The translations under genes were made by a program, and so were the position numbers. Below the pieces are notes generated by a model. The model was given only the letters and a program-made list of their open reading frames with translations. It did no database searches and was not told the origin of the DNA. Source: Pyrinomonadaceae bacterium (GTDB taxonomy: Bacteria; Acidobacteriota; Blastocatellia; Pyrinomonadales; Pyrinomonadaceae). From it: DNA of 64,000 nucleotides. Every line of letters begins with the position of its first letter. Within the stretch, counting starts at the first letter, position 1. The stretch lies in NCBI GenBank assembly GCA_021228405.1, contig JAJQRF010000005.1, positions 186,001 to 250,000 on the forward strand, given 5' to 3'. Below are positions 1 through 64,000 of this stretch, piece after piece.

Positions 1-120
1 GGAACCGTTCTCAGATGGTCGATCTTCGATCTTCAGCAGGGCTTGATCGTCGTCGAAACGAAAATCGGCGGCAAATGGACGCGCGGCGAAATTCTGATGG
101 ACGATACGACTTGCAGATAA
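1..120 (+). CDS. 3' end of an unidentified gene (partial)
   Basis: Frame 1 is open from the first base to a TAA at 118-120 and gives 39 residues, ending in a polar stretch (WTRGEILMDDTTCR). The start lies outside the window. The composition looks coding, but the fragment is too short for me to assign a family. It converges on umuC, with a 106-bp gap in which I see no terminator and no repeat array. Confidence 0.55.
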   Translation, partial: GTVLRWSIFDLQQGLIVVETKIGGKWTRGEILMDDTTCR

Positions 121-226
121 ACCGCCGTAAAATCGAAATGGATGCGATAAGTTAATATGAGAGCGAAATTCCGAATAACTTTTTATACTTTTCAGAATCA
201 TTATCGGAAATATTTCCTGTGCTGTC

Positions 227-1492
227 TTAGCTGACTCTTAAAAGTTCGTTCCAGTTTGTCGTGTAGCTTTGGCTCTTGCGCGTCTGTTTCATCTTCCAAC
301 TGCCGTGCGGGTTGACGTTGGCGAATCTGACCGTGTCTTTGCCGAATTTTTTGTTTACTTCGTCGATCGCTTTCATTAACTTGTGCTGTTTTTCAAAATG
401 TGCGTCATCGAACATCCTTTTAGTCAGATTTTCAGCCGGAACCAAGCCGTTTAAAATAATTCCGGCTTTGCGGTATTCGTAGTAAGGTTTGTAGATTCTT
501 TCGAGTGTTTGGATCGCCCAGTCCTGAATTTCCCGGTTGCTGTCGGTCGCGTAATTTGCAGAATATGTCGCCGTGTTTGAATAAAACGAAGGGACGGGAC
601 GAAAACGGTCGGTCGCGATAAAAACATTGATGCTTTGCGCGGCAAGATTCTGTGAACGCATCTTTTCCGAGGCTCGCGTTAAGAAATACAAAATTGCTTC
701 TTTGATCTCGGAATATTCCGAAACGGTTTGTCCGAAACTTCTCGAACAGGTGACGCTGTGTTTCTTTGCCGATGACAGATCGAACGGCAGACACTTGATG
801 CCGCGCAATTCCAACGCGATTCGCGCGCCCGTGACGGTCAAAAGCCTTCGTGCAAAACGACTGTCCATTTCTCTGAATGCCCAGGCTGTCAGGATGTTGT
901 TCGCTTTCAGCTTCAACGCGGAACGATAACCGATTCCCCATAGATCATCGATCAGAGTGTCTTTGAGAATGGCTTCAATCTTCTCGGAACGATAGAGATT
1001 CAAAAAGCCTTTTTCACGAAACTCGACTTTTTTGGCGCGTTTGTTAGCAACTTTCGCCAAAACCTTCGTTTCGGCAATCCCGATGGAAACGGGAATGCCC
1101 GTCCATTTATACATTTTTTCGCGGATGCTTTCCGCGAGATGGTCGAGCGATTTCTTGCGCGGTTCGAGATTCATAAAGGCTTCATCGATCGAATAAATTT
1201 CAACTTCGGGCGTGAAATTTTGCAGCAGATTCATTACTCTGCCCGACATATCGCCGTAAAGCGGATAATTCGATGAAAAGATTTCTGCTTCATTTTCATC
1301 GAGCAGAGCTTCGACCTTGAAGAGCGGCGCGCCCATCGTCACGCCGATCTGTTTCGCTTCCTCACTGCGGGAAATCACGCATCCGTCATTGTTCGAGAGA
1401 ATGACGACCGGCTTATTCTTGACCGACGCATCAAAAACACGCTCACAGGAAGCGTAAAAATTGTTGCAATCCAAAAGCGCGATGGCAGACAT
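227..1492 (-). CDS. umuC: DNA polymerase V catalytic subunit UmuC (Y-family)
   Basis: Error-prone translesion DNA polymerase that works with processed UmuD at blocked forks. The protein has 421 residues, close to the family's usual length of about 420. It begins with the Y-family core MSAIALLDCNNFYASCE, carrying the first catalytic Asp. Near residues 100-105 comes SIDEAF with the second acidic pair, then the thumb/HhH part (PVSIGIAETKVLAKVANKRAK). I chose the ATG at 1492 rather than the upstream ATG at 1507, because family members start right at this core and the five extra residues are encoded by a heptanucleotide repeat. The gene lies 62 bp downstream of umuD on the same strand, so the two form an operon. 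Regulation by SOS is expected from the family; no canonical enterobacterial LexA box was seen. Confidence 0.95.
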   Translation of the reverse strand: MSAIALLDCNNFYASCERVFDASVKNKPVVILSNNDGCVISRSEEAKQIGVTMGAPLFKVEALLDENEAEIFSSNYPLYGDMSGRVMNLLQNFTPEVEIYSIDEAFMNLEPRKKSLDHLAESIREKMYKWTGIPVSIGIAETKVLAKVANKRAKKVEFREKGFLNLYRSEKIEAILKDTLIDDLWGIGYRSALKLKANNILTAWAFREMDSRFARRLLTVTGARIALELRGIKCLPFDLSSAKKHSVTCSRSFGQTVSEYSEIKEAILYFLTRASEKMRSQNLAAQSINVFIATDRFRPVPSFYSNTATYSANYATDSNREIQDWAIQTLERIYKPYYEYRKAGIILNGLVPAENLTKRMFDDAHFEKQHKLMKAIDEVNKKFGKDTVRFANVNPHGSWKMKQTRKSQSYTTNWNELLRVS

Positions 1493-1494
1493 AA

Positions 1495-1522
1495 AGTTAA
1501 GATTCAAGATTCAAAGTTAAAA
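1495..1522. repeat. Heptanucleotide tract in the umuD-umuC gap
   Basis: Four consecutive 7-bp units read on + as agttaag, attcaag, attcaaa, gttaaaa. The tract ends two bases before the umuC start codon and occupies nearly half of the intercistronic gap. It belongs to the set of period-7 tracts described in the findings. Confidence 0.6.
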
Positions 1523-1554
1523 ATAAAACCATCCCCTAAAACATATTTCTGCTC

Positions 1555-2001
1555 TTAGTGTTTATTGATCGAACAAACGACCTTTCCCCAAATCTCGAAA
1601 TCCATATTTTCATCGATAACGATCGGTTTATAGTTTTCATTTTTCGGCACTAAAAGTACTCTGCCCGCGTCATCGATAAAAAGCTGTTTGACACACATTT
1701 CATCGCCGATTCGTGCCACGACAATATCGCCCGACTTTGTTTCGACCGCACGGTCAACGATCAAAACGGCTTCGGGCTGAATGCCGACATCGATCATCGA
1801 ATCGCCGGTTGCACGAACGAAAAATGTCGCAAACGGGTGACGGATCAACTCCTGATTCAGATCGATCGCCGTTTCGATATAATCGTCGGCAGGTGAGGGA
1901 AACCCGCAAGAAGCACGCCATAATGCCAGCGGGATCAAAACCGAATCGGGATTTTCCATCAAAAAGGCACGTCCGGCGATGAAACTTTTTATCTCATTCA
2001 T
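1555..2001 (-). CDS. umuD: UmuD-like S24 self-cleaving protease
   Basis: LexA/UmuD family (peptidase S24) protein of 148 residues; E. coli UmuD has 139. The Ala-Cys-Gly-type cleavage site is visible as SCGF with Cys32-Gly33. The nucleophile is Ser68 in ATGDSM, and the general base is Lys105 in EMCVKQL. The Ser-Lys separation of 37 residues equals that of E. coli UmuD (S60/K97). RecA-stimulated self-cleavage should yield UmuD', which activates UmuC. There is no N-terminal DNA-binding domain, so it is not LexA. It is the first gene of the umuDC pair. Confidence 0.94.
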   Translation of the reverse strand: MNEIKSFIAGRAFLMENPDSVLIPLALWRASCGFPSPADDYIETAIDLNQELIRHPFATFFVRATGDSMIDVGIQPEAVLIVDRAVETKSGDIVVARIGDEMCVKQLFIDDAGRVLLVPKNENYKPIVIDENMDFEIWGKVVCSINKH

Positions 2002-2041
2002 ATAAAGTAAGTTTATGAAATCAAATTAATCTTAAATAACA

Positions 2042-2051
2042 CAATATATTG
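2042..2051. promoter_or_regulatory. Palindrome upstream of umuD, possible operator
   Basis: A perfect 10-bp palindrome, CAATATATTG, lies 40 bp upstream of the umuD start. An SOS-type operator would be expected in this position, but it does not match CTGT-N8-ACAG, and AT-rich palindromes arise by chance. Weak call. Confidence 0.22.
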
Positions 2052-2277
2052 CAGATGAAACAAAGATAGCATATTTCAGCCAAACTTTTCCAGATTTTTG
2101 ATTAAAAATTCAAAAGAGCTAAGATTCTCAAAACCGAGCGAAAATTATGGAGATTTACAAAAGAAAAGCAATTTTTGGAGATTCCGGGTGAGGACGCGGA
2201 TTTTACGCGGAAAAAGCCATAAAATATGAAAAACGATTTCCAGAAAATAAGTCTGAAGGCATTTTAAAAATCTAACC
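2052..2277. other. Intergenic region without a recognisable gene
   Basis: The stretch between the umuD upstream region and the terminator is AT-rich and contains no ORF longer than about 15 codons with a start. It must carry the umuDC promoter in its right half, but I could not identify convincing -35/-10 boxes. Confidence 0.4.
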
Positions 2278-2333
2278 CGCCGAACGGGGTATTTAAGGAA
2301 GCGATTTTCTTAAATACCCCGTTCGGCGTTTTT
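2278..2333. terminator. Strong intrinsic terminator (20-bp perfect stem)
   Basis: The arms 2278-2297 and 2309-2328 are perfect 20-bp inverted complements around an 11-nt loop. TTTTT follows on the + side, and a weaker T-rich stretch follows on the minus side. It lies 82 bp past the stop of the minus-strand nuclease gene, so it most likely ends that transcript. Confidence 0.85.
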
Positions 2334-2414
2334 GGAAGGTGAATTTTCGCTCAAAACCGAACATTGTTTCCAATGTCTGCGACTCACCAATCGTATTTCC
2401 CGTTCTTAAAGATT

Positions 2415-4262
2415 CTAACGGTCGTCTTTCCTGATCTTCAGAATATTTCTGACCGACGGTCTGACGTTCGTAAAGAAGTTTAATCCCGTCAGGGCTTCGA
2501 CCTGTTTGACGGAAACGCGGTAGTTTGTCCACGGCGTTGAACGGATACCCTGTGTGTTCGGCATAATGACCGCGATCACTCGCGTCGTTTTCTGGACTCT
2601 GTCCGTATCGTTCGCACCTCGCGGTAACACCACAATGACTTTCCAGGTCTTTGCCGGCACCGTTACGCGTCCCGCATCGACCGTAACCGCCGCGCCGCTC
2701 GATCCGACTCCGCCTTGTCCTGCGCCGCCCGTGTAAATGTAAAGCTCGTTTCCGGCATTGACCAGATCGCGGCAGTAGTTTTCGAGCACCGCCCACGGTC
2801 CCTGATTATTATCGGGAGCCTGCGGCATCATATTCGTCATAAAAAATGTCGAATCGTTATCGGCGACCGAAGCAGTTCTGTCCGCCGACGGGATGTGGTG
2901 TCCGCGGTCGAATCCCGAACCTGAATAAGAGTTTGCCTGCACCTGATACCAACCTGCGGGAAGCGACGTATCGGGACGGAACGAATCCTGACGGTCGGTG
3001 GTGCCGAGCCACGTCGGATCGAGATGCCACGCCACCCAGTTCGGAATGCCGCGATCGCGGTGATAGCTCATCACATACTGCGGTTTGACGAGCAGATAAT
3101 TGGTCGGTTTCTGCGGATCGGGTGTCGCGTTCGACGGATTGCCAAGCGTTAAATGCACGCCCGGATCGATCACGCCTGTGACATTCAGATTGATCGTTGC
3201 CGAAGCCGTGCGCGACTGTGCGTCGGAGATCGCGGCAGGAAGTGCCCGCGATCCGGCAGTCTGTGTTCCCGGAACGGTTGCCGAATAAGAAAAGATGTTG
3301 TCACCGGCGGTTACGTCGCCGTTCGTGCCGTCGTCAAAGAACGTTTGCGCGTTCGACAGTCCGATCGACGAAAGATCGCCCGTCACGGTAATTCCGGTGC
3401 TTGCCGGATTGTTAGCGGGCGTAACCTGAACTGTCAGAAGAGTCGCACTTCCCGCCGCCACGGTTGACGGATTTGCCGCGCCGATCCCTGACAAATTGAC
3501 GTTGCCGCCGCCTGTGCCGGTGATATTGATGTCGTCGATGCCGACCCATTCGTCATTTCCGTTCGCATTCGTTGTCATTATGCGAAGCTGGACGAGCGGC
3601 TGATTTTCGCAAGCGGCAGGAAGCACGACCGAAACGGGCGTGACCTGCGTGGCACTGCCGCCGGTGGTCGCATCCGCTACAAATGCTGACGGAATGTTCG
3701 TATAATTTCCGGTATTGCCGACGCGGTATTGAAGCGCGACGGGTTGCACGGCATCGTCCGCCGAACCGTCAAGATCGCGCAGATTGTATGCGACATTGAC
3801 GGCGGTCGTGCCTGACGTATTCAGATTGATGACGATATGCGGAGCATCCGCCGTTCCCGAACCGTTCAAAGCAACCGACGGATTCGCCAGCGTGTCGAAT
3901 TCCGCAACGCCGCCCGACAGAAAGGTGTTCGGATCGGTTTGATTTGCCCAGACATTAACTGGTGTCGCCGAACCGTCAACCAGAATGGTTTGCGGGTCGG
4001 TGGCGGTCGCATTCGTCAGATTGTCGCCGCGATAGCCGATAATGCCCGGCACGCCCGACCAATCGTCGGCAACGCTAATCAGGTTGGTGTTTGCCCAGTT
4101 TTGCGAAAACGGCACGGTCTGCGCGTTAGTGTCGGCAAGCACGCTGCCGACAAAAATATGCCCTTGAAATAGCGAAAGAACAAGGGCGAAGAAAATGATT
4201 AATGCTGCGAAAGTACGAACGCAGAGATAGCCCTGCCGTACTTTCAGGTTTTGAAATTGCAT
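2415..4262 (-). CDS. Secreted DNA/RNA non-specific endonuclease (NUC1/EndoG type)
   Basis: Predicted to hydrolyse DNA and RNA outside the cytoplasm. The C-terminal ~220 residues form an Endonuclease_NS domain. Its catalytic motif is DRGHH near residues 452-456, followed by NMMPQAPDNNQGPWAVLEN, which carries the metal-binding Asn. The N-terminus has a basic head and a long hydrophobic segment ending in ADT, a signal peptide. The ~400 residues between are Gly/Thr/Asn-rich and of beta type, probably Ig-like or lectin-like; I did not assign a family. The ATG at 4262 is preferred over the upstream ATG at 4334 because it has an AGGAG six bases upstream and puts the signal peptide near the terminus. 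The product is 615 residues, much longer than single-domain EndoG/NucA enzymes. Confidence 0.88.
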   Translation of the reverse strand: MQFQNLKVRQGYLCVRTFAALIIFFALVLSLFQGHIFVGSVLADTNAQTVPFSQNWANTNLISVADDWSGVPGIIGYRGDNLTNATATDPQTILVDGSATPVNVWANQTDPNTFLSGGVAEFDTLANPSVALNGSGTADAPHIVINLNTSGTTAVNVAYNLRDLDGSADDAVQPVALQYRVGNTGNYTNIPSAFVADATTGGSATQVTPVSVVLPAACENQPLVQLRIMTTNANGNDEWVGIDDINITGTGGGNVNLSGIGAANPSTVAAGSATLLTVQVTPANNPASTGITVTGDLSSIGLSNAQTFFDDGTNGDVTAGDNIFSYSATVPGTQTAGSRALPAAISDAQSRTASATINLNVTGVIDPGVHLTLGNPSNATPDPQKPTNYLLVKPQYVMSYHRDRGIPNWVAWHLDPTWLGTTDRQDSFRPDTSLPAGWYQVQANSYSGSGFDRGHHIPSADRTASVADNDSTFFMTNMMPQAPDNNQGPWAVLENYCRDLVNAGNELYIYTGGAGQGGVGSSGAAVTVDAGRVTVPAKTWKVIVVLPRGANDTDRVQKTTRVIAVIMPNTQGIRSTPWTNYRVSVKQVEALTGLNFFTNVRPSVRNILKIRKDDR

Positions 4263-4582
4263 AGAAACTCCTGAAAATATGGTCAAATGAAATGACCGGA
4301 AACGGAAAAAACACGTCCGCCGGATTCCGTTCATTTTGTTGTAATGGCGATTTTCTTGTGAAACGGCGGGGTTCGGTTAAGAAACCGGTTCAAAAGAGAT
4401 GTTAGCGCATCGAAACAAAAATCTTGAGAAACGAGCGTCGAAAACGGTAATTCTAGCAAATTCGGGCGTAAAACGCGACCGTTTTCAACGAATTGGGCAG
4501 TTAAAATCAAAATTAAGTGCACGAATGAAGCTCAAAAACTCCGACCGCGCACTTATAATCATTTTTTCTTTTACAAACGCGT
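4263..4582. other. Nuclease upstream region with 9-bp inverted repeat
   Basis: I see no gene here. Arms 4440-4448 (gaaaacggt) and 4478-4486 (accgttttc) are perfect complements separated by 29 nt, and a TAGAAT hexamer on the minus strand lies between them. This would suit an operator around the nuclease promoter, but no matching -35 box was found at 16-18 bp. Confidence 0.3.
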
Positions 4583-4892
4583 TCATCGAATATATTTGAG
4601 CAGACTGTCTGAACCGACTCCATTATGAAATATGGCGAAATATTCGGCGGCGAAAGATCGGTTAAAACCGGCGTTCGCGGTGAAAGGGTTTGACGGTAAA
4701 AGCGGTATCCATTCCGCATTTGCCGGAAATTCTTCTTCACGCTCAAAATGTGCGACAAGTTTTTCAACTTCCAGAAGCAGTTTCTCCTCGGCTGTCGTCC
4801 TTTCCGCGATCGGGCGAAGACGTATCCGCGCCCGTCAGATCGAGTGCGTCCTGAAAAATATCTTCGTTTTTCGCCAATCTTTCAGGAATCAT
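4583..4892 (-). pseudogene. Small frameshifted gene of unknown function
   Basis: Two overlapping reading frames on the minus strand look like one protein split by a single-base frame change. Frame one starts at the ATG at 4892 (MIPERLAKNEDIFQDALDL...) and stops after about 42 codons. Frame two, offset by +1, has no ATG. It runs through LRPIAERTTAEEKLLLEVEK, an acidic helix, then FPANAEWIPLLPSNPF and ends ...SDSLLKYIR at 4583. Joined near 4822-4842 they would give about 100 residues with native-like codon use. The gene sits 73 bp downstream of the ABC permease on the same strand. It could be a recent pseudogene, a sequencing error or a programmed shift. I do not recognise the family. Confidence 0.45.
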
Positions 4893-4965
4893 AATTCGAG
4901 TGACGACGGTTCGGAAATAAAGGATGGAAACCGATTCTTTCAGGCTATTTTTCTATCTGTCGAGT

Positions 4966-6315
4966 TCAAACCTGCCTGATCCATTTCCAGACTTCGGGAA
5001 TCGTCGCACGTTTGCCATACATCAGCATTCCGACGCGGTAAACACGCGACGCAAGCCACACGAGAAACGTGATCGCCGCAACGTTTATCAGGATCGAAAG
5101 CGCGATTTCCCAGAACGGCGGCATCGATGACAAAATCCGTACGGGCATCGTGATCGGCGCGAAGAAAGGCGCGATCGAAACCCAGAACGAAAGCGACGAA
5201 TTCGGGTCGCGAATCACCGCAAAGCTGAAATAAAAGCCGATCAGCAGAACCATAATCGGCGGGAAAGAAAACTGCCCGCCTTCCTGCACGGTCGTGACCA
5301 TCGAACCGATCAGCGCAAAGATCGACGCGTAAATAAAGAAACCGAGCAGAAAATAGATAAAGAACAGGATTATCATCCAAACCGAGATGTTCGGAATCAC
5401 AATATCGACTCCCGCCGCGCTCATTTGCGCGATCCCGACTCCGACCAGAATCAGAGCCGAAATTATCCAGATCGCAAGCTGTGTCAAACCCGCCAGCCCG
5501 ACACCGACGAGCTTGCCGAACATCAATTCAAACGGTCGTGCCGATGAAAAAAGAATCTCGGCGATGCGCGTTTCCTTTTCCTCGACGACCGCGCCCAGAA
5601 TCGCCTGCCCGTAGATCGCGAGCGTGATGTAAATCATCATCCCGATAATGAACGAAGCAATAAAAACGCCGTCCGAATCCTTTTCGCCCGTTTCGTCGAT
5701 GTTTTTCGTATCGATCTTCACGTTCGCGCTCAATTCTTTGAGCTTCGATTCGCTGATATTCGCGTCCGACAAACGCTGTGAGCGAACGGCTTGATTAAGC
5801 GCGTCGCTCAAACCTTCGTTCGTCACGAAATCCCCGGCTTTGCGCGAACGGAAAAGAAACTGCGCGTCCGGCGAATCGTAGTTCGGCGGAATGACGAGAT
5901 AAGCGTCGAGCTTGCCGTCATTGATCTGCGCGTTCAATTCCTGCTGAATTTGTTCGAGCGGCTTTTCGCCCGCGTTGTAATCGATGAAAATAAAGCTCTC
6001 GCCGAATTGTTCGGCTTGCCGTTTCATCTTTTCGTCCTGCGTCGCGGTGATGTCCTTTAACGCTTCCTTCGCGGCTTTGTCGGCTTTTTCCTTCATCTTT
6101 TCGACGGAAAGATTTTCCTTCACGCGCGGCGCGACCTTTCCGCCCGGATCGATCAGCGCGATGCGCGTCGGTTCGCCTTTAAGCGAAAAGATTATCGCGG
6201 GAACGACCGCAAATGCACCCGCCAGCACGGGAAAAAGCAAAGTGCCGACCAAAAACGTCCATTTCAGAACGATCTTTTTGTATTCGTGTTTGACAATTGC
6301 CAGAAATTTTCTCAT
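4966..6315 (-). CDS. ABC-2 type exporter permease (NatB-like)
   Basis: Membrane subunit of an ABC-2 exporter, 449 residues. One N-terminal transmembrane helix (about residues 18-45) is followed by a ~200-residue extracytoplasmic segment and then five to six helices in the C-terminal half. This is the NatB/YhaP arrangement seen in sodium or antibiotic exporters. It begins 12 bp after the ATPase gene, with AGGAA before the ATG, so the two are co-translated. The substrate cannot be read from the sequence. Confidence 0.88.
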   Translation of the reverse strand: MRKFLAIVKHEYKKIVLKWTFLVGTLLFPVLAGAFAVVPAIIFSLKGEPTRIALIDPGGKVAPRVKENLSVEKMKEKADKAAKEALKDITATQDEKMKRQAEQFGESFIFIDYNAGEKPLEQIQQELNAQINDGKLDAYLVIPPNYDSPDAQFLFRSRKAGDFVTNEGLSDALNQAVRSQRLSDANISESKLKELSANVKIDTKNIDETGEKDSDGVFIASFIIGMMIYITLAIYGQAILGAVVEEKETRIAEILFSSARPFELMFGKLVGVGLAGLTQLAIWIISALILVGVGIAQMSAAGVDIVIPNISVWMIILFFIYFLLGFFIYASIFALIGSMVTTVQEGGQFSFPPIMVLLIGFYFSFAVIRDPNSSLSFWVSIAPFFAPITMPVRILSSMPPFWEIALSILINVAAITFLVWLASRVYRVGMLMYGKRATIPEVWKWIRQV

Positions 6316-6327
6316 TTCTTCCTTGCT

Positions 6328-7236
6328 TTATCCTCTTATTTTCTCGATAAAAATGTCGTTCAAACTCGGTTCGATCTCCTCGAACTTTGAAACGATTGCG
6401 CCTTCGGCGAGAAGCCGTTTCAGAAACGTCTGCGAATCGAGCATCTCGGTCAGTTTGACTTCGACCGAATCGGCATTTTCGTTAGTGATTTCAACCAGAT
6501 TCGTATCCCGCAAAACTCTTTCGCCGCCGCTCACACGTAGAGAGATGAGGTTTTTGCTGAAGCTCGCTTTAACTTCGCGAAGGGTTCCGCCGATAACTTT
6601 TTGCGATTTGTTGATTAAAATAATGTCGTCGCAAAGCCTTTCCGCCGTTTCCATCAGATGCGTCGAAAAGATGATCGTCTTGCGTTGGGCTTTGAGTTCG
6701 GCGACGACTTCGATGAGAAACTTGACGTTGACGGGATCGAGTCCCGAAAACGGTTCGTCTAAAATTAATAGATCGGGATCGTGCAGAACGGTCGCGATAA
6801 ACTGGATTTTCTGCGACATTCCTTTTGAAAGATCGGTCGTTTTCTTCTTTTTCCATTCGCCGAGTTGCATCCGGTCGAGCCAGAAATCGATTCTTTTTTC
6901 TGCGTCTTTATACGAAACGCCTTTGAGCGCGGCGAAATAGTGGAGCTGATCGGCGATCTTCATTTTTTTATAAAGCCCGCGTTCTTCGGGCAGATAGCCG
7001 ATGCGGTTTTGCAGTTCGGAAGAAACCTTTTCGCCGAAAAGTTCGATCCTGCCTTCGTCGGGAATCGTGATGCCGACGATCATTCGGATGGTCGTCGTTT
7101 TTCCCGCGCCGTTCGGTCCTAAAAATCCGAAAACTCTTCCCGCTTTTACGTCGAAACTCAGATTTTCGACCGCCGTAAAGCCGCCGAAACGTTTCGTCAC
7201 ATTTTCAACCTTTAAGGTCGCATTGTTTTCGCTCAT
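6328..7236 (-). CDS. ABC transporter ATPase (NatA-like)
   Basis: ATP-binding subunit of the exporter, 302 residues. Walker A is GPNGAGKTT at residues 40-48, the signature is LSKGMSQ at 136-142, Walker B is LLILDEP at 156-162, and the switch His is in STHLME around residue 193. The C-terminal ~70 residues form the extra domain typical of NatA/CcmA-type exporter ATPases. It is the first gene of a two-gene operon, with the small frameshifted gene following on the same strand. Confidence 0.93.
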   Translation of the reverse strand: MSENNATLKVENVTKRFGGFTAVENLSFDVKAGRVFGFLGPNGAGKTTTIRMIVGITIPDEGRIELFGEKVSSELQNRIGYLPEERGLYKKMKIADQLHYFAALKGVSYKDAEKRIDFWLDRMQLGEWKKKKTTDLSKGMSQKIQFIATVLHDPDLLILDEPFSGLDPVNVKFLIEVVAELKAQRKTIIFSTHLMETAERLCDDIILINKSQKVIGGTLREVKASFSKNLISLRVSGGERVLRDTNLVEITNENADSVEVKLTEMLDSQTFLKRLLAEGAIVSKFEEIEPSLNDIFIEKIRG

Positions 7237-7339
7237 AAATGTTTGAATCTTAAAGATAACACATAAAAAAACGCCTTGAAATTGCTCTTACGACGAAATT
7301 TATTGTAAAGTTGTGAAATTGTTCGAGTGAGAAAACGGG

Positions 7340-7696
7340 ATGAAAACAAAAAAAATAATTTACTGGGTCGTCACGGGAGTCTTTTGTCTGATGATGCTTG
7401 CCGCCGGAGCGATGGAAATCTTTGCCTTTAACGAATCCGCCGCGTTCGTCAGGAGTTTGGGTTATCCCGAACACATCGCCTACGTTTTGCCCGTCACGAA
7501 AATTTTGGGCGTGATCGCGATTCTTTCCAAGAAATCAAAAACCCTAAAGGAATGGGCTTACGCGGGATTCTTCTTCGATTTCGTTCTGGCGGCGTTGGCG
7601 CATTATTTCTCGGGCATTCCGAGTCCGATTCCCGCCGTCGTCGCAATCATTTTGTTGTTTGCTTCCTACTTTTTAGATCGCGAGATATATCGATAA
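7340..7696 (+). CDS. DoxX-like small membrane protein
   Basis: 118-residue protein with four hydrophobic segments (about 7-28, 42-60, 68-88 and 92-112), which matches the DoxX-like family in length and layout. The short loop EHIAYVLPVTKILGVIA resembles the family's second helix. The cellular role of this subgroup is unknown. It lies 11 bp upstream of corA and is probably co-transcribed with it. Confidence 0.75.
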   Translation: MKTKKIIYWVVTGVFCLMMLAAGAMEIFAFNESAAFVRSLGYPEHIAYVLPVTKILGVIAILSKKSKTLKEWAYAGFFFDFVLAALAHYFSGIPSPIPAVVAIILLFASYFLDREIYR

Positions 7697-7707
7697 ACGT
7701 CTGATTT

Positions 7708-8745
7708 ATGGAAATTATCGTTTACCGCAAAGGCTCGAAAGCCATCGAAGAAGGATTTACACGCGGTGATCTGCCGGGACTTCTGGCAGAAAAGGAAAAT
7801 CTGGTCTGGGTCGATTTTCTCGGTGAAACCGAGGAACAGATGCTCCAGGCGAAGGATGTTTTGCTGAACGTTTTCAAATTTCATCATCTGACGGTCGAAG
7901 ATTGCCTGGAAACGCGTAATCAGCCGAAGGTCGAAGCCTTTTCCGATTATCTTTACTTTATCGTTCACGGCGTGAAGAACGAAACGAACTCGGCAAACTT
8001 CGTCACCAAAGAGCTTGACGCGTATCTCGGCGAAAACTACATCGTGACCTTTCACACCGAACGCTTTCGCAGTATCAAAAAGGTCAAACAGCAAGTCCGC
8101 TCAACGCCTTTTGCCTGTCAGCGCGGCGCGGCTTACCTGCTTCACCAGATTCTCGATCTGCTCGTCGATCTGTATATGCCCGTTGTTGACGATTTCGACG
8201 ACGCGATCAACGATCTCGAAGACCGCGTTTTCAAAATGAAGAAGGGCAATAACACGATTCTCGAAGAAATTATGGATTTGCGGCGCAGTGTCGCGCGTTT
8301 GAAACGCATATCGGCGCGCCAGCTGGACGTTTTATACCGCATCTCGCACGGCGAGTTTCCGCAGATTCCCGAAAACGTCCTGCCGTTTTTCCGCGACGTT
8401 CACGATCATCTTCTGCGCATCTCCGACCTTTCCGAAAACTACCGCGATCTGGTCGCAGGGCTTTTCGACATTCATTTTTCGGTCGTCGCCAACCGCACCA
8501 ACGACGTGATGAAGGTGATGACGATCTTTTCGTCGATAATGCTTCCGCTCTCGCTCATCGCCGGCATCTACGGGATGAACACGAAACTCTTCAACGACGA
8601 ACAAAACCCGCATAACTTCTGGTATATCATCGGCTCGATGCTGGTAGTTTCACTGCTCCTGACCATTTATTTCTGGCGCAAGGGCTGGATATTTGAACGA
8701 ATCGAAAAACCGAGCCAGATATTTCTTCCCGATAAAGACGAATAG
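7708..8745 (+). CDS. corA: CorA-family divalent cation channel
   Basis: Mg2+/Co2+ (possibly Ni2+ or Zn2+) channel of the inner membrane. The protein has 345 residues. A long acidic cytoplasmic N-terminal domain is followed by two C-terminal transmembrane helices, with the family-defining GMN at residues 289-291 (GIYGMN) at the end of TM1 and an aromatic, positively charged tail after TM2. Its 3' end faces the 21-bp repeat array A and the convergent pgpA. Confidence 0.93.
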   Translation: MEIIVYRKGSKAIEEGFTRGDLPGLLAEKENLVWVDFLGETEEQMLQAKDVLLNVFKFHHLTVEDCLETRNQPKVEAFSDYLYFIVHGVKNETNSANFVTKELDAYLGENYIVTFHTERFRSIKKVKQQVRSTPFACQRGAAYLLHQILDLLVDLYMPVVDDFDDAINDLEDRVFKMKKGNNTILEEIMDLRRSVARLKRISARQLDVLYRISHGEFPQIPENVLPFFRDVHDHLLRISDLSENYRDLVAGLFDIHFSVVANRTNDVMKVMTIFSSIMLPLSLIAGIYGMNTKLFNDEQNPHNFWYIIGSMLVVSLLLTIYFWRKGWIFERIEKPSQIFLPDKDE

Positions 8746-8813
8746 GTTCTCGGACAAATTTTATTGAAGTTTTAAGAGAATTTGTCGAATGACGGAGAAG
8801 TTTCGTTTCTTAT

Positions 8814-9128
8814 TCAGAAGGATTTTCAGCTTCAAAAGCCGGTTTTCTTCCTTGCCTGGAAAGATTTCTTCCTTCAAATGCTGTTTTTGTTCCTTCAAAA
8901 GTTACTTTTCGATCTCCAAAAACAGTTTTTGAAGAAACAAAAGTTATAGTTGAAGAAAGGATTATAACTTTTGAAGAAAGGAAAACAGTTTTTGAAGCTG
9001 TGGAAACAGCTTTTCGAGGAAGAAAAGCTAGTTTTGTTCCTTCGATTACTGCTTTTGAAGAAACAAAAACAGCTTTTGAACCTTCGATTACTGCTTTTGA
9101 AGTAAAAAAAACAGCTTTTGAAGGAACA
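8814..9128. repeat. 21-bp tandem repeat array A (15 units)
   Basis: Fifteen consecutive units of exactly 21 bp tile 315 bp without any insertion or deletion. The consensus is a 12-nt half, AAAACAGCTTTT (variants ATTACTGCTTTT, AAAGTTACTTTT), followed by a 9-nt half, usually GAAGAAACA or its near reverse complement GTTCCTTCG. Both halves recur in mixed combinations. Segments near the two ends are inverted copies of each other: 8881-8901 and 9115-9135 match with one mismatch over 21 nt. Because 21 bp is 7 codons, every frame translates as a heptad repeat (e.g. SKAVIEG); I regard this as a by-product. The array fills the gap between convergent corA and pgpA. Confidence 0.9.
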
Positions 9129-9159
9129 AAAGCAGAAAATATATCCTGATTTGCAGGTT

Positions 9160-9771
9160 TTAATTCATAGTCAGCGTGATCGCATAAACCAAACTCAAAC
9201 AAGTTCCGGCGTAAACTCCGGCGAGAATGTCGTCGGCGCAGACACCAATCCCGGCAGGGAGATTTTGCAGTGAATCGATCGGATAAGGCTTCCAAATATC
9301 GAACAGGCGAAAGAGCAGAAAGCCCGCGAGAACGAGCCACCAGCTCATCGCAAAGGGAATGAAAAGAAAAGTTATCAGCTGTCCGATGACTTCATCGACG
9401 ACGGCTTGCTGTGGGTCTTTGTTTTTGAAGAGTTTGGTCGAACGCCCCGAAGCCCAGATGCCCAAAAGACAGAAGAGCAGGAACAAGATCAGATTTATGA
9501 CGTGAACCCAGGCGGTTATCTGCGCCCCGTTCCAGCCGCCCGCGATCATCGAACCGCCGACACGGTTTTCCGCCAATGCCGCGAGCAGATAAATGCCGAC
9601 ACCGACCGCCGAACCGTAAGTTCCGGGCGCATACGGCAAATATCCGACTCCGAAAGTCGTCACGGCAAGCGCGAAATAATCGCGGAACGATCTCGTTTTG
9701 ATGTCCGTCCTGACCAATTCCTGCGTTTCGATCGTCGCGGAAGTATGTATTAATTCATCGTAATCTGACAT
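9160..9771 (-). CDS. pgpA: Phosphatidylglycerophosphatase A
   Basis: Membrane lipid phosphatase that converts phosphatidylglycerol phosphate to phosphatidylglycerol. The 203-residue protein carries the family's hallmark segments: GVGYLPYAPGTYGS near residue 40, AVVDEVIGQ near 115, FRLFDIWKPYPI near 150 and GVCADDILAGVYAG near 175. It has four hydrophobic segments. The N-terminal ~30 residues are polar and not part of the core. Its 3' end abuts repeat array A. Upstream lies cobO on the same strand, 69 bp away across a heptanucleotide tract. Confidence 0.93.
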   Translation of the reverse strand: MSDYDELIHTSATIETQELVRTDIKTRSFRDYFALAVTTFGVGYLPYAPGTYGSAVGVGIYLLAALAENRVGGSMIAGGWNGAQITAWVHVINLILFLLFCLLGIWASGRSTKLFKNKDPQQAVVDEVIGQLITFLFIPFAMSWWLVLAGFLLFRLFDIWKPYPIDSLQNLPAGIGVCADDILAGVYAGTCLSLVYAITLTMN

Positions 9772-9773
9772 AA

Positions 9774-9808
9774 CGATTTCGGATTTGGGATTGCGGATTG
9801 CGGATTTG
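9774..9808. repeat. Heptanucleotide tract between cobO and pgpA
   Basis: Five 7-bp units read on + as cgatttc, ggatttg, ggattgc, ggattgc, ggatttg. The tract starts two bases beyond the pgpA start codon, on its upstream side, and so covers the place where a pgpA ribosome-binding site would lie. Confidence 0.7.
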
Positions 9809-9840
9809 CCGCGAAAGACAAATCCTTCTTTCCGTTTCGA

Positions 9841-10422
9841 TTAAAATTCGATGCCCTGTTGTGCGTAGATTCCCGCGTGAAACGGATGTTTGATCTCTTT
9901 CATCTCGGTCACGAGATCAGCCGCTTCGACGAGTTCGGGCGGGGCGTTTCTGCCCGTCATAATGATGTGCAGATGCGGTTGTTTCGCGCGGACGGCTTTT
10001 ACTTCGTCCAGAACCTTCGCGACATCGAGAAATTTGTAATCGAGCACGTAGACAAGCTCGTCGAAAACGAGCAGATCGTATTCTTCGGAGTGCATTTTCT
10101 CCAAACACAAAGCCCACGTTTCCTCGCTCGTCCTGATGTCCTGTGCTTTGTCCTGCGTGTCCCACGTAAAACCGTCGCCCATCGTGTGAACTTCGATGCC
10201 GAGCGTTTCGAGCGATTCGTGTTCGCCGTAACGGTCGTTTTTCGATTTCATAAACTGAATCAGACAACAGTTCATCCCGCGTCCGGCGGCGCGCACCAGC
10301 ACGCCGAGCGCGGCGGTCGTCTTGCCTTTGCCGTCGCCCGTGTTAACCATCAACAAGCCTTTCGTGTTTTCCTTGTAATCTTCCCTGCGCCATTTATAGC
10401 GTTTTTCTTTTGTTTCAGACAT
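9841..10422 (-). CDS. cobO: Cob(I)alamin/cobinamide adenosyltransferase
   Basis: CobO/BtuR/CobA-type ATP:corrinoid adenosyltransferase, which forms the cobalt-carbon bond of coenzyme B12. The 193-residue protein has the P-loop GDGKGKTTA at residues 29-37, then a basic patch and the family segment LLVFDELVYVLDYKFL near 115-130, followed by IIMTGRNAPPELVEAADLVTEM. No other cobalamin gene is in the window, so it probably serves salvage of imported corrinoids (inference). Confidence 0.92.
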   Translation of the reverse strand: MSETKEKRYKWRREDYKENTKGLLMVNTGDGKGKTTAALGVLVRAAGRGMNCCLIQFMKSKNDRYGEHESLETLGIEVHTMGDGFTWDTQDKAQDIRTSEETWALCLEKMHSEEYDLLVFDELVYVLDYKFLDVAKVLDEVKAVRAKQPHLHIIMTGRNAPPELVEAADLVTEMKEIKHPFHAGIYAQQGIEF

Positions 10423-10459
10423 TTTTAATTTTGTTTTCCAGCCGATTTAAAGAAAGAAA

Positions 10460-10487
10460 AGGCGGAAAGCGACCGCCTCTTGTTTTT
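10460..10487. terminator. Bidirectional intrinsic terminator
   Basis: Arms 10460-10465 (aggcgg) and 10473-10478 (ccgcct) enclose a 7-nt loop. T-rich runs follow on both strands: CTTGTTTTT on + and TTTTCTTTC on minus. It follows the stop of the minus-strand nrnA gene by about 50 bp and separates it from cobO. Confidence 0.75.
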
Positions 10488-10530
10488 ATTTAATACTTTT
10501 TTAGATTATCAAATTTCCGGAAATTTCGCT

Positions 10531-11532
10531 CTACGCGACGATAATTTCCAAATCTTCGATCTTCTTGGTGTATTCTTCCTGCGTTTTTTCGACGGCTTTT
10601 TTCAGTTCGGTCAGGATTTCGCCTTCCTTTTCGTTCCAATCGCCGACGACCCGACAGCCCGCCGCATTCTTATGACCGCCGCCGCCGAATTTTTCCGCCA
10701 CCTTCGCGACGTTTATATCGCCTTTTGAACGAAGACTGACGCGGTATTCGTTTTCGCCGACCTCGCGCATATAGATAACGGCAAGAATTTCCTTTGCCGC
10801 GAGCGGAATGTTCACGAATCCGTTGTTGTCGCCGTCAACCGCTTTTGCCGTCAGCCGCATTTCGAGCGTCTGACGCATCCACGCGATCGTGCCGCCTTCA
10901 TCGCGTTTTACAGTATCAAGAACCTGCCGCATCAGTTCGATGCGCGACCAGGGATAACTGTTATAAACCGCTTCGGAAATCTCGGCGGGTTTCACCCCGG
11001 CTTTGACCAGTTCGGACGCGACTTTCAAAGTGCGTTCGCTCGTGTTCGGAAAATGAAAAGAACCCGTGTCGGTAACGATCGCCAGATAAATACATTCGGC
11101 GATTTCCTTCGTAATGCGTCCGCCGATCGCTTTGCAAAGATTATAGATCATCTCGCCGACCGCCGAAGCCGTCGAATCGATCCAGTTGATCGAGCCGAAA
11201 TGCTCGCTCGTCGAATGATGATCGATGTTGACCGTAAATTCCTTTTCGAGATTTCCGATGTGCGGGCGGTCAACGTCCGAACATTCGATCACGAAAACCG
11301 CATCGTATTCGCGGTCGATCTCCGCCACTTTGCGAATCTCGTCCGCCCCGGGCAAACTGCGGTAAGCAACGGGAATTTCATCGCAGGTAATGACCTCGGC
11401 GTGTTTTCCCAGTGAACGCAAAAGCCAGCATAATCCGAGTGACGAGCCGACACCGTCGCCGTCGGGTCTGACGTGCGTGGTGATGCCGAAATTCTGTTTG
11501 TTTTCAATTAACTCTACAACTTGACTTAACAC
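10531..11532 (-). CDS. nrnA: DHH-family nanoRNase/pAp phosphatase (NrnA-like)
   Basis: Predicted to degrade 2-5-nt RNAs and to dephosphorylate 3'-phosphoadenosine 5'-phosphate. 333 residues. Motifs: THVRPDGDGVGS at residues 19-30 (metal-binding Asp24 and Asp26), the DHH triad at 104-106 in NIDHHST, and the C-terminal DHHA1 glycine motif FGGGGHKNAAG near 288. The reading frame starts with GTG at 11532; no closer ATG preserves the N-terminal motif. It sits 48 bp after rbfA, the usual neighbour of nrnA in rbfA-truB type operons. Confidence 0.93.
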   Translation of the reverse strand: MLSQVVELIENKQNFGITTHVRPDGDGVGSSLGLCWLLRSLGKHAEVITCDEIPVAYRSLPGADEIRKVAEIDREYDAVFVIECSDVDRPHIGNLEKEFTVNIDHHSTSEHFGSINWIDSTASAVGEMIYNLCKAIGGRITKEIAECIYLAIVTDTGSFHFPNTSERTLKVASELVKAGVKPAEISEAVYNSYPWSRIELMRQVLDTVKRDEGGTIAWMRQTLEMRLTAKAVDGDNNGFVNIPLAAKEILAVIYMREVGENEYRVSLRSKGDINVAKVAEKFGGGGHKNAAGCRVVGDWNEKEGEILTELKKAVEKTQEEYTKKIEDLEIIVA

Positions 11533-11580
11533 TAATTTCTAAATGAAAAAGGACGAAAACGTAAATAAGCTTTCGGGGGC

Positions 11581-11964
11581 TTATTCGTTTTTCATCCTCG
11601 ATCCTTCATCCTTCTCTAAAAATTCACCCTTGTCTGTCAGATCGCCCAAAATCTTTTCGATCTTGGTAACATTTTCTTCTGCCGTGTCACGCGCAAAATG
11701 CAGATGGGGAACGTGACGCAGATTTAGATTCATTGCAACTTGCTGACGCACGAACGTCGAAGCGTGCTGAAGCGTTTTCATCGTTTCTTTGATCTGGCTT
11801 TCATTGCCTTCGACCAAAACGAAAACGTTCGCATCGCGCAAGTTTTCCGAAACCTGCACGTCCGTGACCGTCACGGCTTGCAGTCTGGGGTCTTCCATTT
11901 CAAAGCCGACGACTTCGGCAATTTCTTCTCGCAGAGCTTCTGCTAATCTTTCGGGTCTTCGCAT
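11581..11964 (-). CDS. rbfA: Ribosome-binding factor A
   Basis: Cold-shock 30S maturation factor that binds the 16S rRNA 5' end. 127 residues from the ATG at 11964, where the family start MRRPERLAEALREEIAEVV lies; the 19 codons upstream are derived from repeats and I exclude them. The KH-like core includes DPRLQAVTVTDVQVSENLRDANVFV and RHVPHLHF. The last ~12 codons (EKDEGSRMKNE) are written by a heptanucleotide tract and have no counterpart in the typical family end. Confidence 0.93.
   Translation of the reverse strand: MRRPERLAEALREEIAEVVGFEMEDPRLQAVTVTDVQVSENLRDANVFVLVEGNESQIKETMKTLQHASTFVRQQVAMNLNLRHVPHLHFARDTAEENVTKIEKILGDLTDKGEFLEKDEGSRMKNE
11584..11618. repeat. Heptanucleotide tract encoding the RbfA tail
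   Basis: Five 7-bp units on +: ttcgttt, ttcatcc, tcgatcc, ttcatcc, ttctcta. They cover the last codons of rbfA, so the repeat has been incorporated into the reading frame. Confidence 0.6.
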
Positions 11965-11969
11965 AACAA

Positions 11970-12032
11970 TTGAGGGATGAAATTCGAGGGATGTAAGGAC
12001 GAATATTTTTTCATCCTTCATCCCTCATCCTT
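11970..12032. repeat. Palindromic heptanucleotide tract between infB and rbfA
   Basis: Nine 7-bp units on +: ttgaggg, atgaaat, tcgaggg, atgtaag, gacgaat, atttttt, catcctt, catccct, catcctt. The left and right halves are reverse-complementary (GAGGGATG against CATCCCTC), so the whole infB-rbfA gap can fold into a hairpin. It may act as an RNA stability or attenuation element. Confidence 0.6.
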
Positions 12033-12033
12033 T

Positions 12034-14862
12034 CTACAACTCCGTTGCGGCAATTTTCTCGATCACGTAGGCTTCGATCTCGTCGTTAACCTTGATGTCG
12101 TTGAAATTGACGAGGCTGATACCGCATTCAAAACCCTGACGAACTTCGTTGACATCGTCCTTAAAGCGTTTGAGCGTCGCAATGTCGCCTTCCCACGTAA
12201 CCACGCCGTCGCGAATCAAACGGGCTCTCGCCTGTCGGCGAATCACGCCGTCGATGACGCGGCAGCCCGCGATCGTTCCGACACGCGAAACCTTGAACGT
12301 TTCCGAAACCTGTGCCTTGCCGAGAATATTTTCCTTCTCGATCGCATCGAGCATTCCGATCATCGCCGCGCGAATTTCTTCTTCGACCTTGTAAATGATC
12401 GAGTGCAGACGAATATCGACATCTTCCTGTTTCGCAACTTCCGCCGCACGCGATTCGGGTCGCACGTTGAAACCGATGATGACGACCGCCGTCTGCGTAT
12501 TGTCGGCTTGCGTTGCCGAAGCAAGCAAAACGTCCGATTCGGCAATTGCGCCGACTCCGGCACGAATCACGCGGACTTTGACCTTTTCGGTTGAAAGTTT
12601 TTCGAGTGTCGCGCGAAGAACTTCGACCGAACCCTGTACGTCGGCTTTGAGAATGACGAGCAATTCCTTGACTTCCGCCTGACCGAGCGATTCGATCCCG
12701 CGTTTCGTCGTCTTGAGCATCGCCGCCTGACGCGCGTGCATCTGCCGCTGACCGGCAATTGTAACCGCTTTATCGATGTCGGAAACGACCTGGAAAGTGT
12801 CGCCCGCGCCCGGCACGCCCTGCAGTCCGAGAACTTCGACCGGAGTTGCCGGCGGTGCTTCCGTGACGGCTTCGCCGCGGTCGCTGAACATCGCCCGAAC
12901 CTTTCCGTAATATTGCCCGACGATAAAAGGATCGCCGACGCGCAGAGTTCCCTGCTGAACGAGAACCGTCGCCACCGAACCGCGTCCTTTATCGAGTTTG
13001 GCTTCGAGCACCACGCCGGAAGCAAGACGCGTCGGACTGGCTTTCAAATCCAGAATATCCGAGGTCAAAAGAACCGTTTCAAGCAATGTGTCGAGATTTT
13101 CGTGTTTCTTTGCCGAAACCGGAACCATTTCGATGTCGCCGCCCCAATCGATCGGCTGTAGCCCTAAACCTGCGAGTCCTTGCTTAACTTTATCGGGATT
13201 CGCATCGGGTTTGTCGATCTTATTGATCGCCACGATGATCGGAACTCCGGCGGCTTTCGAGTGTTCGACCGCTTCGATGGTTTGGGGCATTACGCCGTCG
13301 TCGGCGGCAACGACGAGAATTACCACGTCGGTCGCTTTCGCACCGCGCGCGCGCATCATCGTGAATGCTTCGTGTCCGGGTGTGTCGAGGAAAACAACGC
13401 GGCGTTGTTCTTTCGGATTATCGGGATTCGGAACGTAAACCGAATACGCGCCGATGTGCTGTGTGATGCCGCCGGCTTCGCCTTCGGCAACATTTGCCTT
13501 GCGAATCGCGTCGAGCAACGAAGTTTTTCCGTGATCGACGTGTCCCATTACGGTCACGACCGGCGGACGCGTTTCTTCGTTATCGTCCGTATCCGAAGCG
13601 ATCAAATCTTCAAATTCCTGTTCGATGACCATTTCCTCGAACGGAACGAAGCTGACCTCATACCCGAAGGTTGCGCCGAGGTCTTTTGCCATTTTTTCGC
13701 CGATCGGCTGATTGAGCGTGGCGAAAACGCCTTTTTTAACGAGAAGCTGAACGATGTCGCGCGGCGTAACGCCGAGTGCTTCGGCAAACTCGCGGACGGT
13801 CGCGCCTTCGGTCAAACGCGCTGTTTTAAGACCTCCCGAATCGGTTCTGCCGACCTGATCCAAAATTCGCGCTTCGATAGATTTCGGAGCCTGATATTGA
13901 AATTCCTTCTCTTCAAAGCGTCCTTTATCCTCAAAAGGCTTGCCGCCTTTCTTCCCGGCATTTCTGCCCGGTTTGCGGCGATTGTCGCTCGGCGGCGTGT
14001 AAACCGTGATCGGAGTCGAGCTTTCGCCCGGCGTTCCGCGAAATTCGGGTTTGCGTCCGCCGCCTTTGCGGTCGTCGCGCCGTCCGAGTTTACGGTCGTT
14101 TTCACGGGCTTTTTCGGGATCGAGTTTTCCGGTTTTGGTCGGAGCATCGCTTACGACGCGTTCGCCCGGCTTGATACCTTTTTGGATCGCGTCCTTCGTT
14201 AATTTTAATTGTTTGACGTTAATGCCAGCCGGACGGAAAATTTTTGGTGCGACAATCTGTGGAGTTTCTATAACTGGTTCCTCAATTTTTTCTTCAATCG
14301 GAGCTTCGACGGTTTCAACCTGTTCAGGTTGCTGAGTTTTTTCTTCGATAACTTCCGGTTCTATAGCTTCGACAGGTTCGACCGTTTCTTCTTCAACGGG
14401 AACGTCAACTGTCGGTTCTTCGATCTCAATCGGCTCTTCACTTTCTTCTTCTTTCGGACGGGCAACAATTCTCTTGACCTTAAAACCCTGCGACGAGGGT
14501 TTTTGTTCCTGCGTGACCGGAGCCGTTTCTTTTTCTGCCGTTATGTGTTCCTGCGGAGCGATGACTTCTGCGACGTGCGCAGGAGTTTCGATCATCGGCG
14601 CGGTCGTTTCCTCGACGGTTTCAGAATGTGTCGGCTCGTCGTCTTTCTTAACTGCCTTGATGATCTTAATCGCACGTTTCGGTGAAGACTCAACCTTCGG
14701 AAAGTATTTGTTACGAACTTTTTCCGCCAACTCGACGCTCACGGAGTTTGAAGGCACATCGACATCAGCCCCTTCACGCCGTAAATCTTCGATGATGCGC
14801 TTTGTATCCTGTTTTAAATCTCGTGCCAAGTCGTAAACCCGAATTTTTTTGCCTAAGGACAT
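12034..14862 (-). CDS. infB: Translation initiation factor IF-2
   Basis: GTPase that delivers initiator tRNA to the 30S subunit and promotes subunit joining. 942 residues from the ATG at 14862 (MSLGKKIRVYDLARDLKQDT). The upstream in-frame ATG at 14895 gives an atypical MCDKSEN head. Order: IF2_N helix, a Glu/Pro-rich linker (about 60-210), a basic Gly/Arg-rich linker, a second IF2_N-like domain near 345-400, then the G domain with GHVDHGKTS at ~440-448, DTPGHE and NKIDK, followed by domains II-IV. It lies 74 bp after nusA, the standard order in bacteria. Confidence 0.97.
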   Translation of the reverse strand: MSLGKKIRVYDLARDLKQDTKRIIEDLRREGADVDVPSNSVSVELAEKVRNKYFPKVESSPKRAIKIIKAVKKDDEPTHSETVEETTAPMIETPAHVAEVIAPQEHITAEKETAPVTQEQKPSSQGFKVKRIVARPKEEESEEPIEIEEPTVDVPVEEETVEPVEAIEPEVIEEKTQQPEQVETVEAPIEEKIEEPVIETPQIVAPKIFRPAGINVKQLKLTKDAIQKGIKPGERVVSDAPTKTGKLDPEKARENDRKLGRRDDRKGGGRKPEFRGTPGESSTPITVYTPPSDNRRKPGRNAGKKGGKPFEDKGRFEEKEFQYQAPKSIEARILDQVGRTDSGGLKTARLTEGATVREFAEALGVTPRDIVQLLVKKGVFATLNQPIGEKMAKDLGATFGYEVSFVPFEEMVIEQEFEDLIASDTDDNEETRPPVVTVMGHVDHGKTSLLDAIRKANVAEGEAGGITQHIGAYSVYVPNPDNPKEQRRVVFLDTPGHEAFTMMRARGAKATDVVILVVAADDGVMPQTIEAVEHSKAAGVPIIVAINKIDKPDANPDKVKQGLAGLGLQPIDWGGDIEMVPVSAKKHENLDTLLETVLLTSDILDLKASPTRLASGVVLEAKLDKGRGSVATVLVQQGTLRVGDPFIVGQYYGKVRAMFSDRGEAVTEAPPATPVEVLGLQGVPGAGDTFQVVSDIDKAVTIAGQRQMHARQAAMLKTTKRGIESLGQAEVKELLVILKADVQGSVEVLRATLEKLSTEKVKVRVIRAGVGAIAESDVLLASATQADNTQTAVVIIGFNVRPESRAAEVAKQEDVDIRLHSIIYKVEEEIRAAMIGMLDAIEKENILGKAQVSETFKVSRVGTIAGCRVIDGVIRRQARARLIRDGVVTWEGDIATLKRFKDDVNEVRQGFECGISLVNFNDIKVNDEIEAYVIEKIAATEL

Positions 14863-14936
14863 ATTTTCTCTACAATTCTCGGATTTATCGCACAATCCGT
14901 TACGTTTAAAGCCTCAGAGGCTTTGCCATTAAAATG

Positions 14937-16355
14937 TTAATTTTCTGCCGAATCATCTTCTGTCACCGCTTCATCTGCGTTTTCATCATCTGTTTCGGGA
15001 GTTTCCGCCGTTTCTTCGGCGGAAGCTTCTTCAGAGGTTTCTTCGGTTTCGTCCGTTTCTGTTTCAGATGCCGAACTTGCCGAAACTACTGCATTTGCCG
15101 AAGCGAGAATTTTTTCCGCTTCGTCAAAACTGATGTCGAGAATATCGACCAGATCGTCGATCGAGGTTGCCGCTAAATCTTCGACGGTTTCGATACCTTT
15201 TTCCGCAAGGTCTTCCGCCTGCGAATTTGACACGCCTTCAAGCGCAGACAGCGGAACCGCTTCGCCCAAAGCCATCATTTTGCCCATCTGTTGAGCAATT
15301 TCTTTCTTGAGAATGTCTTCGCTGATAATATCGATGTCCCAACCGACGAGCCGCGTTGCAAGACGCACGTTCTGACCTTTTTTACCGATCGCCAAACTCA
15401 ATTGGTCTTCGCCGACGATGACTTCCATCTTGCGGCGGTTGATGTCTGTGATGCGAACCTGCGAAACCTTCGCGGGTGACAGTGCATTTGCCGCAAATAC
15501 CGACGGTTCATCCGACCATTCGATAATATCGATCTTTTCGCCGCGTAATTCTTTGATGATCGACTGCACGCGCGAACCTTTCATCCCGACACACGCGCCG
15601 ACCGGGTCAACGTCTTTTTCGTTCGACGCAACGGCGATCTTCGCGCGGTCGCCCGGTTCGCGAACGGCTGATTTGATAACCACCGTATCGTCGTAAATTT
15701 CGGGAACTTCCATTTCAAAAAGCCGTTTGAGCAAATCCGCCGAAGCGCGTGAAACTCTGATCTGCTGACCTTTCTGATCTTTCGTCACGTCCTGAATCAC
15801 GACACGGATTCTTTCGCCCTGATTCCAGTTTTCGCCGCGAGCCTGTTCTTTTTTCGGCAAAATCGCTTCGAGATTGTTGCCGAGGTCGATAATCATATCG
15901 CCGCGCTCGAAACGTTTGACCGTTCCGTTGATAAGCTCGCCTTTGCGGTCGATATATTCGTCGTAAACTTTTTCACGGATCGCTTCGCGCACCTTTTGCA
16001 CTAAAATCTGCTTGGCGGTCTGCGCGGCAATTCGTCCGAGGTCTTCGGTCGGCAGAGGAATAAGAAGTGCGTCGCCGATTTCGATCTCGTCGCCGGCAAG
16101 CTCCTGCGCTTCTTCCAAAGAAAGCTCGGTCGAAGGATTTTCGACGGTTTCGACGACAACTTTCTGCGCCGAAATCTCGATCGTTCCGTCTTCCATATTC
16201 CAATCAACCTGAATGCTTTCTCCGGTTTTATCCTGTGATCTGAACTGTTTTCGGGCGGCTGCCTTGACGGCATCTTTCATCGCCTCGATCACCATATCGC
16301 GGTCTAGCCCCTGTTCACTGCATAAAGCATCTATGCTCTGTCCGATGGATGTCAT
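14937..16355 (-). CDS. nusA: Transcription termination/antitermination factor NusA
   Basis: Binds RNA polymerase and nascent RNA. 472 residues: N-terminal domain (1-130), S1 domain (FERGDMIIDLGNNLEAILPKKEQ), then two KH domains (GACVGMKGSRVQSIIKEL and EDQLSLAIGKKGQNVRLA). A helix-hairpin-helix-like part (SNSQAEDLAEKGIETVEDLA) follows, and the protein ends in a very acidic Glu/Asp/Ala/Thr tail of about 50 residues. In many bacteria NusA autoregulates the rimP-nusA-infB operon, and an attenuator-like hairpin precedes rimP here. Confidence 0.97.
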   Translation of the reverse strand: MTSIGQSIDALCSEQGLDRDMVIEAMKDAVKAAARKQFRSQDKTGESIQVDWNMEDGTIEISAQKVVVETVENPSTELSLEEAQELAGDEIEIGDALLIPLPTEDLGRIAAQTAKQILVQKVREAIREKVYDEYIDRKGELINGTVKRFERGDMIIDLGNNLEAILPKKEQARGENWNQGERIRVVIQDVTKDQKGQQIRVSRASADLLKRLFEMEVPEIYDDTVVIKSAVREPGDRAKIAVASNEKDVDPVGACVGMKGSRVQSIIKELRGEKIDIIEWSDEPSVFAANALSPAKVSQVRITDINRRKMEVIVGEDQLSLAIGKKGQNVRLATRLVGWDIDIISEDILKKEIAQQMGKMMALGEAVPLSALEGVSNSQAEDLAEKGIETVEDLAATSIDDLVDILDISFDEAEKILASANAVVSASSASETETDETEETSEEASAEETAETPETDDENADEAVTEDDSAEN

Positions 16356-16397
16356 ATTTTATAAATGGAAACTGAAATTAAAAACGGGAAATTTTTA

Positions 16398-16910
16398 CTA
16401 TTTTCCACTTTCCGTTTTTCGTTTTTCGCTTCCTCTTAACTCTTCTTCCAGGTCAATTTCCAAATTAGCTTTGGCGACCGCGTTATACGGAAAACTCACT
16501 TCTCCGTTTGTTTTATCGGAAAAAATTATTTCCTCGCCTTTGATGGAAACAATTCTTCCCCTGAAATTTTTCTGTCCGTTGATCGGCTGATTCGTTTTAA
16601 CCTTTGCCAGGCTTCCCGTATATTTTACAAAATCCTTCAAACTGTAAAGCCCGCGCTCCAGTCCGGGCGACGAAACTTCCAACAGATACGCCGTCGGGAT
16701 CAAATCGTCAGCGTCCAGAACAGCTTCGATCTTTCTCGAAAAATCCGAACAATCTTCAATCGTTACGCCGCCTTCCTTGTCAATAAATATTCGGACTGTC
16801 GAATTTCGTTTCGTTCCGGCAACTTCCGTGTGAACCAATTCAAGATTTTTTTCTTCCGCGATCCGTGCCGCGATCATTTGAATTTGTTCTTCTATCGAAT
16901 TACTGCTCAT
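16398..16910 (-). CDS. rimP: Ribosome maturation factor RimP
   Basis: Required for 30S subunit maturation. 170 residues from the ATG at 16910 (MSSNSIEEQIQMIAARIAEE). The longer frame to 16985 merely translates the leader hairpin. The family signature is clear: NSTVRIFIDKEGGVTIEDCSDFSRKIEAVLD, then YLLEVSSPGLERGL and the C-terminal SH3-like barrel. The last dozen residues (GSEKRKTESGK) are encoded by a heptanucleotide tract and extend past the normal domain end. First gene of the rimP-nusA-infB-rbfA-nrnA operon. Confidence 0.95.
   Translation of the reverse strand: MSSNSIEEQIQMIAARIAEEKNLELVHTEVAGTKRNSTVRIFIDKEGGVTIEDCSDFSRKIEAVLDADDLIPTAYLLEVSSPGLERGLYSLKDFVKYTGSLAKVKTNQPINGQKNFRGRIVSIKGEEIIFSDKTNGEVSFPYNAVAKANLEIDLEEELRGSEKRKTESGK
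16401..16435. repeat. Heptanucleotide tract encoding the RimP tail
   Basis: Units on +: ttttcca, ctttccg, tttttcg, tttttcg, cttcctc. They lie just inside the rimP stop codon (16398-16400) and specify its Lys/Arg/Glu-rich tail. Related A/G-rich sequence continues on the other side into the rimP-nusA gap. Confidence 0.55.
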
Positions 16911-16923
16911 TAGTTTTTCAGCC

Positions 16924-16949
16924 AAAATAAAAAGTGGGCGCGAACCCAC
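16924..16949 (-). promoter_or_regulatory. Attenuator-like hairpin in the rimP leader
   Basis: On the minus strand GTGGG-TTCGCG-CCCAC (16949-16934) is followed directly by TTTTTATTTT. This is an intrinsic-terminator geometry ending only 13 bp before the rimP ATG. Terminator-like hairpins in front of rimP/nusA operons are known from other phyla, where they match NusA autoregulation. The same function here is inferred. Confidence 0.6.
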
Positions 16950-17019
16950 CAGACGCTCCCACGCATCGCAGGAAACGAGTATCATACACGAAAATATAAG
17001 CCGTTGGCAAGCGGCATTG

Positions 17020-17427
17020 TTAAATGCTCGTTTTTATTTCGGCAATTGCAGAGTTTATTTCAGATAGCTTGTTTTCCACTTTATCGAATTTATCTTTCGA
17101 GCGGTCGGAAACGAAATCTTCGACCAATCTGACCAAATCCCTTGATTCGGAAAGTAAACGATTTGCGTCTTTAGCCGGATTTTGAAGCGAACCGACGGGC
17201 AATGAAGTAATTTTTTTCGCTTCGGCAACGCCCCAATGCGTAATCCTGACAATATTTTTTCTGGCGGTGACCGTGATCCAACTCTGGTTGGAGAGATGCT
17301 CCAGAATGCTGTTTAAGCTTGGATAAAATCCTTCCCGTTTTAAAAGTTCGGCAAAATCTACGTCCACGGTATCTTTTCCGTCTGTTAATTCATAAATTTT
17401 CAGCAAAACCCTTTGGAAAACGTCCAT
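17020..17427 (-). CDS. Small cytoplasmic protein of unknown function
   Basis: 135 residues from the ATG at 17427; an in-frame TTG at 17460 would add 11 Lys/Asn-rich residues and has no better ribosome-binding site. The N-terminal ~75 residues look like a winged-helix fold (YPSLNSILEHLSNQSWITVTARKNIVRITHWGVAEAKK). The C-terminal ~50 residues form an amphipathic, coiled-coil-like helix (VRLVEDFVSDRSKDKFDKVENK). I do not recognise the family. It lies between the ROK kinase and rimP on the same strand, 64 bp after the kinase gene. Confidence 0.65.
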   Translation of the reverse strand: MDVFQRVLLKIYELTDGKDTVDVDFAELLKREGFYPSLNSILEHLSNQSWITVTARKNIVRITHWGVAEAKKITSLPVGSLQNPAKDANRLLSESRDLVRLVEDFVSDRSKDKFDKVENKLSEINSAIAEIKTSI

Positions 17428-17490
17428 AATGTTGTTTTTCGATTTATTTTTTCGGCTCAAACTAAAGAAACTTTATTAAATAATAAATCT

Positions 17491-18438
17491 TTAATTCCTT
17501 GTGTTCAAAGCCTGGTATGCAACTCCCAAAATTCCCGCGTCATCACCGAGTTCGGCACGGACAAGTTTGGCGCGCTCCGCCGGCTCCCGAAATGAACGTT
17601 TGTGAATCTGGTCTTCGAGATGACCGATAAATAAATCCCAGCCCGCCGCCGCGCCGCCGCCGATGACGATCACCTCCGGATTCAAAACGTTTATCAAACC
17701 GCCGAGCGCGATTCCCAGATAAAAACCCATTTGACGGAAAACCTCTAAAGCCAGATCGTCGCCTTCCTTTCCGGCTTCGTAAACGTCGAGCGAAGTAAGT
17801 CTGGTCTTGTTTTGTAAGACCGATTTCGGATATTGATTTTCCAGTTCCCGCGTCAGGCGCACGACTGCCGTCGCCGAAGAATATTGTTCGACACAGCCGC
17901 GGCTGCCGCAACCGCACGGTGCGCCGAGCGGTTCGACGCAAATATGCCCGATCTCTCCGGCGGTTCCGTCAACCCCGTGCAGAATTTTACCGTCAATAAT
18001 GATGCCGCCGCCAACGCCCGTTCCCAAAGTAACGCAGATCGAATTCTGAAATTTTTTTGATGCGCCGAGCCAATTTTCTCCGATCGCGGCGGCATTTGCG
18101 TCATTTTCCAAAACGATCGGCATATTCAGTTCGCCCGAAACGATTGCTGAAAGCCGAAAACCGTCCAATGCGGGCAGGTTCGGGGCTTTCATTATCACGC
18201 CTTCCGGCGCATTTATCGTTGCCGGAACTGCCGCCCCGATCGACTCGACTTTACCGATTTTGCTGATATTTTCCTCACATTCCCGCGCCGCTGAAATGAT
18301 GGCATTCACAATTTCATCCGCACGCTCGGATTTTGGTGTTTCGTGTTTGGTTCGATATAAAATTTTTCCTGCCTGATTAACTGCCGCCATTCGCAGGTTA
18401 GTGCCGCCTAAATCGGTGGCTAAAACGATTTTATTCAT
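17491..18438 (-). CDS. ROK-family sugar kinase (probable glucokinase)
   Basis: 315 residues. The phosphate-binding ATDLGGTNLRMA lies at residues 7-18, followed by the sugar-binding LENDANAAAIGE and GTGVGGGIIIDGKI. The zinc-binding ROK signature is CVEPLGAPCGCGSRGCVEQYSS (His/Cys cluster), and the adenosine motif is VIVIGGGAAAGWDLF near the C-terminus. No DNA-binding domain, so it is a kinase and not a NagC-type regulator. Glucose is the likeliest substrate; fructose or N-acetyl sugars cannot be excluded. Confidence 0.9.
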   Translation of the reverse strand: MNKIVLATDLGGTNLRMAAVNQAGKILYRTKHETPKSERADEIVNAIISAARECEENISKIGKVESIGAAVPATINAPEGVIMKAPNLPALDGFRLSAIVSGELNMPIVLENDANAAAIGENWLGASKKFQNSICVTLGTGVGGGIIIDGKILHGVDGTAGEIGHICVEPLGAPCGCGSRGCVEQYSSATAVVRLTRELENQYPKSVLQNKTRLTSLDVYEAGKEGDDLALEVFRQMGFYLGIALGGLINVLNPEVIVIGGGAAAGWDLFIGHLEDQIHKRSFREPAERAKLVRAELGDDAGILGVAYQALNTRN

Positions 18439-19170
18439 TTCTTTGAACGTTCTTGTCCTTTAAATAGCCTCTATCTTCTCATAAACAGCCTTTGTCTTTC
18501 CAACTTTGTTTGGAAACTCAACCAAGTTTTATTTCACGAGCCTTAATAAAATATAATTCTTTGTAAACCAACTGCCGGCAATTATATTTCACTTGAGAAT
18601 TTTTCCTGTTAAATTAAATGAAAAAAGTAAGTTAAAGAATGATGGACTGCCTACCCTTACCATGAAACTCATTAAAACTACGGTTTGTTGACTTAAACAA
18701 AAAAGTCAGTTTATTTCTTTTAATGTTTTTATCCGCATACGTCAAATGAAAACTGCCTCAAACTTTACAGGCAACTGAAATTTATTATTTTTAATGTGCG
18801 CAGGCAAATCTACATCGACAAAAAAGTTCCGCGATTTTGTTCGGAAATCCGATAAACCTGATATTTGTCGATTTTGCATCAATACTTCGATCAGTTCTAA
18901 TCACAATCGGTGAAAAAGCGGTGATGCCAGACACCGGGAAAGATTCTTTTACTAAAGGCTTTCCGCCCGACTGTCTGGGTATTTTGCAGAATTACATAAT
19001 TTCTGCTTAAGTCAAGTAAATTTCTTTCGGGATGGCGGCGTTTTATTTTTATCAAAGACGGGCAATTTGTATTGAGGATCGAGCGTCTGAAAGACGTTCC
19101 CGGGAGAAAGATGAAAAACCGCTTTCTAAATCTTTAAATACAACTCGAACTATGGTATAAATTGTTACCT
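18439..19170. other. Long intergenic region with RNA-like secondary structure
   Basis: About 730 bp between the divergent ROK kinase and secreted-protein genes hold no ORF with a plausible start. Two compact structures stand out. At 18814-18872 a perfect 9-bp stem (atcgacaaa/tttgtcgat) encloses a 5-bp ttccg/cggaa hairpin. At 18927-18978 a 7-bp stem (ccagaca/tgtctgg) encloses cgg/ccg and gaaag/ctttc stems. A competing pairing is possible between cggtg at 18919-18923 and caccg at 18932-18936. This fits a structured leader or small RNA, but I could not match it to a known riboswitch class. Confidence 0.35.
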
Positions 19171-19171
19171 A

Positions 19172-19246
19172 AATGAAATTTAGCGGTCTTTTCAAAAGTC
19201 CGCTTTACTTTACCTTGATTTTTTACACTTTTCGCTAAATTTCATT
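19172..19246. promoter_or_regulatory. 14-bp inverted repeat overlapping a promoter
   Basis: Arms 19172-19185 (aatgaaatttagcg) and 19233-19246 (cgctaaatttcatt) are perfect complements. Between them lies a smaller hairpin, gcgg-tctttt-c-aaaagt-ccgc (19182-19206 region), with one mismatch. The right arm runs into the TTGACA -35 box of the downstream gene, so formation or protein binding of the palindrome could control that promoter. Confidence 0.5.
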
Positions 19247-19273
19247 GACATAAGGCGATAATTCGTGTAAAAG
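19245..19273 (+). promoter_or_regulatory. Sigma70-type promoter of the secreted-protein pair
   Basis: A perfect -35 TTGACA at 19245-19250 is separated by 17 bp from TAAAAG at 19268-19273 (4 of 6 matches to TATAAT). It lies about 55 bp upstream of the start codon at 19328. Confidence 0.6.
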
Positions 19274-19327
19274 ATTGAAAGGTTTGATTTTTTGAAATTA
19301 TTGATTTAACGCGTTACAAGAGGAGAG

Positions 19328-19936
19328 ATGATGAATAGCAAAGTGTGGATTCGCAAAGCACTATCAATGTGCATGATGGTTGCTGTGACTGCAACTTACT
19401 CAATGGTTGCACTGGCAAACACCGGCAAAATAGCCGGTGAAATTTTAGTTTCCGGGAAAAATATCAATGGCGAAGCACCGTTCGTAAAAGTAAACGGTGA
19501 AGATGCCAAAAGCGGTCGTTCGATTTTTACTTCAAGCACGATTGTTACCCCTGAAAATGCCAATGCCGTTATTAACTTAGGCAAAGCCGGCAAAATTGAA
19601 TTGGCTCCAAATACAAATTTAGCTCTTAATTTTGATGAAAAGAGCATTTCCGTAGATTTATCTGCCGGAAAGATCACGGTTCTCGGTGCATCTGAAAGTG
19701 TTAACGTTAAAACACTCGAAGGCAAAACATTACAGCTTAAAGCCGGTGAAACGGCAACTGCCGCCGGAAAGTCACAAGATGATGATGATGACGACGATGA
19801 CAAAGGCGGAGCCGCTTGGATTCCCTATGTTTTGATCTTCGGCGGAGCAGTCGCAGGTGTCGTTGTTGCCGCTACCCTGGCAGATAACGAAACTCAATTA
19901 GGCGGCGGAACAACTGTTGTCAGCCCGAACCGTTAA
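19328..19936 (+). CDS. Secreted FecR-like protein with acidic linker and TM tail
   Basis: 202 residues. An N-terminal signal peptide (basic head, hydrophobic core, cleavage around MVALANT) is followed by a beta-rich FecR-like segment of about 110 residues (GKAGKIELAPNTNLALNFDEKSISVDLSAGKITV). An acidic run of eight Asp leads to a transmembrane helix (WIPYVLIFGGAVAGVVVAATLA) and a short tail ending GGGTTVVSPNR. AGGAG at 19321-19325 serves either ATG 19328 or ATG 19331. Together with the next gene, its paralogue, it precedes ugd. The function is unknown. The shared C-terminal tail suggests a common anchoring or sorting step. Confidence 0.75.
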   Translation: MMNSKVWIRKALSMCMMVAVTATYSMVALANTGKIAGEILVSGKNINGEAPFVKVNGEDAKSGRSIFTSSTIVTPENANAVINLGKAGKIELAPNTNLALNFDEKSISVDLSAGKITVLGASESVNVKTLEGKTLQLKAGETATAAGKSQDDDDDDDDKGGAAWIPYVLIFGGAVAGVVVAATLADNETQLGGGTTVVSPNR

Positions 19937-20028
19937 TTTTTTTTACATTTTCTTTTCTTGGGATGTGAACATCTCAAGAAAACTTTTATTTATTTTGATA
20001 GGATTGATACAGGAGGATTATAAATCAA

Positions 20029-20748
20029 ATGCTCGGCAAAATTTGGATTAAAAAATCTATTACATTACTTACCGCCGTTGCTGTCTGGTGTGTTTATTCG
20101 ATGGTCGCGTTAGCCGCGCCGTCAGACATTTCGGGTGAAATTACCGTAACCGGACAAGTCACCGTCAATGGTCAAAATGCCGTTTCAAACTCGACATTGG
20201 TTTCAGGCAGTACTGTTGCAACCGGCGCAGATTCAAGTGCAATCATTAGTTTAGGCAAAGCCGGTAGAATCGAGCTTTCGGCTGATTCAAACTTAACCAT
20301 TAAATTTTCAGACAACAGCATTGTCGGAATTCTTTCGTCAGGCAAAACCAGAGTTTCAAACTCGGCTGGCGTGGCAACAACGATCACGACCAAAGATGCG
20401 GCTGTTATCGCAGATGCAGGTCAGGCAAATAGTTTTGCGGTTGAAGTCGAATGTTCGCACACACACGTCGATACGACGACCGGATTGGTCACGATGAGAA
20501 GCGGCAACAACGACAAACAGGTTTCCGCAGGAACGAATGCAACCGCAGGCAATCTTTCACAAACAGGTTGTCAGCCCTGCTTACGTCCGGGTTCGGCGGC
20601 TCCGGTTTCTACTTTAGGACTTGGCGCATTACCGATCGTGGCTCTTTTACTGGCAGCCGGCGGCGCAGTCGGAACAGCCGTTCTTTTGGGGAACCAAAAC
20701 GAAACGACTATCGGCGGCGGAACGGTTGTGGTCAGCCCAACTCGCTAA
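20029..20748 (+). CDS. Secreted FecR-like protein, paralogue of upstream gene
   Basis: 239 residues with the same plan as its neighbour: signal peptide (to about LAAPSD) and a FecR-like beta segment with the shared core SLGKAGRIELSADSNLTIKF. An insert follows with VECSHTHVDT and a Cys-x2-Cys (GCQPCLRPG), then a hydrophobic helix (LPIVALLLAAGGAVGTAVLLG) and the tail NETTIGGGTVVVSPTR. AGGAGG lies 13 bp upstream of the ATG. The Cys/His residues (ECSHTH, CQPC) could bind metal or form disulfides; the first paralogue lacks them. Function unknown. Confidence 0.75.
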   Translation: MLGKIWIKKSITLLTAVAVWCVYSMVALAAPSDISGEITVTGQVTVNGQNAVSNSTLVSGSTVATGADSSAIISLGKAGRIELSADSNLTIKFSDNSIVGILSSGKTRVSNSAGVATTITTKDAAVIADAGQANSFAVEVECSHTHVDTTTGLVTMRSGNNDKQVSAGTNATAGNLSQTGCQPCLRPGSAAPVSTLGLGALPIVALLLAAGGAVGTAVLLGNQNETTIGGGTVVVSPTR

Positions 20749-20784
20749 ACTTTTACTTTAGCTAAAATTTAATTAATAAATGAT

Positions 20785-20815
20785 GCGGGTCATATCTTTT
20801 GAATATGTGACCCGC
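20785..20815. terminator. Terminator-like hairpin after the FecR-like pair
   Basis: gcgggtca and tgacccgc form an 8-bp stem, extended by tat/ata across a bulge, around cttttga. A/T-rich sequence follows (aaaatttattttt). It lies 37 bp after the second secreted-protein gene and separates it from ugd. Confidence 0.65.
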
Positions 20816-20936
20816 AAAATTTATTTTTAGTTTGTGAATAATTGAACAAATTAAACATTTCATTAGACCGTAGTAAATTTTCTGGAATAAATTTACCATT
20901 TTTAATATTAAATTTAATCAATAAATCTATAAACTT

Positions 20937-22235
20937 ATGCACATTGCCGTTATTGGCACCGGATATGTCGGATTGGTTTCCGGTGCTTGTTTTGCTGAAT
21001 TCGGAGTCGAGGTCACGTGTGTTGACGTTGACGAAACTAAGATCGAAAACTTAAAGAAAGGAATTATCCCGATCTACGAACCCGGCTTGGAAAACATCGT
21101 TATTAAAAATCACAAAGCCGGAAGACTGCATTTTACGACCGACATCAAATCGGCGGTCGAACAGGCTCTGGTGATATTTCTCGCCGTCGGCACACCGCCG
21201 CAGGAAGACGGTTCGCCGAATATGAGCTATTATTACCAAGCCGCCAAAGACATTGCCGAAGCGATGAACGGATACAAGGTTTTGGTGACGAAATCGACCG
21301 TTCCCGTCGGAACGGGCAAGAAATTGCGCGAATACGTTTCGGAACACCAGAAAACCAAAACCAATTTCGGTGTTGCTTCAAACCCCGAATTTCTGCGTGA
21401 AGGCGCGGCGATTGCCGATTTTATGCGTCCTGACCGCGTGGTTATCGGCAGTAACGAAGAAGATGCGATCGCGATTATGAAAGACCTTTATCGCCCGCTT
21501 TACCTCATCGAAACGCCGATCGTCATCACTTCGCTCGAAGCCGCCGAACTGACCAAATACGCCGCCAACGCATTTCTCGCGACCAAAATTTCATTTATCA
21601 ACGAGATCGCGAATCTGTGTGACAAGATCGGATGCGACGTTCACGATGTCGCCAAAGGTATGGGAATGGACAAACGCATCGGCGGAAAATTCCTGCATCC
21701 CGGACCCGGTTTCGGCGGTTCGTGTTTCCCGAAAGACACGCGCGCGCTGGCAAGCGTGGCGAAGGAATTCGGCAGTGAAACATTAATCGTCGATTCGGTG
21801 ATCGAAGTCAACAAACGTCAGCGACTTGCGATGATTCCGAAGATCGAAGAGATCGTCGGCGATTTTTCGGGTAAAAAGATCGGCGTGCTCGGACTTTCGT
21901 TCAAACCCGAAACCGACGATATGCGCGAATCTCCGGCAATCGAGATCATCAGGGAAATTCAAAAACGCGGTGCGACCGTCAAAGCGTTCGATCCGGTGGC
22001 GATGGAAGAAGCCAAACATTCGCTTCCCGACATCGAATATGCGGCTGACGAATATGCCGCGATCGAAGGCGTTGACGCACTCGTGATCGTGACCGAATGG
22101 AATCAGTTCCGCGCGCTCGATATGAACCGCGTCAAAAAACTTTTGAACGCGCCGAAGATCATCGATCTGCGAAACATTTACGAACCGAAGGAAATGAAGG
22201 AGCTCGGGTTTGAATATGTCGGCGTTGGGCGTTAA
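20937..22235 (+). CDS. ugd: UDP-glucose 6-dehydrogenase
   Basis: Oxidises UDP-glucose to UDP-glucuronate with two NAD+. 432 residues. The Rossmann motif GTGYVGLVSG lies at 7-16, the catalytic Cys263 is in GFGGSCFPKD, and the substrate-binding NPEFLREG lies near 149-156. The C-terminal domain has LGLSFKPETDDMRESP. It supplies uronic acid precursors for the polysaccharide locus at 39-64 kb and is followed 56 bp later by an epimerase. Confidence 0.95.
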   Translation: MHIAVIGTGYVGLVSGACFAEFGVEVTCVDVDETKIENLKKGIIPIYEPGLENIVIKNHKAGRLHFTTDIKSAVEQALVIFLAVGTPPQEDGSPNMSYYYQAAKDIAEAMNGYKVLVTKSTVPVGTGKKLREYVSEHQKTKTNFGVASNPEFLREGAAIADFMRPDRVVIGSNEEDAIAIMKDLYRPLYLIETPIVITSLEAAELTKYAANAFLATKISFINEIANLCDKIGCDVHDVAKGMGMDKRIGGKFLHPGPGFGGSCFPKDTRALASVAKEFGSETLIVDSVIEVNKRQRLAMIPKIEEIVGDFSGKKIGVLGLSFKPETDDMRESPAIEIIREIQKRGATVKAFDPVAMEEAKHSLPDIEYAADEYAAIEGVDALVIVTEWNQFRALDMNRVKKLLNAPKIIDLRNIYEPKEMKELGFEYVGVGR

Positions 22236-22291
22236 AATCTAATTTGCTCGCATTTTAGCAATTAACACAACTTAACCAACTCAAATAAAAT

Positions 22292-23248
22292 ATGTCATTA
22301 ACCACAAAAGTCCTCGTCACCGGCGGCGCAGGATTTATCGGTTCCAATTTGGCTGACGAGCTGATTCGTCAGGGCGCAAAAGTCAAAATTATCGATAATT
22401 TTTCGACAGGTTTTCAGGAAAACTTGGATGAGATCAAAGGCGACTTCGATTTCATCCAGGGCGATCTGAACGACGACAGTGCGGTTCGCAAAGCCGTCGA
22501 AGGCGTTGATTGCGTCTTTCATCAGGCGGCATTGCCGAGCGTTCCGCGTTCGGTCGAAAACCCGGAAGAAACGCACCAGGCTTGTGTCAACGGCACGTTC
22601 AATCTTTTGGTCAAAGCCAGGGAAGCGGGCGTAAAACGCCTTGTTTACGCCGCTTCGAGTTCAGCATACGGCGACCAGCCGACGCTTCCGAAGATCGAAA
22701 CGATGCGTCCCGAACCGCTTTCGCCGTATGCGGGCGCAAAGCTGATGGGCGAATATTACTGCCAGATTTTCAGCCGCGTTTACGGGCTTGAAACCATCTG
22801 TCTGCGATATTTTAACGTTTTCGGTCCGCGTCAGAATCCTTCTTCGATGTATTCGGGCGTGATCTCGCGCTTTATCAACGATCTGATGAAGGACATTCGC
22901 CCGACCATCTACGGCGACGGCAAACAATCGCGCGATTTTACATACATTGCCAACGTCGTCGATGCCAATATCAAAGCATCGCAAACGACAAAAGGCATCG
23001 GCGAAGTGATGAACGCCGCCAACGGCGAACGCATTACTCTGAACGAACTGCTCGAAGTTTTGAAAAACATCACGGGTAAAACCGATGTCACGGCAGACTT
23101 TCAGCCCGAACGCCTGGGCGACGTGAAACATTCGCAATGCTCGAACGCTTTGGCGGTCGAATGTCTGGGTTACGAACGTCTGGTCGGTTTGGAAGAAGGC
23201 TTGCAAAAAACCATCGACTGGTGGAAAACCAGCCGTTTCGCCAAATAA
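22292..23248 (+). CDS. NAD-dependent UDP-sugar epimerase (WbpP/GalE-like)
   Basis: Extended short-chain dehydrogenase of 318 residues. The NAD motif GGAGFIGS lies at 11-18, the catalytic Ser/Tyr/Lys are in AASSSAYGD (~121-128) and Y146-x3-K150 (SPYAGAK), and the substrate-binding RYFNVFGPRQNP follows. The AAYDTP-like segments and NPxPSSMYSGVISRF are closer to UDP-GlcNAc(A) 4-epimerases such as WbpP than to GalE. The exact substrate is inferred only. It forms an operon with ugd, so it could epimerise UDP-glucuronate or UDP-GlcNAc. Confidence 0.85.
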   Translation: MSLTTKVLVTGGAGFIGSNLADELIRQGAKVKIIDNFSTGFQENLDEIKGDFDFIQGDLNDDSAVRKAVEGVDCVFHQAALPSVPRSVENPEETHQACVNGTFNLLVKAREAGVKRLVYAASSSAYGDQPTLPKIETMRPEPLSPYAGAKLMGEYYCQIFSRVYGLETICLRYFNVFGPRQNPSSMYSGVISRFINDLMKDIRPTIYGDGKQSRDFTYIANVVDANIKASQTTKGIGEVMNAANGERITLNELLEVLKNITGKTDVTADFQPERLGDVKHSQCSNALAVECLGYERLVGLEEGLQKTIDWWKTSRFAK

Positions 23249-23268
23249 AATACGGAACAAAACGAAGA

Positions 23269-23304
23269 AAACAGCCTTGCCGATTAATTTCTGCAAGGCT
23301 GTTT
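23269..23304. terminator. Terminator of the ugd-epimerase operon
   Basis: A perfect 12-bp stem, aaacagccttgc (23269-23280) with gcaaggctgttt (23293-23304), and a 12-nt loop. The U-tract is part of the 3' arm. It begins 21 bp after the epimerase stop codon. Confidence 0.8.
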
Positions 23305-23328
23305 CGTTGCTCAAAACAATCAATTTCC

Positions 23329-23394
23329 GTTCAGAGTTCAAACTTCAGTTTGAGATTTCGTCGCATAATTCAAACTGAAGTTTGAACTCTGAAC
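23329..23394. repeat. 25-bp perfect inverted repeat (REP-like hairpin)
   Basis: Arms 23329-23353 and 23370-23394 are perfect 25-bp complements around a 16-nt loop. Each arm itself contains the near-palindrome TTCAAACTTCAGTTTGA. It follows a complete terminator, so it is not needed for termination. The size and nested symmetry resemble REP/MITE-type mobile palindromes. Confidence 0.7.
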
Positions 23395-23515
23395 GATCGA
23401 TGATAAAAATAACCGCAGGATTTATATTATGATGGTCACATTCTTAGAATGCGTTTCTCAAAAACTTTCATCTGTATTAGAAAACCTTTTTCGGGTTGAC
23501 GGCGTTTAGAAATTT

Positions 23516-24316
23516 ATGAAAATTGCTTCGACGTTTGAGCGGCTTCACTTTCGGGCGAAACAGAACAGTTGGATGCGGCTGTTTTCGGTTTTTTGCCGTT
23601 TTGCTTTGGCGGCGGGATTCATTCCGGCGGGGATCGTCAAGATTATGGACGAACGCTTTGCCAGCGGTCTGTCGGTCAGGCACCCGATGGGCAGTTATCT
23701 CGAAGCACTGCATCACACGGGGTTTTATTACACTTTTATCGGCGTGGTGCAGATCGTGGCGGCGGTTTTTCTGCTCATTCCGCGCACGGTTACGCTCGGC
23801 GCGTTTTTGTATTTTCCCGTCATCCTGAACATTTGCATTTTGACGTATGCGGTGCGTTTCGACGGTTCGCTTTTTACCGCGCCGCTGATGACGCTGGCAA
23901 ATCTGTATCTGCTCGGCTGGAATTATGAAAAATGGAAATACATACTTCCCTTCAATCATTTACCCGCAGAATTCGAGGTTGGGAACGATGCACCGAAAGA
24001 GCCGTTCAAATTCGGAATTCATCCGCTTTACGCACGTTTCCGCAGTGCCGTTTCACAACTTTTTAATGATAAATTCCCCTGGCTTTTCTTCGCTGGTGTG
24101 TTTGCCGCCGTCGTCATCTGCGTCGTTGGGATTCCGGGTCTTTACCGCGTCAAACCGCGCAACACTTTGACACAATGCCAACGGCAATTCACAAACAGCA
24201 CAAAAGCCAAAGCGGGCAAGGCTTTCTGCAACTGCATCCACCAAAACGGCGAACCGCTCGACAAATGTTTGAACGATTTCAACAATGCACCGCCCGATTC
24301 AGCCGAAACTCAATAG
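23516..24316 (+). CDS. DoxX-like membrane protein with Cys-rich tail
   Basis: 266 residues. The first ~150 match a DoxX-type four-helix module (FAALAAGFIPAGIVKIMDERF-like opening, then VGVVQIVAAVFLLIPRTVTLGAFLYFPVILN). A fifth hydrophobic segment (FPWLFFAGVFAAVVICVVGIPGLY) near 195-220 leads to a ~50-residue tail with Cys-x3-Cys spacing (KAFCNCIHQNGEPLDKCLNDF), which may bind metal or form disulfides outside the membrane. Function unknown. The 3' end faces repeat array B. Confidence 0.7.
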   Translation: MKIASTFERLHFRAKQNSWMRLFSVFCRFALAAGFIPAGIVKIMDERFASGLSVRHPMGSYLEALHHTGFYYTFIGVVQIVAAVFLLIPRTVTLGAFLYFPVILNICILTYAVRFDGSLFTAPLMTLANLYLLGWNYEKWKYILPFNHLPAEFEVGNDAPKEPFKFGIHPLYARFRSAVSQLFNDKFPWLFFAGVFAAVVICVVGIPGLYRVKPRNTLTQCQRQFTNSTKAKAGKAFCNCIHQNGEPLDKCLNDFNNAPPDSAETQ

Positions 24317-24340
24317 GTTAAATGTTCGGTCGGATAGAAA

Positions 24341-24529
24341 ACCTACAATGTGATTGCATCGCTCTACTTTGTCATCGCACCATTCTACAATCGCTCCGTC
24401 ACGTTCTAATATCGCGCCGCAAATTTCTGCTTTGCCGTTACACGCTTCTACTTTGACACCGCGTCGTTCTACTATCGCTCCGCACTGATTTACTATCGCT
24501 CCGCATCTTTTTACTTTGGCAGTGTTTTT
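24341..24529. repeat. 21-bp tandem repeat array B (9 units)
   Basis: Nine consecutive units of exactly 21 bp. The best conserved part is TTCTACTATCGCTCCG followed by about five variable bases; units differ by TACTTTG against TACTATC and in the last bases. The final unit degenerates after TTTTACTTTGG. The sequence is unrelated to arrays A and C. It occupies most of the 287-bp gap between convergent genes. Confidence 0.85.
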
Positions 24530-24548
24530 TTTGAATTATGAATGCAAA

Positions 24549-24581
24549 AAAGCGACCGTCAATGATTTGCGCGGTCGCTTT
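24549..24581. terminator. Bidirectional terminator next to array B
   Basis: aaagcgaccg (24549-24558) pairs perfectly with cggtcgcttt (24572-24581) around a 13-nt loop. A-rich and T-rich flanks make it usable on both strands. It lies 22 bp after the minus-strand lipoprotein-sorting-like gene. Confidence 0.8.
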
Positions 24582-24603
24582 ATTTGAAATTGTTTAATAA
24601 AAG

Positions 24604-25359
24604 TTATCCGGCGATCGTAAAAACGTCGTCGGCAACTTCGGAGTTGACGAGAATTTCCTTTGCCTTGAAGTCGGCATAAGCGGTGATCTGTCCCATATCG
24701 AAACGCTGAACGTATTTTTCGGGTATCACTACGCCCTCGACCGTTTTATATTTGTCGATCTCGACCGAGGTTGTCACGCTCATCCCGTTCAGTTCGTAAG
24801 CGGAATCGTAGCCTTTGACCTGATTCGTTTTTTCGTCAAGATAAAAATCGGTGTAAAAGCCTTCGGGCGAAGTGATGCGGAAACCTTTCTTTTTTTTTTT
24901 GTCGGCGGACAGAGCAGTGATGACGTAACCCGTTTCGCCGATCTTCGGAAGCAAAGGCAAGCCGAGCCGGTTGATCGGCGGCAATGAAAATCCGCCGCGA
25001 ATCGTCGAAGAAGTCTGTTTGCCGTCGTAAATCTGTTTGAAAGGCGTAAACTGATTGTTGATTTCCATCCGATACCTGTCACCCGCAAAAACCTGTGCAA
25101 ATGTTGCCGGAATCGCCTGTGAAATCGCCGACGTGGTAATATCAGCCGAACCGCGAATAACGAGCGTTTTCATATTTTTGAATTTGTCGCCGCCGTGCGC
25201 CAAAAGTGCCGCTTTCGCAAGTTCGAGCGGTGCGTTGTCGACGGTTTTAACGTCGGTCTTGACCGCTTCCGCAGACTTTTTCGGTTCGTCCTTCTGTGCC
25301 GATGCTTCAAACGACCCCAGTGCCGTCAAAAAAAGTATCGCTAAAATTTTGATTTTCAT
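24604..25359 (-). CDS. Exported LolA/LppX-like protein
   Basis: 251 residues with a signal peptide (MKIKILAILFLTALGSFEASAQ). It has a beta-rich body typical of outer-membrane lipoprotein-sorting-like proteins, including GDRYRMEINNQFTPFKQIYDGKQ, GYVITALSAD and VEGVVIPEKYVQRFD near the end. A run of Lys (ADKKKKKGF) interrupts the fold. No lipobox Cys, so it is probably a soluble periplasmic carrier-like protein. It follows the large outer-membrane receptor on the same strand but is separated from it by a terminator. Confidence 0.65.
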   Translation of the reverse strand: MKIKILAILFLTALGSFEASAQKDEPKKSAEAVKTDVKTVDNAPLELAKAALLAHGGDKFKNMKTLVIRGSADITTSAISQAIPATFAQVFAGDRYRMEINNQFTPFKQIYDGKQTSSTIRGGFSLPPINRLGLPLLPKIGETGYVITALSADKKKKKGFRITSPEGFYTDFYLDEKTNQVKGYDSAYELNGMSVTTSVEIDKYKTVEGVVIPEKYVQRFDMGQITAYADFKAKEILVNSEVADDVFTIAG

Positions 25360-25401
25360 ATTGTTTAATTCGGAACATTTTAAATTTTAACATTAAACGC
25401 T

Positions 25402-25440
25402 GAAATAGAGATGAAAGTTCTTGATTTTCATCTCTATTTC
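25402..25440 (-). terminator. Terminator of the TonB-receptor-like gene
   Basis: gaaatagagatgaaa (25402-25416) and tttcatctctatttc (25426-25440) form a perfect 15-bp stem with a 9-nt loop. It lies 19 bp after the stop of the large minus-strand outer-membrane protein gene. Confidence 0.8.
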
Positions 25441-25458
25441 GCTCAATTATTTTAATTA

Positions 25459-28416
25459 TTACCAGCTAAAACGCATCTGGAGTTCGATTCGACGGTTTGC
25501 CGCTCCGCCTCCACCGCCGCCGCCGAATCCGCCGAACCCGCCGACAGTCGAAATCGATTGTCCGAAACGGCTCGAAACCAGATTGCCGACAGGCGTTCCG
25601 AAATTGACGTTATTGAACAGATTGTTGAAATTGAGCCCGACGTTCAGATTATACGGCTTTCTTTCACTGCCGCCGCCGAATCCGCCGAATCCGCCGCGAC
25701 CGCCGCCGCCCGGAAATCCGCCGCGACCGCCGCGACCGCCACCGCCGCCGCCGCCGCCCTGTCGACCTGCGCCGTCCTGACCGCCGCCCTGCGTTGCCGC
25801 CGCCGTCGCTTTTGAACCGCCGAAACCGAAGTTTTTACTGACACGCAGATTGACGCTGAAATAACTCGGCGATTGCCCGTAATTGCGCGGGATGATCGCG
25901 TTCGGATCGTTGTCGCCGACATTGCAGAAATTGTTTGTCAGCCCAAGCGTATTGCATCTCGCGGCAAGTTCGCCGTAGGTCGGACGCTCGTTAAAGAAAA
26001 GGTCGCCGTTGGTATCGACACCGCGCACGATATTAAACGGTCTGCCCGAATTCGCGATGATGAACGGGCTGAGTGAAACCTCCCAGGGTAATGTAAAATT
26101 GCCGCCGAGAAAGAAATTATGACGCGTATCGAACGACGATCTGCCGTATTCGTCGCTCAGATCGTAGCTGTAAGCGGGCGCACTTCCCGCACCGTCCGTA
26201 TCACTCTTTGCATAGCCCAAACGGTAATTTCCAAACAACGAAAATCCGGCACTGAGAAAGGTTCTGAAATTAGCGATAAATTGCTGTTGATTCAAAATAC
26301 CGCTCGATTCGTATTGATAAATATTTCCCTGTCCCGCAAACGGAACAGGTGCATTTTGACAATTGATCTGTGCCGGACAGATCGGCGCATTAATGTTTCG
26401 CAATCTCAATTGATGAAAACTTCTCTGTGCGATATAGAAAAGCGAAAGCGTCGTGCGCGCCGGTAATTGTCTTTCCATTCCGAGCGCGAATTGTCCGGTG
26501 TAGGGCGATTCGAGATCGTCCGCAACGCGTCTGATGACGCTCGACGAAGGCAAAACTGTCTGAATCTGTGCGATTGTCGGCACGTTCGTGACACCGTTGA
26601 CCGTAAACACGGGTTGTGTCAGGAGTGCGAGTGCGGCTTGTTGAAGAGCCGGATTTGAATTATTCAAACTGACCGTATAGCTTAACTGATTTACGCCGTT
26701 AAACCGCAAAGCCTGTAACGAAAAATTTTCGCTGAAACGGTCGTAGAAAAGACCGAAACCGCCGCGGAAAACCGTTTTCGGCGGACGTGCACCGCCCGCA
26801 CCGGGCGACCACGCAAACGAAAATCTCGGCGCAAAATTCTTGTTGTCGCTGATATTGTTCTGATTTTCGTAACGCAAACCGAAACTCAGGGTCAGAGCCG
26901 GATTAACGCGCCAATCGTCCGAAACGAACACGCCGACATCCGTTTGCGAAATGCTCTGTTCGGGATTTCCGGCGGCAACGGTATATTGAACCGGCGTTTG
27001 CGTATCCTGAATCGTGGCAATGTAATTATTAAGATTCGTAAACGTAAAAGTTCCGCCGAAGTTGTTTTCGGAGCGGTCTTTTAGATTGATCCCACGAACC
27101 CGCGCTCCGAATTTTACGGAATGTTCACCGTTTTTTCCGAGCGAAGTCGTCGTGTAATTTTGAATTTCCCAGTTTTTATTGCGATTGAAACTTAGACCGA
27201 TCTGCGCGCCGCCGCCCGTAAAGGCGAAAGGAACATTAATGGTCGGGATCGTATTGTCGCCGATCTGGTCACGGTTGTTGACCTCATATTGGAACCGCGT
27301 TTCGTTGACCGTTTTCGGATTGACGATCATCGTTTCGGTCAGACGAAATTCGTGCTGTGTATTTTTCGTTTCGTAAGCGCGCGTCGGCAAGGAAGTGTCG
27401 CCGATTCCCTGATTATCGACATTGGCGCGCGTAAAGCTGTAACGCAAAACCAGAGTATTGTTGGTATTTATCTGATAATCGAAACGCGGGCTGATCGTAA
27501 TGCGCCGGTTCGGAACCTGAAATTCCTGTCTGAAGGAAGTGACATTCAGCGTCGGATCGAGCACCAGAGCATTAACGACCGTGTTGTTATCGACTTCGCG
27601 GTTATTAAAATCAAGAAAGAATGAAGATTTTCCTTTTTGAACCGGACCCGAAACGTTTCCTCCGTAAAAGCGCGTCTGGCTCGGCGCACGGTTCAAAGCG
27701 AACGGGTTGCGCGAATTGAGGCTTTCATCGTTGAAATTCAGAAAAGCTTGTCCGCGCCATTTGTCCGAACCGGGTTTGGTCAAAATTTCGATTCTTCCGA
27801 AACCCAACCGATCATATTCTGCCGAAAACGGGTTTTGATTGATGCGGATTTCACGAATCGCTTCCTTCGGCGGAAGTCTGCCGCCCGTAAATCCGTCGAT
27901 GTAAATCTGCCCGCCGTTCGGTCCTGCCGAAGGTCCCGCCAGAGCCTGCAAAGCGGCTTCGAGTTCGTCAGGATCATCCGGCAAAGCATCCAAATCCTTA
28001 TCTTTGATGACGGTTGCGCCTTTATCTGCATTCGGATCGGTGGAAACCTGATTATCGTTTGAAACTTCGACCTGCTCGGCAACGCCTTCGACGGTCATCG
28101 TGATCGATAAAGCTTCCCGTGCGCCCGCTTTTACTTCGACTTCGGGATTTTCGTAAAAAGCGAATTTTTCAGCCGTGACGCGCACGATATAACTTCCCGG
28201 CGCAAGCCCGTTGATCGTAAAATCGCCCTGCTGATTTGTAACCGCCTTTTTTTCCTTTCCTTCGCCGTCGACCGCCGTAACGGTCGCTCCGACAATGCTC
28301 GCTCCCAATGAATCGATGACCTGCCCGGTCAAACTTCCCGTTTGCTGTGCCAGGATCGTCGAGCTTATGAATAGATTTATGATTCCGACTATTAAAAATG
28401 TCTTTAGATATTTCAT
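25459..28416 (-). CDS. TonB-dependent receptor-like OMP with regulatory-like domain
   Basis: 985 residues. A signal peptide is followed by a carboxypeptidase-regulatory-like domain (~25-110: GSLTGQVIDSLGASIVGATVTAV...GEKKAVTNQQGDFTINGLAPGSYIV). Then comes a plug-like region with GGQIYIDGFTGGRLPPKEAIREIRINQNPFSAEYDRLGFG, then a ~750-residue beta-barrel. The protein ends RIELQMRFSW, an aromatic C-terminus suited to barrel insertion. This is the Oar/OmpA-related layout expanded in acidobacteria, used for uptake of large substrates or adhesion. Unusual: two very Gly-rich stretches, at ~865-915 and just before the last strand. No TonB box is evident. Confidence 0.88.
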   Translation of the reverse strand: MKYLKTFLIVGIINLFISSTILAQQTGSLTGQVIDSLGASIVGATVTAVDGEGKEKKAVTNQQGDFTINGLAPGSYIVRVTAEKFAFYENPEVEVKAGAREALSITMTVEGVAEQVEVSNDNQVSTDPNADKGATVIKDKDLDALPDDPDELEAALQALAGPSAGPNGGQIYIDGFTGGRLPPKEAIREIRINQNPFSAEYDRLGFGRIEILTKPGSDKWRGQAFLNFNDESLNSRNPFALNRAPSQTRFYGGNVSGPVQKGKSSFFLDFNNREVDNNTVVNALVLDPTLNVTSFRQEFQVPNRRITISPRFDYQINTNNTLVLRYSFTRANVDNQGIGDTSLPTRAYETKNTQHEFRLTETMIVNPKTVNETRFQYEVNNRDQIGDNTIPTINVPFAFTGGGAQIGLSFNRNKNWEIQNYTTTSLGKNGEHSVKFGARVRGINLKDRSENNFGGTFTFTNLNNYIATIQDTQTPVQYTVAAGNPEQSISQTDVGVFVSDDWRVNPALTLSFGLRYENQNNISDNKNFAPRFSFAWSPGAGGARPPKTVFRGGFGLFYDRFSENFSLQALRFNGVNQLSYTVSLNNSNPALQQAALALLTQPVFTVNGVTNVPTIAQIQTVLPSSSVIRRVADDLESPYTGQFALGMERQLPARTTLSLFYIAQRSFHQLRLRNINAPICPAQINCQNAPVPFAGQGNIYQYESSGILNQQQFIANFRTFLSAGFSLFGNYRLGYAKSDTDGAGSAPAYSYDLSDEYGRSSFDTRHNFFLGGNFTLPWEVSLSPFIIANSGRPFNIVRGVDTNGDLFFNERPTYGELAARCNTLGLTNNFCNVGDNDPNAIIPRNYGQSPSYFSVNLRVSKNFGFGGSKATAAATQGGGQDGAGRQGGGGGGGGRGGRGGFPGGGGRGGFGGFGGGSERKPYNLNVGLNFNNLFNNVNFGTPVGNLVSSRFGQSISTVGGFGGFGGGGGGGAANRRIELQMRFSW

Positions 28417-28461
28417 CTGTGATTTGCCTGCTTATTATGATTTATGAATATGAATAAAATC

Positions 28462-28487
28462 GAAACGCAGGATTTTGCCTGCGTTTC
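28462..28487 (-). terminator. Hairpin between DUF5666-like and receptor genes
   Basis: gaaacgcagg (28462-28471) and cctgcgtttc (28478-28487) form a perfect 10-bp stem with a 6-nt loop. On the minus strand GATTTTATTC follows. It would end or attenuate transcription from the upstream Gly-rich protein gene before the receptor gene. Confidence 0.65.
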
Positions 28488-28509
28488 TTTGATTATTAAG
28501 AATTTTTGC

Positions 28510-29748
28510 TTACGGGAAATTTACCCCGTCGAGTCCTGGAATGGTGAAACCGCCGCCTTGTCCGCCGCCCTGATTTCCACCTTGTCCGCCGCCCGCTTGC
28601 GCGGTTTTCAGAAACGGTTCGACACCTGCCAGCAATTTGATCGCGGTGATGCGGTCAACATTTGCGGTTTTCGTGCTCGAAACGGCGATCATATCGCCCG
28701 CTTTCAGATCGGCAACCGTGATGCTCGGAAAACGTTCGAGCATCGCGTCGATTCCGCCTTGTCCGCCGCGCATTCCGCCGCCGAAACCGCCGCCTTGTCC
28801 GTTCGGATTCGGTTGTCCCGCGCCTTGCGGAGTCTGACCTTGCGGCGGTCGCATTCCGCCCTGTCCCGCTTGTCCGCCCTGACCGTTCGGCGCGCCTTGT
28901 CCGCCCGGTCGCATTCCGCCGGCTGACATCATCGCCATTCTTTGCGCAAATTCTTCAGGAAATTTTTTCTGCAAAGTCGTTTGGCTGACGGCGATCACGA
29001 CATCCTTTTTAGTTTGAATGTTGGTAATGACAACTTCGTTTTTCGCCGCATCGATCGATTTAACCGTTCCCGCCACCGTTTGAAACGAACCCGTGACGAC
29101 TTCTTCAGCCGCGAAGCTTAAACCGTCCGCCGATTTATCGCCGAGCGCAAGCAATGTGTCGCCCGCTTTGATTTCCGATAAGGTGCTCGGCTTGGCTTTG
29201 GCGTATTCGATCGAATCAGGCGCGTAACGCATTATTTTCGCGTTTCCCTTTGCCGATAAAACGATGTTCGTTTTGTTCATTAAACCGCCGACCTCGACCG
29301 TTACTTGTCCCGTCTGCGGGTTAACCGAAGTTACTTTCCCGTTAATGCTTCTTGTGCGCCATTGTTCGGCGCGGTCGCTCTGCGTTTTGCTGATGTCGGC
29401 TTTCGTCATCAGATAGATGGTGCGTGCGCGAAGCGTTTTTTTATCGTCCGAATAAAAACCTGAGATTGCCAGCTTGTCGCCCGCACCGATGTCGCTCAAA
29501 GCCGAAGTAACGGCATTTTTCAGACTCGGATTATCCGGCTGAACGCGTTTATATTCGGTTTTGTCCGTCAAAGAAATGTCCAATGAACCGTCTTTCGTCT
29601 GCAAAACGATCTTTGCATCGGCTAAATTAACGACATCGCCCGTCACGACCGAAGGCTTTAAGCCGCCGTCGGAAGTCTGTGCCGAAACGAGCGAAAAAAT
29701 CCCCGAAAGTGCTGAAATAAATAGAAATAATATTAATTTTGAACGCAT
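28510..29748 (-). CDS. Secreted Gly-rich protein with DUF5666-like repeats
   Basis: 412 residues with a signal peptide (cleavage near SAQTSDG). Three to four repeats of ~75 residues alternate beta strands of the type VTGDVVNLADAKIVLQTKDG...GDKLAISGF and INGKVTSVNPQTGQVTVEVGG, as in DUF5666/OB-like domains. Low-complexity Gly/Gln/Pro stretches interrupt them (~285-340 and the C-terminus, with MRPPQGQTPQG and GGGQGGNQGGG). Role unknown. The glycine-rich parts resemble those of the adjacent outer-membrane receptor, which suggests they act together at the cell surface. Confidence 0.65.
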   Translation of the reverse strand: MRSKLILFLFISALSGIFSLVSAQTSDGGLKPSVVTGDVVNLADAKIVLQTKDGSLDISLTDKTEYKRVQPDNPSLKNAVTSALSDIGAGDKLAISGFYSDDKKTLRARTIYLMTKADISKTQSDRAEQWRTRSINGKVTSVNPQTGQVTVEVGGLMNKTNIVLSAKGNAKIMRYAPDSIEYAKAKPSTLSEIKAGDTLLALGDKSADGLSFAAEEVVTGSFQTVAGTVKSIDAAKNEVVITNIQTKKDVVIAVSQTTLQKKFPEEFAQRMAMMSAGGMRPGGQGAPNGQGGQAGQGGMRPPQGQTPQGAGQPNPNGQGGGFGGGMRGGQGGIDAMLERFPSITVADLKAGDMIAVSSTKTANVDRITAIKLLAGVEPFLKTAQAGGGQGGNQGGGQGGGFTIPGLDGVNFP

Positions 29749-29893
29749 TATTTTTTATTGAAAAATTAAAATTGTCTTTATGTATACGCGCTTAACCCGC
29801 GAAAGTTGCTAACTTACGCAATTTAAGACGATATTTTATCTCTTTAAGTTTGATGTAAAGTGTAAAGAATTGTAAAAAAGGGAAAAGAAAATG

Positions 29894-30853
29894 TTAGGGT
29901 CTTTTCCATTTTTCCGTGGAGCGCGCCGTCACGATCAGACCGATTCCGGCGGCAAACAATGCGAAGAATCCGAAAGTCCAGAGATAAGGAATTGAAAGTA
30001 AGATCGTCCAAGCCGCGACACCGATGAAAAGAGTGAGCGATTCGGAGTGATATTTATCGCCGAAAAGCGTCTTTTCCAGAAACTTTCCGAGGCTCACCTG
30101 CAAGGCGACGCGCCCGAAAATGTAAGCGAGCAGTAAGAGCACGAAGATCATCAGGTAAACGACCGCGCTCAGATAATTCGGCAAAAAGCTCAGGCTTCCG
30201 ATCGAGGCAATCATCGTCAGCACGAACGTAAAAAAGCCGAGCGCAAAAACCTTGAGCGTCGAAAGCTGAAAACGCGCAACGGCACGGCTCACCGCTCCCG
30301 GCGCGATCGTCGTAAACCCGAGGGAAACGATAAACCAGAAAAGAATCGCCAACAGACGCGAAACAAAAAAAGATATTGAAAGCGTCGGTGAAAATATTTG
30401 CGTCGGGTCTTGTGCCAGTCTGCGAAATTCTTCTTCAAAGATGCCGAAAACGATGGTTTCCTTGCCTTCCGTTCGCTTCGGACGAGCCGATTCGGAACGA
30501 TACGTGCCGCCGAAAACGATCACGTCGCCGCCGATAAAAGCACCTTCTTTTTGTGTGACCGAGCCGCCGACGGTTGCGACATCGCCGCTCACGGTTCCTT
30601 CGATCACGACATCGCCGCCGAACGAAAGCACGCCTTTTGCCTGTTTTTTAATAATGACGGTTTTGCCGAAGGAGAAAACTTCCATTTCGGGAGCGTCTTC
30701 GATAATCAGGGTGTTTTCGTCGGGAGTCAGGATTTGTGATTGTGCAAAAGCACCGAGTGAACAGAAAAAGACCAACATTATCCCGCAAAGCAATCTCAAT
30801 TGACGGGAAACATCGAAATTAAAAACTTCTTTAATGCTGATCGAACTAATCAC
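29894..30853 (-). CDS. Bactofilin-like/integral membrane protein of the ECF sigma operon
   Basis: 319 residues. A signal-like hydrophobic segment (~25-38, GIMLVFFCSLGAFAQ) is followed by a short bactofilin-like beta-helix (VIIKKQAKGVLSFGGDVVIEGTVSGDVATVGGSV). Five to six transmembrane helices fill the second half. The frame begins with GTG at 30853, overlapping the anti-sigma stop by 8 bp, so translation is probably coupled; the ATG at residue 26 is an alternative start. Encoded with the ECF sigma and anti-sigma pair, it may be an effector or accessory part of an envelope-stress response (inference). Confidence 0.7.
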   Translation of the reverse strand: MISSISIKEVFNFDVSRQLRLLCGIMLVFFCSLGAFAQSQILTPDENTLIIEDAPEMEVFSFGKTVIIKKQAKGVLSFGGDVVIEGTVSGDVATVGGSVTQKEGAFIGGDVIVFGGTYRSESARPKRTEGKETIVFGIFEEEFRRLAQDPTQIFSPTLSISFFVSRLLAILFWFIVSLGFTTIAPGAVSRAVARFQLSTLKVFALGFFTFVLTMIASIGSLSFLPNYLSAVVYLMIFVLLLLAYIFGRVALQVSLGKFLEKTLFGDKYHSESLTLFIGVAAWTILLSIPYLWTFGFFALFAAGIGLIVTARSTEKWKRP

Positions 30854-31436
30854 TTTTTGAGCCTAAAATCTTAAATTCGGTAATCAAACGTGAAAATATG
30901 AGGGCTGAAATCCCGAGTAAAATCGCCAGAAAGATAAACGAAAAAGCTGATTTATAAACAAACTGGAAGCAAAGCGATTTCAAAATAACCGTTAAGCCGA
31001 TGGCAAAATCATAGATCAGGTGTCCGAAAAAACTGCCGACCGCTAAAACCTGTTCGATAAACTTTCCGCCTGTGTTGACCACGGCTTCGGATTCGCCCGC
31101 TAATCCCAAAACGACCAATAAAAACAACGCGGCACAGATAAAAAGTGCCTTATAACGTTCCCCCGGTCGGCGCAAACCGCTGACGCGGCTTTCGGCATTG
31201 GCGACGACGACCTTTGTAAAATTTTCGGGAAGTTCAAAGTCTTTTTCTTCTTCGAGCGCAAAATCGAGCGCGTTGAGCAGTTTTTTCTGGGCGTTGAGTT
31301 CGTTGCGGCAAGCGTCGCAGTCGAGAATGTGCATTTCCAGGGCGAGTTCGGCACGCGAAGAAAGCTCGCCGTCAAGATATTCGGCGATTTCCGCACGCGG
31401 ACATACGCTTATTTTTTCTGCACCTTCAAAACTCAT
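30846..31436 (-). CDS. Anti-sigma factor with zinc finger (zf-HC2)
   Basis: 196 residues. The N-terminal ZAS/zf-HC2 domain is CPRAEIAEYLDGELSSRAELALEMHILDCDACRNEL with the H-x3-C-x2-C signature (His-ILD-Cys-DA-Cys). Three hydrophobic segments follow (about 97-113, 130-160 and 167-187), so the ECF sigma would be held at the membrane. It starts 16 bp after the sigma gene, the normal order for such pairs. Confidence 0.85.
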   Translation of the reverse strand: MSFEGAEKISVCPRAEIAEYLDGELSSRAELALEMHILDCDACRNELNAQKKLLNALDFALEEEKDFELPENFTKVVVANAESRVSGLRRPGERYKALFICAALFLLVVLGLAGESEAVVNTGGKFIEQVLAVGSFFGHLIYDFAIGLTVILKSLCFQFVYKSAFSFIFLAILLGISALIFSRLITEFKILGSKSD

Positions 31437-31452
31437 TTCAATCGATTAAAAA

Positions 31453-32058
31453 TTAAATTCCCGTAAAACCGCGTTCGATGAACATATCGCGCATCATTTC
31501 GCGCGCGCGGAAAAGACGATTTTTGACCGTTCCGAGCGGAAGTCCCGTCACCTCGGCGATCTCGTCGTAACTCAAATCCTGCGAATGACGCAGAACGATC
31601 AGGTCGCGATAGACGACCGGCAGACATTTGACGACCGAATCGATCTCGTTGCGCCATTCGGTGCGTTCGCGTTCCTGTTCGGGTGTCGGGTTCGGGCTTT
31701 CGAGCTGTAATTGATAAGTTCCGTCGGCGTTTTCGGCTTCGATGCTCTGTTTGACCATCGAATTGCGGCGCATATAATCGATCGCGGCGTTGTGCGCGAT
31801 GCGGTAGAGCCAGGTTGAAAATTTGTAATCGGAACTGTATCTTTCGAGCGAATTATAGACTTTAATAAAAACTTCCTGCGTTACGTCGAGCGAGGCTTCG
31901 TAATCGTTGAGCATCCGGTAAACGTAACTCGTGATCGGTCGCTGATAGCGGCGCACGAGTTCCTCGAAACCGTCTTCGCGTCCGCGAATGGCATCGGCGA
32001 TCAGTTCCACGTCGGTTAAACTCTTGATATTTTCGATTGCGATTGATTGGTTTGGCAT
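31453..32058 (-). CDS. ECF RNA polymerase sigma factor (RpoE-like)
   Basis: 201 residues. Region 2 (FEELVRRYQRPITSYVYRMLNDYEASLDVTQEVFIKVYNSLERY...FSTWLYRIAHNAAIDYMRR) is followed by an acidic linker and region 4 (CLPVVYRDLIVLRHSQDLSYDEIAEVTGLPLGTVKNRLFRAREMM). This is the RpoE-like/SigW type. It heads a three-gene operon with its anti-sigma and a membrane protein. A GAAACTT box upstream suggests it transcribes itself. Confidence 0.94.
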   Translation of the reverse strand: MPNQSIAIENIKSLTDVELIADAIRGREDGFEELVRRYQRPITSYVYRMLNDYEASLDVTQEVFIKVYNSLERYSSDYKFSTWLYRIAHNAAIDYMRRNSMVKQSIEAENADGTYQLQLESPNPTPEQERERTEWRNEIDSVVKCLPVVYRDLIVLRHSQDLSYDEIAEVTGLPLGTVKNRLFRAREMMRDMFIERGFTGI

Positions 32059-32068
32059 AACGCACAGG

Positions 32069-32097
32069 TATTACGGCTATTATTTCAGAAAAGTTTC
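32069..32097 (-). promoter_or_regulatory. Candidate ECF-type autoregulated promoter
   Basis: On the minus strand GAAACTT (32097-32091) is followed after 15 bp by CGTAATA (32075-32069), about 12 bp before the sigma ATG. GAA(A)CTT and CGT-type elements are common in ECF promoters, but only one site is available here to judge. Confidence 0.35.
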
Positions 32098-32208
32098 AGA
32101 AGTAAAAACGAAATTTCGCGTAATTTCCGGATATTTTCAAAACCTTGCGCGAGGCAATGAAATTATAAACTTTGCGCTCAAAGCGTCTTTGCGTGATAAT
32201 TTTCAATT

Positions 32209-33885
32209 ATGCAGAGATTTACAATTTTCTTTTCGGCTTTTTTTGCCCTTTTTCTACTGGCGATTTCGGCTCTCCCGCAAAATAAATTTGAAGGCTACAA
32301 CATCATTCTCGACGTGCCCGAAGATCATAAAACGGCGACCTGCACGATTCGCTACGTGCCGCCGACGACCAACATCACGATCTCCGATCTCGACACGAAA
32401 ACGCCGATGCGCGTCCGTTCGTGCGGAACGTCGGGCGCGAGCCTGACGCAAAGCGGTTCGATCGCTTCGATGACGGCGAGCAAAACCGATTACAAATGGT
32501 GTTTCGAGGGCGAGGACAAATCCTACCGCGTTTCGTTTCGCGGCGATCAATCGAGCGGAACGGTCATTTACGATTGGATTCCGAACCGCGAACCGAACGA
32601 ATCGGGCGCGTATAACATCAAGGATTTCGGCGCGAAAGGCGACGGGCGCACCGACGACACGATCGCGATCCAGAGCGCGTTCGCCTATCTCGCCACGCGC
32701 AACGGCGGAACGCTGATCTTTCCCGAAGGCGATTATATGGTCGGCGGAACGGCTAATTACAAAGGATTGATCGTGCCGTCGGGCGTGATAATTCAGGGCA
32801 TCAGCAGTGCCAATTCCAATTCCTACACGAACAACGTCAACCAGAAAAGTCCGAGCCGCATCATCCTGACGGGACGCAGCCGCGCGCTTTTCAAGATCGG
32901 CGAATGCACCGATTCGATCACCATCAAGGACATCGAACTTTACGCGCAGAGCAACGACAATACTTACGGTTTTGAAGCGGTCGGCGCGTTCACTTCGGCG
33001 CAGAATTTCTATTTCGAGCGCGTCGTTTTCAATAATTTCTTTCGCGGCATTTACGGACACGCCCTGCCGATCACGCAGAAAACGTGGCAGTTCGATTACA
33101 TCAAGCTCAATCATTGCCGTTTCATCTACAATCGCGACGCGGGCATCTGGAACGACGTTTCAAACTCCGACTGGAAGATCGAAGGCAGTTTGTTCATCAA
33201 TCCGAAGAAGCAACCCGGACAGAATGCGAATTCGATGCACTTCGAGCGTTCGGCGGCGGTTTTGATTTCCGATACCTACGGCGGCGGTTTTCCGAACGCA
33301 CTCGGCGGAACTTTCCTTGATGTGCTTTCGTCGGGCGTGATTACGATTCTGACCTCGCAGACCGAGAATATGACTAATTCGATCGTTCTGAACGAAGCGA
33401 ACATTCAGGGCGCGGGCGATTATTCCTATCCGCTGACGATCCTGAACAGCATCTTTCACGACCCGATCTTTCTCAATTCGCGCGTGACGCTCGTTTCGAC
33501 GGGTTCGTTTTACGGACCGAAAACCTTCAAATCGAATCCGCTCGTGCGCGTTTATTCGACGGGCGACCGCTTTTGCTACGACGGCGGCATCATCGGCTGT
33601 CAGGGCGCAACGCGCAATCTCTTCGACAAATCGACGATCATTTTTATGACGGGACAGCCGAACGATTTCGGGAAACTGGAAGGTTATCCGACCGTTTTCG
33701 GCACGGACGTGCAGTTTAACGCGCCCGTGCAGATGCCCTCGTTTCCGCAAAATCAACTTCCGGCGGGAAAAGCGAACGGCTCGATGGTGTATTGCCAGAA
33801 CTGCCGCCGCAACACAACCCCGTGTCAGCAAGGCGGAAGCGGCGCGCCCGCAATGATGGTCGGCAATCAATGGAGTTGTTTATAA
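32209..33885 (+). CDS. Secreted pectate-lyase-superfamily beta-helix protein
   Basis: 558 residues with a signal peptide (FAFFALFLLAISALPQ-type core, cleaved near LPQ). An N-terminal beta domain of ~110 residues is followed by the Pectate_lyase_3 signature YNIKDFGAKGDGRTDDTIAIQSAF and GGTLIFPEGDYMVGG. Many short beta-helix coils follow to about residue 500, and the tail has paired Cys (MVYCQNCRRNTTPC). Members of this superfamily cleave or bind polysaccharides, often exopolysaccharide or phage-type substrates. The catalytic residues cannot be fixed from the sequence alone. It is divergent from the ECF sigma operon. Confidence 0.8.
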   Translation: MQRFTIFFSAFFALFLLAISALPQNKFEGYNIILDVPEDHKTATCTIRYVPPTTNITISDLDTKTPMRVRSCGTSGASLTQSGSIASMTASKTDYKWCFEGEDKSYRVSFRGDQSSGTVIYDWIPNREPNESGAYNIKDFGAKGDGRTDDTIAIQSAFAYLATRNGGTLIFPEGDYMVGGTANYKGLIVPSGVIIQGISSANSNSYTNNVNQKSPSRIILTGRSRALFKIGECTDSITIKDIELYAQSNDNTYGFEAVGAFTSAQNFYFERVVFNNFFRGIYGHALPITQKTWQFDYIKLNHCRFIYNRDAGIWNDVSNSDWKIEGSLFINPKKQPGQNANSMHFERSAAVLISDTYGGGFPNALGGTFLDVLSSGVITILTSQTENMTNSIVLNEANIQGAGDYSYPLTILNSIFHDPIFLNSRVTLVSTGSFYGPKTFKSNPLVRVYSTGDRFCYDGGIIGCQGATRNLFDKSTIIFMTGQPNDFGKLEGYPTVFGTDVQFNAPVQMPSFPQNQLPAGKANGSMVYCQNCRRNTTPCQQGGSGAPAMMVGNQWSCL

Positions 33886-33924
33886 AGGATGTTTGATTGG
33901 TTGTTTTGAGAGAGATTTTATAAA

Positions 33925-34197
33925 GGGAAACGGAATGTTTTCCAAGGGAAATGAATCGTTTTAAAAGGGAAACGGTTCATTTCCCTTTTCATATCTTCCG
34001 TTTTAAAAGGGAAACCGTTCGTTTTAAATGGGAAATGAATCGTTTTAAATGGAAAACCGTTCGTTTTAAATGGGAAATGAATCATTTTAAAAGGGAAACG
34101 AACGGTTTCCCTTTTTATATCTTCCGTTTCCCTTGGGAAATGAACGGTTTCCCTTTTCATATCTCCTGTTTCCCTTTTGAAACGATTCATTTTCCTT
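33925..34197. repeat. 21-bp tandem repeat array C (13 units)
   Basis: Thirteen units of exactly 21 bp tile 273 bp without indels; degenerate units extend on both sides. The unit is a dyad: GGGAAA, 7 variable bases, then TTTCCC or TTTTAAA, plus two bases. Left halves are GGGAAATGAATCG, GGGAAACCGTTCG or TTCATATCTTCCG; right halves are TTTTAAAA or TTTCCCTT. Three of the four TTTCCCTT right halves inside the array are followed by the TTCATATC/TTTATATC left half. Both strands stay open and translate as heptads (KTNGFPF and the like). It lies between the convergent beta-helix gene and gyrA. Confidence 0.92.
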
Positions 34198-34253
34198 TTA
34201 CAAGAACAGATTTTGAGGCGAATAAACCTGTCCGCCGATTAATTTTTCTGAAA

Positions 34254-34271
34254 TAACGTCAGTTGACGTTA
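34254..34271. promoter_or_regulatory. Perfect palindrome TAACGTCA-GT-TGACGTTA
   Basis: Eight-base arms with a 2-bp spacer lie between array C and the gyrA terminator. This is the size of a dimeric regulator site, but it is downstream of both flanking genes, so a promoter role is unlikely. Confidence 0.3.
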
Positions 34272-34306
34272 AAATAACCAATTTCTTCTTTTGCCCGCTA
34301 AAAAGA

Positions 34307-34337
34307 AAAAGGGATGAATTTTACATTCATCCCTTTT
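34307..34337. terminator. gyrA terminator (bidirectional)
   Basis: aaaagggatgaat (34307-34319) and attcatccctttt (34325-34337) form a 13-bp perfect stem with a 5-nt loop. It lies 25 bp after the gyrA stop, with A/T runs on both sides. Confidence 0.85.
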
Positions 34338-34365
34338 CCGTTATCAGTTATCCGTTATCACCTAT
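34338..34365. repeat. Heptanucleotide tract at the gyrA stop codon
   Basis: Units on +: ccgttat, cagttat, ccgttat, cacctat. The last one includes the gyrA stop codon (34362-34364), so the tract begins exactly where coding ends and runs to the terminator stem. Confidence 0.65.
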
Positions 34366-36908
34366 TCGTCATCTTCTTCGGTGATTTCGAGCAATGACGC
34401 GCTCGTAACGAGATCGTCTTCGCCGGTGCGGATGAGCATCACGCCCTGCGCCGAACGACCCGTTTCGCGGATTTTGTCAACGCCGAGCCGGATGAGTTTC
34501 GCCTGTTGGGTGATAATCATAATCTCCGAATCTTCGTTGACGGGAAACGCCGCGACGACTTTTCCGGTCTTGTCGGTCGTTTTCATATTGATAACGCCCT
34601 TACCGCCGCGTTTCGTCAGACGGTAATTTAAAACCTGCGTCTGCTTGCCGTAGCCCTGCTCGGAAACGGAAAGTATTTTCTCCGTTCCTTCCGCCGAAAC
34701 CGCGAGCACCGCAACGCAGAAATCGCCTTCGCGCAAGTCCACGCCGCGCACACCGCGTGCGACGCGTCCCATCGGGCGCACGTCGGTTTCCTTGAAACGA
34801 ACCGCCATCCCGTCGTGCGTGGCGATCAAAATCTGCTGTTTGCCGTCGGTTCTGATGACATCGAGCAGTTCGTCGCCTTCGTCGATGTTGATCGCATTGA
34901 TGCCGTTGACGCGGATGTTTTGATAATCAGCCAGCGACGATTTTTTGATAACGCCCTGTTTCGTCACCATCGTCAGATAAGTTTCTTCCGAAAAATCGCG
35001 CACCGGCATCACGGCAACCAGTTTTTTCTCGCTCGAAAGCTGAATCAAGTTGACGACCGCCTTTCCGCGCGCCGACGGGTCGGCTTCGGGAATCTCGTGA
35101 ACCTTCATTTTGAAAACCTGTCCGTCTTCGGTAAAGATCATTAGGTAAGCGTGCGTCGAAGCGATGAAAAGATGTTCGACGAAATCTTCGTTTTTCGCCT
35201 TTGCACCGAGCCGACCTTTGCCGCCGCGTCCCTGTTTCGAGTAGATCGAAACGGGCGTGCGTTTGATGTAGCCCTGATTCGTGACGGTGATCGCCACGTC
35301 TTCGTCGGGAATCAAATCTTCGATGCGAAGTTCGATTCCGGCATCGACGATCTCGGTTTTACGTGCATCGCCGAAGTTCTTTTTGACTTCCTGCAATTCT
35401 TCGATAATGACCTGACGCAAAAGATGTTCGTTCGCCAGAATCGCTTCGAGTTCGGCAATGACTTTCAAGATCGCTTCGAGTTCGTCGATAATTTTCTGAC
35501 GTTCGAGAGCCGAAAGTCTGCGAAGTTGCAGATCGAGAATCGCCTGCGCCTGAATGTCGGTGAAACGAAGTCCGCCGATGACTCTTTCCAAATCCTTCAA
35601 AAAGCCCGCGAGCGTTTTGTCGCTTGCCACGCCTTTCCAGTTTTTGACTTCGTGCAGATTGGCAAATTTGCCCGTCAAAAACTGCTTCGCTTCATCGACC
35701 GAGCGCGAATTGCGAATGAGCGGAATGATGTAATCGAGCGCGTCGATGGCTTTGTTCAAACCTTCCAAAATATGCGCGCGCGCCTGTGCTTTCTTGAGTT
35801 CAAACTCGGTGCGTCGGCGGACGACTTCGCGGCGGAACTCGACAAACGCTTCGAGCATCTGTTTCAGATTCAGGATGCGCGGCTGTCCGTCGATGATCGA
35901 AAGATTGATGATGCCGAACGACGACTGCATCGGCGTTAATTTATAAAGTTTGTTGAGCACGACCTGCGGCACGGCATCGCGTTTGAGTTCGATGACGACG
36001 CGGATTCCCTCGCGGTTCGATTCGTCGCGGATTTCCGAAATGCCGTCGAGTTTTTTCTCGTTGACCAGTTCGGCAATGCGTTCGATCAAACGCGATTTGT
36101 TCAACTGATACGGAATTTCCGTAATGACGACCGCATCCTTTTCACGGTCGCCGCGCCCGATGCGGTCGATTGCCGCCCGCGCCCGCATCTGGATCACGCC
36201 GCGTCCTTCGCGGTAGGCGCGGTGAATCTCTTCACGTCCGTAAATAAAACCGCCCGTCGGGAAATCGGGTCCCGGAACGATCTTGATAAGTTCGTCGATC
36301 GAAATTTCGGGCTTTTTGACGAGCGCGATGGTCGCTTCGAGAATTTCCGTCAGATTATGCGGCGGAATCTTGGAAGCCATCCCGACCGCGATTCCTTCCG
36401 AACCGTTGACGAGCAGATTCGGAATGCGCGTCGGCAAAACCGAAGGCTCGGAAAGCGATTCGTCGTAGTTCGGGATAAAATCGACGGTTTCCTTTTCGAT
36501 GTCGGCAAGCACGTCGTTCGTCAGTTTCGCCATACGGACTTCCGTATAACGCATCGCCGCCGCGTTGTCGCCATCAATCGAGCCGAAATTTCCCTGCCCG
36601 TCAACGAGCGGATAGCGCATCGAAAAATCCTGCGCGAGCCGAACGACCGTTCCGTAAACCGATTGGTCGCCGTGCGGGTGATATTTTCCTATGCAGTCTC
36701 CTACCACACGAGCCGATTTTTTGTAGGCTTTGTTGTATGTGTTGCCGAGTTCGTGCATCGCCCATAACACGCGGCGGTGAACGGGTTTCAGCCCGTCACG
36801 CACGTCCGGCAGAGCGCGTCCGACGATCACCGACATAGCATAGTCGAGATACGAACGCCGCATTTCATCTTCGATATTAATCTGATTGCGTTCTAAAATG
36901 TTGTCCAT
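34362..36908 (-). CDS. gyrA: DNA gyrase subunit A
   Basis: 848 residues. N-terminal breakage-reunion domain with catalytic Tyr121 in MRYTEVRM and the usual [14 protein letters not shown] and GKYHPHGD segments. The coiled-coil arm follows, and then a C-terminal beta-pinwheel opened by a GyrA-box variant (SKQGRGGKG). The box identifies it as gyrase rather than ParC. In the quinolone-resistance region the residue equivalent to E. coli Ser83 is Gln82 and that equivalent to Asp87 is Gly86 ([10 protein letters not shown]). The gene stands alone, with no gyrB nearby. Confidence 0.96.
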
Positions 36909-37139
36909 TAATTTTCCTAATCTAAAATTTACCTTTTTTCGTTTTTGCTGAGTCGTTTGGCAAAAGGCGGAAATACAAAAAATTCTGGAATAAAATCCTG
37001 ATTAAATGTTTTCTAATTATACAGGTTACAGACCTGTTTCGCAAACGTTTCAGCCTTTATATCTATTTGGAAATAACCGATTCTCAAAGGGTTCTAAACA
37101 AAATTTCCAAAGAATTTATTTAACAATTTTGGAGGAGTT
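36909..37139. other. Divergent promoter region of gyrA and PilZ genes
   Basis: 231 bp without a gene. A 6-bp inverted repeat, acaggt-tacag-acctgt (37021-37037), lies about 100 bp from the PilZ gene and could be an operator. AGGAGG (ggaggagtt) at the right end is the ribosome-binding site of the PilZ gene. I could not place -35/-10 boxes with confidence. Confidence 0.35.
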
Positions 37140-37892
37140 ATGCTGTCATCCCAGGTCAGCGAAAAAGAAACCAGAAAGATCAATCGAATATCGCTCGCAC
37201 TGCCCCTGAGAGTTGAAACTCAGGTTGATCAAAAAGTGTTCTGGAGCGAGATCACGAGGCTTTCCGACGTTTCCGCTTTCGGCGCAGGTTTCAATCTTAA
37301 ACGCCCGATCAAACGCGGTCGGGTCGTGCAAATGATTATGCCCTTACCGCGGCAATTGCGTTGTTTCGATTTTATGGAGCCGCAATACCGTGTTTGGGGA
37401 ATTATCCGCCGCTGTGTCAAAACACGCGGCGAAAACGAATCATACGCGCACGGCGTGGCATTTATCGGGAAAAACCCGCCGCCCGGCTTTACCGATAATC
37501 CGGCGAAGCTGTTCGACATTACGACGCGCAGTAACGAAGGTTTATGGAACGTCACGGAAGCCTCTCTGCGTCCCGACGAAAGCCATCTGCCGAAAGATCA
37601 ACGCCGACATTCGCGTTTTCCGATCCCTGAAACGGTCATCGTCGAAGTTTTGGACGATAACGGGAACGTCGTCAACAGTGAATCGACCGTCACCGAAAAC
37701 TTAAGTCTCGGCGGTGCTTCGGTCTTTACGACGCTCGATGTTCAGGTCGGTTCATTTCTACGCATCATCAGCCAGCGTTATTCGACCACGATCATTTCCG
37801 TCGTGCGCGGAAGAAGGCTCGGCTCGGACGGCATTCCGCGCATTCACGTCGAATTTATCGATCACTTTTTTCCTCTCGAAGGAATCGAATAA
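37140..37892 (+). CDS. Tandem PilZ-domain protein (1)
   Basis: 250 residues. Two PilZ-like units can be read. Near residues 12-110 are R-x3-R (RKINR) and D-x-S-x2-G (DVSAFG), closing with GVAFIGKN. Near 158-245 are RRHSR and ENLSLGG, the canonical c-di-GMP-binding pair, closing with HVEFIDHF. PilZ proteins bind c-di-GMP and alter motility or polysaccharide export. No membrane segment, so it is cytosolic. GGAGGAG stands just before the ATG. A paralogue follows 90 bp downstream. Confidence 0.8.
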   Translation: MLSSQVSEKETRKINRISLALPLRVETQVDQKVFWSEITRLSDVSAFGAGFNLKRPIKRGRVVQMIMPLPRQLRCFDFMEPQYRVWGIIRRCVKTRGENESYAHGVAFIGKNPPPGFTDNPAKLFDITTRSNEGLWNVTEASLRPDESHLPKDQRRHSRFPIPETVIVEVLDDNGNVVNSESTVTENLSLGGASVFTTLDVQVGSFLRIISQRYSTTIISVVRGRRLGSDGIPRIHVEFIDHFFPLEGIE

Positions 37893-37982
37893 GTTTTTTG
37901 TAAATCAAAAGGGTTCAAGTCAAGCAGGTTCCATAATGTTACTCCCAACGCATTAAATCTAACATTCAAAACAGGAGAAATT

Positions 37983-38738
37983 ATGACCATCTCAACCCAA
38001 ATGGAAAAGCGTCAAAACCGGCGTTTTCCGTCTTCGTTTACATTAACAGTCAAGGCAAAACAAGATAAAGATTCTTATTGGACGGAAACATCCGAGGTTT
38101 TAACCATTTCGAGAAACGGCGCGGGCTTTTACCTGCCGCGCAGATGTCGGGTCGGGCAACTGCTTTCTTTGCTGATGCCGATGCCGAAACAACTGCGCGG
38201 TTACGACGAAGACAAGGAACTTTACCGCATCTGGGGTTTGGTTCAGCACTGCAATCCCGTTTCGGGCGACGAAAGCAAAGGTTTTCAAATCGGTGTCGCT
38301 TTCATCGGCAAAAACGCGCCCGAAAGCTATCACGAAACTCCGCAGCAATCATATATGATCTGCGGGATGAACGAAGACGGCTACTGGAATATCAAAGAAA
38401 CCGCCACGCCTTTCATAACCCGCAAATTTACGCGTTACTGGACTGCAATCGATTTAAAGCTCGAAGTTATCGACATCGACGGAAACGTGATCTACGAAGA
38501 TTTTGCGAAAACCGAAAATGTCAGCTACAGCGGCGCGGCGGTTTTTACATATCTCGATGCCAACGTCGGCGAATGTTGCCGTGTGACGGACGAGAAACGC
38601 GACTTTTCGGCGATCGCCGTCGTGCGCAACCGCAAATTGGGTAAAGACAAGCTTCCGCGTCTGCATCTGGAATTCGTCGACGTGAAATTCCCGATTGAGA
38701 AATTAGATTCGGGCGTTGAAAGAACCGAAGAAAATTAG
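37983..38738 (+). CDS. Tandem PilZ-domain protein (2), paralogue
   Basis: 251 residues, collinear with the preceding protein (MPMPKQLRG and VAFIGKNAP match MPLPRQLRC and VAFIGKNPP). The N-terminal unit has RQNRR and TISRNGAG; the C-terminal unit has RKFTR and NVSYSGAA. In this copy the C-terminal motif is further from the consensus N-x-S-x2-G-G, so the two paralogues may differ in which domain binds nucleotide. AGGAGA precedes the ATG. It probably shares a transcript with the first copy. Confidence 0.78.
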   Translation: MTISTQMEKRQNRRFPSSFTLTVKAKQDKDSYWTETSEVLTISRNGAGFYLPRRCRVGQLLSLLMPMPKQLRGYDEDKELYRIWGLVQHCNPVSGDESKGFQIGVAFIGKNAPESYHETPQQSYMICGMNEDGYWNIKETATPFITRKFTRYWTAIDLKLEVIDIDGNVIYEDFAKTENVSYSGAAVFTYLDANVGECCRVTDEKRDFSAIAVVRNRKLGKDKLPRLHLEFVDVKFPIEKLDSGVERTEEN

Positions 38739-38776
38739 TTATCCTTGACGGTGAAATCATTTATTTTTTACCGCCT

Positions 38777-39454
38777 GTGAAAGAATCAGCCGAAATCAAA
38801 TATCCGTCACCGTTCGTTTTTGAAATTTGCCGCTTCATCGGTCTGACTGCCAGCAAAATCCTGTGGCGGATAAAATACTACAACACCGAAAATATCCCGC
38901 AAGATACGACGCGCGGACTGCTGATCGTGCCGAATCATCAATCCTACGTCGATCCGGTCTGGATTTCTCTGCCGATCAGAAGAAAGTTTCGTTATATGGC
39001 TTACGATAAAGCCTTTGAATGGTTTTTTATCGGCAAGGTCATCCGTTATTTAGGTTCATTTCCCGTAAGTCTGGACAGCAAAGGAACGCTCAAGGCGTGG
39101 CGCGAATCGAAAGCCGCGCTCGCGGATAAAGCCGCGCTCATCATTTTTCCCGAAGGCGCGCGCGAATTTGCCGACGGCAAAATGCTCCCGTTCAAATCCG
39201 GCGCGATCCGTCTTGCCATCGAAGCGGAAGTTCCGATTCTGCCCGTGACGGTTCGCGGCGCAAATAAAGTTTGGGCGCAGGGAATGAAATATCCGAGTTT
39301 TTTTCATCGCGTCGAGATATTTTTTCATCCTGCCGTCGAACTCGAAAAACCTGCAAACAAAGAAGATTTACACGAATACATCGAAAAAGTAACCGCCGAC
39401 CTGCAAAAACAGATCGGCGGTCTTTTGTCTGAAAAATCTGAATTAAATCAGTAA
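38777..39454 (+). CDS. 1-acyl-glycerol-3-phosphate acyltransferase (PlsC-like)
   Basis: 225 residues. Catalytic H-x4-D is in PNHQSYVD (His54, Asp59). The substrate motif FPEGAR lies near residues 124-129, and PVTVRGANK follows. One N-terminal amphipathic segment suggests a peripheral inner-membrane location. It transfers an acyl chain to lysophosphatidate or a related acceptor. The frame starts with GTG at 38777, 38 bp after the second PilZ gene. Its 3' end overlaps the convergent methyltransferase by 12 bp. Confidence 0.88.
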   Translation: MKESAEIKYPSPFVFEICRFIGLTASKILWRIKYYNTENIPQDTTRGLLIVPNHQSYVDPVWISLPIRRKFRYMAYDKAFEWFFIGKVIRYLGSFPVSLDSKGTLKAWRESKAALADKAALIIFPEGAREFADGKMLPFKSGAIRLAIEAEVPILPVTVRGANKVWAQGMKYPSFFHRVEIFFHPAVELEKPANKEDLHEYIEKVTADLQKQIGGLLSEKSELNQ

Positions 39455-40330
39455 ACCCGAATCATTTTCCTTTTCAAAAACCAATTCGTTACAGCCGAGC
39501 CCGACACCTTTCGTTTTCAATTTCGTCAGACGATAACCTTTTTCCTTATAAAAATTAAAAAGTTCTTCGGGCGAAGCGACTTCATACGGGAAACCGCCGA
39601 CCCAATCGATGATGTCATACCAGCGATTCATTCCGCGACCGTTTTTGTATTTCGTCCACGAATTGACGTAGTTTTGCGGTTTTAAGGTGACGAGCGATTT
39701 TATCAAAGCCTTTCCTTCTTCGGGCGCAATTGCCAGAATTGCAAACGGGGTTTTCAGCAGTTTCGGCAGTTTGCAATAGGTTTTCTTGATCCAATGCCAG
39801 CGTTTTGCCTGGCTTCCCGTGTCGTTGTAGATCGCGATGAAAAGTTTCCCGCCGTCGGCAACGGGCAACGCCGCGTTTTCCAAAGCCTTCCACATCTCAC
39901 CCGTGTGATGAAGCACGCCCCACGAATAAACGATGTCGAATTTTCCTAAAGATTCAACGTAATTTCTGTCCAAAGCCGAACCTTGTTCGATCGTCCAGTT
40001 TTCATCGCCGTCAAAATATCTGCGCTTTAATTCCTTCGTGCAGGCAAACGAATTTGAATCGAAATCGAACGAAAAAACCTTTGCGCCTAAGCGTCGCGCC
40101 GCGAGCGAAAAAAGTCCGCTTCCCGAACCGATGTCGAGAAAGGTCTTGCCTTTCAAATCTTCGACTTCGAGCATTTCGCGCAAAGATTCTTCGGCTTTGG
40201 CGATGCGTTCGTCGTCCAGAACGGAAAGAAACGCGCTCCAGTTTTTGCCGAACTCGAAGCGTTCTCCTTTTTCGACTTCTTTTGTATGTTGTTGTGCAAT
40301 TTCCTGCATTTCAATTGTGGCTGTGTTCAT
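39443..40330 (-). CDS. SAM-dependent methyltransferase (class I)
   Basis: 295 residues. The SAM-binding loop is FLDIGSGSGLFSLAARRLGAKVFSFDFD at ~60-87, then IVYSWGVLHHTGEMWKALENA as motif IV/post-I. The C-terminal part contains conserved Trp/Arg-rich pieces (RGMNRWYDIIDWVGGFPYE) shared with methyltransferases of polysaccharide loci. Likely acts on a sugar or carrier-linked glycan, although the target is not visible in sequence. Left edge of the polysaccharide locus. Confidence 0.82.
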   Translation of the reverse strand: MNTATIEMQEIAQQHTKEVEKGERFEFGKNWSAFLSVLDDERIAKAEESLREMLEVEDLKGKTFLDIGSGSGLFSLAARRLGAKVFSFDFDSNSFACTKELKRRYFDGDENWTIEQGSALDRNYVESLGKFDIVYSWGVLHHTGEMWKALENAALPVADGGKLFIAIYNDTGSQAKRWHWIKKTYCKLPKLLKTPFAILAIAPEEGKALIKSLVTLKPQNYVNSWTKYKNGRGMNRWYDIIDWVGGFPYEVASPEELFNFYKEKGYRLTKLKTKGVGLGCNELVFEKENDSGLLI

Positions 40331-40377
40331 TGTTCGTTTTTGAAAAAGTAATTAAGAATTCGTGAAAACCGACTCTT

Positions 40378-41001
40378 TCAATAAAACAACCAATAAACCG
40401 CGCTTTTCAGATATTCGCCCGCAACCATTTGCCAGCCCTTCGGTTTCAGCCACCAAAATCGCGGATTCGGCGATTGAATGCCGGGCGGCGGCGAAACGAT
40501 CCCGATCTCGGTTGCGACTTGCCTTTCCGCCAAAATCTTTTCAAATGTCCGCAAACTGCGGCTCGTGTGGTAAGCCGAAGTGACGATCAACACCTTTTTC
40601 AGATCGTCTTTTTTCGCTTTTTCGGCAAAAGCGATCGCTTCCCAGACGGTTCCGCTCACCTGCGGTTCCAAAACCTCGATATTTTCAGCCCGAACGCCGT
40701 TTCTCAAAAGGTTTTTCTGCGCCAGTTCGACTAACGCGGGATTTTTCTGCTCGGTTTTTGACCAGCTTCCGAATTCGCCGTCATTCGTCAGAATAATTTT
40801 CGGCGCAACGCCGTTTTGATAAAGTTCGGCGGCTTTTTGCGTGCGTTCGAGATAAGTTCCCGAACCGCTCAAAACAAAAATTGCATCGGCGCGTTCCAAA
40901 GGCTTTTCGATTATCAAATTCGTCGCCAGAAACGGCGCGATCACTACCCAAGCAATAATGAAAATAATAAACGGAATTCCAAACTTCAAAATTCTCCTCA
41001 T
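40378..41001 (-). CDS. YdcF/SanA-like DUF218 membrane protein
   Basis: 207 residues from the ATG at 41001, which overlaps the upstream stop as TGATG (coupled translation); the frame opens earlier, at 41031, but only inside that gene. One N-terminal transmembrane helix (FGIPFIIFIIAWVVIAPFLATNLI) precedes a DUF218 domain (ADAIFVLSGSGTYLERTQKAAELYQNG...ILTNDG, then VLIVTSAYHTSRSLRTFEKIL). DUF218 proteins are implicated in envelope polysaccharide processing in several bacteria; the reaction is unsettled. Confidence 0.82.
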   Translation of the reverse strand: MRRILKFGIPFIIFIIAWVVIAPFLATNLIIEKPLERADAIFVLSGSGTYLERTQKAAELYQNGVAPKIILTNDGEFGSWSKTEQKNPALVELAQKNLLRNGVRAENIEVLEPQVSGTVWEAIAFAEKAKKDDLKKVLIVTSAYHTSRSLRTFEKILAERQVATEIGIVSPPPGIQSPNPRFWWLKPKGWQMVAGEYLKSAVYWLFY

Positions 41002-42209
41002 CACCGCGTCACCGCGTCGCCGTGTCTGCACGTCCGCATAATCCCGCGCAGTTCGTCGATCTTCGCCTCCCAGCTTTCGTGTTCGATTCCGTCCGAAATT
41101 TCCTCTTTCGGCTTCGTATTTTGCAAAACGAATTCGATCTTTTCGATAAAATCCGCGTGATTTTCACCGATCAGACAATTATCCAAAATCCGCACTTCGG
41201 GAATGTCGGTCGAAACGACCTGCAAACCCGCCGCAAGATATTCACGCACCTTCAACGGATTTGCCGCCAGCGTCAATTCGTTGATCTCGAAAGGATTTAA
41301 CGCCACGTCAAACGCTTTGCAATAATTCGGAAGTTCCGCGTAAGGTTTGCGACCGGGAAAATGAATGTTCGGAATTCCGTCGAGAATCTTTATCTTTTTT
41401 TCCGCGTCAACCGCAATTTTTCCGATCAAAACGAGCGAACCGTTTTTGAAATGTTCCGCCGTTTTTTTCAGAAGTTCAAAATCGACCCAATCCGCCAGAA
41501 GCCCGTGAAAACCAATGATCGGGCGCGGTAAATTCTTGATCTCGTCGGGAATTTTCGTTTCATCGCTCAACGCCTTGCGAAAATGTTTCCAATCCGTCCC
41601 GTGACGAATGACGAAAGTATTTTTATTGAAATGATGTTTTGATTCAAACAGCTTTTCCGCCGAAACAATAACCAGATCGCTTTTGCTGAACAAATCTTCC
41701 TCGATTTCCTTAAGCCCCGCCGCAACGCCCGTAAATGCCGTGTATTCGTCAACGCAATAATAAATCAGTTCACTTTCGCCGAGCTTTCCTGCCAGCAATC
41801 CCGCCGCCGGATTGAAAACCATATTGATCGGACTTTGAAATTTCAGCTTCCGCATCGCTTTTTTGACCTGCGAAACGAGAAATTTTTCGTTGAATTTACG
41901 GACGGCATCGTTTCCGTAAGTCGGGATCGCAAGCGGATTGAGCACGTGAATGTTCGGTTCGACTTCCTTAACGGGTTCGGTAAAACTCTTTAGTTTTTTG
42001 AAAATCCGCGAAATGTCCTTGCTCGAAGTCGTCGGCATCCGGTTGGCAATCGCGTTGATCCACAAAATCCGATTTTCACGCGAAAGAACGCGCATCAAGT
42101 GAGTTTTTGAAAGCGGATCGCCTGTCCAATCGTGCGAAAAACACAAAATATCACGTCCGCGCAAAACGTCCGAATTCGTCTTTTTTGTTTCCAATTCAGC
42201 AATTAACAT
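41001..42209 (-). CDS. Glycosyltransferase (GT-B, group 1-like)
   Basis: 402 residues. It opens with DILCFSHDWTGDPLSKTHLMRVLSRENRILWI, a layout known from capsule or EPS transferases. Further parts are ELIYYCVDEYTAFTG, then FVIRHGTDWKHF, and the C-terminal nucleotide-sugar part RPIIGFHGLLADWVDFELL...PNYCKAFDVALNPFEINELTLAANPLKVREYLAAGLQVV (E-x7-E-like region). Cytoplasmic face. Donor and acceptor unknown. Confidence 0.85.
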   Translation of the reverse strand: MLIAELETKKTNSDVLRGRDILCFSHDWTGDPLSKTHLMRVLSRENRILWINAIANRMPTTSSKDISRIFKKLKSFTEPVKEVEPNIHVLNPLAIPTYGNDAVRKFNEKFLVSQVKKAMRKLKFQSPINMVFNPAAGLLAGKLGESELIYYCVDEYTAFTGVAAGLKEIEEDLFSKSDLVIVSAEKLFESKHHFNKNTFVIRHGTDWKHFRKALSDETKIPDEIKNLPRPIIGFHGLLADWVDFELLKKTAEHFKNGSLVLIGKIAVDAEKKIKILDGIPNIHFPGRKPYAELPNYCKAFDVALNPFEINELTLAANPLKVREYLAAGLQVVSTDIPEVRILDNCLIGENHADFIEKIEFVLQNTKPKEEISDGIEHESWEAKIDELRGIMRTCRHGDAVTR

Positions 42210-42215
42210 TTTAAT

Positions 42216-42292
42216 CTTTGGGCTTTGGGTTTCGGTCTTCGGTCTTGGTTTTATTTCTGCAAAGCCCGAAAACCAAAGCCCAAAGACCGAAT
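42216..42292. repeat. Palindromic heptanucleotide tract/terminator hairpin
   Basis: Eleven 7-bp units on +, starting ctttggg, ctttggg, tttcggt, cttcggt and ending accaaag, cccaaag, accgaat. The arms 42216-42228 and 42273-42285 are perfect 13-bp complements, so the tract folds on itself. It fills the gap between asnB and the glycosyltransferase gene. Confidence 0.7.
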
Positions 42293-42298
42293 GATAAT

Positions 42299-44188
42299 TT
42301 ATGTAATAGATTCACCTTCTAAAATCTGCCTCTGCCAAATCTCGAAATTGACCAAAAACCACAATCTTTCGTCGTGATTTTCGCCCGCGTTGTGTTTGGC
42401 AACTAATTCTTTTATAAAATCGGCGTTGAAAATTCCGCGATTCAAAGCGCGTTCGTGAACAATGTATTCATCGACGATATGTTTGAATTCGTTGCGAAAC
42501 CAATTTCCGACGGGAACGGGAAAACCCATTTTCGAGCGCGTCAGGATTTGGTCGGGCAAAATTCCCCTCATCGCTTCGCGCAGAATCCATTTCGTCGTTT
42601 TGCCGCGCAGTTTCATTTCCAACGGCAATTTTGCCGTGAAACCGACGAGTTCGTGATCGAGAAACGGAACGCGCGATTCGATCGAAGCCGCCATCGACAT
42701 CTGATCCTGTTTCATCAAAAGCTCGTGCAGATAAGTTTTCGTGTCAGCGTAAAGCAATCTGTCCAAAATATTTTCCGCATCGGTTTTCTGAATCCAACGG
42801 TTTTGATAAAAATACGGGTTTTGCTCGTAAATCCGCGCCTTTGTTTCGTCCGCAAACATCTTTTCCTGCATCGCTTTCGGGAAAACCGCGAAATTATCGA
42901 AGAAAAGATTTTCGATGTCCGATTGGCGCGTCAGAAAAGTCCGCGAAAGTCTTCCGCCGATCGCGGTCGCGCCCGTTTTGACCATTTGACGCACGAAGCT
43001 CGGCGTTAAATTTTCGTATTTTTCGCCGTATTGAAGTAATTGCAGAGCTTTCGCATAACGACCGTAACCCGCCAGAATTTCGTCGCTTCCCTCGCCTGTC
43101 AAGACGACTTTGACGTGTTCCTGCGCGAGTTTTGAAACGAAATAAAGCGGAACGGACGCGATAAAGCCGAGCGGTTCGTCTTCGTGCCAGATCAGTTTCG
43201 GCAATTCGGCAAAAAACTGTTCGGGCGTGATCGTGATTTCGTGATGGTCGGTTTTGTAAGCGTTCGCAACGATTCGCGCATACTCGAATTCGTTCGCCTC
43301 GCGTTCTTTGAAACCGACCGAAAACGTTTTGATCGGCTCATCGACCATTTCCGCCATCACCGCGCAGATCGCGCTCGAATCGATGCCGCCCGACAAAAAC
43401 ATTCCGAGCGGAACGTCCGCCATCAGGCGCAATTTAACCGATTTTTTGAAAAGTTCGAGCCATTCTTCGACAAAAAGTTCGTCGTTGATGAGTTCCGTGT
43501 GTTTCGGTTCAAACGAAACATCCCAGAACTTTTCGAGCTTCAGATTTCCGTCTTTCCAGATCAGAAAATGTCCGGGCAAAAGCCGTTTCACGCCGACATA
43601 AAGCGTTTCGTCGTAGGAAGTTCCGTGATTTGCAAACTGGTCGGGCAAGGCATTGTAATTAAGTTCGGGTTTGATCGCTCCGGCTTCCAGAATCGTTTTG
43701 ATCTCCGAACCGAAAAACAGATCGCCTTTTTCGCTTAAATAATAATAGAGCGGCTTTACACCCAAACGGTCGCGGGCGATAAAAAGCGATTTTTCGCGCC
43801 TGTCCCAGATCGCAAATGCAAACATTCCGCGCAATTTTTCAAGGCATTTCGTGCCGAGTTCTTCGTAAAGATGCAGAATCGTTTCCGTGTCGCAGTGAGT
43901 TTTGTAAACGTGCCCGGCGATTTCGAGTTCGCGGCGGTAATCGGCGTGATTGTATATTTCACCGTTGTAAACGATGACGAGCGATTCGTCTTCATTAAAC
44001 ATCGGCTGTGCGCCGTGCGAAACGTCAACGATCGCCAAACGCCGATGTCCGAGTCCGATATTTTCTTCGAGAAAAATTCCGCCGTCGTCAGGTCCGCGAT
44101 GATATTGCACGTCGCGCATCATTTTGATAACGCGATCGTCTGCTCTTTGTGAGCGATTTGAATATGCTATTCCATTGATTCCGCACAT
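42299..44188 (-). CDS. asnB: Asparagine synthase (glutamine-hydrolysing), EPS-associated copy 1
   Basis: 629 residues. Class II amidotransferase with nucleophile Cys2 (MCGINGIAYS) and the glutaminase motifs HRGPDDGG and VYNGEIYN. The ATP-pyrophosphatase domain has FLSGGIDSS at ~255-263 and LTGEGSDEILAGYGR. Family members in sugar loci transfer glutamine nitrogen to a uronic acid or other carboxyl group instead of making free asparagine. A second full copy lies at 54848-56731, which favours such roles here. Confidence 0.9.
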   Translation of the reverse strand: MCGINGIAYSNRSQRADDRVIKMMRDVQYHRGPDDGGIFLEENIGLGHRRLAIVDVSHGAQPMFNEDESLVIVYNGEIYNHADYRRELEIAGHVYKTHCDTETILHLYEELGTKCLEKLRGMFAFAIWDRREKSLFIARDRLGVKPLYYYLSEKGDLFFGSEIKTILEAGAIKPELNYNALPDQFANHGTSYDETLYVGVKRLLPGHFLIWKDGNLKLEKFWDVSFEPKHTELINDELFVEEWLELFKKSVKLRLMADVPLGMFLSGGIDSSAICAVMAEMVDEPIKTFSVGFKEREANEFEYARIVANAYKTDHHEITITPEQFFAELPKLIWHEDEPLGFIASVPLYFVSKLAQEHVKVVLTGEGSDEILAGYGRYAKALQLLQYGEKYENLTPSFVRQMVKTGATAIGGRLSRTFLTRQSDIENLFFDNFAVFPKAMQEKMFADETKARIYEQNPYFYQNRWIQKTDAENILDRLLYADTKTYLHELLMKQDQMSMAASIESRVPFLDHELVGFTAKLPLEMKLRGKTTKWILREAMRGILPDQILTRSKMGFPVPVGNWFRNEFKHIVDEYIVHERALNRGIFNADFIKELVAKHNAGENHDERLWFLVNFEIWQRQILEGESIT

Positions 44189-44376
44189 ATTTGCAAGGGT
44201 TGGAGTTACTTTTGGGATTAGTTTGCAAGCCGAAAGAAGCCTTGAATATTTTACATTATTTTAATGGCTTTTGGCGATAAATATTTCCGCATTCCGAAAA
44301 AACCTCGAAATCGGAATTCCGGCTTTTTTCCGACTTTATTTATCATCGAAATGCCGAATCGTTTATAATTCAAAAA

Positions 44377-45972
44377 ATGTCTGCCGAACAAATTCAAATT
44401 CGCCGCAAGGAACTGCCGAAAAAAGGTTGGAGCAAAATTCATTTTGCGGCGATCTTCGGCGTTATCGCCTTTCTCGGTGCGGTCGTAACCGTTTCATTTT
44501 TCAAGTTTTCCGACAATTTTGGTTTGTTTGAACCGCCGCTCGAAATTTCTTCGGAAGGAAATTTTCAGATCATCAAAGTTCCCGCCAACGGAAATCTTCA
44601 AGAAGCAATTAACAAAGCTAAAAGCGGCGACATTATCGAACTGCAAGCCGGCGCGGTTTACAAAGAGATCGTTTTGCCAAACAAGTCTTTGACCGATTTC
44701 ATAACGATTCGCTCTTCAGCATTTGCAAAATTAGCGGAAAACAAACGAGTTTCGCCGAAAGATTCGGCTCTGATGGCAAAGATCATCACGCGCGGCGGCG
44801 GAAAACCTGCCGTTTCGACCGAAAACGGCGCGCATCATTACCGTTTTATCGGCATCGAATTTGCGCCGAACAATGCCGATTACATTTACAATCTCGTTTA
44901 TTTCGGCACGGAAAGCGCGAAATCAGCGGACGTTCCACGCGATCTCGAGATCGACCGATGTTATTTTCGACCAAATAAAACGGGCGTTGTGCGGCGCGGT
45001 TTGGCTCTGAACAGCGCGAACACGGTCGTTAAAAACAGTTATTTTGAAGGCTTTGCTTTTTCAGGCGAAGAAACACAGGGAATCTGCGGCTGGACAGGCA
45101 CGAAAAACGTCAAAGTTCTCAATAATTACATCGAAGGCGGCGCAGAAAATACGATGTTCGGAGGCTCCGATCCGGCAAACGCCGAACTCATCCCGCAAGA
45201 CATCGAAGTGCGCGGAAACTACTTTAACAAACCCGAAATCTGGAAGGGAAAAGTTTCGCTGAAATGTCTTTTTGAACTGAAAAATGCCAAACGCGTTCAG
45301 GTTTCGGGCAATATTTTCGAGAATAACTGGCTCGGTCCGGCGTTTCGCATCACGGTTCGCAATGACGGAGGCAAAGCCCCGTTTTCCGTGATCGAGGACG
45401 TTTTGATCGAAAACAATATTATCAACGGCGCGGGCGACGGCATCAATATTCTCGGTCAGGATGATGTTTATCCGAGCCGGGTGATGAAAAATCTGACGAT
45501 TTCCAACAATCTGCTTTTGAATATCGGCGATAAAAGATACGAAGGTTCGGGTTATTTTATTCAGGCTTCAAAAGGCGATAACATCAAAATTTCAAACAAC
45601 ACTTCGTTCAATTCGGGAAGCCCGATAATTTTTCACGACGGACTGCCGACCAATTTTCTTTTCCGCGACAACATCGCCGGACACGGAAATTACGGCATTC
45701 ACGGTTTTGAAAACATCAAATCGCCCGCGGCGCAAAGGACTTTTGCAAATAACGTTTTCGTCAATAACCGTTCGATCCCGAACAGCGAAACGTCTTTTTC
45801 GCCAAATAATTTCTGGGTTTCCGATTACAATTCGATCGGATTTGTGAATCTGGCGGGAAACGATCTGCGGATTTCACCGAACAGCCGTTTCAAAGGAAAA
45901 GCCGCAAACGGTGCAAATGTCGGAGCCGATGCCGAAAAACTCCCGAAGGAAACCGTCAGAAGCGGAAATTAG
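44377..45972 (+). CDS. Membrane-anchored right-handed beta-helix protein
   Basis: 531 residues. A cytoplasmic 24-residue head and one transmembrane helix (FAAIFGVIAFLGAVVTVSFF) anchor a long parallel beta-helix outside. It begins with ANGNLQEAINKAKSGDIIELQAGAVYKEIVL (chondroitinase B/pectate-lyase-like opening). Repeated coils such as VLIENNIINGAGDGINILG and NLTISNNLLLNIG follow. Polysaccharide lyase or epimerase activity is typical of this fold. It is the only + strand gene between the flanking glycosyltransferase genes. Its last 4 bp overlap the convergent glycosyltransferase gene. Confidence 0.75.
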   Translation: MSAEQIQIRRKELPKKGWSKIHFAAIFGVIAFLGAVVTVSFFKFSDNFGLFEPPLEISSEGNFQIIKVPANGNLQEAINKAKSGDIIELQAGAVYKEIVLPNKSLTDFITIRSSAFAKLAENKRVSPKDSALMAKIITRGGGKPAVSTENGAHHYRFIGIEFAPNNADYIYNLVYFGTESAKSADVPRDLEIDRCYFRPNKTGVVRRGLALNSANTVVKNSYFEGFAFSGEETQGICGWTGTKNVKVLNNYIEGGAENTMFGGSDPANAELIPQDIEVRGNYFNKPEIWKGKVSLKCLFELKNAKRVQVSGNIFENNWLGPAFRITVRNDGGKAPFSVIEDVLIENNIINGAGDGINILGQDDVYPSRVMKNLTISNNLLLNIGDKRYEGSGYFIQASKGDNIKISNNTSFNSGSPIIFHDGLPTNFLFRDNIAGHGNYGIHGFENIKSPAAQRTFANNVFVNNRSIPNSETSFSPNNFWVSDYNSIGFVNLAGNDLRISPNSRFKGKAANGANVGADAEKLPKETVRSGN

Positions 45973-47009
45973 CCTTTGAAAATTTGCTGGTAAACCTTCA
46001 AAACCGCTTCGATGTTTGAAGTGTTGTCGGCTTTTTCAGGGCGCGGTAGTTTTTCTTTTTCGGAAACTTCGATGATCTTTTCGACCAATGCCTTTTCGTC
46101 GTGAATCGGAATCAGGTGAACGCCTTCGGGACGCATTTTATTATCGGTGGCGATAACTTCCGTTTCCAGAAATAAAGCTTCGCGGATAGCGATCGCGTCG
46201 CCGTCAAATTTCGTGGTGCGCAATAAAATATCGGCTTTTTTTATCAAATGGAGCGTGATTTTGTTCTCGACATTTCCCGCCAAGTAAATGCGGTCGGCGT
46301 ATTTTTTTGAGGCGATTGCACGTTTCAATTCCGCTTCTAAAATTCCCGAACCGACGATCATCAACCCCGCATCCGGCAGTTCTCTCAACACTTTTTCAAT
46401 CGCCTCGATCTGTAAAAAAAGGTCGTATGTGTCTTCCAAAAGACAAACTGTAAGCAAAAACGGCGAGTGTTTTTCAACAAATTCCCGCAAATTTGCCGGA
46501 ACTTCGACGGATTTTTCGGGATTTTTCAAAACGAAAGGCAAGATCATTTCGAGTTTTTCTTTTTTTACGCCGAATTTCCCGAACATTTCGACCATCTGCG
46601 CATTGACGGCGATAATTTTGCGGAATCTTCGGAAAATGAACGCATCACGCGAAAAATAGCTTGCTGTTTTCACGTTTTCCACCGCATAACCGCCCGAATG
46701 AAACGTCAAAACGCTTTTTCCGCGTCCGAAAAATGCACAAATCCAAAGAAAAACGAACACGCGAAACGGAAGCTCGCCACCGTGATGAACGTGTAGAATG
46801 TCGTATTTCAAACTTTTCAAAAGTTTGATGAATTCTCGCGGAGTGCGCGGATGATAGACGTTCGGCTCGTCTTTGATCTCCGAACTTTTCGCGGTCGCGA
46901 TGATCGAACATTCGTGCCCGCTTTTCAACAATTCGTCACGAATTGCGAGCATATTCCGACTTATCCCGCCTTCGGGCGGCGGATATGGACCGAGTTGTAA
47001 AACGTGCAT
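45969..47009 (-). CDS. Glycosyltransferase family 4-like protein
   Basis: 346 residues. The N-terminal acceptor domain begins MHVLQLGPYPPPEGGISRNMLAIRDELLKSGHE, followed by ILHVHHGGELP. The C-terminal donor domain has PDAGLMIVGSGILEAELKRAI, LAGNVEN and KADILLRTTKFDGDAIAIREALFLETEVIATD, matching the GT4 E-x7-E region. Cytosolic or peripheral. Five bases separate its start from the bi-domain oxidoreductase gene upstream. Confidence 0.87.
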   Translation of the reverse strand: MHVLQLGPYPPPEGGISRNMLAIRDELLKSGHECSIIATAKSSEIKDEPNVYHPRTPREFIKLLKSLKYDILHVHHGGELPFRVFVFLWICAFFGRGKSVLTFHSGGYAVENVKTASYFSRDAFIFRRFRKIIAVNAQMVEMFGKFGVKKEKLEMILPFVLKNPEKSVEVPANLREFVEKHSPFLLTVCLLEDTYDLFLQIEAIEKVLRELPDAGLMIVGSGILEAELKRAIASKKYADRIYLAGNVENKITLHLIKKADILLRTTKFDGDAIAIREALFLETEVIATDNKMRPEGVHLIPIHDEKALVEKIIEVSEKEKLPRPEKADNTSNIEAVLKVYQQIFKG

Positions 47010-47014
47010 TTCTA

Positions 47015-49162
47015 CTAAGCTAAAATTTCGTTCAGATTAAATTCTTTGGCTTCGCCCGTCCGCGCCGCTTCGAGCATCAGCAAACAGCCGAGCGTGGCGC
47101 GTGTTCCGTCAATCGCGGTCACGGCGGTTTCCGTTCCATTTTTAATGCTTCGGACAAAACTTTCAAGTTGTTCCTGATAACCTTTCGCCGCGAAAAATTT
47201 ACTGCGTGCCTCGCGTTTTTTGCGCTTGATGACGATGCGTTTGAAATCTTCGCTTAAAACGCTCACGCCCTGTGCGAAAACTTCGACCATTTCACCGCCC
47301 GAAGTTTCGCTTCCGACGACCGTATAGATGAAATTTCCGATCGAACCATCGGCAAATTTGAGCGTCGCGGCAACGTTGTGTTCGCCGAAACCGTAAGCCG
47401 AAACCGAAACGGGTTCGCTTTCGAGAAGCCAATACATCAGATCGATAAAGTGACAGCCTTCACCGAGCACAACGCCGCCGTTTGATTTTTCCGCCGCCCA
47501 ACCGTTTTCGATGCCGGGCGAATTTATTCGCGTCGAAATCACGACAGGACTCGTGCGTTTGGAAATTTCGCGTTTCATTTCGACGTAATAAGGCGCAAAA
47601 CGTCGATTAAACCCGACCATCAAACGTTTTCCGCTTCGCTCGACGGCTTTATAGATCGCCCGGCATTCTTCGACCGTAACCGCCATCGGCTTTTCGATGA
47701 AAACGTGTTTTCCTGCCGTTAAAGCGTCGATCGCCTGCTGTGCGTGTTCTTTGTGACGGCTTGAAATCAAAATCACGTCGATGTCGGCATCGTTCAAAAT
47801 TTGTGCATAATCCGAAGTGCTGTATTTCGCACCGAAACGCATCGCGTAAGATTTGCCCTGCGCGCCGCGATTTGAATAAACGGCGTGAAGATTTGCGCCC
47901 GTAATTTTATTGATCGCGGGAAGATGCGCCCATTTCGCCAGATTTCCCGCGCCGACGAGAGCAAATTTAACTTCGTCCTTCTGAACGGATGCAGAATCTA
48001 CGACAATCTTTCGCGTCGGCGCAAAGGTTTCGAGCGCGTTTTCGGCTTCGCTGATCGGATATTTCAAAACGACCGCCAGACTCGAACTGCCGTTTCCGCC
48101 CATAATTGTTTCGTAAGCCTTCGGTGCGTCTTCGAGCGGAAATTCGTGCGAAATCAGCGGTTTGACATTAACCCTTCCGACCGCCATCAAACGCAGAAAT
48201 TCCTCCATATTGCGGTTTTCCGTCCAGCGCACGTAAGAGATCGGGTAATCGATTCCCTGTTTCTCGTAAGTCGGATCGTAACTTCCCGGACCGTAAGCGC
48301 GCGAAACCATAAAACTCAATTCCTTGACATACATTTCGGCTCGCGGAATCTCGATCGGACACGCGCCGACCATAATCACGCGACCGCGATCACGCGCCAT
48401 CGTCACGCCTTGCTGAAGCGGCAGAGGCGATTTTGAAGCCGCCGCCACGATCACGCAATCCGCGCCGCGCCCGTCCGTCAGTGCCCGAACTTCCTGAATC
48501 GTCGTTTCTGACGCAACCAAACCGAAATCCGCACCCGTTTCCTTCGCCAGATCGACGCGTTTTTTGTCCAAGTCAATGGCGATTACAACGCCGCCCTGAC
48601 AGCGCACCAACTGCGCAACAAGCTGACCGACCAAGCCCAAACCGATCACCGCAACCGTGTCGCCGATGTTGATTTCGGAAAGCCGCACCGAGTTCATTGC
48701 GATTGCGCCGAGCGTCGTAAAACAAGCCTCTTGAAACGAAACCGCATCGGGCACGCGCGCGATCAGATTTCGACCGACATTGATCGTTTCGCCGTGTCCC
48801 GTTCCTTCGCCGCCGTAAGCGACGCGCTGACCGATTTGCAGATCGGTAACTTTTTCGTCTTTATCGATGATAATTCCCGCGCCCGAATAGCCCAAAACCG
48901 CATAATCCTTAAATTTTGCGCGGACTTCGTTGAAGGTGCTGACGGGATCGGTCTTCATCATCACGTTCCAGACCGTTTGCAGATGCGACGGATTGTCGGC
49001 AACTTCCTTGACGATGCTGTCCGTGTGAATGTCGGCGGTTTCCGTCCCCGGACTTATCAGCGAATAAAAAGGACGCACCAAAACGTGATTCGACGTGACG
49101 ACCGGATCGGCAACTTCATCGACGATAATTTCCTTTAAACCTTTGCGAATGACTTGTTTCAT
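47015..49162 (-). CDS. Bi-domain oxidoreductase (MDR + Gfo/Idh/MocA fusion)
   Basis: 715 residues. The first ~360 form a medium-chain dehydrogenase (GYSGAGIIIDKDEKVTDLQIGQRVAYGG, then IGDTVAVIGLGLVGQLVAQL as Rossmann motif). The last ~325 form a Gfo/Idh/MocA oxidoreductase (FALVGAGNLAKWAHLPAI, EKP in HVFIEKPMAVT, then SPGIENGWAAEKSNGG and GEGCHFIDLMYWL). The fusion occurs in exopolysaccharide loci, often beside heparinase-like genes, as here. The substrate is presumably a nucleotide- or glycan-bound sugar. Confidence 0.9.
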   Translation of the reverse strand: MKQVIRKGLKEIIVDEVADPVVTSNHVLVRPFYSLISPGTETADIHTDSIVKEVADNPSHLQTVWNVMMKTDPVSTFNEVRAKFKDYAVLGYSGAGIIIDKDEKVTDLQIGQRVAYGGEGTGHGETINVGRNLIARVPDAVSFQEACFTTLGAIAMNSVRLSEINIGDTVAVIGLGLVGQLVAQLVRCQGGVVIAIDLDKKRVDLAKETGADFGLVASETTIQEVRALTDGRGADCVIVAAASKSPLPLQQGVTMARDRGRVIMVGACPIEIPRAEMYVKELSFMVSRAYGPGSYDPTYEKQGIDYPISYVRWTENRNMEEFLRLMAVGRVNVKPLISHEFPLEDAPKAYETIMGGNGSSSLAVVLKYPISEAENALETFAPTRKIVVDSASVQKDEVKFALVGAGNLAKWAHLPAINKITGANLHAVYSNRGAQGKSYAMRFGAKYSTSDYAQILNDADIDVILISSRHKEHAQQAIDALTAGKHVFIEKPMAVTVEECRAIYKAVERSGKRLMVGFNRRFAPYYVEMKREISKRTSPVVISTRINSPGIENGWAAEKSNGGVVLGEGCHFIDLMYWLLESEPVSVSAYGFGEHNVAATLKFADGSIGNFIYTVVGSETSGGEMVEVFAQGVSVLSEDFKRIVIKRKKREARSKFFAAKGYQEQLESFVRSIKNGTETAVTAIDGTRATLGCLLMLEAARTGEAKEFNLNEILA

Positions 49163-49289
49163 ATTTAATTTCGATAGGATTGATTTTTTTATAAGGGCAG
49201 GCGTGACGGAGAATCACTTTCTTATGATTTCACGACCGTTGTAAGAATGTCAACAAACTGAAATTTCAGCCCGAATTAATTAAAAACTT

Positions 49290-50408
49290 TCAAAGCCGGT
49301 AAAGTTCCAATGTTTTGTCCAACTGGGATTTAAGCGAAAACTTCTCTTCCGCGATCTGACGTGCAAAACTGCCGAATTCTGCGGTTTTTTCTTCCGATTC
49401 GAGCAGAAAGATCAGCTTTTCCGCCATTTTCGCGTCGTCGTCGGACTCGACCAGAAATCCCGTTTCATTTTCGATGATCGCTTCGCTCGCTCCGCCGACG
49501 TTTGTGGCAACGACGGGTTTCGCGGCTGACATATATTCCAAAATAGAATTTGAAAAGCCTTCGTTAAAACTCGTCAAAACGCAGGTGTAGGACACGAAAA
49601 GCAATTCGGGAATTTTCGTGCAACGCCCGATAAAATGAACGTTTTTTTCAACTTTCAGTTCCTTTGCCAGATTTTCCAAGCCTTCGCGCAATTCGCCTTC
49701 GCCGGCTAAAACGAAATGCGCGTTCGGAAATTTTTCAATTACTTTTTGCGCCGTTCTTAAAAGCATCGGCTGATTCTTGACCGTGTGGCGCAAATTTGCC
49801 ACGAGCGTGATGAATTTCAGATTTTCGCCGGGCGGCAGATTTAATTCCTTGCAAATTTGTTTGCGGTCGGTCGTTTGCGGCTTTAATCTTTCCAAATCCA
49901 AACCGTTGTAGATCACATTTATTTTGCTCGCCGAAACGTTTTCCGAAATAAGGTATTTCTTCACGGCTTCGGAGTTGGCGACGATCGCATTTGAACTTCT
50001 GAACGCTTGTTTTTCGATGATCTTCTGCAAGCGTGAACGCATTCCGCCCGTTTCGCGTTTGGAAGTGATCTTTACTTTGACATTCGCCAAACTCGCCGCG
50101 CAAATCCCGAAAATATTCGTGTAAAAATCGTGCGAATGAACGATCTCGATCCGATTACTTTTGATGTATTTCGCGCAAAGCCTGATCTGTTTGAGAAAAT
50201 TTGCGTCGTAAAACGACGTAAGTTTGAATTCGGGAATTTGCGCTAATCCGAGTTTTTCGATCTCGGGCAGTAAAACTCCTTCTTTATTGAGCGTCGCAGC
50301 AAAAACATTCACGCTTCCGTCTTCGTGCAAAAGCCGCGTCAACTGCACGGATTGACGCTCCGAGCCGCCTTGATGAAAACTGCCGATCAACTGTAAGACG
50401 CTTTTCAT
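49290..50408 (-). CDS. Glycosyltransferase family 4 (GT-B)
   Basis: 372 residues. It starts SVLQLIGSFHQGGSERQSVQLTRLLHEDG with the glycine loop of GT4. It then has IEIVHSHDFYTNIFG, VIYNGLDLERLKP, LRHTVKNQPMLLRTAQ and ANFVLAGEGELREGL-like strands. The catalytic E-x7-E is in NEGFSNSILEYMSAAKPVVATNVGG. Role: adds one sugar of the repeat unit. Confidence 0.9.
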   Translation of the reverse strand: MKSVLQLIGSFHQGGSERQSVQLTRLLHEDGSVNVFAATLNKEGVLLPEIEKLGLAQIPEFKLTSFYDANFLKQIRLCAKYIKSNRIEIVHSHDFYTNIFGICAASLANVKVKITSKRETGGMRSRLQKIIEKQAFRSSNAIVANSEAVKKYLISENVSASKINVIYNGLDLERLKPQTTDRKQICKELNLPPGENLKFITLVANLRHTVKNQPMLLRTAQKVIEKFPNAHFVLAGEGELREGLENLAKELKVEKNVHFIGRCTKIPELLFVSYTCVLTSFNEGFSNSILEYMSAAKPVVATNVGGASEAIIENETGFLVESDDDAKMAEKLIFLLESEEKTAEFGSFARQIAEEKFSLKSQLDKTLELYRL

Positions 50409-50443
<35 letters not shown>

Positions 50444-50478
50444 TGAATACGATTTTCCATTTTTCATTTACCGTTATT

Positions 50479-52956
50479 TTAGTTTTCTTCGGAGTTTTTC
50501 AAAATGAAGGTTGAAGATTTCTTTTGCGGAATCGAAACGCTGAAAAGGCTTTCGCTCGTGCGGACGTTTAATTTATTACCTAAACGGCGTGCGAGGGCAA
50601 ATTCCAGTTCGTTCGGATAATTGATGACTTCGCGGCTTCCGAGCGTGAAATTTGAACCGCCGACCATCACGAATTCTTCGGGAAGCTGTTCACCACGGCT
50701 CAAACGCGCCCACAGAAATTTGAAATTCGTATTAAAAATCTCGGTGCGAACGATCTCGTCTTTGTCTGCAAAAACGAACAAATCCCAATAACCGCGATAA
50801 TTTACGACAAAGGCGCGACCGCCCGAAACGCTTGTTTCAAAAACTTCGGGCTTTGCTTCGGCAAGCTCGGCGGGCAAAATGAATGTAAAAAATTCCTGTG
50901 CGCCGATGCCTTTTGAAACGTATCGCAGAAACGGAGAATTTATTTTTTCGCCGTAATGGTTTGAAATCCAGCTTTCCTTTCTCTGCCAACCGCCGTTGTC
51001 GCCGAAGGTAAATAGCCGCCAGCCTTCGTGTTTTTCCGAAGGCGTTTCGCTCACGCAGAAACCGCCCGATTCGACGCTTTCGATCGCCGGATTCGTTTTG
51101 ACGTTGAAATGAAAATTCAGCGCATAGTCGTGTTCGCCGCCCGTTTCGACGTAATCGCGCATAATGATGTAATCGTTTTTCAAAAACAAAACACTGCGCA
51201 GATGCGACGCGGGCGAATTTTCGAGGCTTTCATAACCGTTATGCGAACCCTCGAAAAAATCGAAACGATCCTGCGAAATCCAAGAATGAACGTGCGCGTT
51301 GGCGCGTTTCTTCCAACTGAATTTGTCGGCGGGTTCGGACGAAGATTTTTCGTCGATCGTCAAAGTATTATGCGCCGTCGTCGAACGGAAATAATCGCGC
51401 AATTCCTTTGATTCGTGATAAGTGTAAGTTCCCGAATCGACCAATAAAGTTTTGCCTTGAATTGCAAGCTCGAACGCCAGCGTATCGGCGTGTCCGTGCC
51501 CGCCGCTCATCGCGCCGATCTCGCCGCAATCGAGTAAGAGATAATTATCCGTCGGCGACCAGCCGTCGCGCATAATGTAATATCCGCCGTCTTCAAATCG
51601 AAGCGAATTCTTGTTCGGAATATGCGCCCGCAAAGTTTGAAAAGCCTGCACGCCTTCGAGTCCGAGCAACCAGACGGTTTCTTCGGTCAAATCGCCCGAA
51701 ACGTATTTGTAATCGCCGCGCTCGAAAAGTGTCGCGCCCATTGCGAGAGTTCCGCGAAAATCGTCGGGTTTACAGTTTGCCAACGGCAGCATCCGCCCGC
51801 CGTCGTCGTCACCGATGATCGGAGTCGTGCCGTCGGGACGCGTCACATACATCAAAAAATCCAACAGACTTTGCAGTTTAGTTTCGATCCTGGCGGCTTT
51901 TGCCGAATCTTCGTTTTCCTCACTGCAAAGCGTTTTCAAGATTAGAAAATGAATGTAGAAATCTGCCGTATAACGTTGATACCAGGTGGTTTGCTCGAAA
52001 TAAACGCCATCGGGCAAAATTTGCCTGTCAAGTTCGCCGAAAAGAATTTCCTCACCGAGATTCTGCCAATGTTTGGCACGGGTGAAAAACGGAAATTGCG
52101 TTCCGAGATAATAAAGCCCGAGTGCTTCCCCCGTCAGATGCGTGTTCGGGCTGTAATATGTCGAAAGATATTTTTCAATATGCCGACCGTGCAGAAACAG
52201 AAATTTTAACGCTTTCTGAAAGATTTCGGGCGTAAAATGCGGCGAATCCTTAAAGAAATGAAACGCCCAGACCCAACTTATCAAACGAAACGAAACTTCC
52301 AGACTGCTGAACCAGTTAATGCCCATTCCCGGCGGATTTTGTTCCATCCAACCTTCGAGTTGACGCACGAATGCCGCCGCAAAACGCTCATCGTTCGTCA
52401 GCCAATAAGCCACGCCGAGCGTGAAAAAATGCTGATGCCGATTAAGTTCCCAGACGACTTTTTTATCGCCCGTTTCCGCCGTGTCGAGTTCGTCAAATTG
52501 TTTCCAGTGTTTCAAAGGCGAACGTTTTCTGGAAAGCGGTTCGAGATGCCAGTCAACTTCACTTCCGAAATCGAGATTCAAAAGTCCAAGCAGATCGAAT
52601 CTTCCGTCGAGTATTTTTCCGGCTTTTTCAATAAAAAACCGCGCACTCTTTTCACCGAAATATTTGCGGAAAGTTTCGATTGTCTTTTGCTTGTCGCGAA
52701 ATGCGGGAAAAAAGGAAAACTCGGCGTTTTCGTAAAATTTGTCGAAAATGTCCTGCGCCGAAATTTCTTTTTTGGAAAAGTGTTTTTTGTCGAAAAGCTG
52801 TCGCAGTTCGGTGTCCGACGGCAATTTACCGCTCAACCCCATCTGTTCCGTGTAAACGGAAAAAGCTTGTCCGCCGCGGGCTTTCAATTCTTCCCAGCTT
52901 CTTCCTTTGAATTTTTTTAACGTATCAAGCGGATTCGACATTTCTGCTCTTTCCAT
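50479..52956 (-). CDS. Heparinase II/III-like polysaccharide lyase
   Basis: 825 residues. The N-terminal ~350 form an alpha-barrel typical of heparinase II/III-N (RHQHFFTLGVAYWLTND, INWFSSLEVSFRLISWVWAF, NTHLTGEALGLYYLG). The C-terminal beta domain carries MSGGHGHADTLAFELAIQGK and VDSGTYTYH. No signal peptide is visible, so the place of action is unclear; in EPS loci such proteins are often encoded with the bi-domain oxidoreductase. The ATG at 52956 is used; another at 52941 is equally possible. Confidence 0.88.
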   Translation of the reverse strand: MERAEMSNPLDTLKKFKGRSWEELKARGGQAFSVYTEQMGLSGKLPSDTELRQLFDKKHFSKKEISAQDIFDKFYENAEFSFFPAFRDKQKTIETFRKYFGEKSARFFIEKAGKILDGRFDLLGLLNLDFGSEVDWHLEPLSRKRSPLKHWKQFDELDTAETGDKKVVWELNRHQHFFTLGVAYWLTNDERFAAAFVRQLEGWMEQNPPGMGINWFSSLEVSFRLISWVWAFHFFKDSPHFTPEIFQKALKFLFLHGRHIEKYLSTYYSPNTHLTGEALGLYYLGTQFPFFTRAKHWQNLGEEILFGELDRQILPDGVYFEQTTWYQRYTADFYIHFLILKTLCSEENEDSAKAARIETKLQSLLDFLMYVTRPDGTTPIIGDDDGGRMLPLANCKPDDFRGTLAMGATLFERGDYKYVSGDLTEETVWLLGLEGVQAFQTLRAHIPNKNSLRFEDGGYYIMRDGWSPTDNYLLLDCGEIGAMSGGHGHADTLAFELAIQGKTLLVDSGTYTYHESKELRDYFRSTTAHNTLTIDEKSSSEPADKFSWKKRANAHVHSWISQDRFDFFEGSHNGYESLENSPASHLRSVLFLKNDYIIMRDYVETGGEHDYALNFHFNVKTNPAIESVESGGFCVSETPSEKHEGWRLFTFGDNGGWQRKESWISNHYGEKINSPFLRYVSKGIGAQEFFTFILPAELAEAKPEVFETSVSGGRAFVVNYRGYWDLFVFADKDEIVRTEIFNTNFKFLWARLSRGEQLPEEFVMVGGSNFTLGSREVINYPNELEFALARRLGNKLNVRTSESLFSVSIPQKKSSTFILKNSEEN

Positions 52957-52977
52957 AAACCAACTTCTTTTAAGATT

Positions 52978-54144
52978 TTAACCGGACTCGTCAAAGTTTT
53001 CGTCCATTATCGTTCGCAAACGATAATCGCGAAATTCGTGCGGATTTCCCTTTTTCCCGTCGATTGCCGCTGAAACCATATTGAAAGCTTCACGCGCCGA
53101 CGCGAAATGCACTTTGTAATTACCCGTCTTTTCACCGTTTTCGATGACTTCATTGAAAAAACGGGTTGCATCTTCACCGATGCAAGCCGATTGATCGTGA
53201 TCGAAAAATCCGTGACAATAAAGTTTGATAAAGACCCAATCGCTTTGACCTTTGACCGTGATATTCGCACTCATCCAGCGGTTGAATCTTGCCAGATTCA
53301 GCGGCTGATTTGCGGCTAAACCGCTGTCGTCCAGACGCGGAACCGGGATTCCTTTGATGCGCCGCGTCCAGTTCATTATCAATGGTCCAGTAAATATAAG
53401 TGGTAATTGAGGTTTATTTCCAAAAACTTCGAGCGGCTTCCCTTTTCGATGCGGAATCTTCTCCGTCAGAGGCAAGCCGCATTCATAGATTTCATTTAGC
53501 ATCGGAACCTGCGTTTCATCAGGCGCGGAAGGCAGGGTCAGATCGGCATAACAACCTGTGTCTGCAAGAATTTGCATTTCTTCATCAACGCCGCAATATT
53601 TCCCGTTTGCCGAATTTGCGAGCGCAAGATTGCCGTGAACGAAAGCATATTTCGGCTCTTTTTCCCCGTCGAAACGCGAAAGACATTTATGTTCTTCGGC
53701 TAAAATATCCCGAAATTCGATCAAAACTTTTCGGAGATTTTCTGCCGTATCGGGCTTTTCGATGCCGTGATGGAGATGAATTTCCACTTCGCCCAAGCCT
53801 TCCTTCTGCATTTCCGCCATCGTGTCCAAAAGCTGTTTGTCGTATTGTTCGGCAGGATAAAAATTTGTGTGGCGAAACTTCGTTCCGTCCGAATCGAGCG
53901 TCGCTTCGCCCGTTTTTCGCGCCAGTTCGTAGTATTCGTCCAAACGCCGCCGCTGATCGTCCAGCCCGAGCGCGCCTTTTGCACTCCAGGCGGGTTCAAA
54001 ATGATCGGCAACCGTAATGATGACGTGTTTTTTCTCGAAAAGATTTTGTCCGAGAATGTTTTTCGCACGGACAAAAGGATAACGAACCAGCCACGGCAGA
54101 TTCGATCTGAATTTGTCCAATTTCGATCTTTCGTTTGAATACAT
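52978..54144 (-). CDS. Polysaccharide deacetylase-like protein
   Basis: 388 residues from the ATG at 54144, which has AGGAG 6 bp upstream; the upstream frame adds nine residues. VIITVADHFEPAW resembles the first NodB-type motif (with Asp/His), EVEIHLHHGIE the second His-rich motif, and FVHGNLALANS the later aromatic part. It resembles the deacetylase-like proteins of EPS loci rather than classical NodB domains, so activity on N-acetyl sugars is inferred. No signal peptide. Confidence 0.7.
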   Translation of the reverse strand: MYSNERSKLDKFRSNLPWLVRYPFVRAKNILGQNLFEKKHVIITVADHFEPAWSAKGALGLDDQRRRLDEYYELARKTGEATLDSDGTKFRHTNFYPAEQYDKQLLDTMAEMQKEGLGEVEIHLHHGIEKPDTAENLRKVLIEFRDILAEEHKCLSRFDGEKEPKYAFVHGNLALANSANGKYCGVDEEMQILADTGCYADLTLPSAPDETQVPMLNEIYECGLPLTEKIPHRKGKPLEVFGNKPQLPLIFTGPLIMNWTRRIKGIPVPRLDDSGLAANQPLNLARFNRWMSANITVKGQSDWVFIKLYCHGFFDHDQSACIGEDATRFFNEVIENGEKTGNYKVHFASAREAFNMVSAAIDGKKGNPHEFRDYRLRTIMDENFDESG

Positions 54145-54151
54145 TTGGCTC

Positions 54152-54847
54152 CTAAATTGTTTTGACAACAAAATACGAAGGCGATTGAGGATTTGTGTCG
54201 GACAGTTCTTTTTCGATCTTCATACCGTTTTCGGCAAATGCCCTTTCCAAAAACGAACGCGTTTGATAGACTTCCTTTCCGCGCCAGATTCCGTCTTCAA
54301 ACTGTTTTCCCGTCGCCGAATGCCAGATTCCCGCCGTCAAACAAATCAGCGGATAAGCGATCTGTTTCGGATTCAAGGTTTTAACTCTGTCTTTAATCAT
54401 CCGAAAATAAAACGGCGGCGCGTGTGTTTTCAACAAATAAACGCCGTCCTTCTTTAAAACCCGCGCCGCTTCCGCGATCGCCTTTTTGTTGTTCATATAA
54501 GGAATCGAAACGCGGCACAAAACCGCGTCGAAACTCTGATCGGCAAACGGTAAAATTTCGCCTGCCGCCCGCACGAAATTTACTCTTTCGGCAAATTTTC
54601 CGGCGAAAACTTTCTTCGTTAAAACGCCCAGTTCCTCGGCAATATCGACACCATAACAAACCGCGCCGGATTTTTCCAGAAAAGGAAAAAACTCCTGCCC
54701 GACGCTGCACCCGACATCCAAAATGCGCTCGATCTTCCTATCTTTCAAGGCATCGAACAAAAGATTCCGCGCCGTTTCGTCGCGTTTTTTATAATCACGC
54801 AAAACCGCGTCGGCATATTCCTGATATGTGTCTAAAGTTTCCGCCAT
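54152..54847 (-). CDS. SAM-dependent methyltransferase
   Basis: 231 residues. Motif I is ILDVGCSVGQEFFPFLEKSGAVCYGVDIA (~40-68), motif II/III FVRAAGEILPFADQSFDAVLCRV. Helices and HAPPFYFRMIKDRVKTL follow in the second half. It abuts the upstream asparagine synthase stop with no gap (coupled translation). The acceptor is probably a glycan or carrier. Confidence 0.85.
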   Translation of the reverse strand: MAETLDTYQEYADAVLRDYKKRDETARNLLFDALKDRKIERILDVGCSVGQEFFPFLEKSGAVCYGVDIAEELGVLTKKVFAGKFAERVNFVRAAGEILPFADQSFDAVLCRVSIPYMNNKKAIAEAARVLKKDGVYLLKTHAPPFYFRMIKDRVKTLNPKQIAYPLICLTAGIWHSATGKQFEDGIWRGKEVYQTRSFLERAFAENGMKIEKELSDTNPQSPSYFVVKTI

Positions 54848-56731
54848 TTATTTATCGACAAATTCACGATGCCAAAGTTCGAGCATCCATAAAATCCACA
54901 AACTATGCGAATGATCGCGCCGGTTTCGCGTGTGTTCGTCCAATAAAATCTTAATGTATTTTTCGTCAAAATATCCGCGTTCCAGAGTTTTTCTTTCGAG
55001 CAGAGTTTCGTGAATCCGCGTCTTTAACTGCGAATTTATCCAATCGCCGATCGGCACGCCGAAACCTTGCTTTTCGCGGTAAAGAATTTCGTGCGGCACG
55101 ATTCCTTCCATCGCTTTTTTGAAAATGTATTTCGTTTCGAGTCCTTTTAATTTCAGTTCAGCGGGAATGGTTTCGACGAATTCGATCAATTCGTGATCGA
55201 GCAAAGGCACACGCGCTTCGAGCGAAGTCGCCATCGTCATTCGGTCAACTTTCGTCAAAATGTCGGACGGCAAATACGTTCTGCTGTCGAGATAAAGCAA
55301 TTTGTCGGTCGCGTTTTCCGACAAAACCGAATCCGCGATCTCCTTATACAAATTCGCCGCTTTCCCGAAATCACCGTTTAATTTCGCGCGAAAGTCAGCC
55401 GTGTAAAGTTCATTGCGATTGAGCTTGCTGAAATGCGAAACGCTGTCGATGTAGCGTTCGACCGCATCGAGCGACGAATTGTAGAGAAAGTTTTTGCCTT
55501 TCGCGCCGTGCGGCATATTTTCGCTGATCTTCTGCAAAACGTTTTGACGGACAAATTTCGGCAAACTCGCAAATCCGCTCCGTTTCTTGTCGGTCACATA
55601 GCGCGTGTAACCCGCAAAAAGCTCGTCGCCGCCGTCGCCCGAAAGCACGACCGTGACAAAATCACGCGCCATTTTTGAAACCATAAATGTCGGAAGCGCG
55701 GACGAATCGGCAAACGGTTCGTCAAAATGCCAGACCAATTGATCGACGATCTCGACCAGATCGGGCGTAACGATAAATTCGTGATGCTCAGTGTTGAAAT
55801 GTTTCGCCGCCATCCGTGCAAATTTCAGTTCGTTGAAACTGTCTTCGTTAAAGCCGATCGAAAAGGTTTTGACGGGCGTTTCCAAAATCTGCGACATCAT
55901 CCCGACGATCGAGGACGAATCAACGCCGCCCGAGAGAAATGCGCCGAGCGGAACTTCGGAAATTAACCGGATTTTAACGGCTTCCTTGATTTTTTCGCGC
56001 AAAATCTCAACATATTCGGCTTCGGTTTTTGCGTCCGAAACACCCGAATATTCAAAGTCCCAATATTTTTCCTTCCTGACCTCGCCGTTTTTGTAGATCA
56101 AAAACGAACCCGGCGCGAGCTTGTGAACGTCTTTGAAAATGCAGAATTCTTCGGGAACATAACCGAAATTCAAATACGCATCGAGCGCGGAAAGTTCGAT
56201 CTCCTTCGAGATTTCGCCGTGTTCGATCAAAGTTTTCAGTTCCGAACCGAAAACGAAATTTCCCTGTTTTGTTTTTGAATAAAAAAGCGGCTTCTTGCCA
56301 ACTCTATCTCTTGCAATAAAAAGAGTTTCCTGTGCAAAATCGTAGATCGCAAAAGCAAACATTCCGCGCAAATGCTTGACGCAATCCGCGCCGTATTCTT
56401 CGTAAGCGTGAACGATGGTTTCAGTATCCGAATTGGTTTTGAACTTATGTCCGCGAGCTTCAAGTTCTTTTTTAAGTTGTTGATAATTATAAATTTCGCC
56501 GTTGAAAACGATTGCCAGGTTTCCCGCGCAGTCAAAGATCGGCTGTTGTCCGCTTTTGAGGTCGATGATCGAAAGCCGCCGCATTCCGAGTGCCGCCGCG
56601 TCCTTCACGATCGTTCCCTGTTCGTCAGGTCCGCGATGCGTGATGATCTTGCACATTTTATCGAGCAAAACTTCGCGCTCCGCCGTCGGCAGACTTTTAT
56701 TTTTCGAGATAAATCCGACTATTCCGCACAT
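54848..56731 (-). CDS. asnB: Asparagine synthase (glutamine-hydrolysing), EPS-associated copy 2
   Basis: 627 residues. Cys2 (MCGIVGFISK), HRGPDEQG, VFNGEIYNYQQ, and the synthetase motif FLSGGVDSS with LSGDGGDELFAGYTRY are all intact, so it should be an active amidotransferase. AAGGAATT precedes the ATG. It differs from copy 1 throughout, hence an old duplication or separate acquisition. Likely amidates a polysaccharide uronic acid or a carrier, or makes asparagine. Confidence 0.9.
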   Translation of the reverse strand: MCGIVGFISKNKSLPTAEREVLLDKMCKIITHRGPDEQGTIVKDAAALGMRRLSIIDLKSGQQPIFDCAGNLAIVFNGEIYNYQQLKKELEARGHKFKTNSDTETIVHAYEEYGADCVKHLRGMFAFAIYDFAQETLFIARDRVGKKPLFYSKTKQGNFVFGSELKTLIEHGEISKEIELSALDAYLNFGYVPEEFCIFKDVHKLAPGSFLIYKNGEVRKEKYWDFEYSGVSDAKTEAEYVEILREKIKEAVKIRLISEVPLGAFLSGGVDSSSIVGMMSQILETPVKTFSIGFNEDSFNELKFARMAAKHFNTEHHEFIVTPDLVEIVDQLVWHFDEPFADSSALPTFMVSKMARDFVTVVLSGDGGDELFAGYTRYVTDKKRSGFASLPKFVRQNVLQKISENMPHGAKGKNFLYNSSLDAVERYIDSVSHFSKLNRNELYTADFRAKLNGDFGKAANLYKEIADSVLSENATDKLLYLDSRTYLPSDILTKVDRMTMATSLEARVPLLDHELIEFVETIPAELKLKGLETKYIFKKAMEGIVPHEILYREKQGFGVPIGDWINSQLKTRIHETLLERKTLERGYFDEKYIKILLDEHTRNRRDHSHSLWILWMLELWHREFVDK

Positions 56732-56911
56732 AATTCCTTAAATTTCAGGTTAAACTTTTTGTCATTGACTGTGAAGCAGTGTTTTCAGGAGATTTGAAGA
56801 GTTTTTCGGGATTATGACCCATTAATACTTTACTATTTAGGCTGAACATTGACAAGATTTTTTATTGTAAATAAGATGCAAATTTAGTTTTCTCCGCTAT
56901 TTAGCTTTTCT

Positions 56912-58357
56912 ATGGAAAAATTCGTCAGGATCAAATTCTCTCACGGTAAAGCCGAACAATCCGGCGACGCGCACGTTTCGTTCGGCAACAAAACCTGCAA
57001 CACCTTTGCCGAATGGAACTGGAACGGCGAAAAACTTGTCGTCAAAAATGACCGATACGGCTTTTACCCGATATATTATCTAGAAAAACCCGACGAAATA
57101 ATCGTTTCGTCCTCAATCTCAAAACTTCTGGAATTTGATGACACGAAAGAGTTTAACGAAGATGCCTTTGCACTCATTCTGCGTTTGATCTGGATTATCG
57201 GCGACGACACTTTGTTTTCCGCGATCAGGGCTGTGCCGCCGGGTTCGGTTTTGAGCTGGCAAAACGGCGAATTGAAAATCGATTCAAACGGAATTATCAA
57301 ATCGAAACCGATAAATATTTCTCGTAAAGAAGCAATCGAAACTTATGCCGAACTGTTTCAACACGCCGTCAAAAAAACATTTCCCGCCAACGGAAAATTT
57401 GCCGTCCCGATCAGCGGCGGACGCGATTCGCGGCATATTTTGTTTGAACTTCACAAACAAAATATCAATCCCGATGCCTGCCTGACGATCGTTCATCCGC
57501 CGCCGCGACCCAATGAAGATTTGAAGATCGCGCAGGAAATTTGCCGAACATTGGATTTACCGCATTGCCGGATCGAACAATCGCAAAGCAGATTTGAAGC
57601 CGAACGCCGCAAAAACGCTTTGACCGGATTTTCGGTTTACGAACACGGCTGGTTTTTGGCGATGGCGGATTTCGTCAAAGACCGCTGGAACACGGTTTAC
57701 GACGGAATCGCGGGCGACGTGCTCTCCGCCGGATTGTTTCTGACCGAAGAAAGATTAAGATTATTTGAAAATGGAAATTACGAGAAATTGGCTGAAAATA
57801 TTCTCGAAAACGAAGGCTACATCCCTCACATTCTGGACAAAAAAACTTATCAAAAATACAGCCGTGAAAAAGCCGTAAATTATTTATGCAAAGAGTTAAA
57901 GCGTCACACCGACCAACCGAATCCGGTCGGTTCGTTTTATTTTTGGAACAGAACGCGCCGCTGTGTCGCCGTCAGTCCGTTTAGCCTTTTCGATGATTCG
58001 GTCAATGTCGTCACGCCTTATCTCGAAACCGAACTTTACGATTTTCTGGCTTCGCTTCCCGCAAGTTTATTGCTCGATCAACAGTTTCACACGGACACGA
58101 TCGCCTTTGCTTATCCGAATTTGGCGCATATTCCCTACGAAACCAAAAACTCTCCGCCAGTCGTCGATTCAAGGAATTTTCGCGGTTACAGCCACGATAT
58201 TTTCAAATATTCATTGAGCAGTCGAAAGCGGATTTTGACCAATCGTTCCTTTTTCCCGTTGATTCACTTGAAAGCTTTGCTCAATAAAAGTTACGGGCAA
58301 GCGATAACCGATCTCGGTCAGCAAGCCGTTCATTTGCTTCAACTCGAAAGATTATAA
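56912..58357 (+). CDS. Asparagine-synthase-related protein lacking the glutaminase nucleophile
   Basis: 481 residues, about 150 shorter than the two AsnB copies. The remnant glutaminase domain keeps NDRYGFYPIYYL and LFSAIRAVPPGSVLSW but has no N-terminal MCG and lacks the first ~80 residues. The PP-loop is VPISGGRDSRHIL, and GIAGDVLSAG replaces GEGxDE. It can therefore probably activate a carboxylate with ATP but must take ammonia, or another nucleophile, from elsewhere. Related proteins include lasso-peptide cyclases, but no precursor, RRE or protease gene is nearby. It is divergent from copy 2. Confidence 0.8.
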   Translation: MEKFVRIKFSHGKAEQSGDAHVSFGNKTCNTFAEWNWNGEKLVVKNDRYGFYPIYYLEKPDEIIVSSSISKLLEFDDTKEFNEDAFALILRLIWIIGDDTLFSAIRAVPPGSVLSWQNGELKIDSNGIIKSKPINISRKEAIETYAELFQHAVKKTFPANGKFAVPISGGRDSRHILFELHKQNINPDACLTIVHPPPRPNEDLKIAQEICRTLDLPHCRIEQSQSRFEAERRKNALTGFSVYEHGWFLAMADFVKDRWNTVYDGIAGDVLSAGLFLTEERLRLFENGNYEKLAENILENEGYIPHILDKKTYQKYSREKAVNYLCKELKRHTDQPNPVGSFYFWNRTRRCVAVSPFSLFDDSVNVVTPYLETELYDFLASLPASLLLDQQFHTDTIAFAYPNLAHIPYETKNSPPVVDSRNFRGYSHDIFKYSLSSRKRILTNRSFFPLIHLKALLNKSYGQAITDLGQQAVHLLQLERL

Positions 58358-59944
58358 AGTGTTTGCTTCGTCCTTTTTGAAAAATACATAAAACAGATTG
58401 TTTGCAATTTTTTTCAAATAATCTTTTTCCTCTTCGTCGATCAGCCCGAAAAAGTTGGCGCAAAAGAGATAGATCGGCGCAAAGATCAAAAAACTAAAGC
58501 CTAAAACGAAAACTCCTGAAATGAAATCGATTACGCTGATCTTCGCAAAACCTAAATAATTTACGACAAAATCTGCACTGATGGCGGCGAGTTTTTCATT
58601 CAGTTGCGAGTAGAACAGAAATGTAAAAATGCCCGCAAAAATTGATGCAATCGCGGTTTTACCGACACCGCTCAATAAAGACAGGTCGGATTTTCTAACT
58701 TCGAGTTTACGCAGAACGGCAATCGAGGAAATGAATTTCTCCGTCAAAGTCACGATCACGACGATGGCGATCATCCCGCGCAGATCGAAATTTTGGATTC
58801 CGAAATACAAAGCGGAAACAAGCGCGATAAAGATAAATATCCGCAAAGTCAGCAAAAATCTGCCGAGTTCCTGATACGAACGCACGATCGGATCGACAAC
58901 CCAGATATAAAACGGCATCAGCGTCAGATTTATGATAAAAATCGGAACGCTCGCGGCGTAATTTCGCGTAAAAAGCGTGACGATAAAAGTTTGCGCGGTG
59001 ATAATCAAAAACAGATAGATCGGAAAATAAAAAAACGCGAGCTTTTGCATTGTCCGCGCCGTCAGCCGGATCATTTCGCGTTTGTCGTTTTCGGCTTGAA
59101 GCTTGCTCATTCGCGGAATCAAAACCGACGTGACCGATTCGGAAAGCATCGCGATAAGCGGCAATTCAAAACATCCGTAAGCATAGATCGCATATTCCGA
59201 CGCGCTGAAACGATAGCCGACAAAGTAATTATGAATGTCGGTCTGCATCGTCCAGAGCAATCCGGCAAGCCCGAAAGGAATCGCGTAAATTAACTGTTCG
59301 CGGAAGAATCTAAAGTCGAAACTCGTCCAAAATCGCGGAAATCTCGAATTCAAATAAACAAATAAAACTATCGTCTGCAATGCCGCCTGAATCATCGCCG
59401 CGTAAACGAAAGATTCGACGGTCGCAAACAAGATCACCGCGCCGACCATTAAAAGCGTCTTTGTAAATTGGGCGAGAATGATGAACGCGGTTGCGGTTCG
59501 CGCTTCCTGATTGGCGACGGCGACGGTTTCGAGAAACGACGAAAAAATCCAGAGCCAGATGACAATTCCGATCTTCGGTGCGAGTTGGGTGATTTCCGCG
59601 CTTTGAAAAATATTCCCGATCAATTGCGGATAAAAGAAAAGCGTCAGACACGCCAAACCGCCGACGAAAAAGTTAAAAATGAGTATGTTGAAAATCGCCG
59701 CCGAACGTTTTTCTCTGGCGCGCGACAGAAAATAATACGCACTCATCGAAACGCCGAGCGGCAAGATCGCGTTGGCGTTGATTATGATTTGAAAAACTTG
59801 CCGATAAACCCCGACTTTTTCCTGCGACAAAAAACGGACGATCAACAGCGGCAGAAGCAAAGTGAAAACGAAGCCGACAATTTTTGCGAACAAAAGCCAC
59901 GCGCTCTGAGTTTTTAATGATACGTTTTTGTCGTTGTCTTCCAC
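58352..59944 (-). CDS. Polysaccharide flippase (Wzx-like)
   Basis: 530 residues with about 14 hydrophobic segments and the MATE/MVF-like opening SAWLLFAKIVGFVFTLLLPLLIVRFLSQEKVGVYRQVF. It should move lipid-linked repeat units across the inner membrane. The frame begins at GTG 59944. It precedes and is transcribed with the downstream part of the minus-strand cluster. The 3' end overlaps the convergent AsnB-related gene by 6 bp. Confidence 0.88.
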   Translation of the reverse strand: MEDNDKNVSLKTQSAWLLFAKIVGFVFTLLLPLLIVRFLSQEKVGVYRQVFQIIINANAILPLGVSMSAYYFLSRAREKRSAAIFNILIFNFFVGGLACLTLFFYPQLIGNIFQSAEITQLAPKIGIVIWLWIFSSFLETVAVANQEARTATAFIILAQFTKTLLMVGAVILFATVESFVYAAMIQAALQTIVLFVYLNSRFPRFWTSFDFRFFREQLIYAIPFGLAGLLWTMQTDIHNYFVGYRFSASEYAIYAYGCFELPLIAMLSESVTSVLIPRMSKLQAENDKREMIRLTARTMQKLAFFYFPIYLFLIITAQTFIVTLFTRNYAASVPIFIINLTLMPFYIWVVDPIVRSYQELGRFLLTLRIFIFIALVSALYFGIQNFDLRGMIAIVVIVTLTEKFISSIAVLRKLEVRKSDLSLLSGVGKTAIASIFAGIFTFLFYSQLNEKLAAISADFVVNYLGFAKISVIDFISGVFVLGFSFLIFAPIYLFCANFFGLIDEEEKDYLKKIANNLFYVFFKKDEANTL

Positions 59945-59955
59945 GAAAATTTGAA

Positions 59956-61008
59956 TTATTGATTGTTCGGTGAAATGAACGAAAATTCAGACGGGCGAAT
60001 TTTTTTGAAAAGGCTCAACGTTAATTTCGGCGATATTTTAAGAAGCGCAATGATTAAAAAAAGTTTCGGTTTGCGAAAATATCGGTTGGCTTTGACGATA
60101 TGCCGTTCGGCTTCGGCAAAATTGCCTTCGGTCAGGCTCAATTTTCCCTTTTCGAGTTCGAGTTCCGCCTCGGAAATATCCCACTGTTTATTCCAAGCCC
60201 CGGCTTCGATCTCGTCCAACTGGTATTTTTCTTTGATCGTTATCAGAGCCGTCAAATTTCTCTGCGCTCTTTCAACGTTGCTTCCCGATAAGCTGTCCAA
60301 ACGAACGCGGTATTTGATGAGAATCTTTTTTTGATAACCGATCTTTGCGCCGATTCCCGCAACGCGGAACCAAAGATCGAAATCCTGCATTCTTTTCAGT
60401 TTCGTATCGAAAAGATGAACTTCTTCGACGATCTTCTTTTTCAGGATCGTTCCCGAAGTGATGACGTTGCATTCCGCACTTATTAAACTTGCGGTCGTCA
60501 CCGCGCCGTTCGAGGGCGAAGTCCGCATATAATGATCGCCCGTAAAATGTTCCTCACCGAAAAGTTCCGCGTCGCAGTAAACCATATCGAGTTTGTTTTT
60601 TTCGAGGTAATTTATTTGCGATTCGAGAAATTCCGGCAGCCAGATGTCGTCGCCGTCCAGAAACGCCAAAAGCTCACCGCGCGCAATGCAGATCGCCGCG
60701 TTTCTCGCTTCCGACGCACCGAGATTCGGCTGTTCGGCATAAGTTATGCGGTCGGAAAAAGGTTCGAGAACTTTTTTCAATTCAGCCGTATCGTTTGAGC
60801 CGTCATTTAAGAGAATAACTTCAAAATCCGTGTAAGTCTGCAAAAAAACCGAATCAAGCGTTTCCGCGACGAACGAAGAAATATTGTAAGCCGGAATAAT
60901 CACGCTGACTTTTGGATTTTCAGGCACGTTTTCGCCTTCGATCAATTCGACCAGACGCGCTTTGATCTGCGGACATTCGGCATATTTTTCCTCTTTATAA
61001 ACTCTCAT
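59956..61008 (-). CDS. Glycosyltransferase family 2
   Basis: 350 residues. GT-A core: VSVIIPAYNISSFVAETLDSVFLQTYTDFEVILLNDGS, then GASEARNAAICIARGELLAFLDGDDIWLPEFLE with the DxD-type motif DGDD, and a W-containing acceptor helix (MQDFDLWFRV). Soluble; a ~60-residue helical tail lies at the end. Its start overlaps the upstream transferase stop by 4 bp. Confidence 0.9.
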   Translation of the reverse strand: MRVYKEEKYAECPQIKARLVELIEGENVPENPKVSVIIPAYNISSFVAETLDSVFLQTYTDFEVILLNDGSNDTAELKKVLEPFSDRITYAEQPNLGASEARNAAICIARGELLAFLDGDDIWLPEFLESQINYLEKNKLDMVYCDAELFGEEHFTGDHYMRTSPSNGAVTTASLISAECNVITSGTILKKKIVEEVHLFDTKLKRMQDFDLWFRVAGIGAKIGYQKKILIKYRVRLDSLSGSNVERAQRNLTALITIKEKYQLDEIEAGAWNKQWDISEAELELEKGKLSLTEGNFAEAERHIVKANRYFRKPKLFLIIALLKISPKLTLSLFKKIRPSEFSFISPNNQ

Positions 61009-62204
61009 ACGGTCTGATTAAAAGTTGAAATACTCTCTTTTTCCTCGCTTTTTTCACGAATCGGCTCCCAGCTTGCGAATCTTTCACCGCGCAGAAATTT
61101 GTAAAAACCGAAAACCGATGCCAGATTTGCCAGCACGAAATAATGCGGGATGGCGAAAACGCCGATCTTTCCGACTGTTCTTTCCAAAATCCAGCCGAGC
61201 AAAGCGACCAGATAAAAAGCGGCTTGCATTAAAAACCAAACTTCGTAAAACCAATCTGAATAAGCCAAAATCGCCGATGAGATCAAAGCCGTCACCAGAA
61301 AAACCGGAACCGCGTAGCGCAAAACTTTATGCGAAATGAGTTCGATCGCGTAAAATCCGCTTTTCAACGGATTCAGCATTTCCCTGTTTCGCCATAAATC
61401 CGTAAAAGTCTGCAAAATTACGCGAGTCCGCATTTTCATTTCCTTGTCGGTTTTCTGGTTGGTAACTTCAAAACAAACCGCGTTCGGTTCATAGATCGAA
61501 CGCAATCCCTGTCTATAAATGACCGTGCAAATAAGAAAATCCGAACAGGCTTCGGCATACATCGGCTGATACGCCGATTTTCTGACCGCGTAAAGACAGC
61601 CCGATGCGCCGATCAGCGAGCACGCGTCGCTTTCGCTCTGCTTCAGAAAGGTTTCATAATTCCAGTAACTTTTTGCGCCCTTGCCGACATTCGACTCCGA
61701 ATCGTCAATATAGATCAGCTTTCCGGCGACACAACCGATCGTTTCATCGGCAAAATTCGGCAAAATCTCGCGCAGAACGTTTTTTTGGTAATTTGTCGTC
61801 GCGTCTGAAAAAAGAATTATTTCGCCGGTCGATTCGGCAACCGCGTTATTTTGCGTGATCGTTTTCCCGACGCGCCCTTCCTGCCGAAAAAGCCGCACGC
61901 CTTTTTCCGCAAAACTTTTTACAATCTCATCGGTTTGATCGGTCGAACCGTCGGAAGCAACGAGAATTTCGAGTTTTTCCTTCGGATAATCGATTTCCAG
62001 AGTGTTTTCGAGTTTTTGCGCAATTGACAATTCTTCGTTGTAAGCCGTAATTAAAATCGTAACTTTCGGTGAAAACTCCCCGCTTTTGACCTTTTTCGGA
62101 AAGATGATGCTGATGAGATAGACGAGTAGCGGATAGCCGATATATGTGTAAAAAAGCAAGGCTAGGCTGATAAAAAAAACTGTTGCCGCGATTGTTTCCT
62201 TCAC
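61005..62204 (-). CDS. Membrane glycosyltransferase family 2
   Basis: 399 residues. One N-terminal helix (FFISLALLFYTYIGYPLLVYLISIIF) is followed by the GT2 catalytic domain (KVTILITAYNEELSIAQKLENTLEIDYPKEKLEILVASDGSTD, then ILFSDATTNYQ) and three C-terminal helices. It resembles processive or undecaprenyl-linked transferases. The start is GTG at 62204, one base after the Wzy stop. Confidence 0.9.
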   Translation of the reverse strand: MKETIAATVFFISLALLFYTYIGYPLLVYLISIIFPKKVKSGEFSPKVTILITAYNEELSIAQKLENTLEIDYPKEKLEILVASDGSTDQTDEIVKSFAEKGVRLFRQEGRVGKTITQNNAVAESTGEIILFSDATTNYQKNVLREILPNFADETIGCVAGKLIYIDDSESNVGKGAKSYWNYETFLKQSESDACSLIGASGCLYAVRKSAYQPMYAEACSDFLICTVIYRQGLRSIYEPNAVCFEVTNQKTDKEMKMRTRVILQTFTDLWRNREMLNPLKSGFYAIELISHKVLRYAVPVFLVTALISSAILAYSDWFYEVWFLMQAAFYLVALLGWILERTVGKIGVFAIPHYFVLANLASVFGFYKFLRGERFASWEPIREKSEEKESISTFNQTV

Positions 62205-62205
62205 T

Positions 62206-63771
62206 TTAAGCGTTTGACGTTTGCCAGAGCGGATTTGCCTGAATGTCTTCCTTAAAACCTTTTTCGATCATATAGATACGGCGCAAAGCGACCGCGTATC
62301 CGACCAGATAATAAATAAACCAAAGATATGCGATCGAAGCGAAAAAGCTTGAAACCATATACGCAACGATGCTCGCCTGAAAACCGATCGACATATAATA
62401 AAACCAATCGTATTCGCCTTTTTCGTGCTGCATTCGTTCGATTGCTCCGAGCTTTCGGAAGGGGCTAATCATCATTATCAAATAAGCCGCCAAACCGAGC
62501 AAACCGAGTTCGGAAGAAACCTGCGTAAAAGCGTTATGCGTTTCCAGATTATGCACGCCGAACGTCGGCGAATTGCCGATGCCGATTCCCCACGGATTCC
62601 TGATCGTGACGAGAATCGAAAGAATCAGATTTTCCTTACGCAAATCCGAAGAACCGACCGGATCGAGTCCGGGGATAAAGATCGAAAGCAATCTGACACC
62701 GTAATTTCCGGGCGCGGCAATGATGAAAATCAGCCCCACAACCAACGAAATAGCAATCGTCCGCACACGGTTATTGCGCCCGATCTTCCAAACCAAGACC
62801 GCCATCGAAGCGATCAAGCCTAAAAAGCCGCCGCGTGAAAAAGTAACGACATTGGCGGCGAATAAAAGTGCCGTCATCGTAAAATAAACGACTTTTCCCA
62901 GACGGCTTTTCGATGCCAAACCGAGCGTAATTAACAGCGGAATCATCGTCACGAGATGAAGAGCCATTTCGTTGGCGTTCTCGAACATTCCTTTAATATC
63001 GAGCGAAACGCGGTAGCCTTCCGTCTTAAATTCACCGCGCTGATACATCGAGATCGCCGTATAACTCATATAAATACTGATCGAAAACGAAATCCACATC
63101 AGCGCGAGAAGCCGTTTGCGCGTGCGCACGACGTTTATCATCACAATAAAAATGATGACGGCTTTGATAAAAGGATCGTTAAAGGTTTCCCAGGCGGCGG
63201 CAAAATCCCGCGAGATCGGCATTAGTATAAGCGCGAGAAAAGTCATTGCCAAAACGCATTTTACCTCGGTCGTTAAAATCGTCAGATTTCCTTCGGTCGT
63301 AAATTGCGTCGGAACATAAATTAACAGAGTCGCAACGGCGATGATAAACGCGCCGCTGATGAGAAATCCCAAACCCGGAATCAGTTCATAAGGGCGAAAA
63401 AATACGAAAAAACTGAAAAGAAAAACGCCGTAATACGTCAAAGTATGACCGTTGCGAACGATCCAGCGGTCGCTTTGCAAAAGATTCAAATCCTTCTTGA
63501 CGGCTTTCTGCTTTTTTTGCTGTTTTTTCCGGGCGGCATATGGAAGCTCAATGAATTTCGGCTCTTCGCTCTTTACGTCGGCAACTGAGTTTGATTCATT
63601 CTTTTCGGTTTCGGCGGAAAGTTTTGGCTGAACTTCGTTTTCAATCGGCTTTTTCTGAACTGAATTTTTCGGCGAAACTAACGACGAAACATCTTCCAGC
63701 GAATTTGAATCCTTTCGTTTCGCAGGTTTTAGCGGTTCGTAATCTTTTCTTTTGGTATCGCCCGTCAACAT
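62206..63771 (-). CDS. O-antigen ligase/polymerase (Wzy_C family)
   Basis: 521 residues. A charged ~120-residue cytoplasmic head (Lys/Glu-rich) is followed by 10-12 membrane helices. The typical Wzy/WaaL periplasmic loop reads ILSILVTIRNPWGIGIGNSPTFGVHNLETHNAFTQVSSELGLLG, with the conserved HN and E-G. It polymerises or ligates the repeat unit. The long charged head is unusual for the family and may bind partner proteins. Confidence 0.87.
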   Translation of the reverse strand: MLTGDTKRKDYEPLKPAKRKDSNSLEDVSSLVSPKNSVQKKPIENEVQPKLSAETEKNESNSVADVKSEEPKFIELPYAARKKQQKKQKAVKKDLNLLQSDRWIVRNGHTLTYYGVFLFSFFVFFRPYELIPGLGFLISGAFIIAVATLLIYVPTQFTTEGNLTILTTEVKCVLAMTFLALILMPISRDFAAAWETFNDPFIKAVIIFIVMINVVRTRKRLLALMWISFSISIYMSYTAISMYQRGEFKTEGYRVSLDIKGMFENANEMALHLVTMIPLLITLGLASKSRLGKVVYFTMTALLFAANVVTFSRGGFLGLIASMAVLVWKIGRNNRVRTIAISLVVGLIFIIAAPGNYGVRLLSIFIPGLDPVGSSDLRKENLILSILVTIRNPWGIGIGNSPTFGVHNLETHNAFTQVSSELGLLGLAAYLIMMISPFRKLGAIERMQHEKGEYDWFYYMSIGFQASIVAYMVSSFFASIAYLWFIYYLVGYAVALRRIYMIEKGFKEDIQANPLWQTSNA

Positions 63772-63798
63772 TTTCCACTGAATTTCCGATTATTAAAC

Positions 63799-64000
63799 TT
63801 ATGCGTTTTTTCGCAAAACAACAATCAGATTTGTCCGCATCGAACGCATCGATCTTAGCATTAAAAATTTAATCCAGAGCAGTTCGGCAACCGCCAGCGG
63901 CGGAATCAAAGCCAAAACCGCGTCGGAACTCACAAAATTTATCTTTTCGACCGAGAAATTAGTTTCTGCGGCAAGTGCTTCGATGGTTTTCCGATTATTT
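63799..64000 (-). CDS. 3' end of a probable methyltransferase (partial)
   Basis: Open from the window edge to a TAA at 63799-63801, 67 codons. It begins NNRKTIEALAAETNF and ends PPLAVAELLWIKFLMLRSMRSMRTNLIVVLRKNA. This looks like the membrane-facing C-terminal helix of SAM methyltransferases in glycan loci (AELLWIK), but I cannot confirm this without the N-terminal half. It lies 27 bp upstream of wzy. Confidence 0.45.
   Translation of the reverse strand, partial: NNRKTIEALAAETNFSVEKINFVSSDAVLALIPPLAVAELLWIKFLMLRSMRSMRTNLIVVLRKNA

Follow-up and report, generated by a model that had tools for sequence, protein, structure and literature searches.

Results

Location and layout of array C

The window, i.e., the whole stretch of 64,000 nucleotides that was analysed (G000:C2:186001-250000), belongs to a genome of 5.72 Mb that is 96% complete, and the relatives of its gyrA, with identities of up to 89%, are Acidobacteriota of the Pyrinomonadaceae/Blastocatellia group. 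A pectate-lyase-like gene (Pect-lyase_RHGA_epim; 32209-33885, + strand) and gyrA (848 aa; 34362-36908, - strand, 3' end at 34362) converge on a gap of 476 bp. Array C lies in this gap downstream of both genes, at 33912-34199 (no strand is assigned to it, nor to the other arrays, dyads and modules below), 27 bp from the 3' end of the pectate-lyase-like gene. A terminator-like hairpin of gyrA (34305-34339, - strand) is located between gyrA and array C.

Array C is dyad-symmetric and comprises about 13 units, which differ from their consensus at a mean of 6-7 positions per unit. The 13 units counted in the first-pass annotation were recovered as the 13 rows of a 21-bp layout, each exactly 21 bp long and free of indels; a cyclic profile alignment of 33912-34199 likewise required no indel, and Tandem Repeats Finder placed the repeat at 33916-34199 with periods of 21, 42, and 63 and scores up to 195. 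Consecutive 21-mers abut directly, unlike the repeats of CRISPR arrays, which are separated by unique spacers.

Words, dyads, and the switch module

The GGGAAA-N7-TTTCCC dyads described earlier are present as three exact copies, i.e., GGGAAA-CGGTTCA-TTTCCC at 33967-33985, GGGAAA-CGAACGG-TTTCCC at 34093-34111, and GGGAAA-TGAACGG-TTTCCC at 34135-34153. The second, with its flanking AAAA/TTTT, makes a stem of 11 bp that runs into T-rich DNA and is terminator-like on the + strand. Sites of the form GGGAAA-N5-9-TTTCCC number 10 in the 5.72-Mb genome, three of them in array C and one in a paralogous array, compared with a single site genome-wide for the reversed control pattern, and the dyads in array C are therefore not due to chance. 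The unit profile of array C was dyad-symmetric as a whole (z 5.7, p 0.001, 1000 column permutations), and the reverse complement of a unit agreed with the other units at 77% in a single register, compared with a median of 38% over registers.

The word TTTCCCTT occurs five times (33980, 34106, 34127, 34148, and 34169), TTTTAAA six times (33959, 34001, 34022, 34043, 34064, and 34085), and TT[C/T]ATATC three times (33988, 34114, and 34156). The half types and their order had been described correctly, as the TTCATATC-type (ATATC) half directly follows TTTCCCTT in all three cases; the converse fails, TTTCCCTT being followed also by GGGAAA (once) and by TTGAAAC (once). The switch module takes the forms TTTCCCTTTTCATATCTTCCG (33980-34000), read as an inverted standard word, TTTCCCTTTTTATATCTTCCG (34106-34126), and TTTCCCTTTTCATATCTCCTG (34148-34168). 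Reverse-complemented, the standard word TTTTAAAAGGGAAA reads TTTCCCTTTTAAAA; TTTCCCTTTTCATATC is identical to this in its first ten letters and has diverged in the remainder. The 7-bp spacers are also present as exact inverses: CCGTTCG (34015-34021, again at 34057) recurs as CGAACGG at 34099-34105, and CGATTCA (34183-34189) is the inverse of TGAATCG at 33952 and 34036. At a larger scale, the outer left arm (33944-33973, + strand) and the outer right arm (34168-34197, - strand) share 93% identity over 30 bp, one being compared with the reverse complement of the other; in the predicted fold they pair as the outermost of the long stems. From the letters, inversion in register is the preferred reading of the switch module.

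A genome-wide class of 20-21 bp arrays

When the window and 20 further stretches, some of the latter chosen around hits, were scanned by autocorrelation, many period-21 arrays with differing units appeared. In an unselected sample, made up of 400 kb from each of contigs C4 and C18 and chosen regardless of hits, 26 non-coding arrays of period 20-21 were found, about one per 31 kb, from which approximately 185 arrays per genome were estimated by extrapolation. Over all stretches, amounting to 1.26 Mb of this genome, the period was 20 or 21 in 44 of 58 non-coding periodic arrays. The class has a common geometry, with a pitch of 20-21 bp, dyads about every 10.5 bp in most arrays, a length of 100-360 bp, and a sequence that is mostly locus-specific. 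Among 43 aligned non-coding arrays, period 20 fitted better than 21 in seven and several others mixed the two, as expected for two helical turns but not for codons. In these 43 arrays 25% of positions were off the array consensus, with 2231 substitutions versus 30 indels over 8801 positions, a ratio inflated by the counting of block changes as substitutions and obtained with a detector that favours phase-keeping arrays. Most of the indels were of one base, and 22 of the 30 were confined to six arrays.

Units were mostly unrelated between arrays and only some pairs were alike, for example array C with C5:36.9k (73%) and with C4:423.8k, three related arrays that have a GGGAAA-type word in common, and L157:3658 with L252:2950 (85%). 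Two further arrays of period 21 occupy convergent gaps in the window: array A (8816-9140; dyad z 5.1), which flips orientation part-way along, and array B (24367-24520), which is without dyad symmetry (z -0.6). Five non-coding arrays of the same genome have a period of 14, two thirds of 21, and a perfect heptamer repeat, (AAATGGA)4.7, is found at 50409-50441 of the window.

Symmetry, helix geometry, and genomic context

Dyad symmetry reached p <= 0.016 in 18 of 29 arrays (Stouffer z 13 over the 29), was lacking in about a third of arrays, array B being an example, and was absent from the in-gene control array L167. Over arrays, the best reverse-complement register gave 64% identity versus a median of 35%. 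A period of 21 with one dyad register implies axes every 10.5 bp, on one face of B-DNA. Runs of A/T showed excess power at 10.5 bp (z 4.4), a value of light weight in that the column permutation used for comparison also strips ordinary A/T clustering, and the predicted bend exceeded that of other intergenic DNA modestly (122 versus 99 degrees).

Gap types were assigned with a gene finder based simply on hexamers. Convergent gaps accounted for 16 arrays (88 such gaps in the background), tandem gaps for 22 (452), and divergent gaps for 2 (97). The enrichment in convergent and depletion in divergent gaps held even when gaps were weighted by their length in base pairs (p 0.0004).

Relatives and other genomes

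The DNA of array C had no match in 59 related genomes. The first-pass annotation had tied its reading to the presence of the array in close relatives; in G019, the nearest genome with the same gene pair, the orthologous gyrA/pectate-lyase gap (identical in sequence to L056) measures about 180 bp and holds no array. This absence is evidence against a regulatory site conserved at gyrA and leaves the reality of the class untouched. Clear non-coding arrays of 20-21 bp were likewise absent from samples of 40-125 kb each from eleven other genera (G002, G005, G008, G013, G016, G019, G020, G021, G022, G041, and G043), and the gyrA loci sampled from other phyla (457 kb) yielded no array of period 20 or 21. 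One weak 21-bp stretch was seen in G019 (L195:15634) and one array with a 22-bp period in G020 (L229:13485-13672, 86% lag identity). In G023, another genus of the family, 33 kb of sampled sequence contained two 21-bp arrays (L223:3368-3659 and L226:5073-5357), one of them dyad-symmetric.

A repeat distinct from the 21-bp class was also encountered, as GC-rich hairpin arrays with CGGCTCTGCCG-type words and a period of 41 or 62-63 (L141:10822-10960 and L192:13723-14025 (G002)), a similar hairpin word being found in two genera. Of the genes counted as candidates for a binding protein, none tracked the arrays: HU-family genes numbered three in every genome tested, with or without arrays, and archaeal-type histones were found in none of the genomes tested. 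Matches to Y1_Tnp (RAYT-type) numbered nine in this genome and were similarly numerous where samples showed no arrays.

Discussion

Probable origin and possible role of the arrays

Array C may belong to a class of palindromic minisatellites in helical phase that is spread over the genome and specific to the lineage, a reading to which we give a probability of about 0.5. The pattern as a whole suggests that DNA shape or errors of copying, and not the switching of a single gene, underlie the arrays. The arrays probably originated by tandem duplication combined with inverted-repeat template switching, the component of this reading that we hold with somewhat better than even confidence. Arrays would grow as segments of about two helical turns are duplicated in tandem, and switching of the polymerase template between nearby inverted repeats would flip or homogenise words. 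Arms homogenised and spacers inverted in this way would account for the switch module, which would then be a replaced block; in array C, the inverted spacers and words agree with the signature of template switching. Template switching alone leaves the fixed pitch of 20-21 bp unexplained, and a separate ruler is therefore needed. A ruler of two helical turns would most likely be supplied by DNA architecture, i.e., by supercoiling or protein wrapping of the DNA, or by a symmetric dimer that binds at intervals of one or two turns.

An architectural function, considered on its own, is possible but doubtful. The likeliest function, put forward tentatively, would be that of sequence-tolerant stretches at gene 3' ends for docking or for the buffering of supercoils. 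The arrays might also conceivably constitute a separate class of chromosomal element, about 200 per genome, which a nucleoid protein or a topoisomerase, for instance, would recognise at gene 3' ends by shape or symmetry and not by sequence; we regard this too as a minority reading.

The absence of any function is a near rival of the architectural role, and we hold it to be equally tentative. The arrays would then be neutral or selfish satellites, generated by a mutational ruler of about 21 bp and by template switching, with selection doing nothing beyond clearing them from genes and promoters. Their restriction to one lineage, the empty orthologous gyrA gap, and the difference in sequence at most loci all suit such satellites, and tolerance would give the same placement. 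However, the indels are few for the divergence of the units and the A/T runs are phased at 10.5 bp, which suggest some phase constraint.

Elements acting as RNA at 3' ends, i.e., long transcribed hairpins that terminate transcription or protect the 3' ends of mRNA, are an improbable explanation of the class. The first-pass annotation had offered a multi-stem RNA as one of its readings, and the fold is physically possible: the + strand RNA of array C folded at -118 kcal/mol versus -68 for shuffles (z -10), and many arrays folded better as RNA than their column-permuted copies. The arrays also lie on the 3' side of genes, and array C contains a terminator-like stem at 34089-34115. Matches to the intrinsic terminator pattern, a GC-containing stem with a T run after it, numbered two on the + strand of the array and 3 in the region, versus 1.4 in shuffles. 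By raw energies the sense strand was favoured in 17 of 22 tandem-gap arrays, and G-U prevailed over A-C mismatches in 11 arrays versus 2. However, after the dinucleotide-shuffle control the sense strand was the more structured in 12 of the 22 (p 0.31) and the energy difference vanished, so that action at the level of RNA was not supported. Strand-symmetric dyads suffice to explain the folding, and gyrA already has its own terminator-like hairpin. Equal structure on both strands best places the symmetry at the level of DNA, array C being a possible exception in its bias to the + strand (z -11.7, against -6.7 on the - strand), which is the strand of the pectate-lyase-like gene. A search of Rfam over 33500-34700 returned sub-threshold matches, none at the gathering score.

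The other reading offered at first, a ladder of operators to which one particular repressor or activator would bind, is very unlikely. The ordered, modular composition of array C, its dyads, and their helical spacing were all confirmed, and dyads repeated at two-turn spacing, with a GGGAAA-type word in the three related arrays, are what such a ladder would show; its assignment to gyrA was not upheld. The hairpin of gyrA itself intervenes, some 185 such arrays with other sequences are estimated for the genome, and the orthologous gap in G019 is empty. Furthermore, the words mostly differ between arrays, and divergent gaps, where promoters would lie, are avoided, array C itself lying beyond the 3' ends of both its neighbours. 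Whether the geometry is selected or purely mutational, an individual array like array C ought not to be annotated as a regulator of gyrA.

Coding of short heptad-repeat proteins (21 bp being seven codons) is largely refuted, for although open frames of 90 aa (- strand) and 101 aa (+ strand) cross array C and 51 open frames occurred in 32 arrays versus 34 in column permutations, the difference in codon-position variability was -0.002 in the arrays versus 0.46 in the coding array L167, the hexamer coding scores of the array C frames were -26 and -24, no Pfam match was found, and period-20 arrays exist. Arrays of 21 bp were observed within predicted genes at L167:14311-14491, which varies at third codon positions and looks coding, at L150:8015-8322, which may be coding, and at L237:9609-9872. 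Capture of some of the arrays might have given rise to heptad-repeat proteins.

If the geometry is selected, the arrays would be natural test pieces for the roles of helical phase and dyad symmetry in chromosome organisation at gene ends, irrespective of any particular sequence. If it is purely mutational, a duplication ruler of two helical turns would operate with template switching throughout the genome of one lineage and hardly in its relatives, and the process could be dated and mapped.

Comparison with known repeat systems

The kind of element to which the arrays belong, i.e., intergenic palindromic repeats and minisatellites, is already known. In the literature searched, which was confined to open-licence papers and so gives weak evidence of novelty, no description of locus-specific sequence combined with uniform geometry was found.

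Iteron or centromere-like arrays consist of direct repeats of about 20-22 bp in helical phase, and iterons have one sequence, one Rep protein, and one or a few loci. In contrast, the arrays reported here number an estimated 185 or so and have many sequences. PARCELs resemble them as tandem repeats with dyad symmetry that are dispersed in the genome; however, PARCELs encode a protein repeat of 25 residues, whereas the present arrays are non-coding, have units of 20-21 bp, and give no codon-position signal.

Template switching in quasipalindromes is known to homogenise arms and invert spacers between nearby inverted repeats (PMC8604942, PMC7202029), and the block changes in array C are of this type. 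It is, however, a process of single sites and not an array class, and it sets no 21-bp pitch.

REPs occur between convergent or unidirectional genes and rarely between divergent ones, and form clusters in opposite orientations (PMC3733652). The arrays described here show the same gap preference (16/22/2) and are likewise palindromic (dyad z 13), intergenic, present in many copies per genome, and placed on the 3' sides of genes, as REP/BIME elements are. They differ in that a REP family has one sequence and a GTAG or CGTC tag, whereas most arrays here are unrelated in sequence and keep a pitch of 20-21 bp; neither strand of array C carries such a tag.

Bacterial minisatellites or VNTRs and the tandem repeats of Borgs are, like the present arrays, local tandem arrays that are lineage-specific (PMC9879509). 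The arrays of this genome are set apart by the dominance of one period class throughout the genome, by strongly diverged units that stay in phase, and by the common occurrence of dyads.
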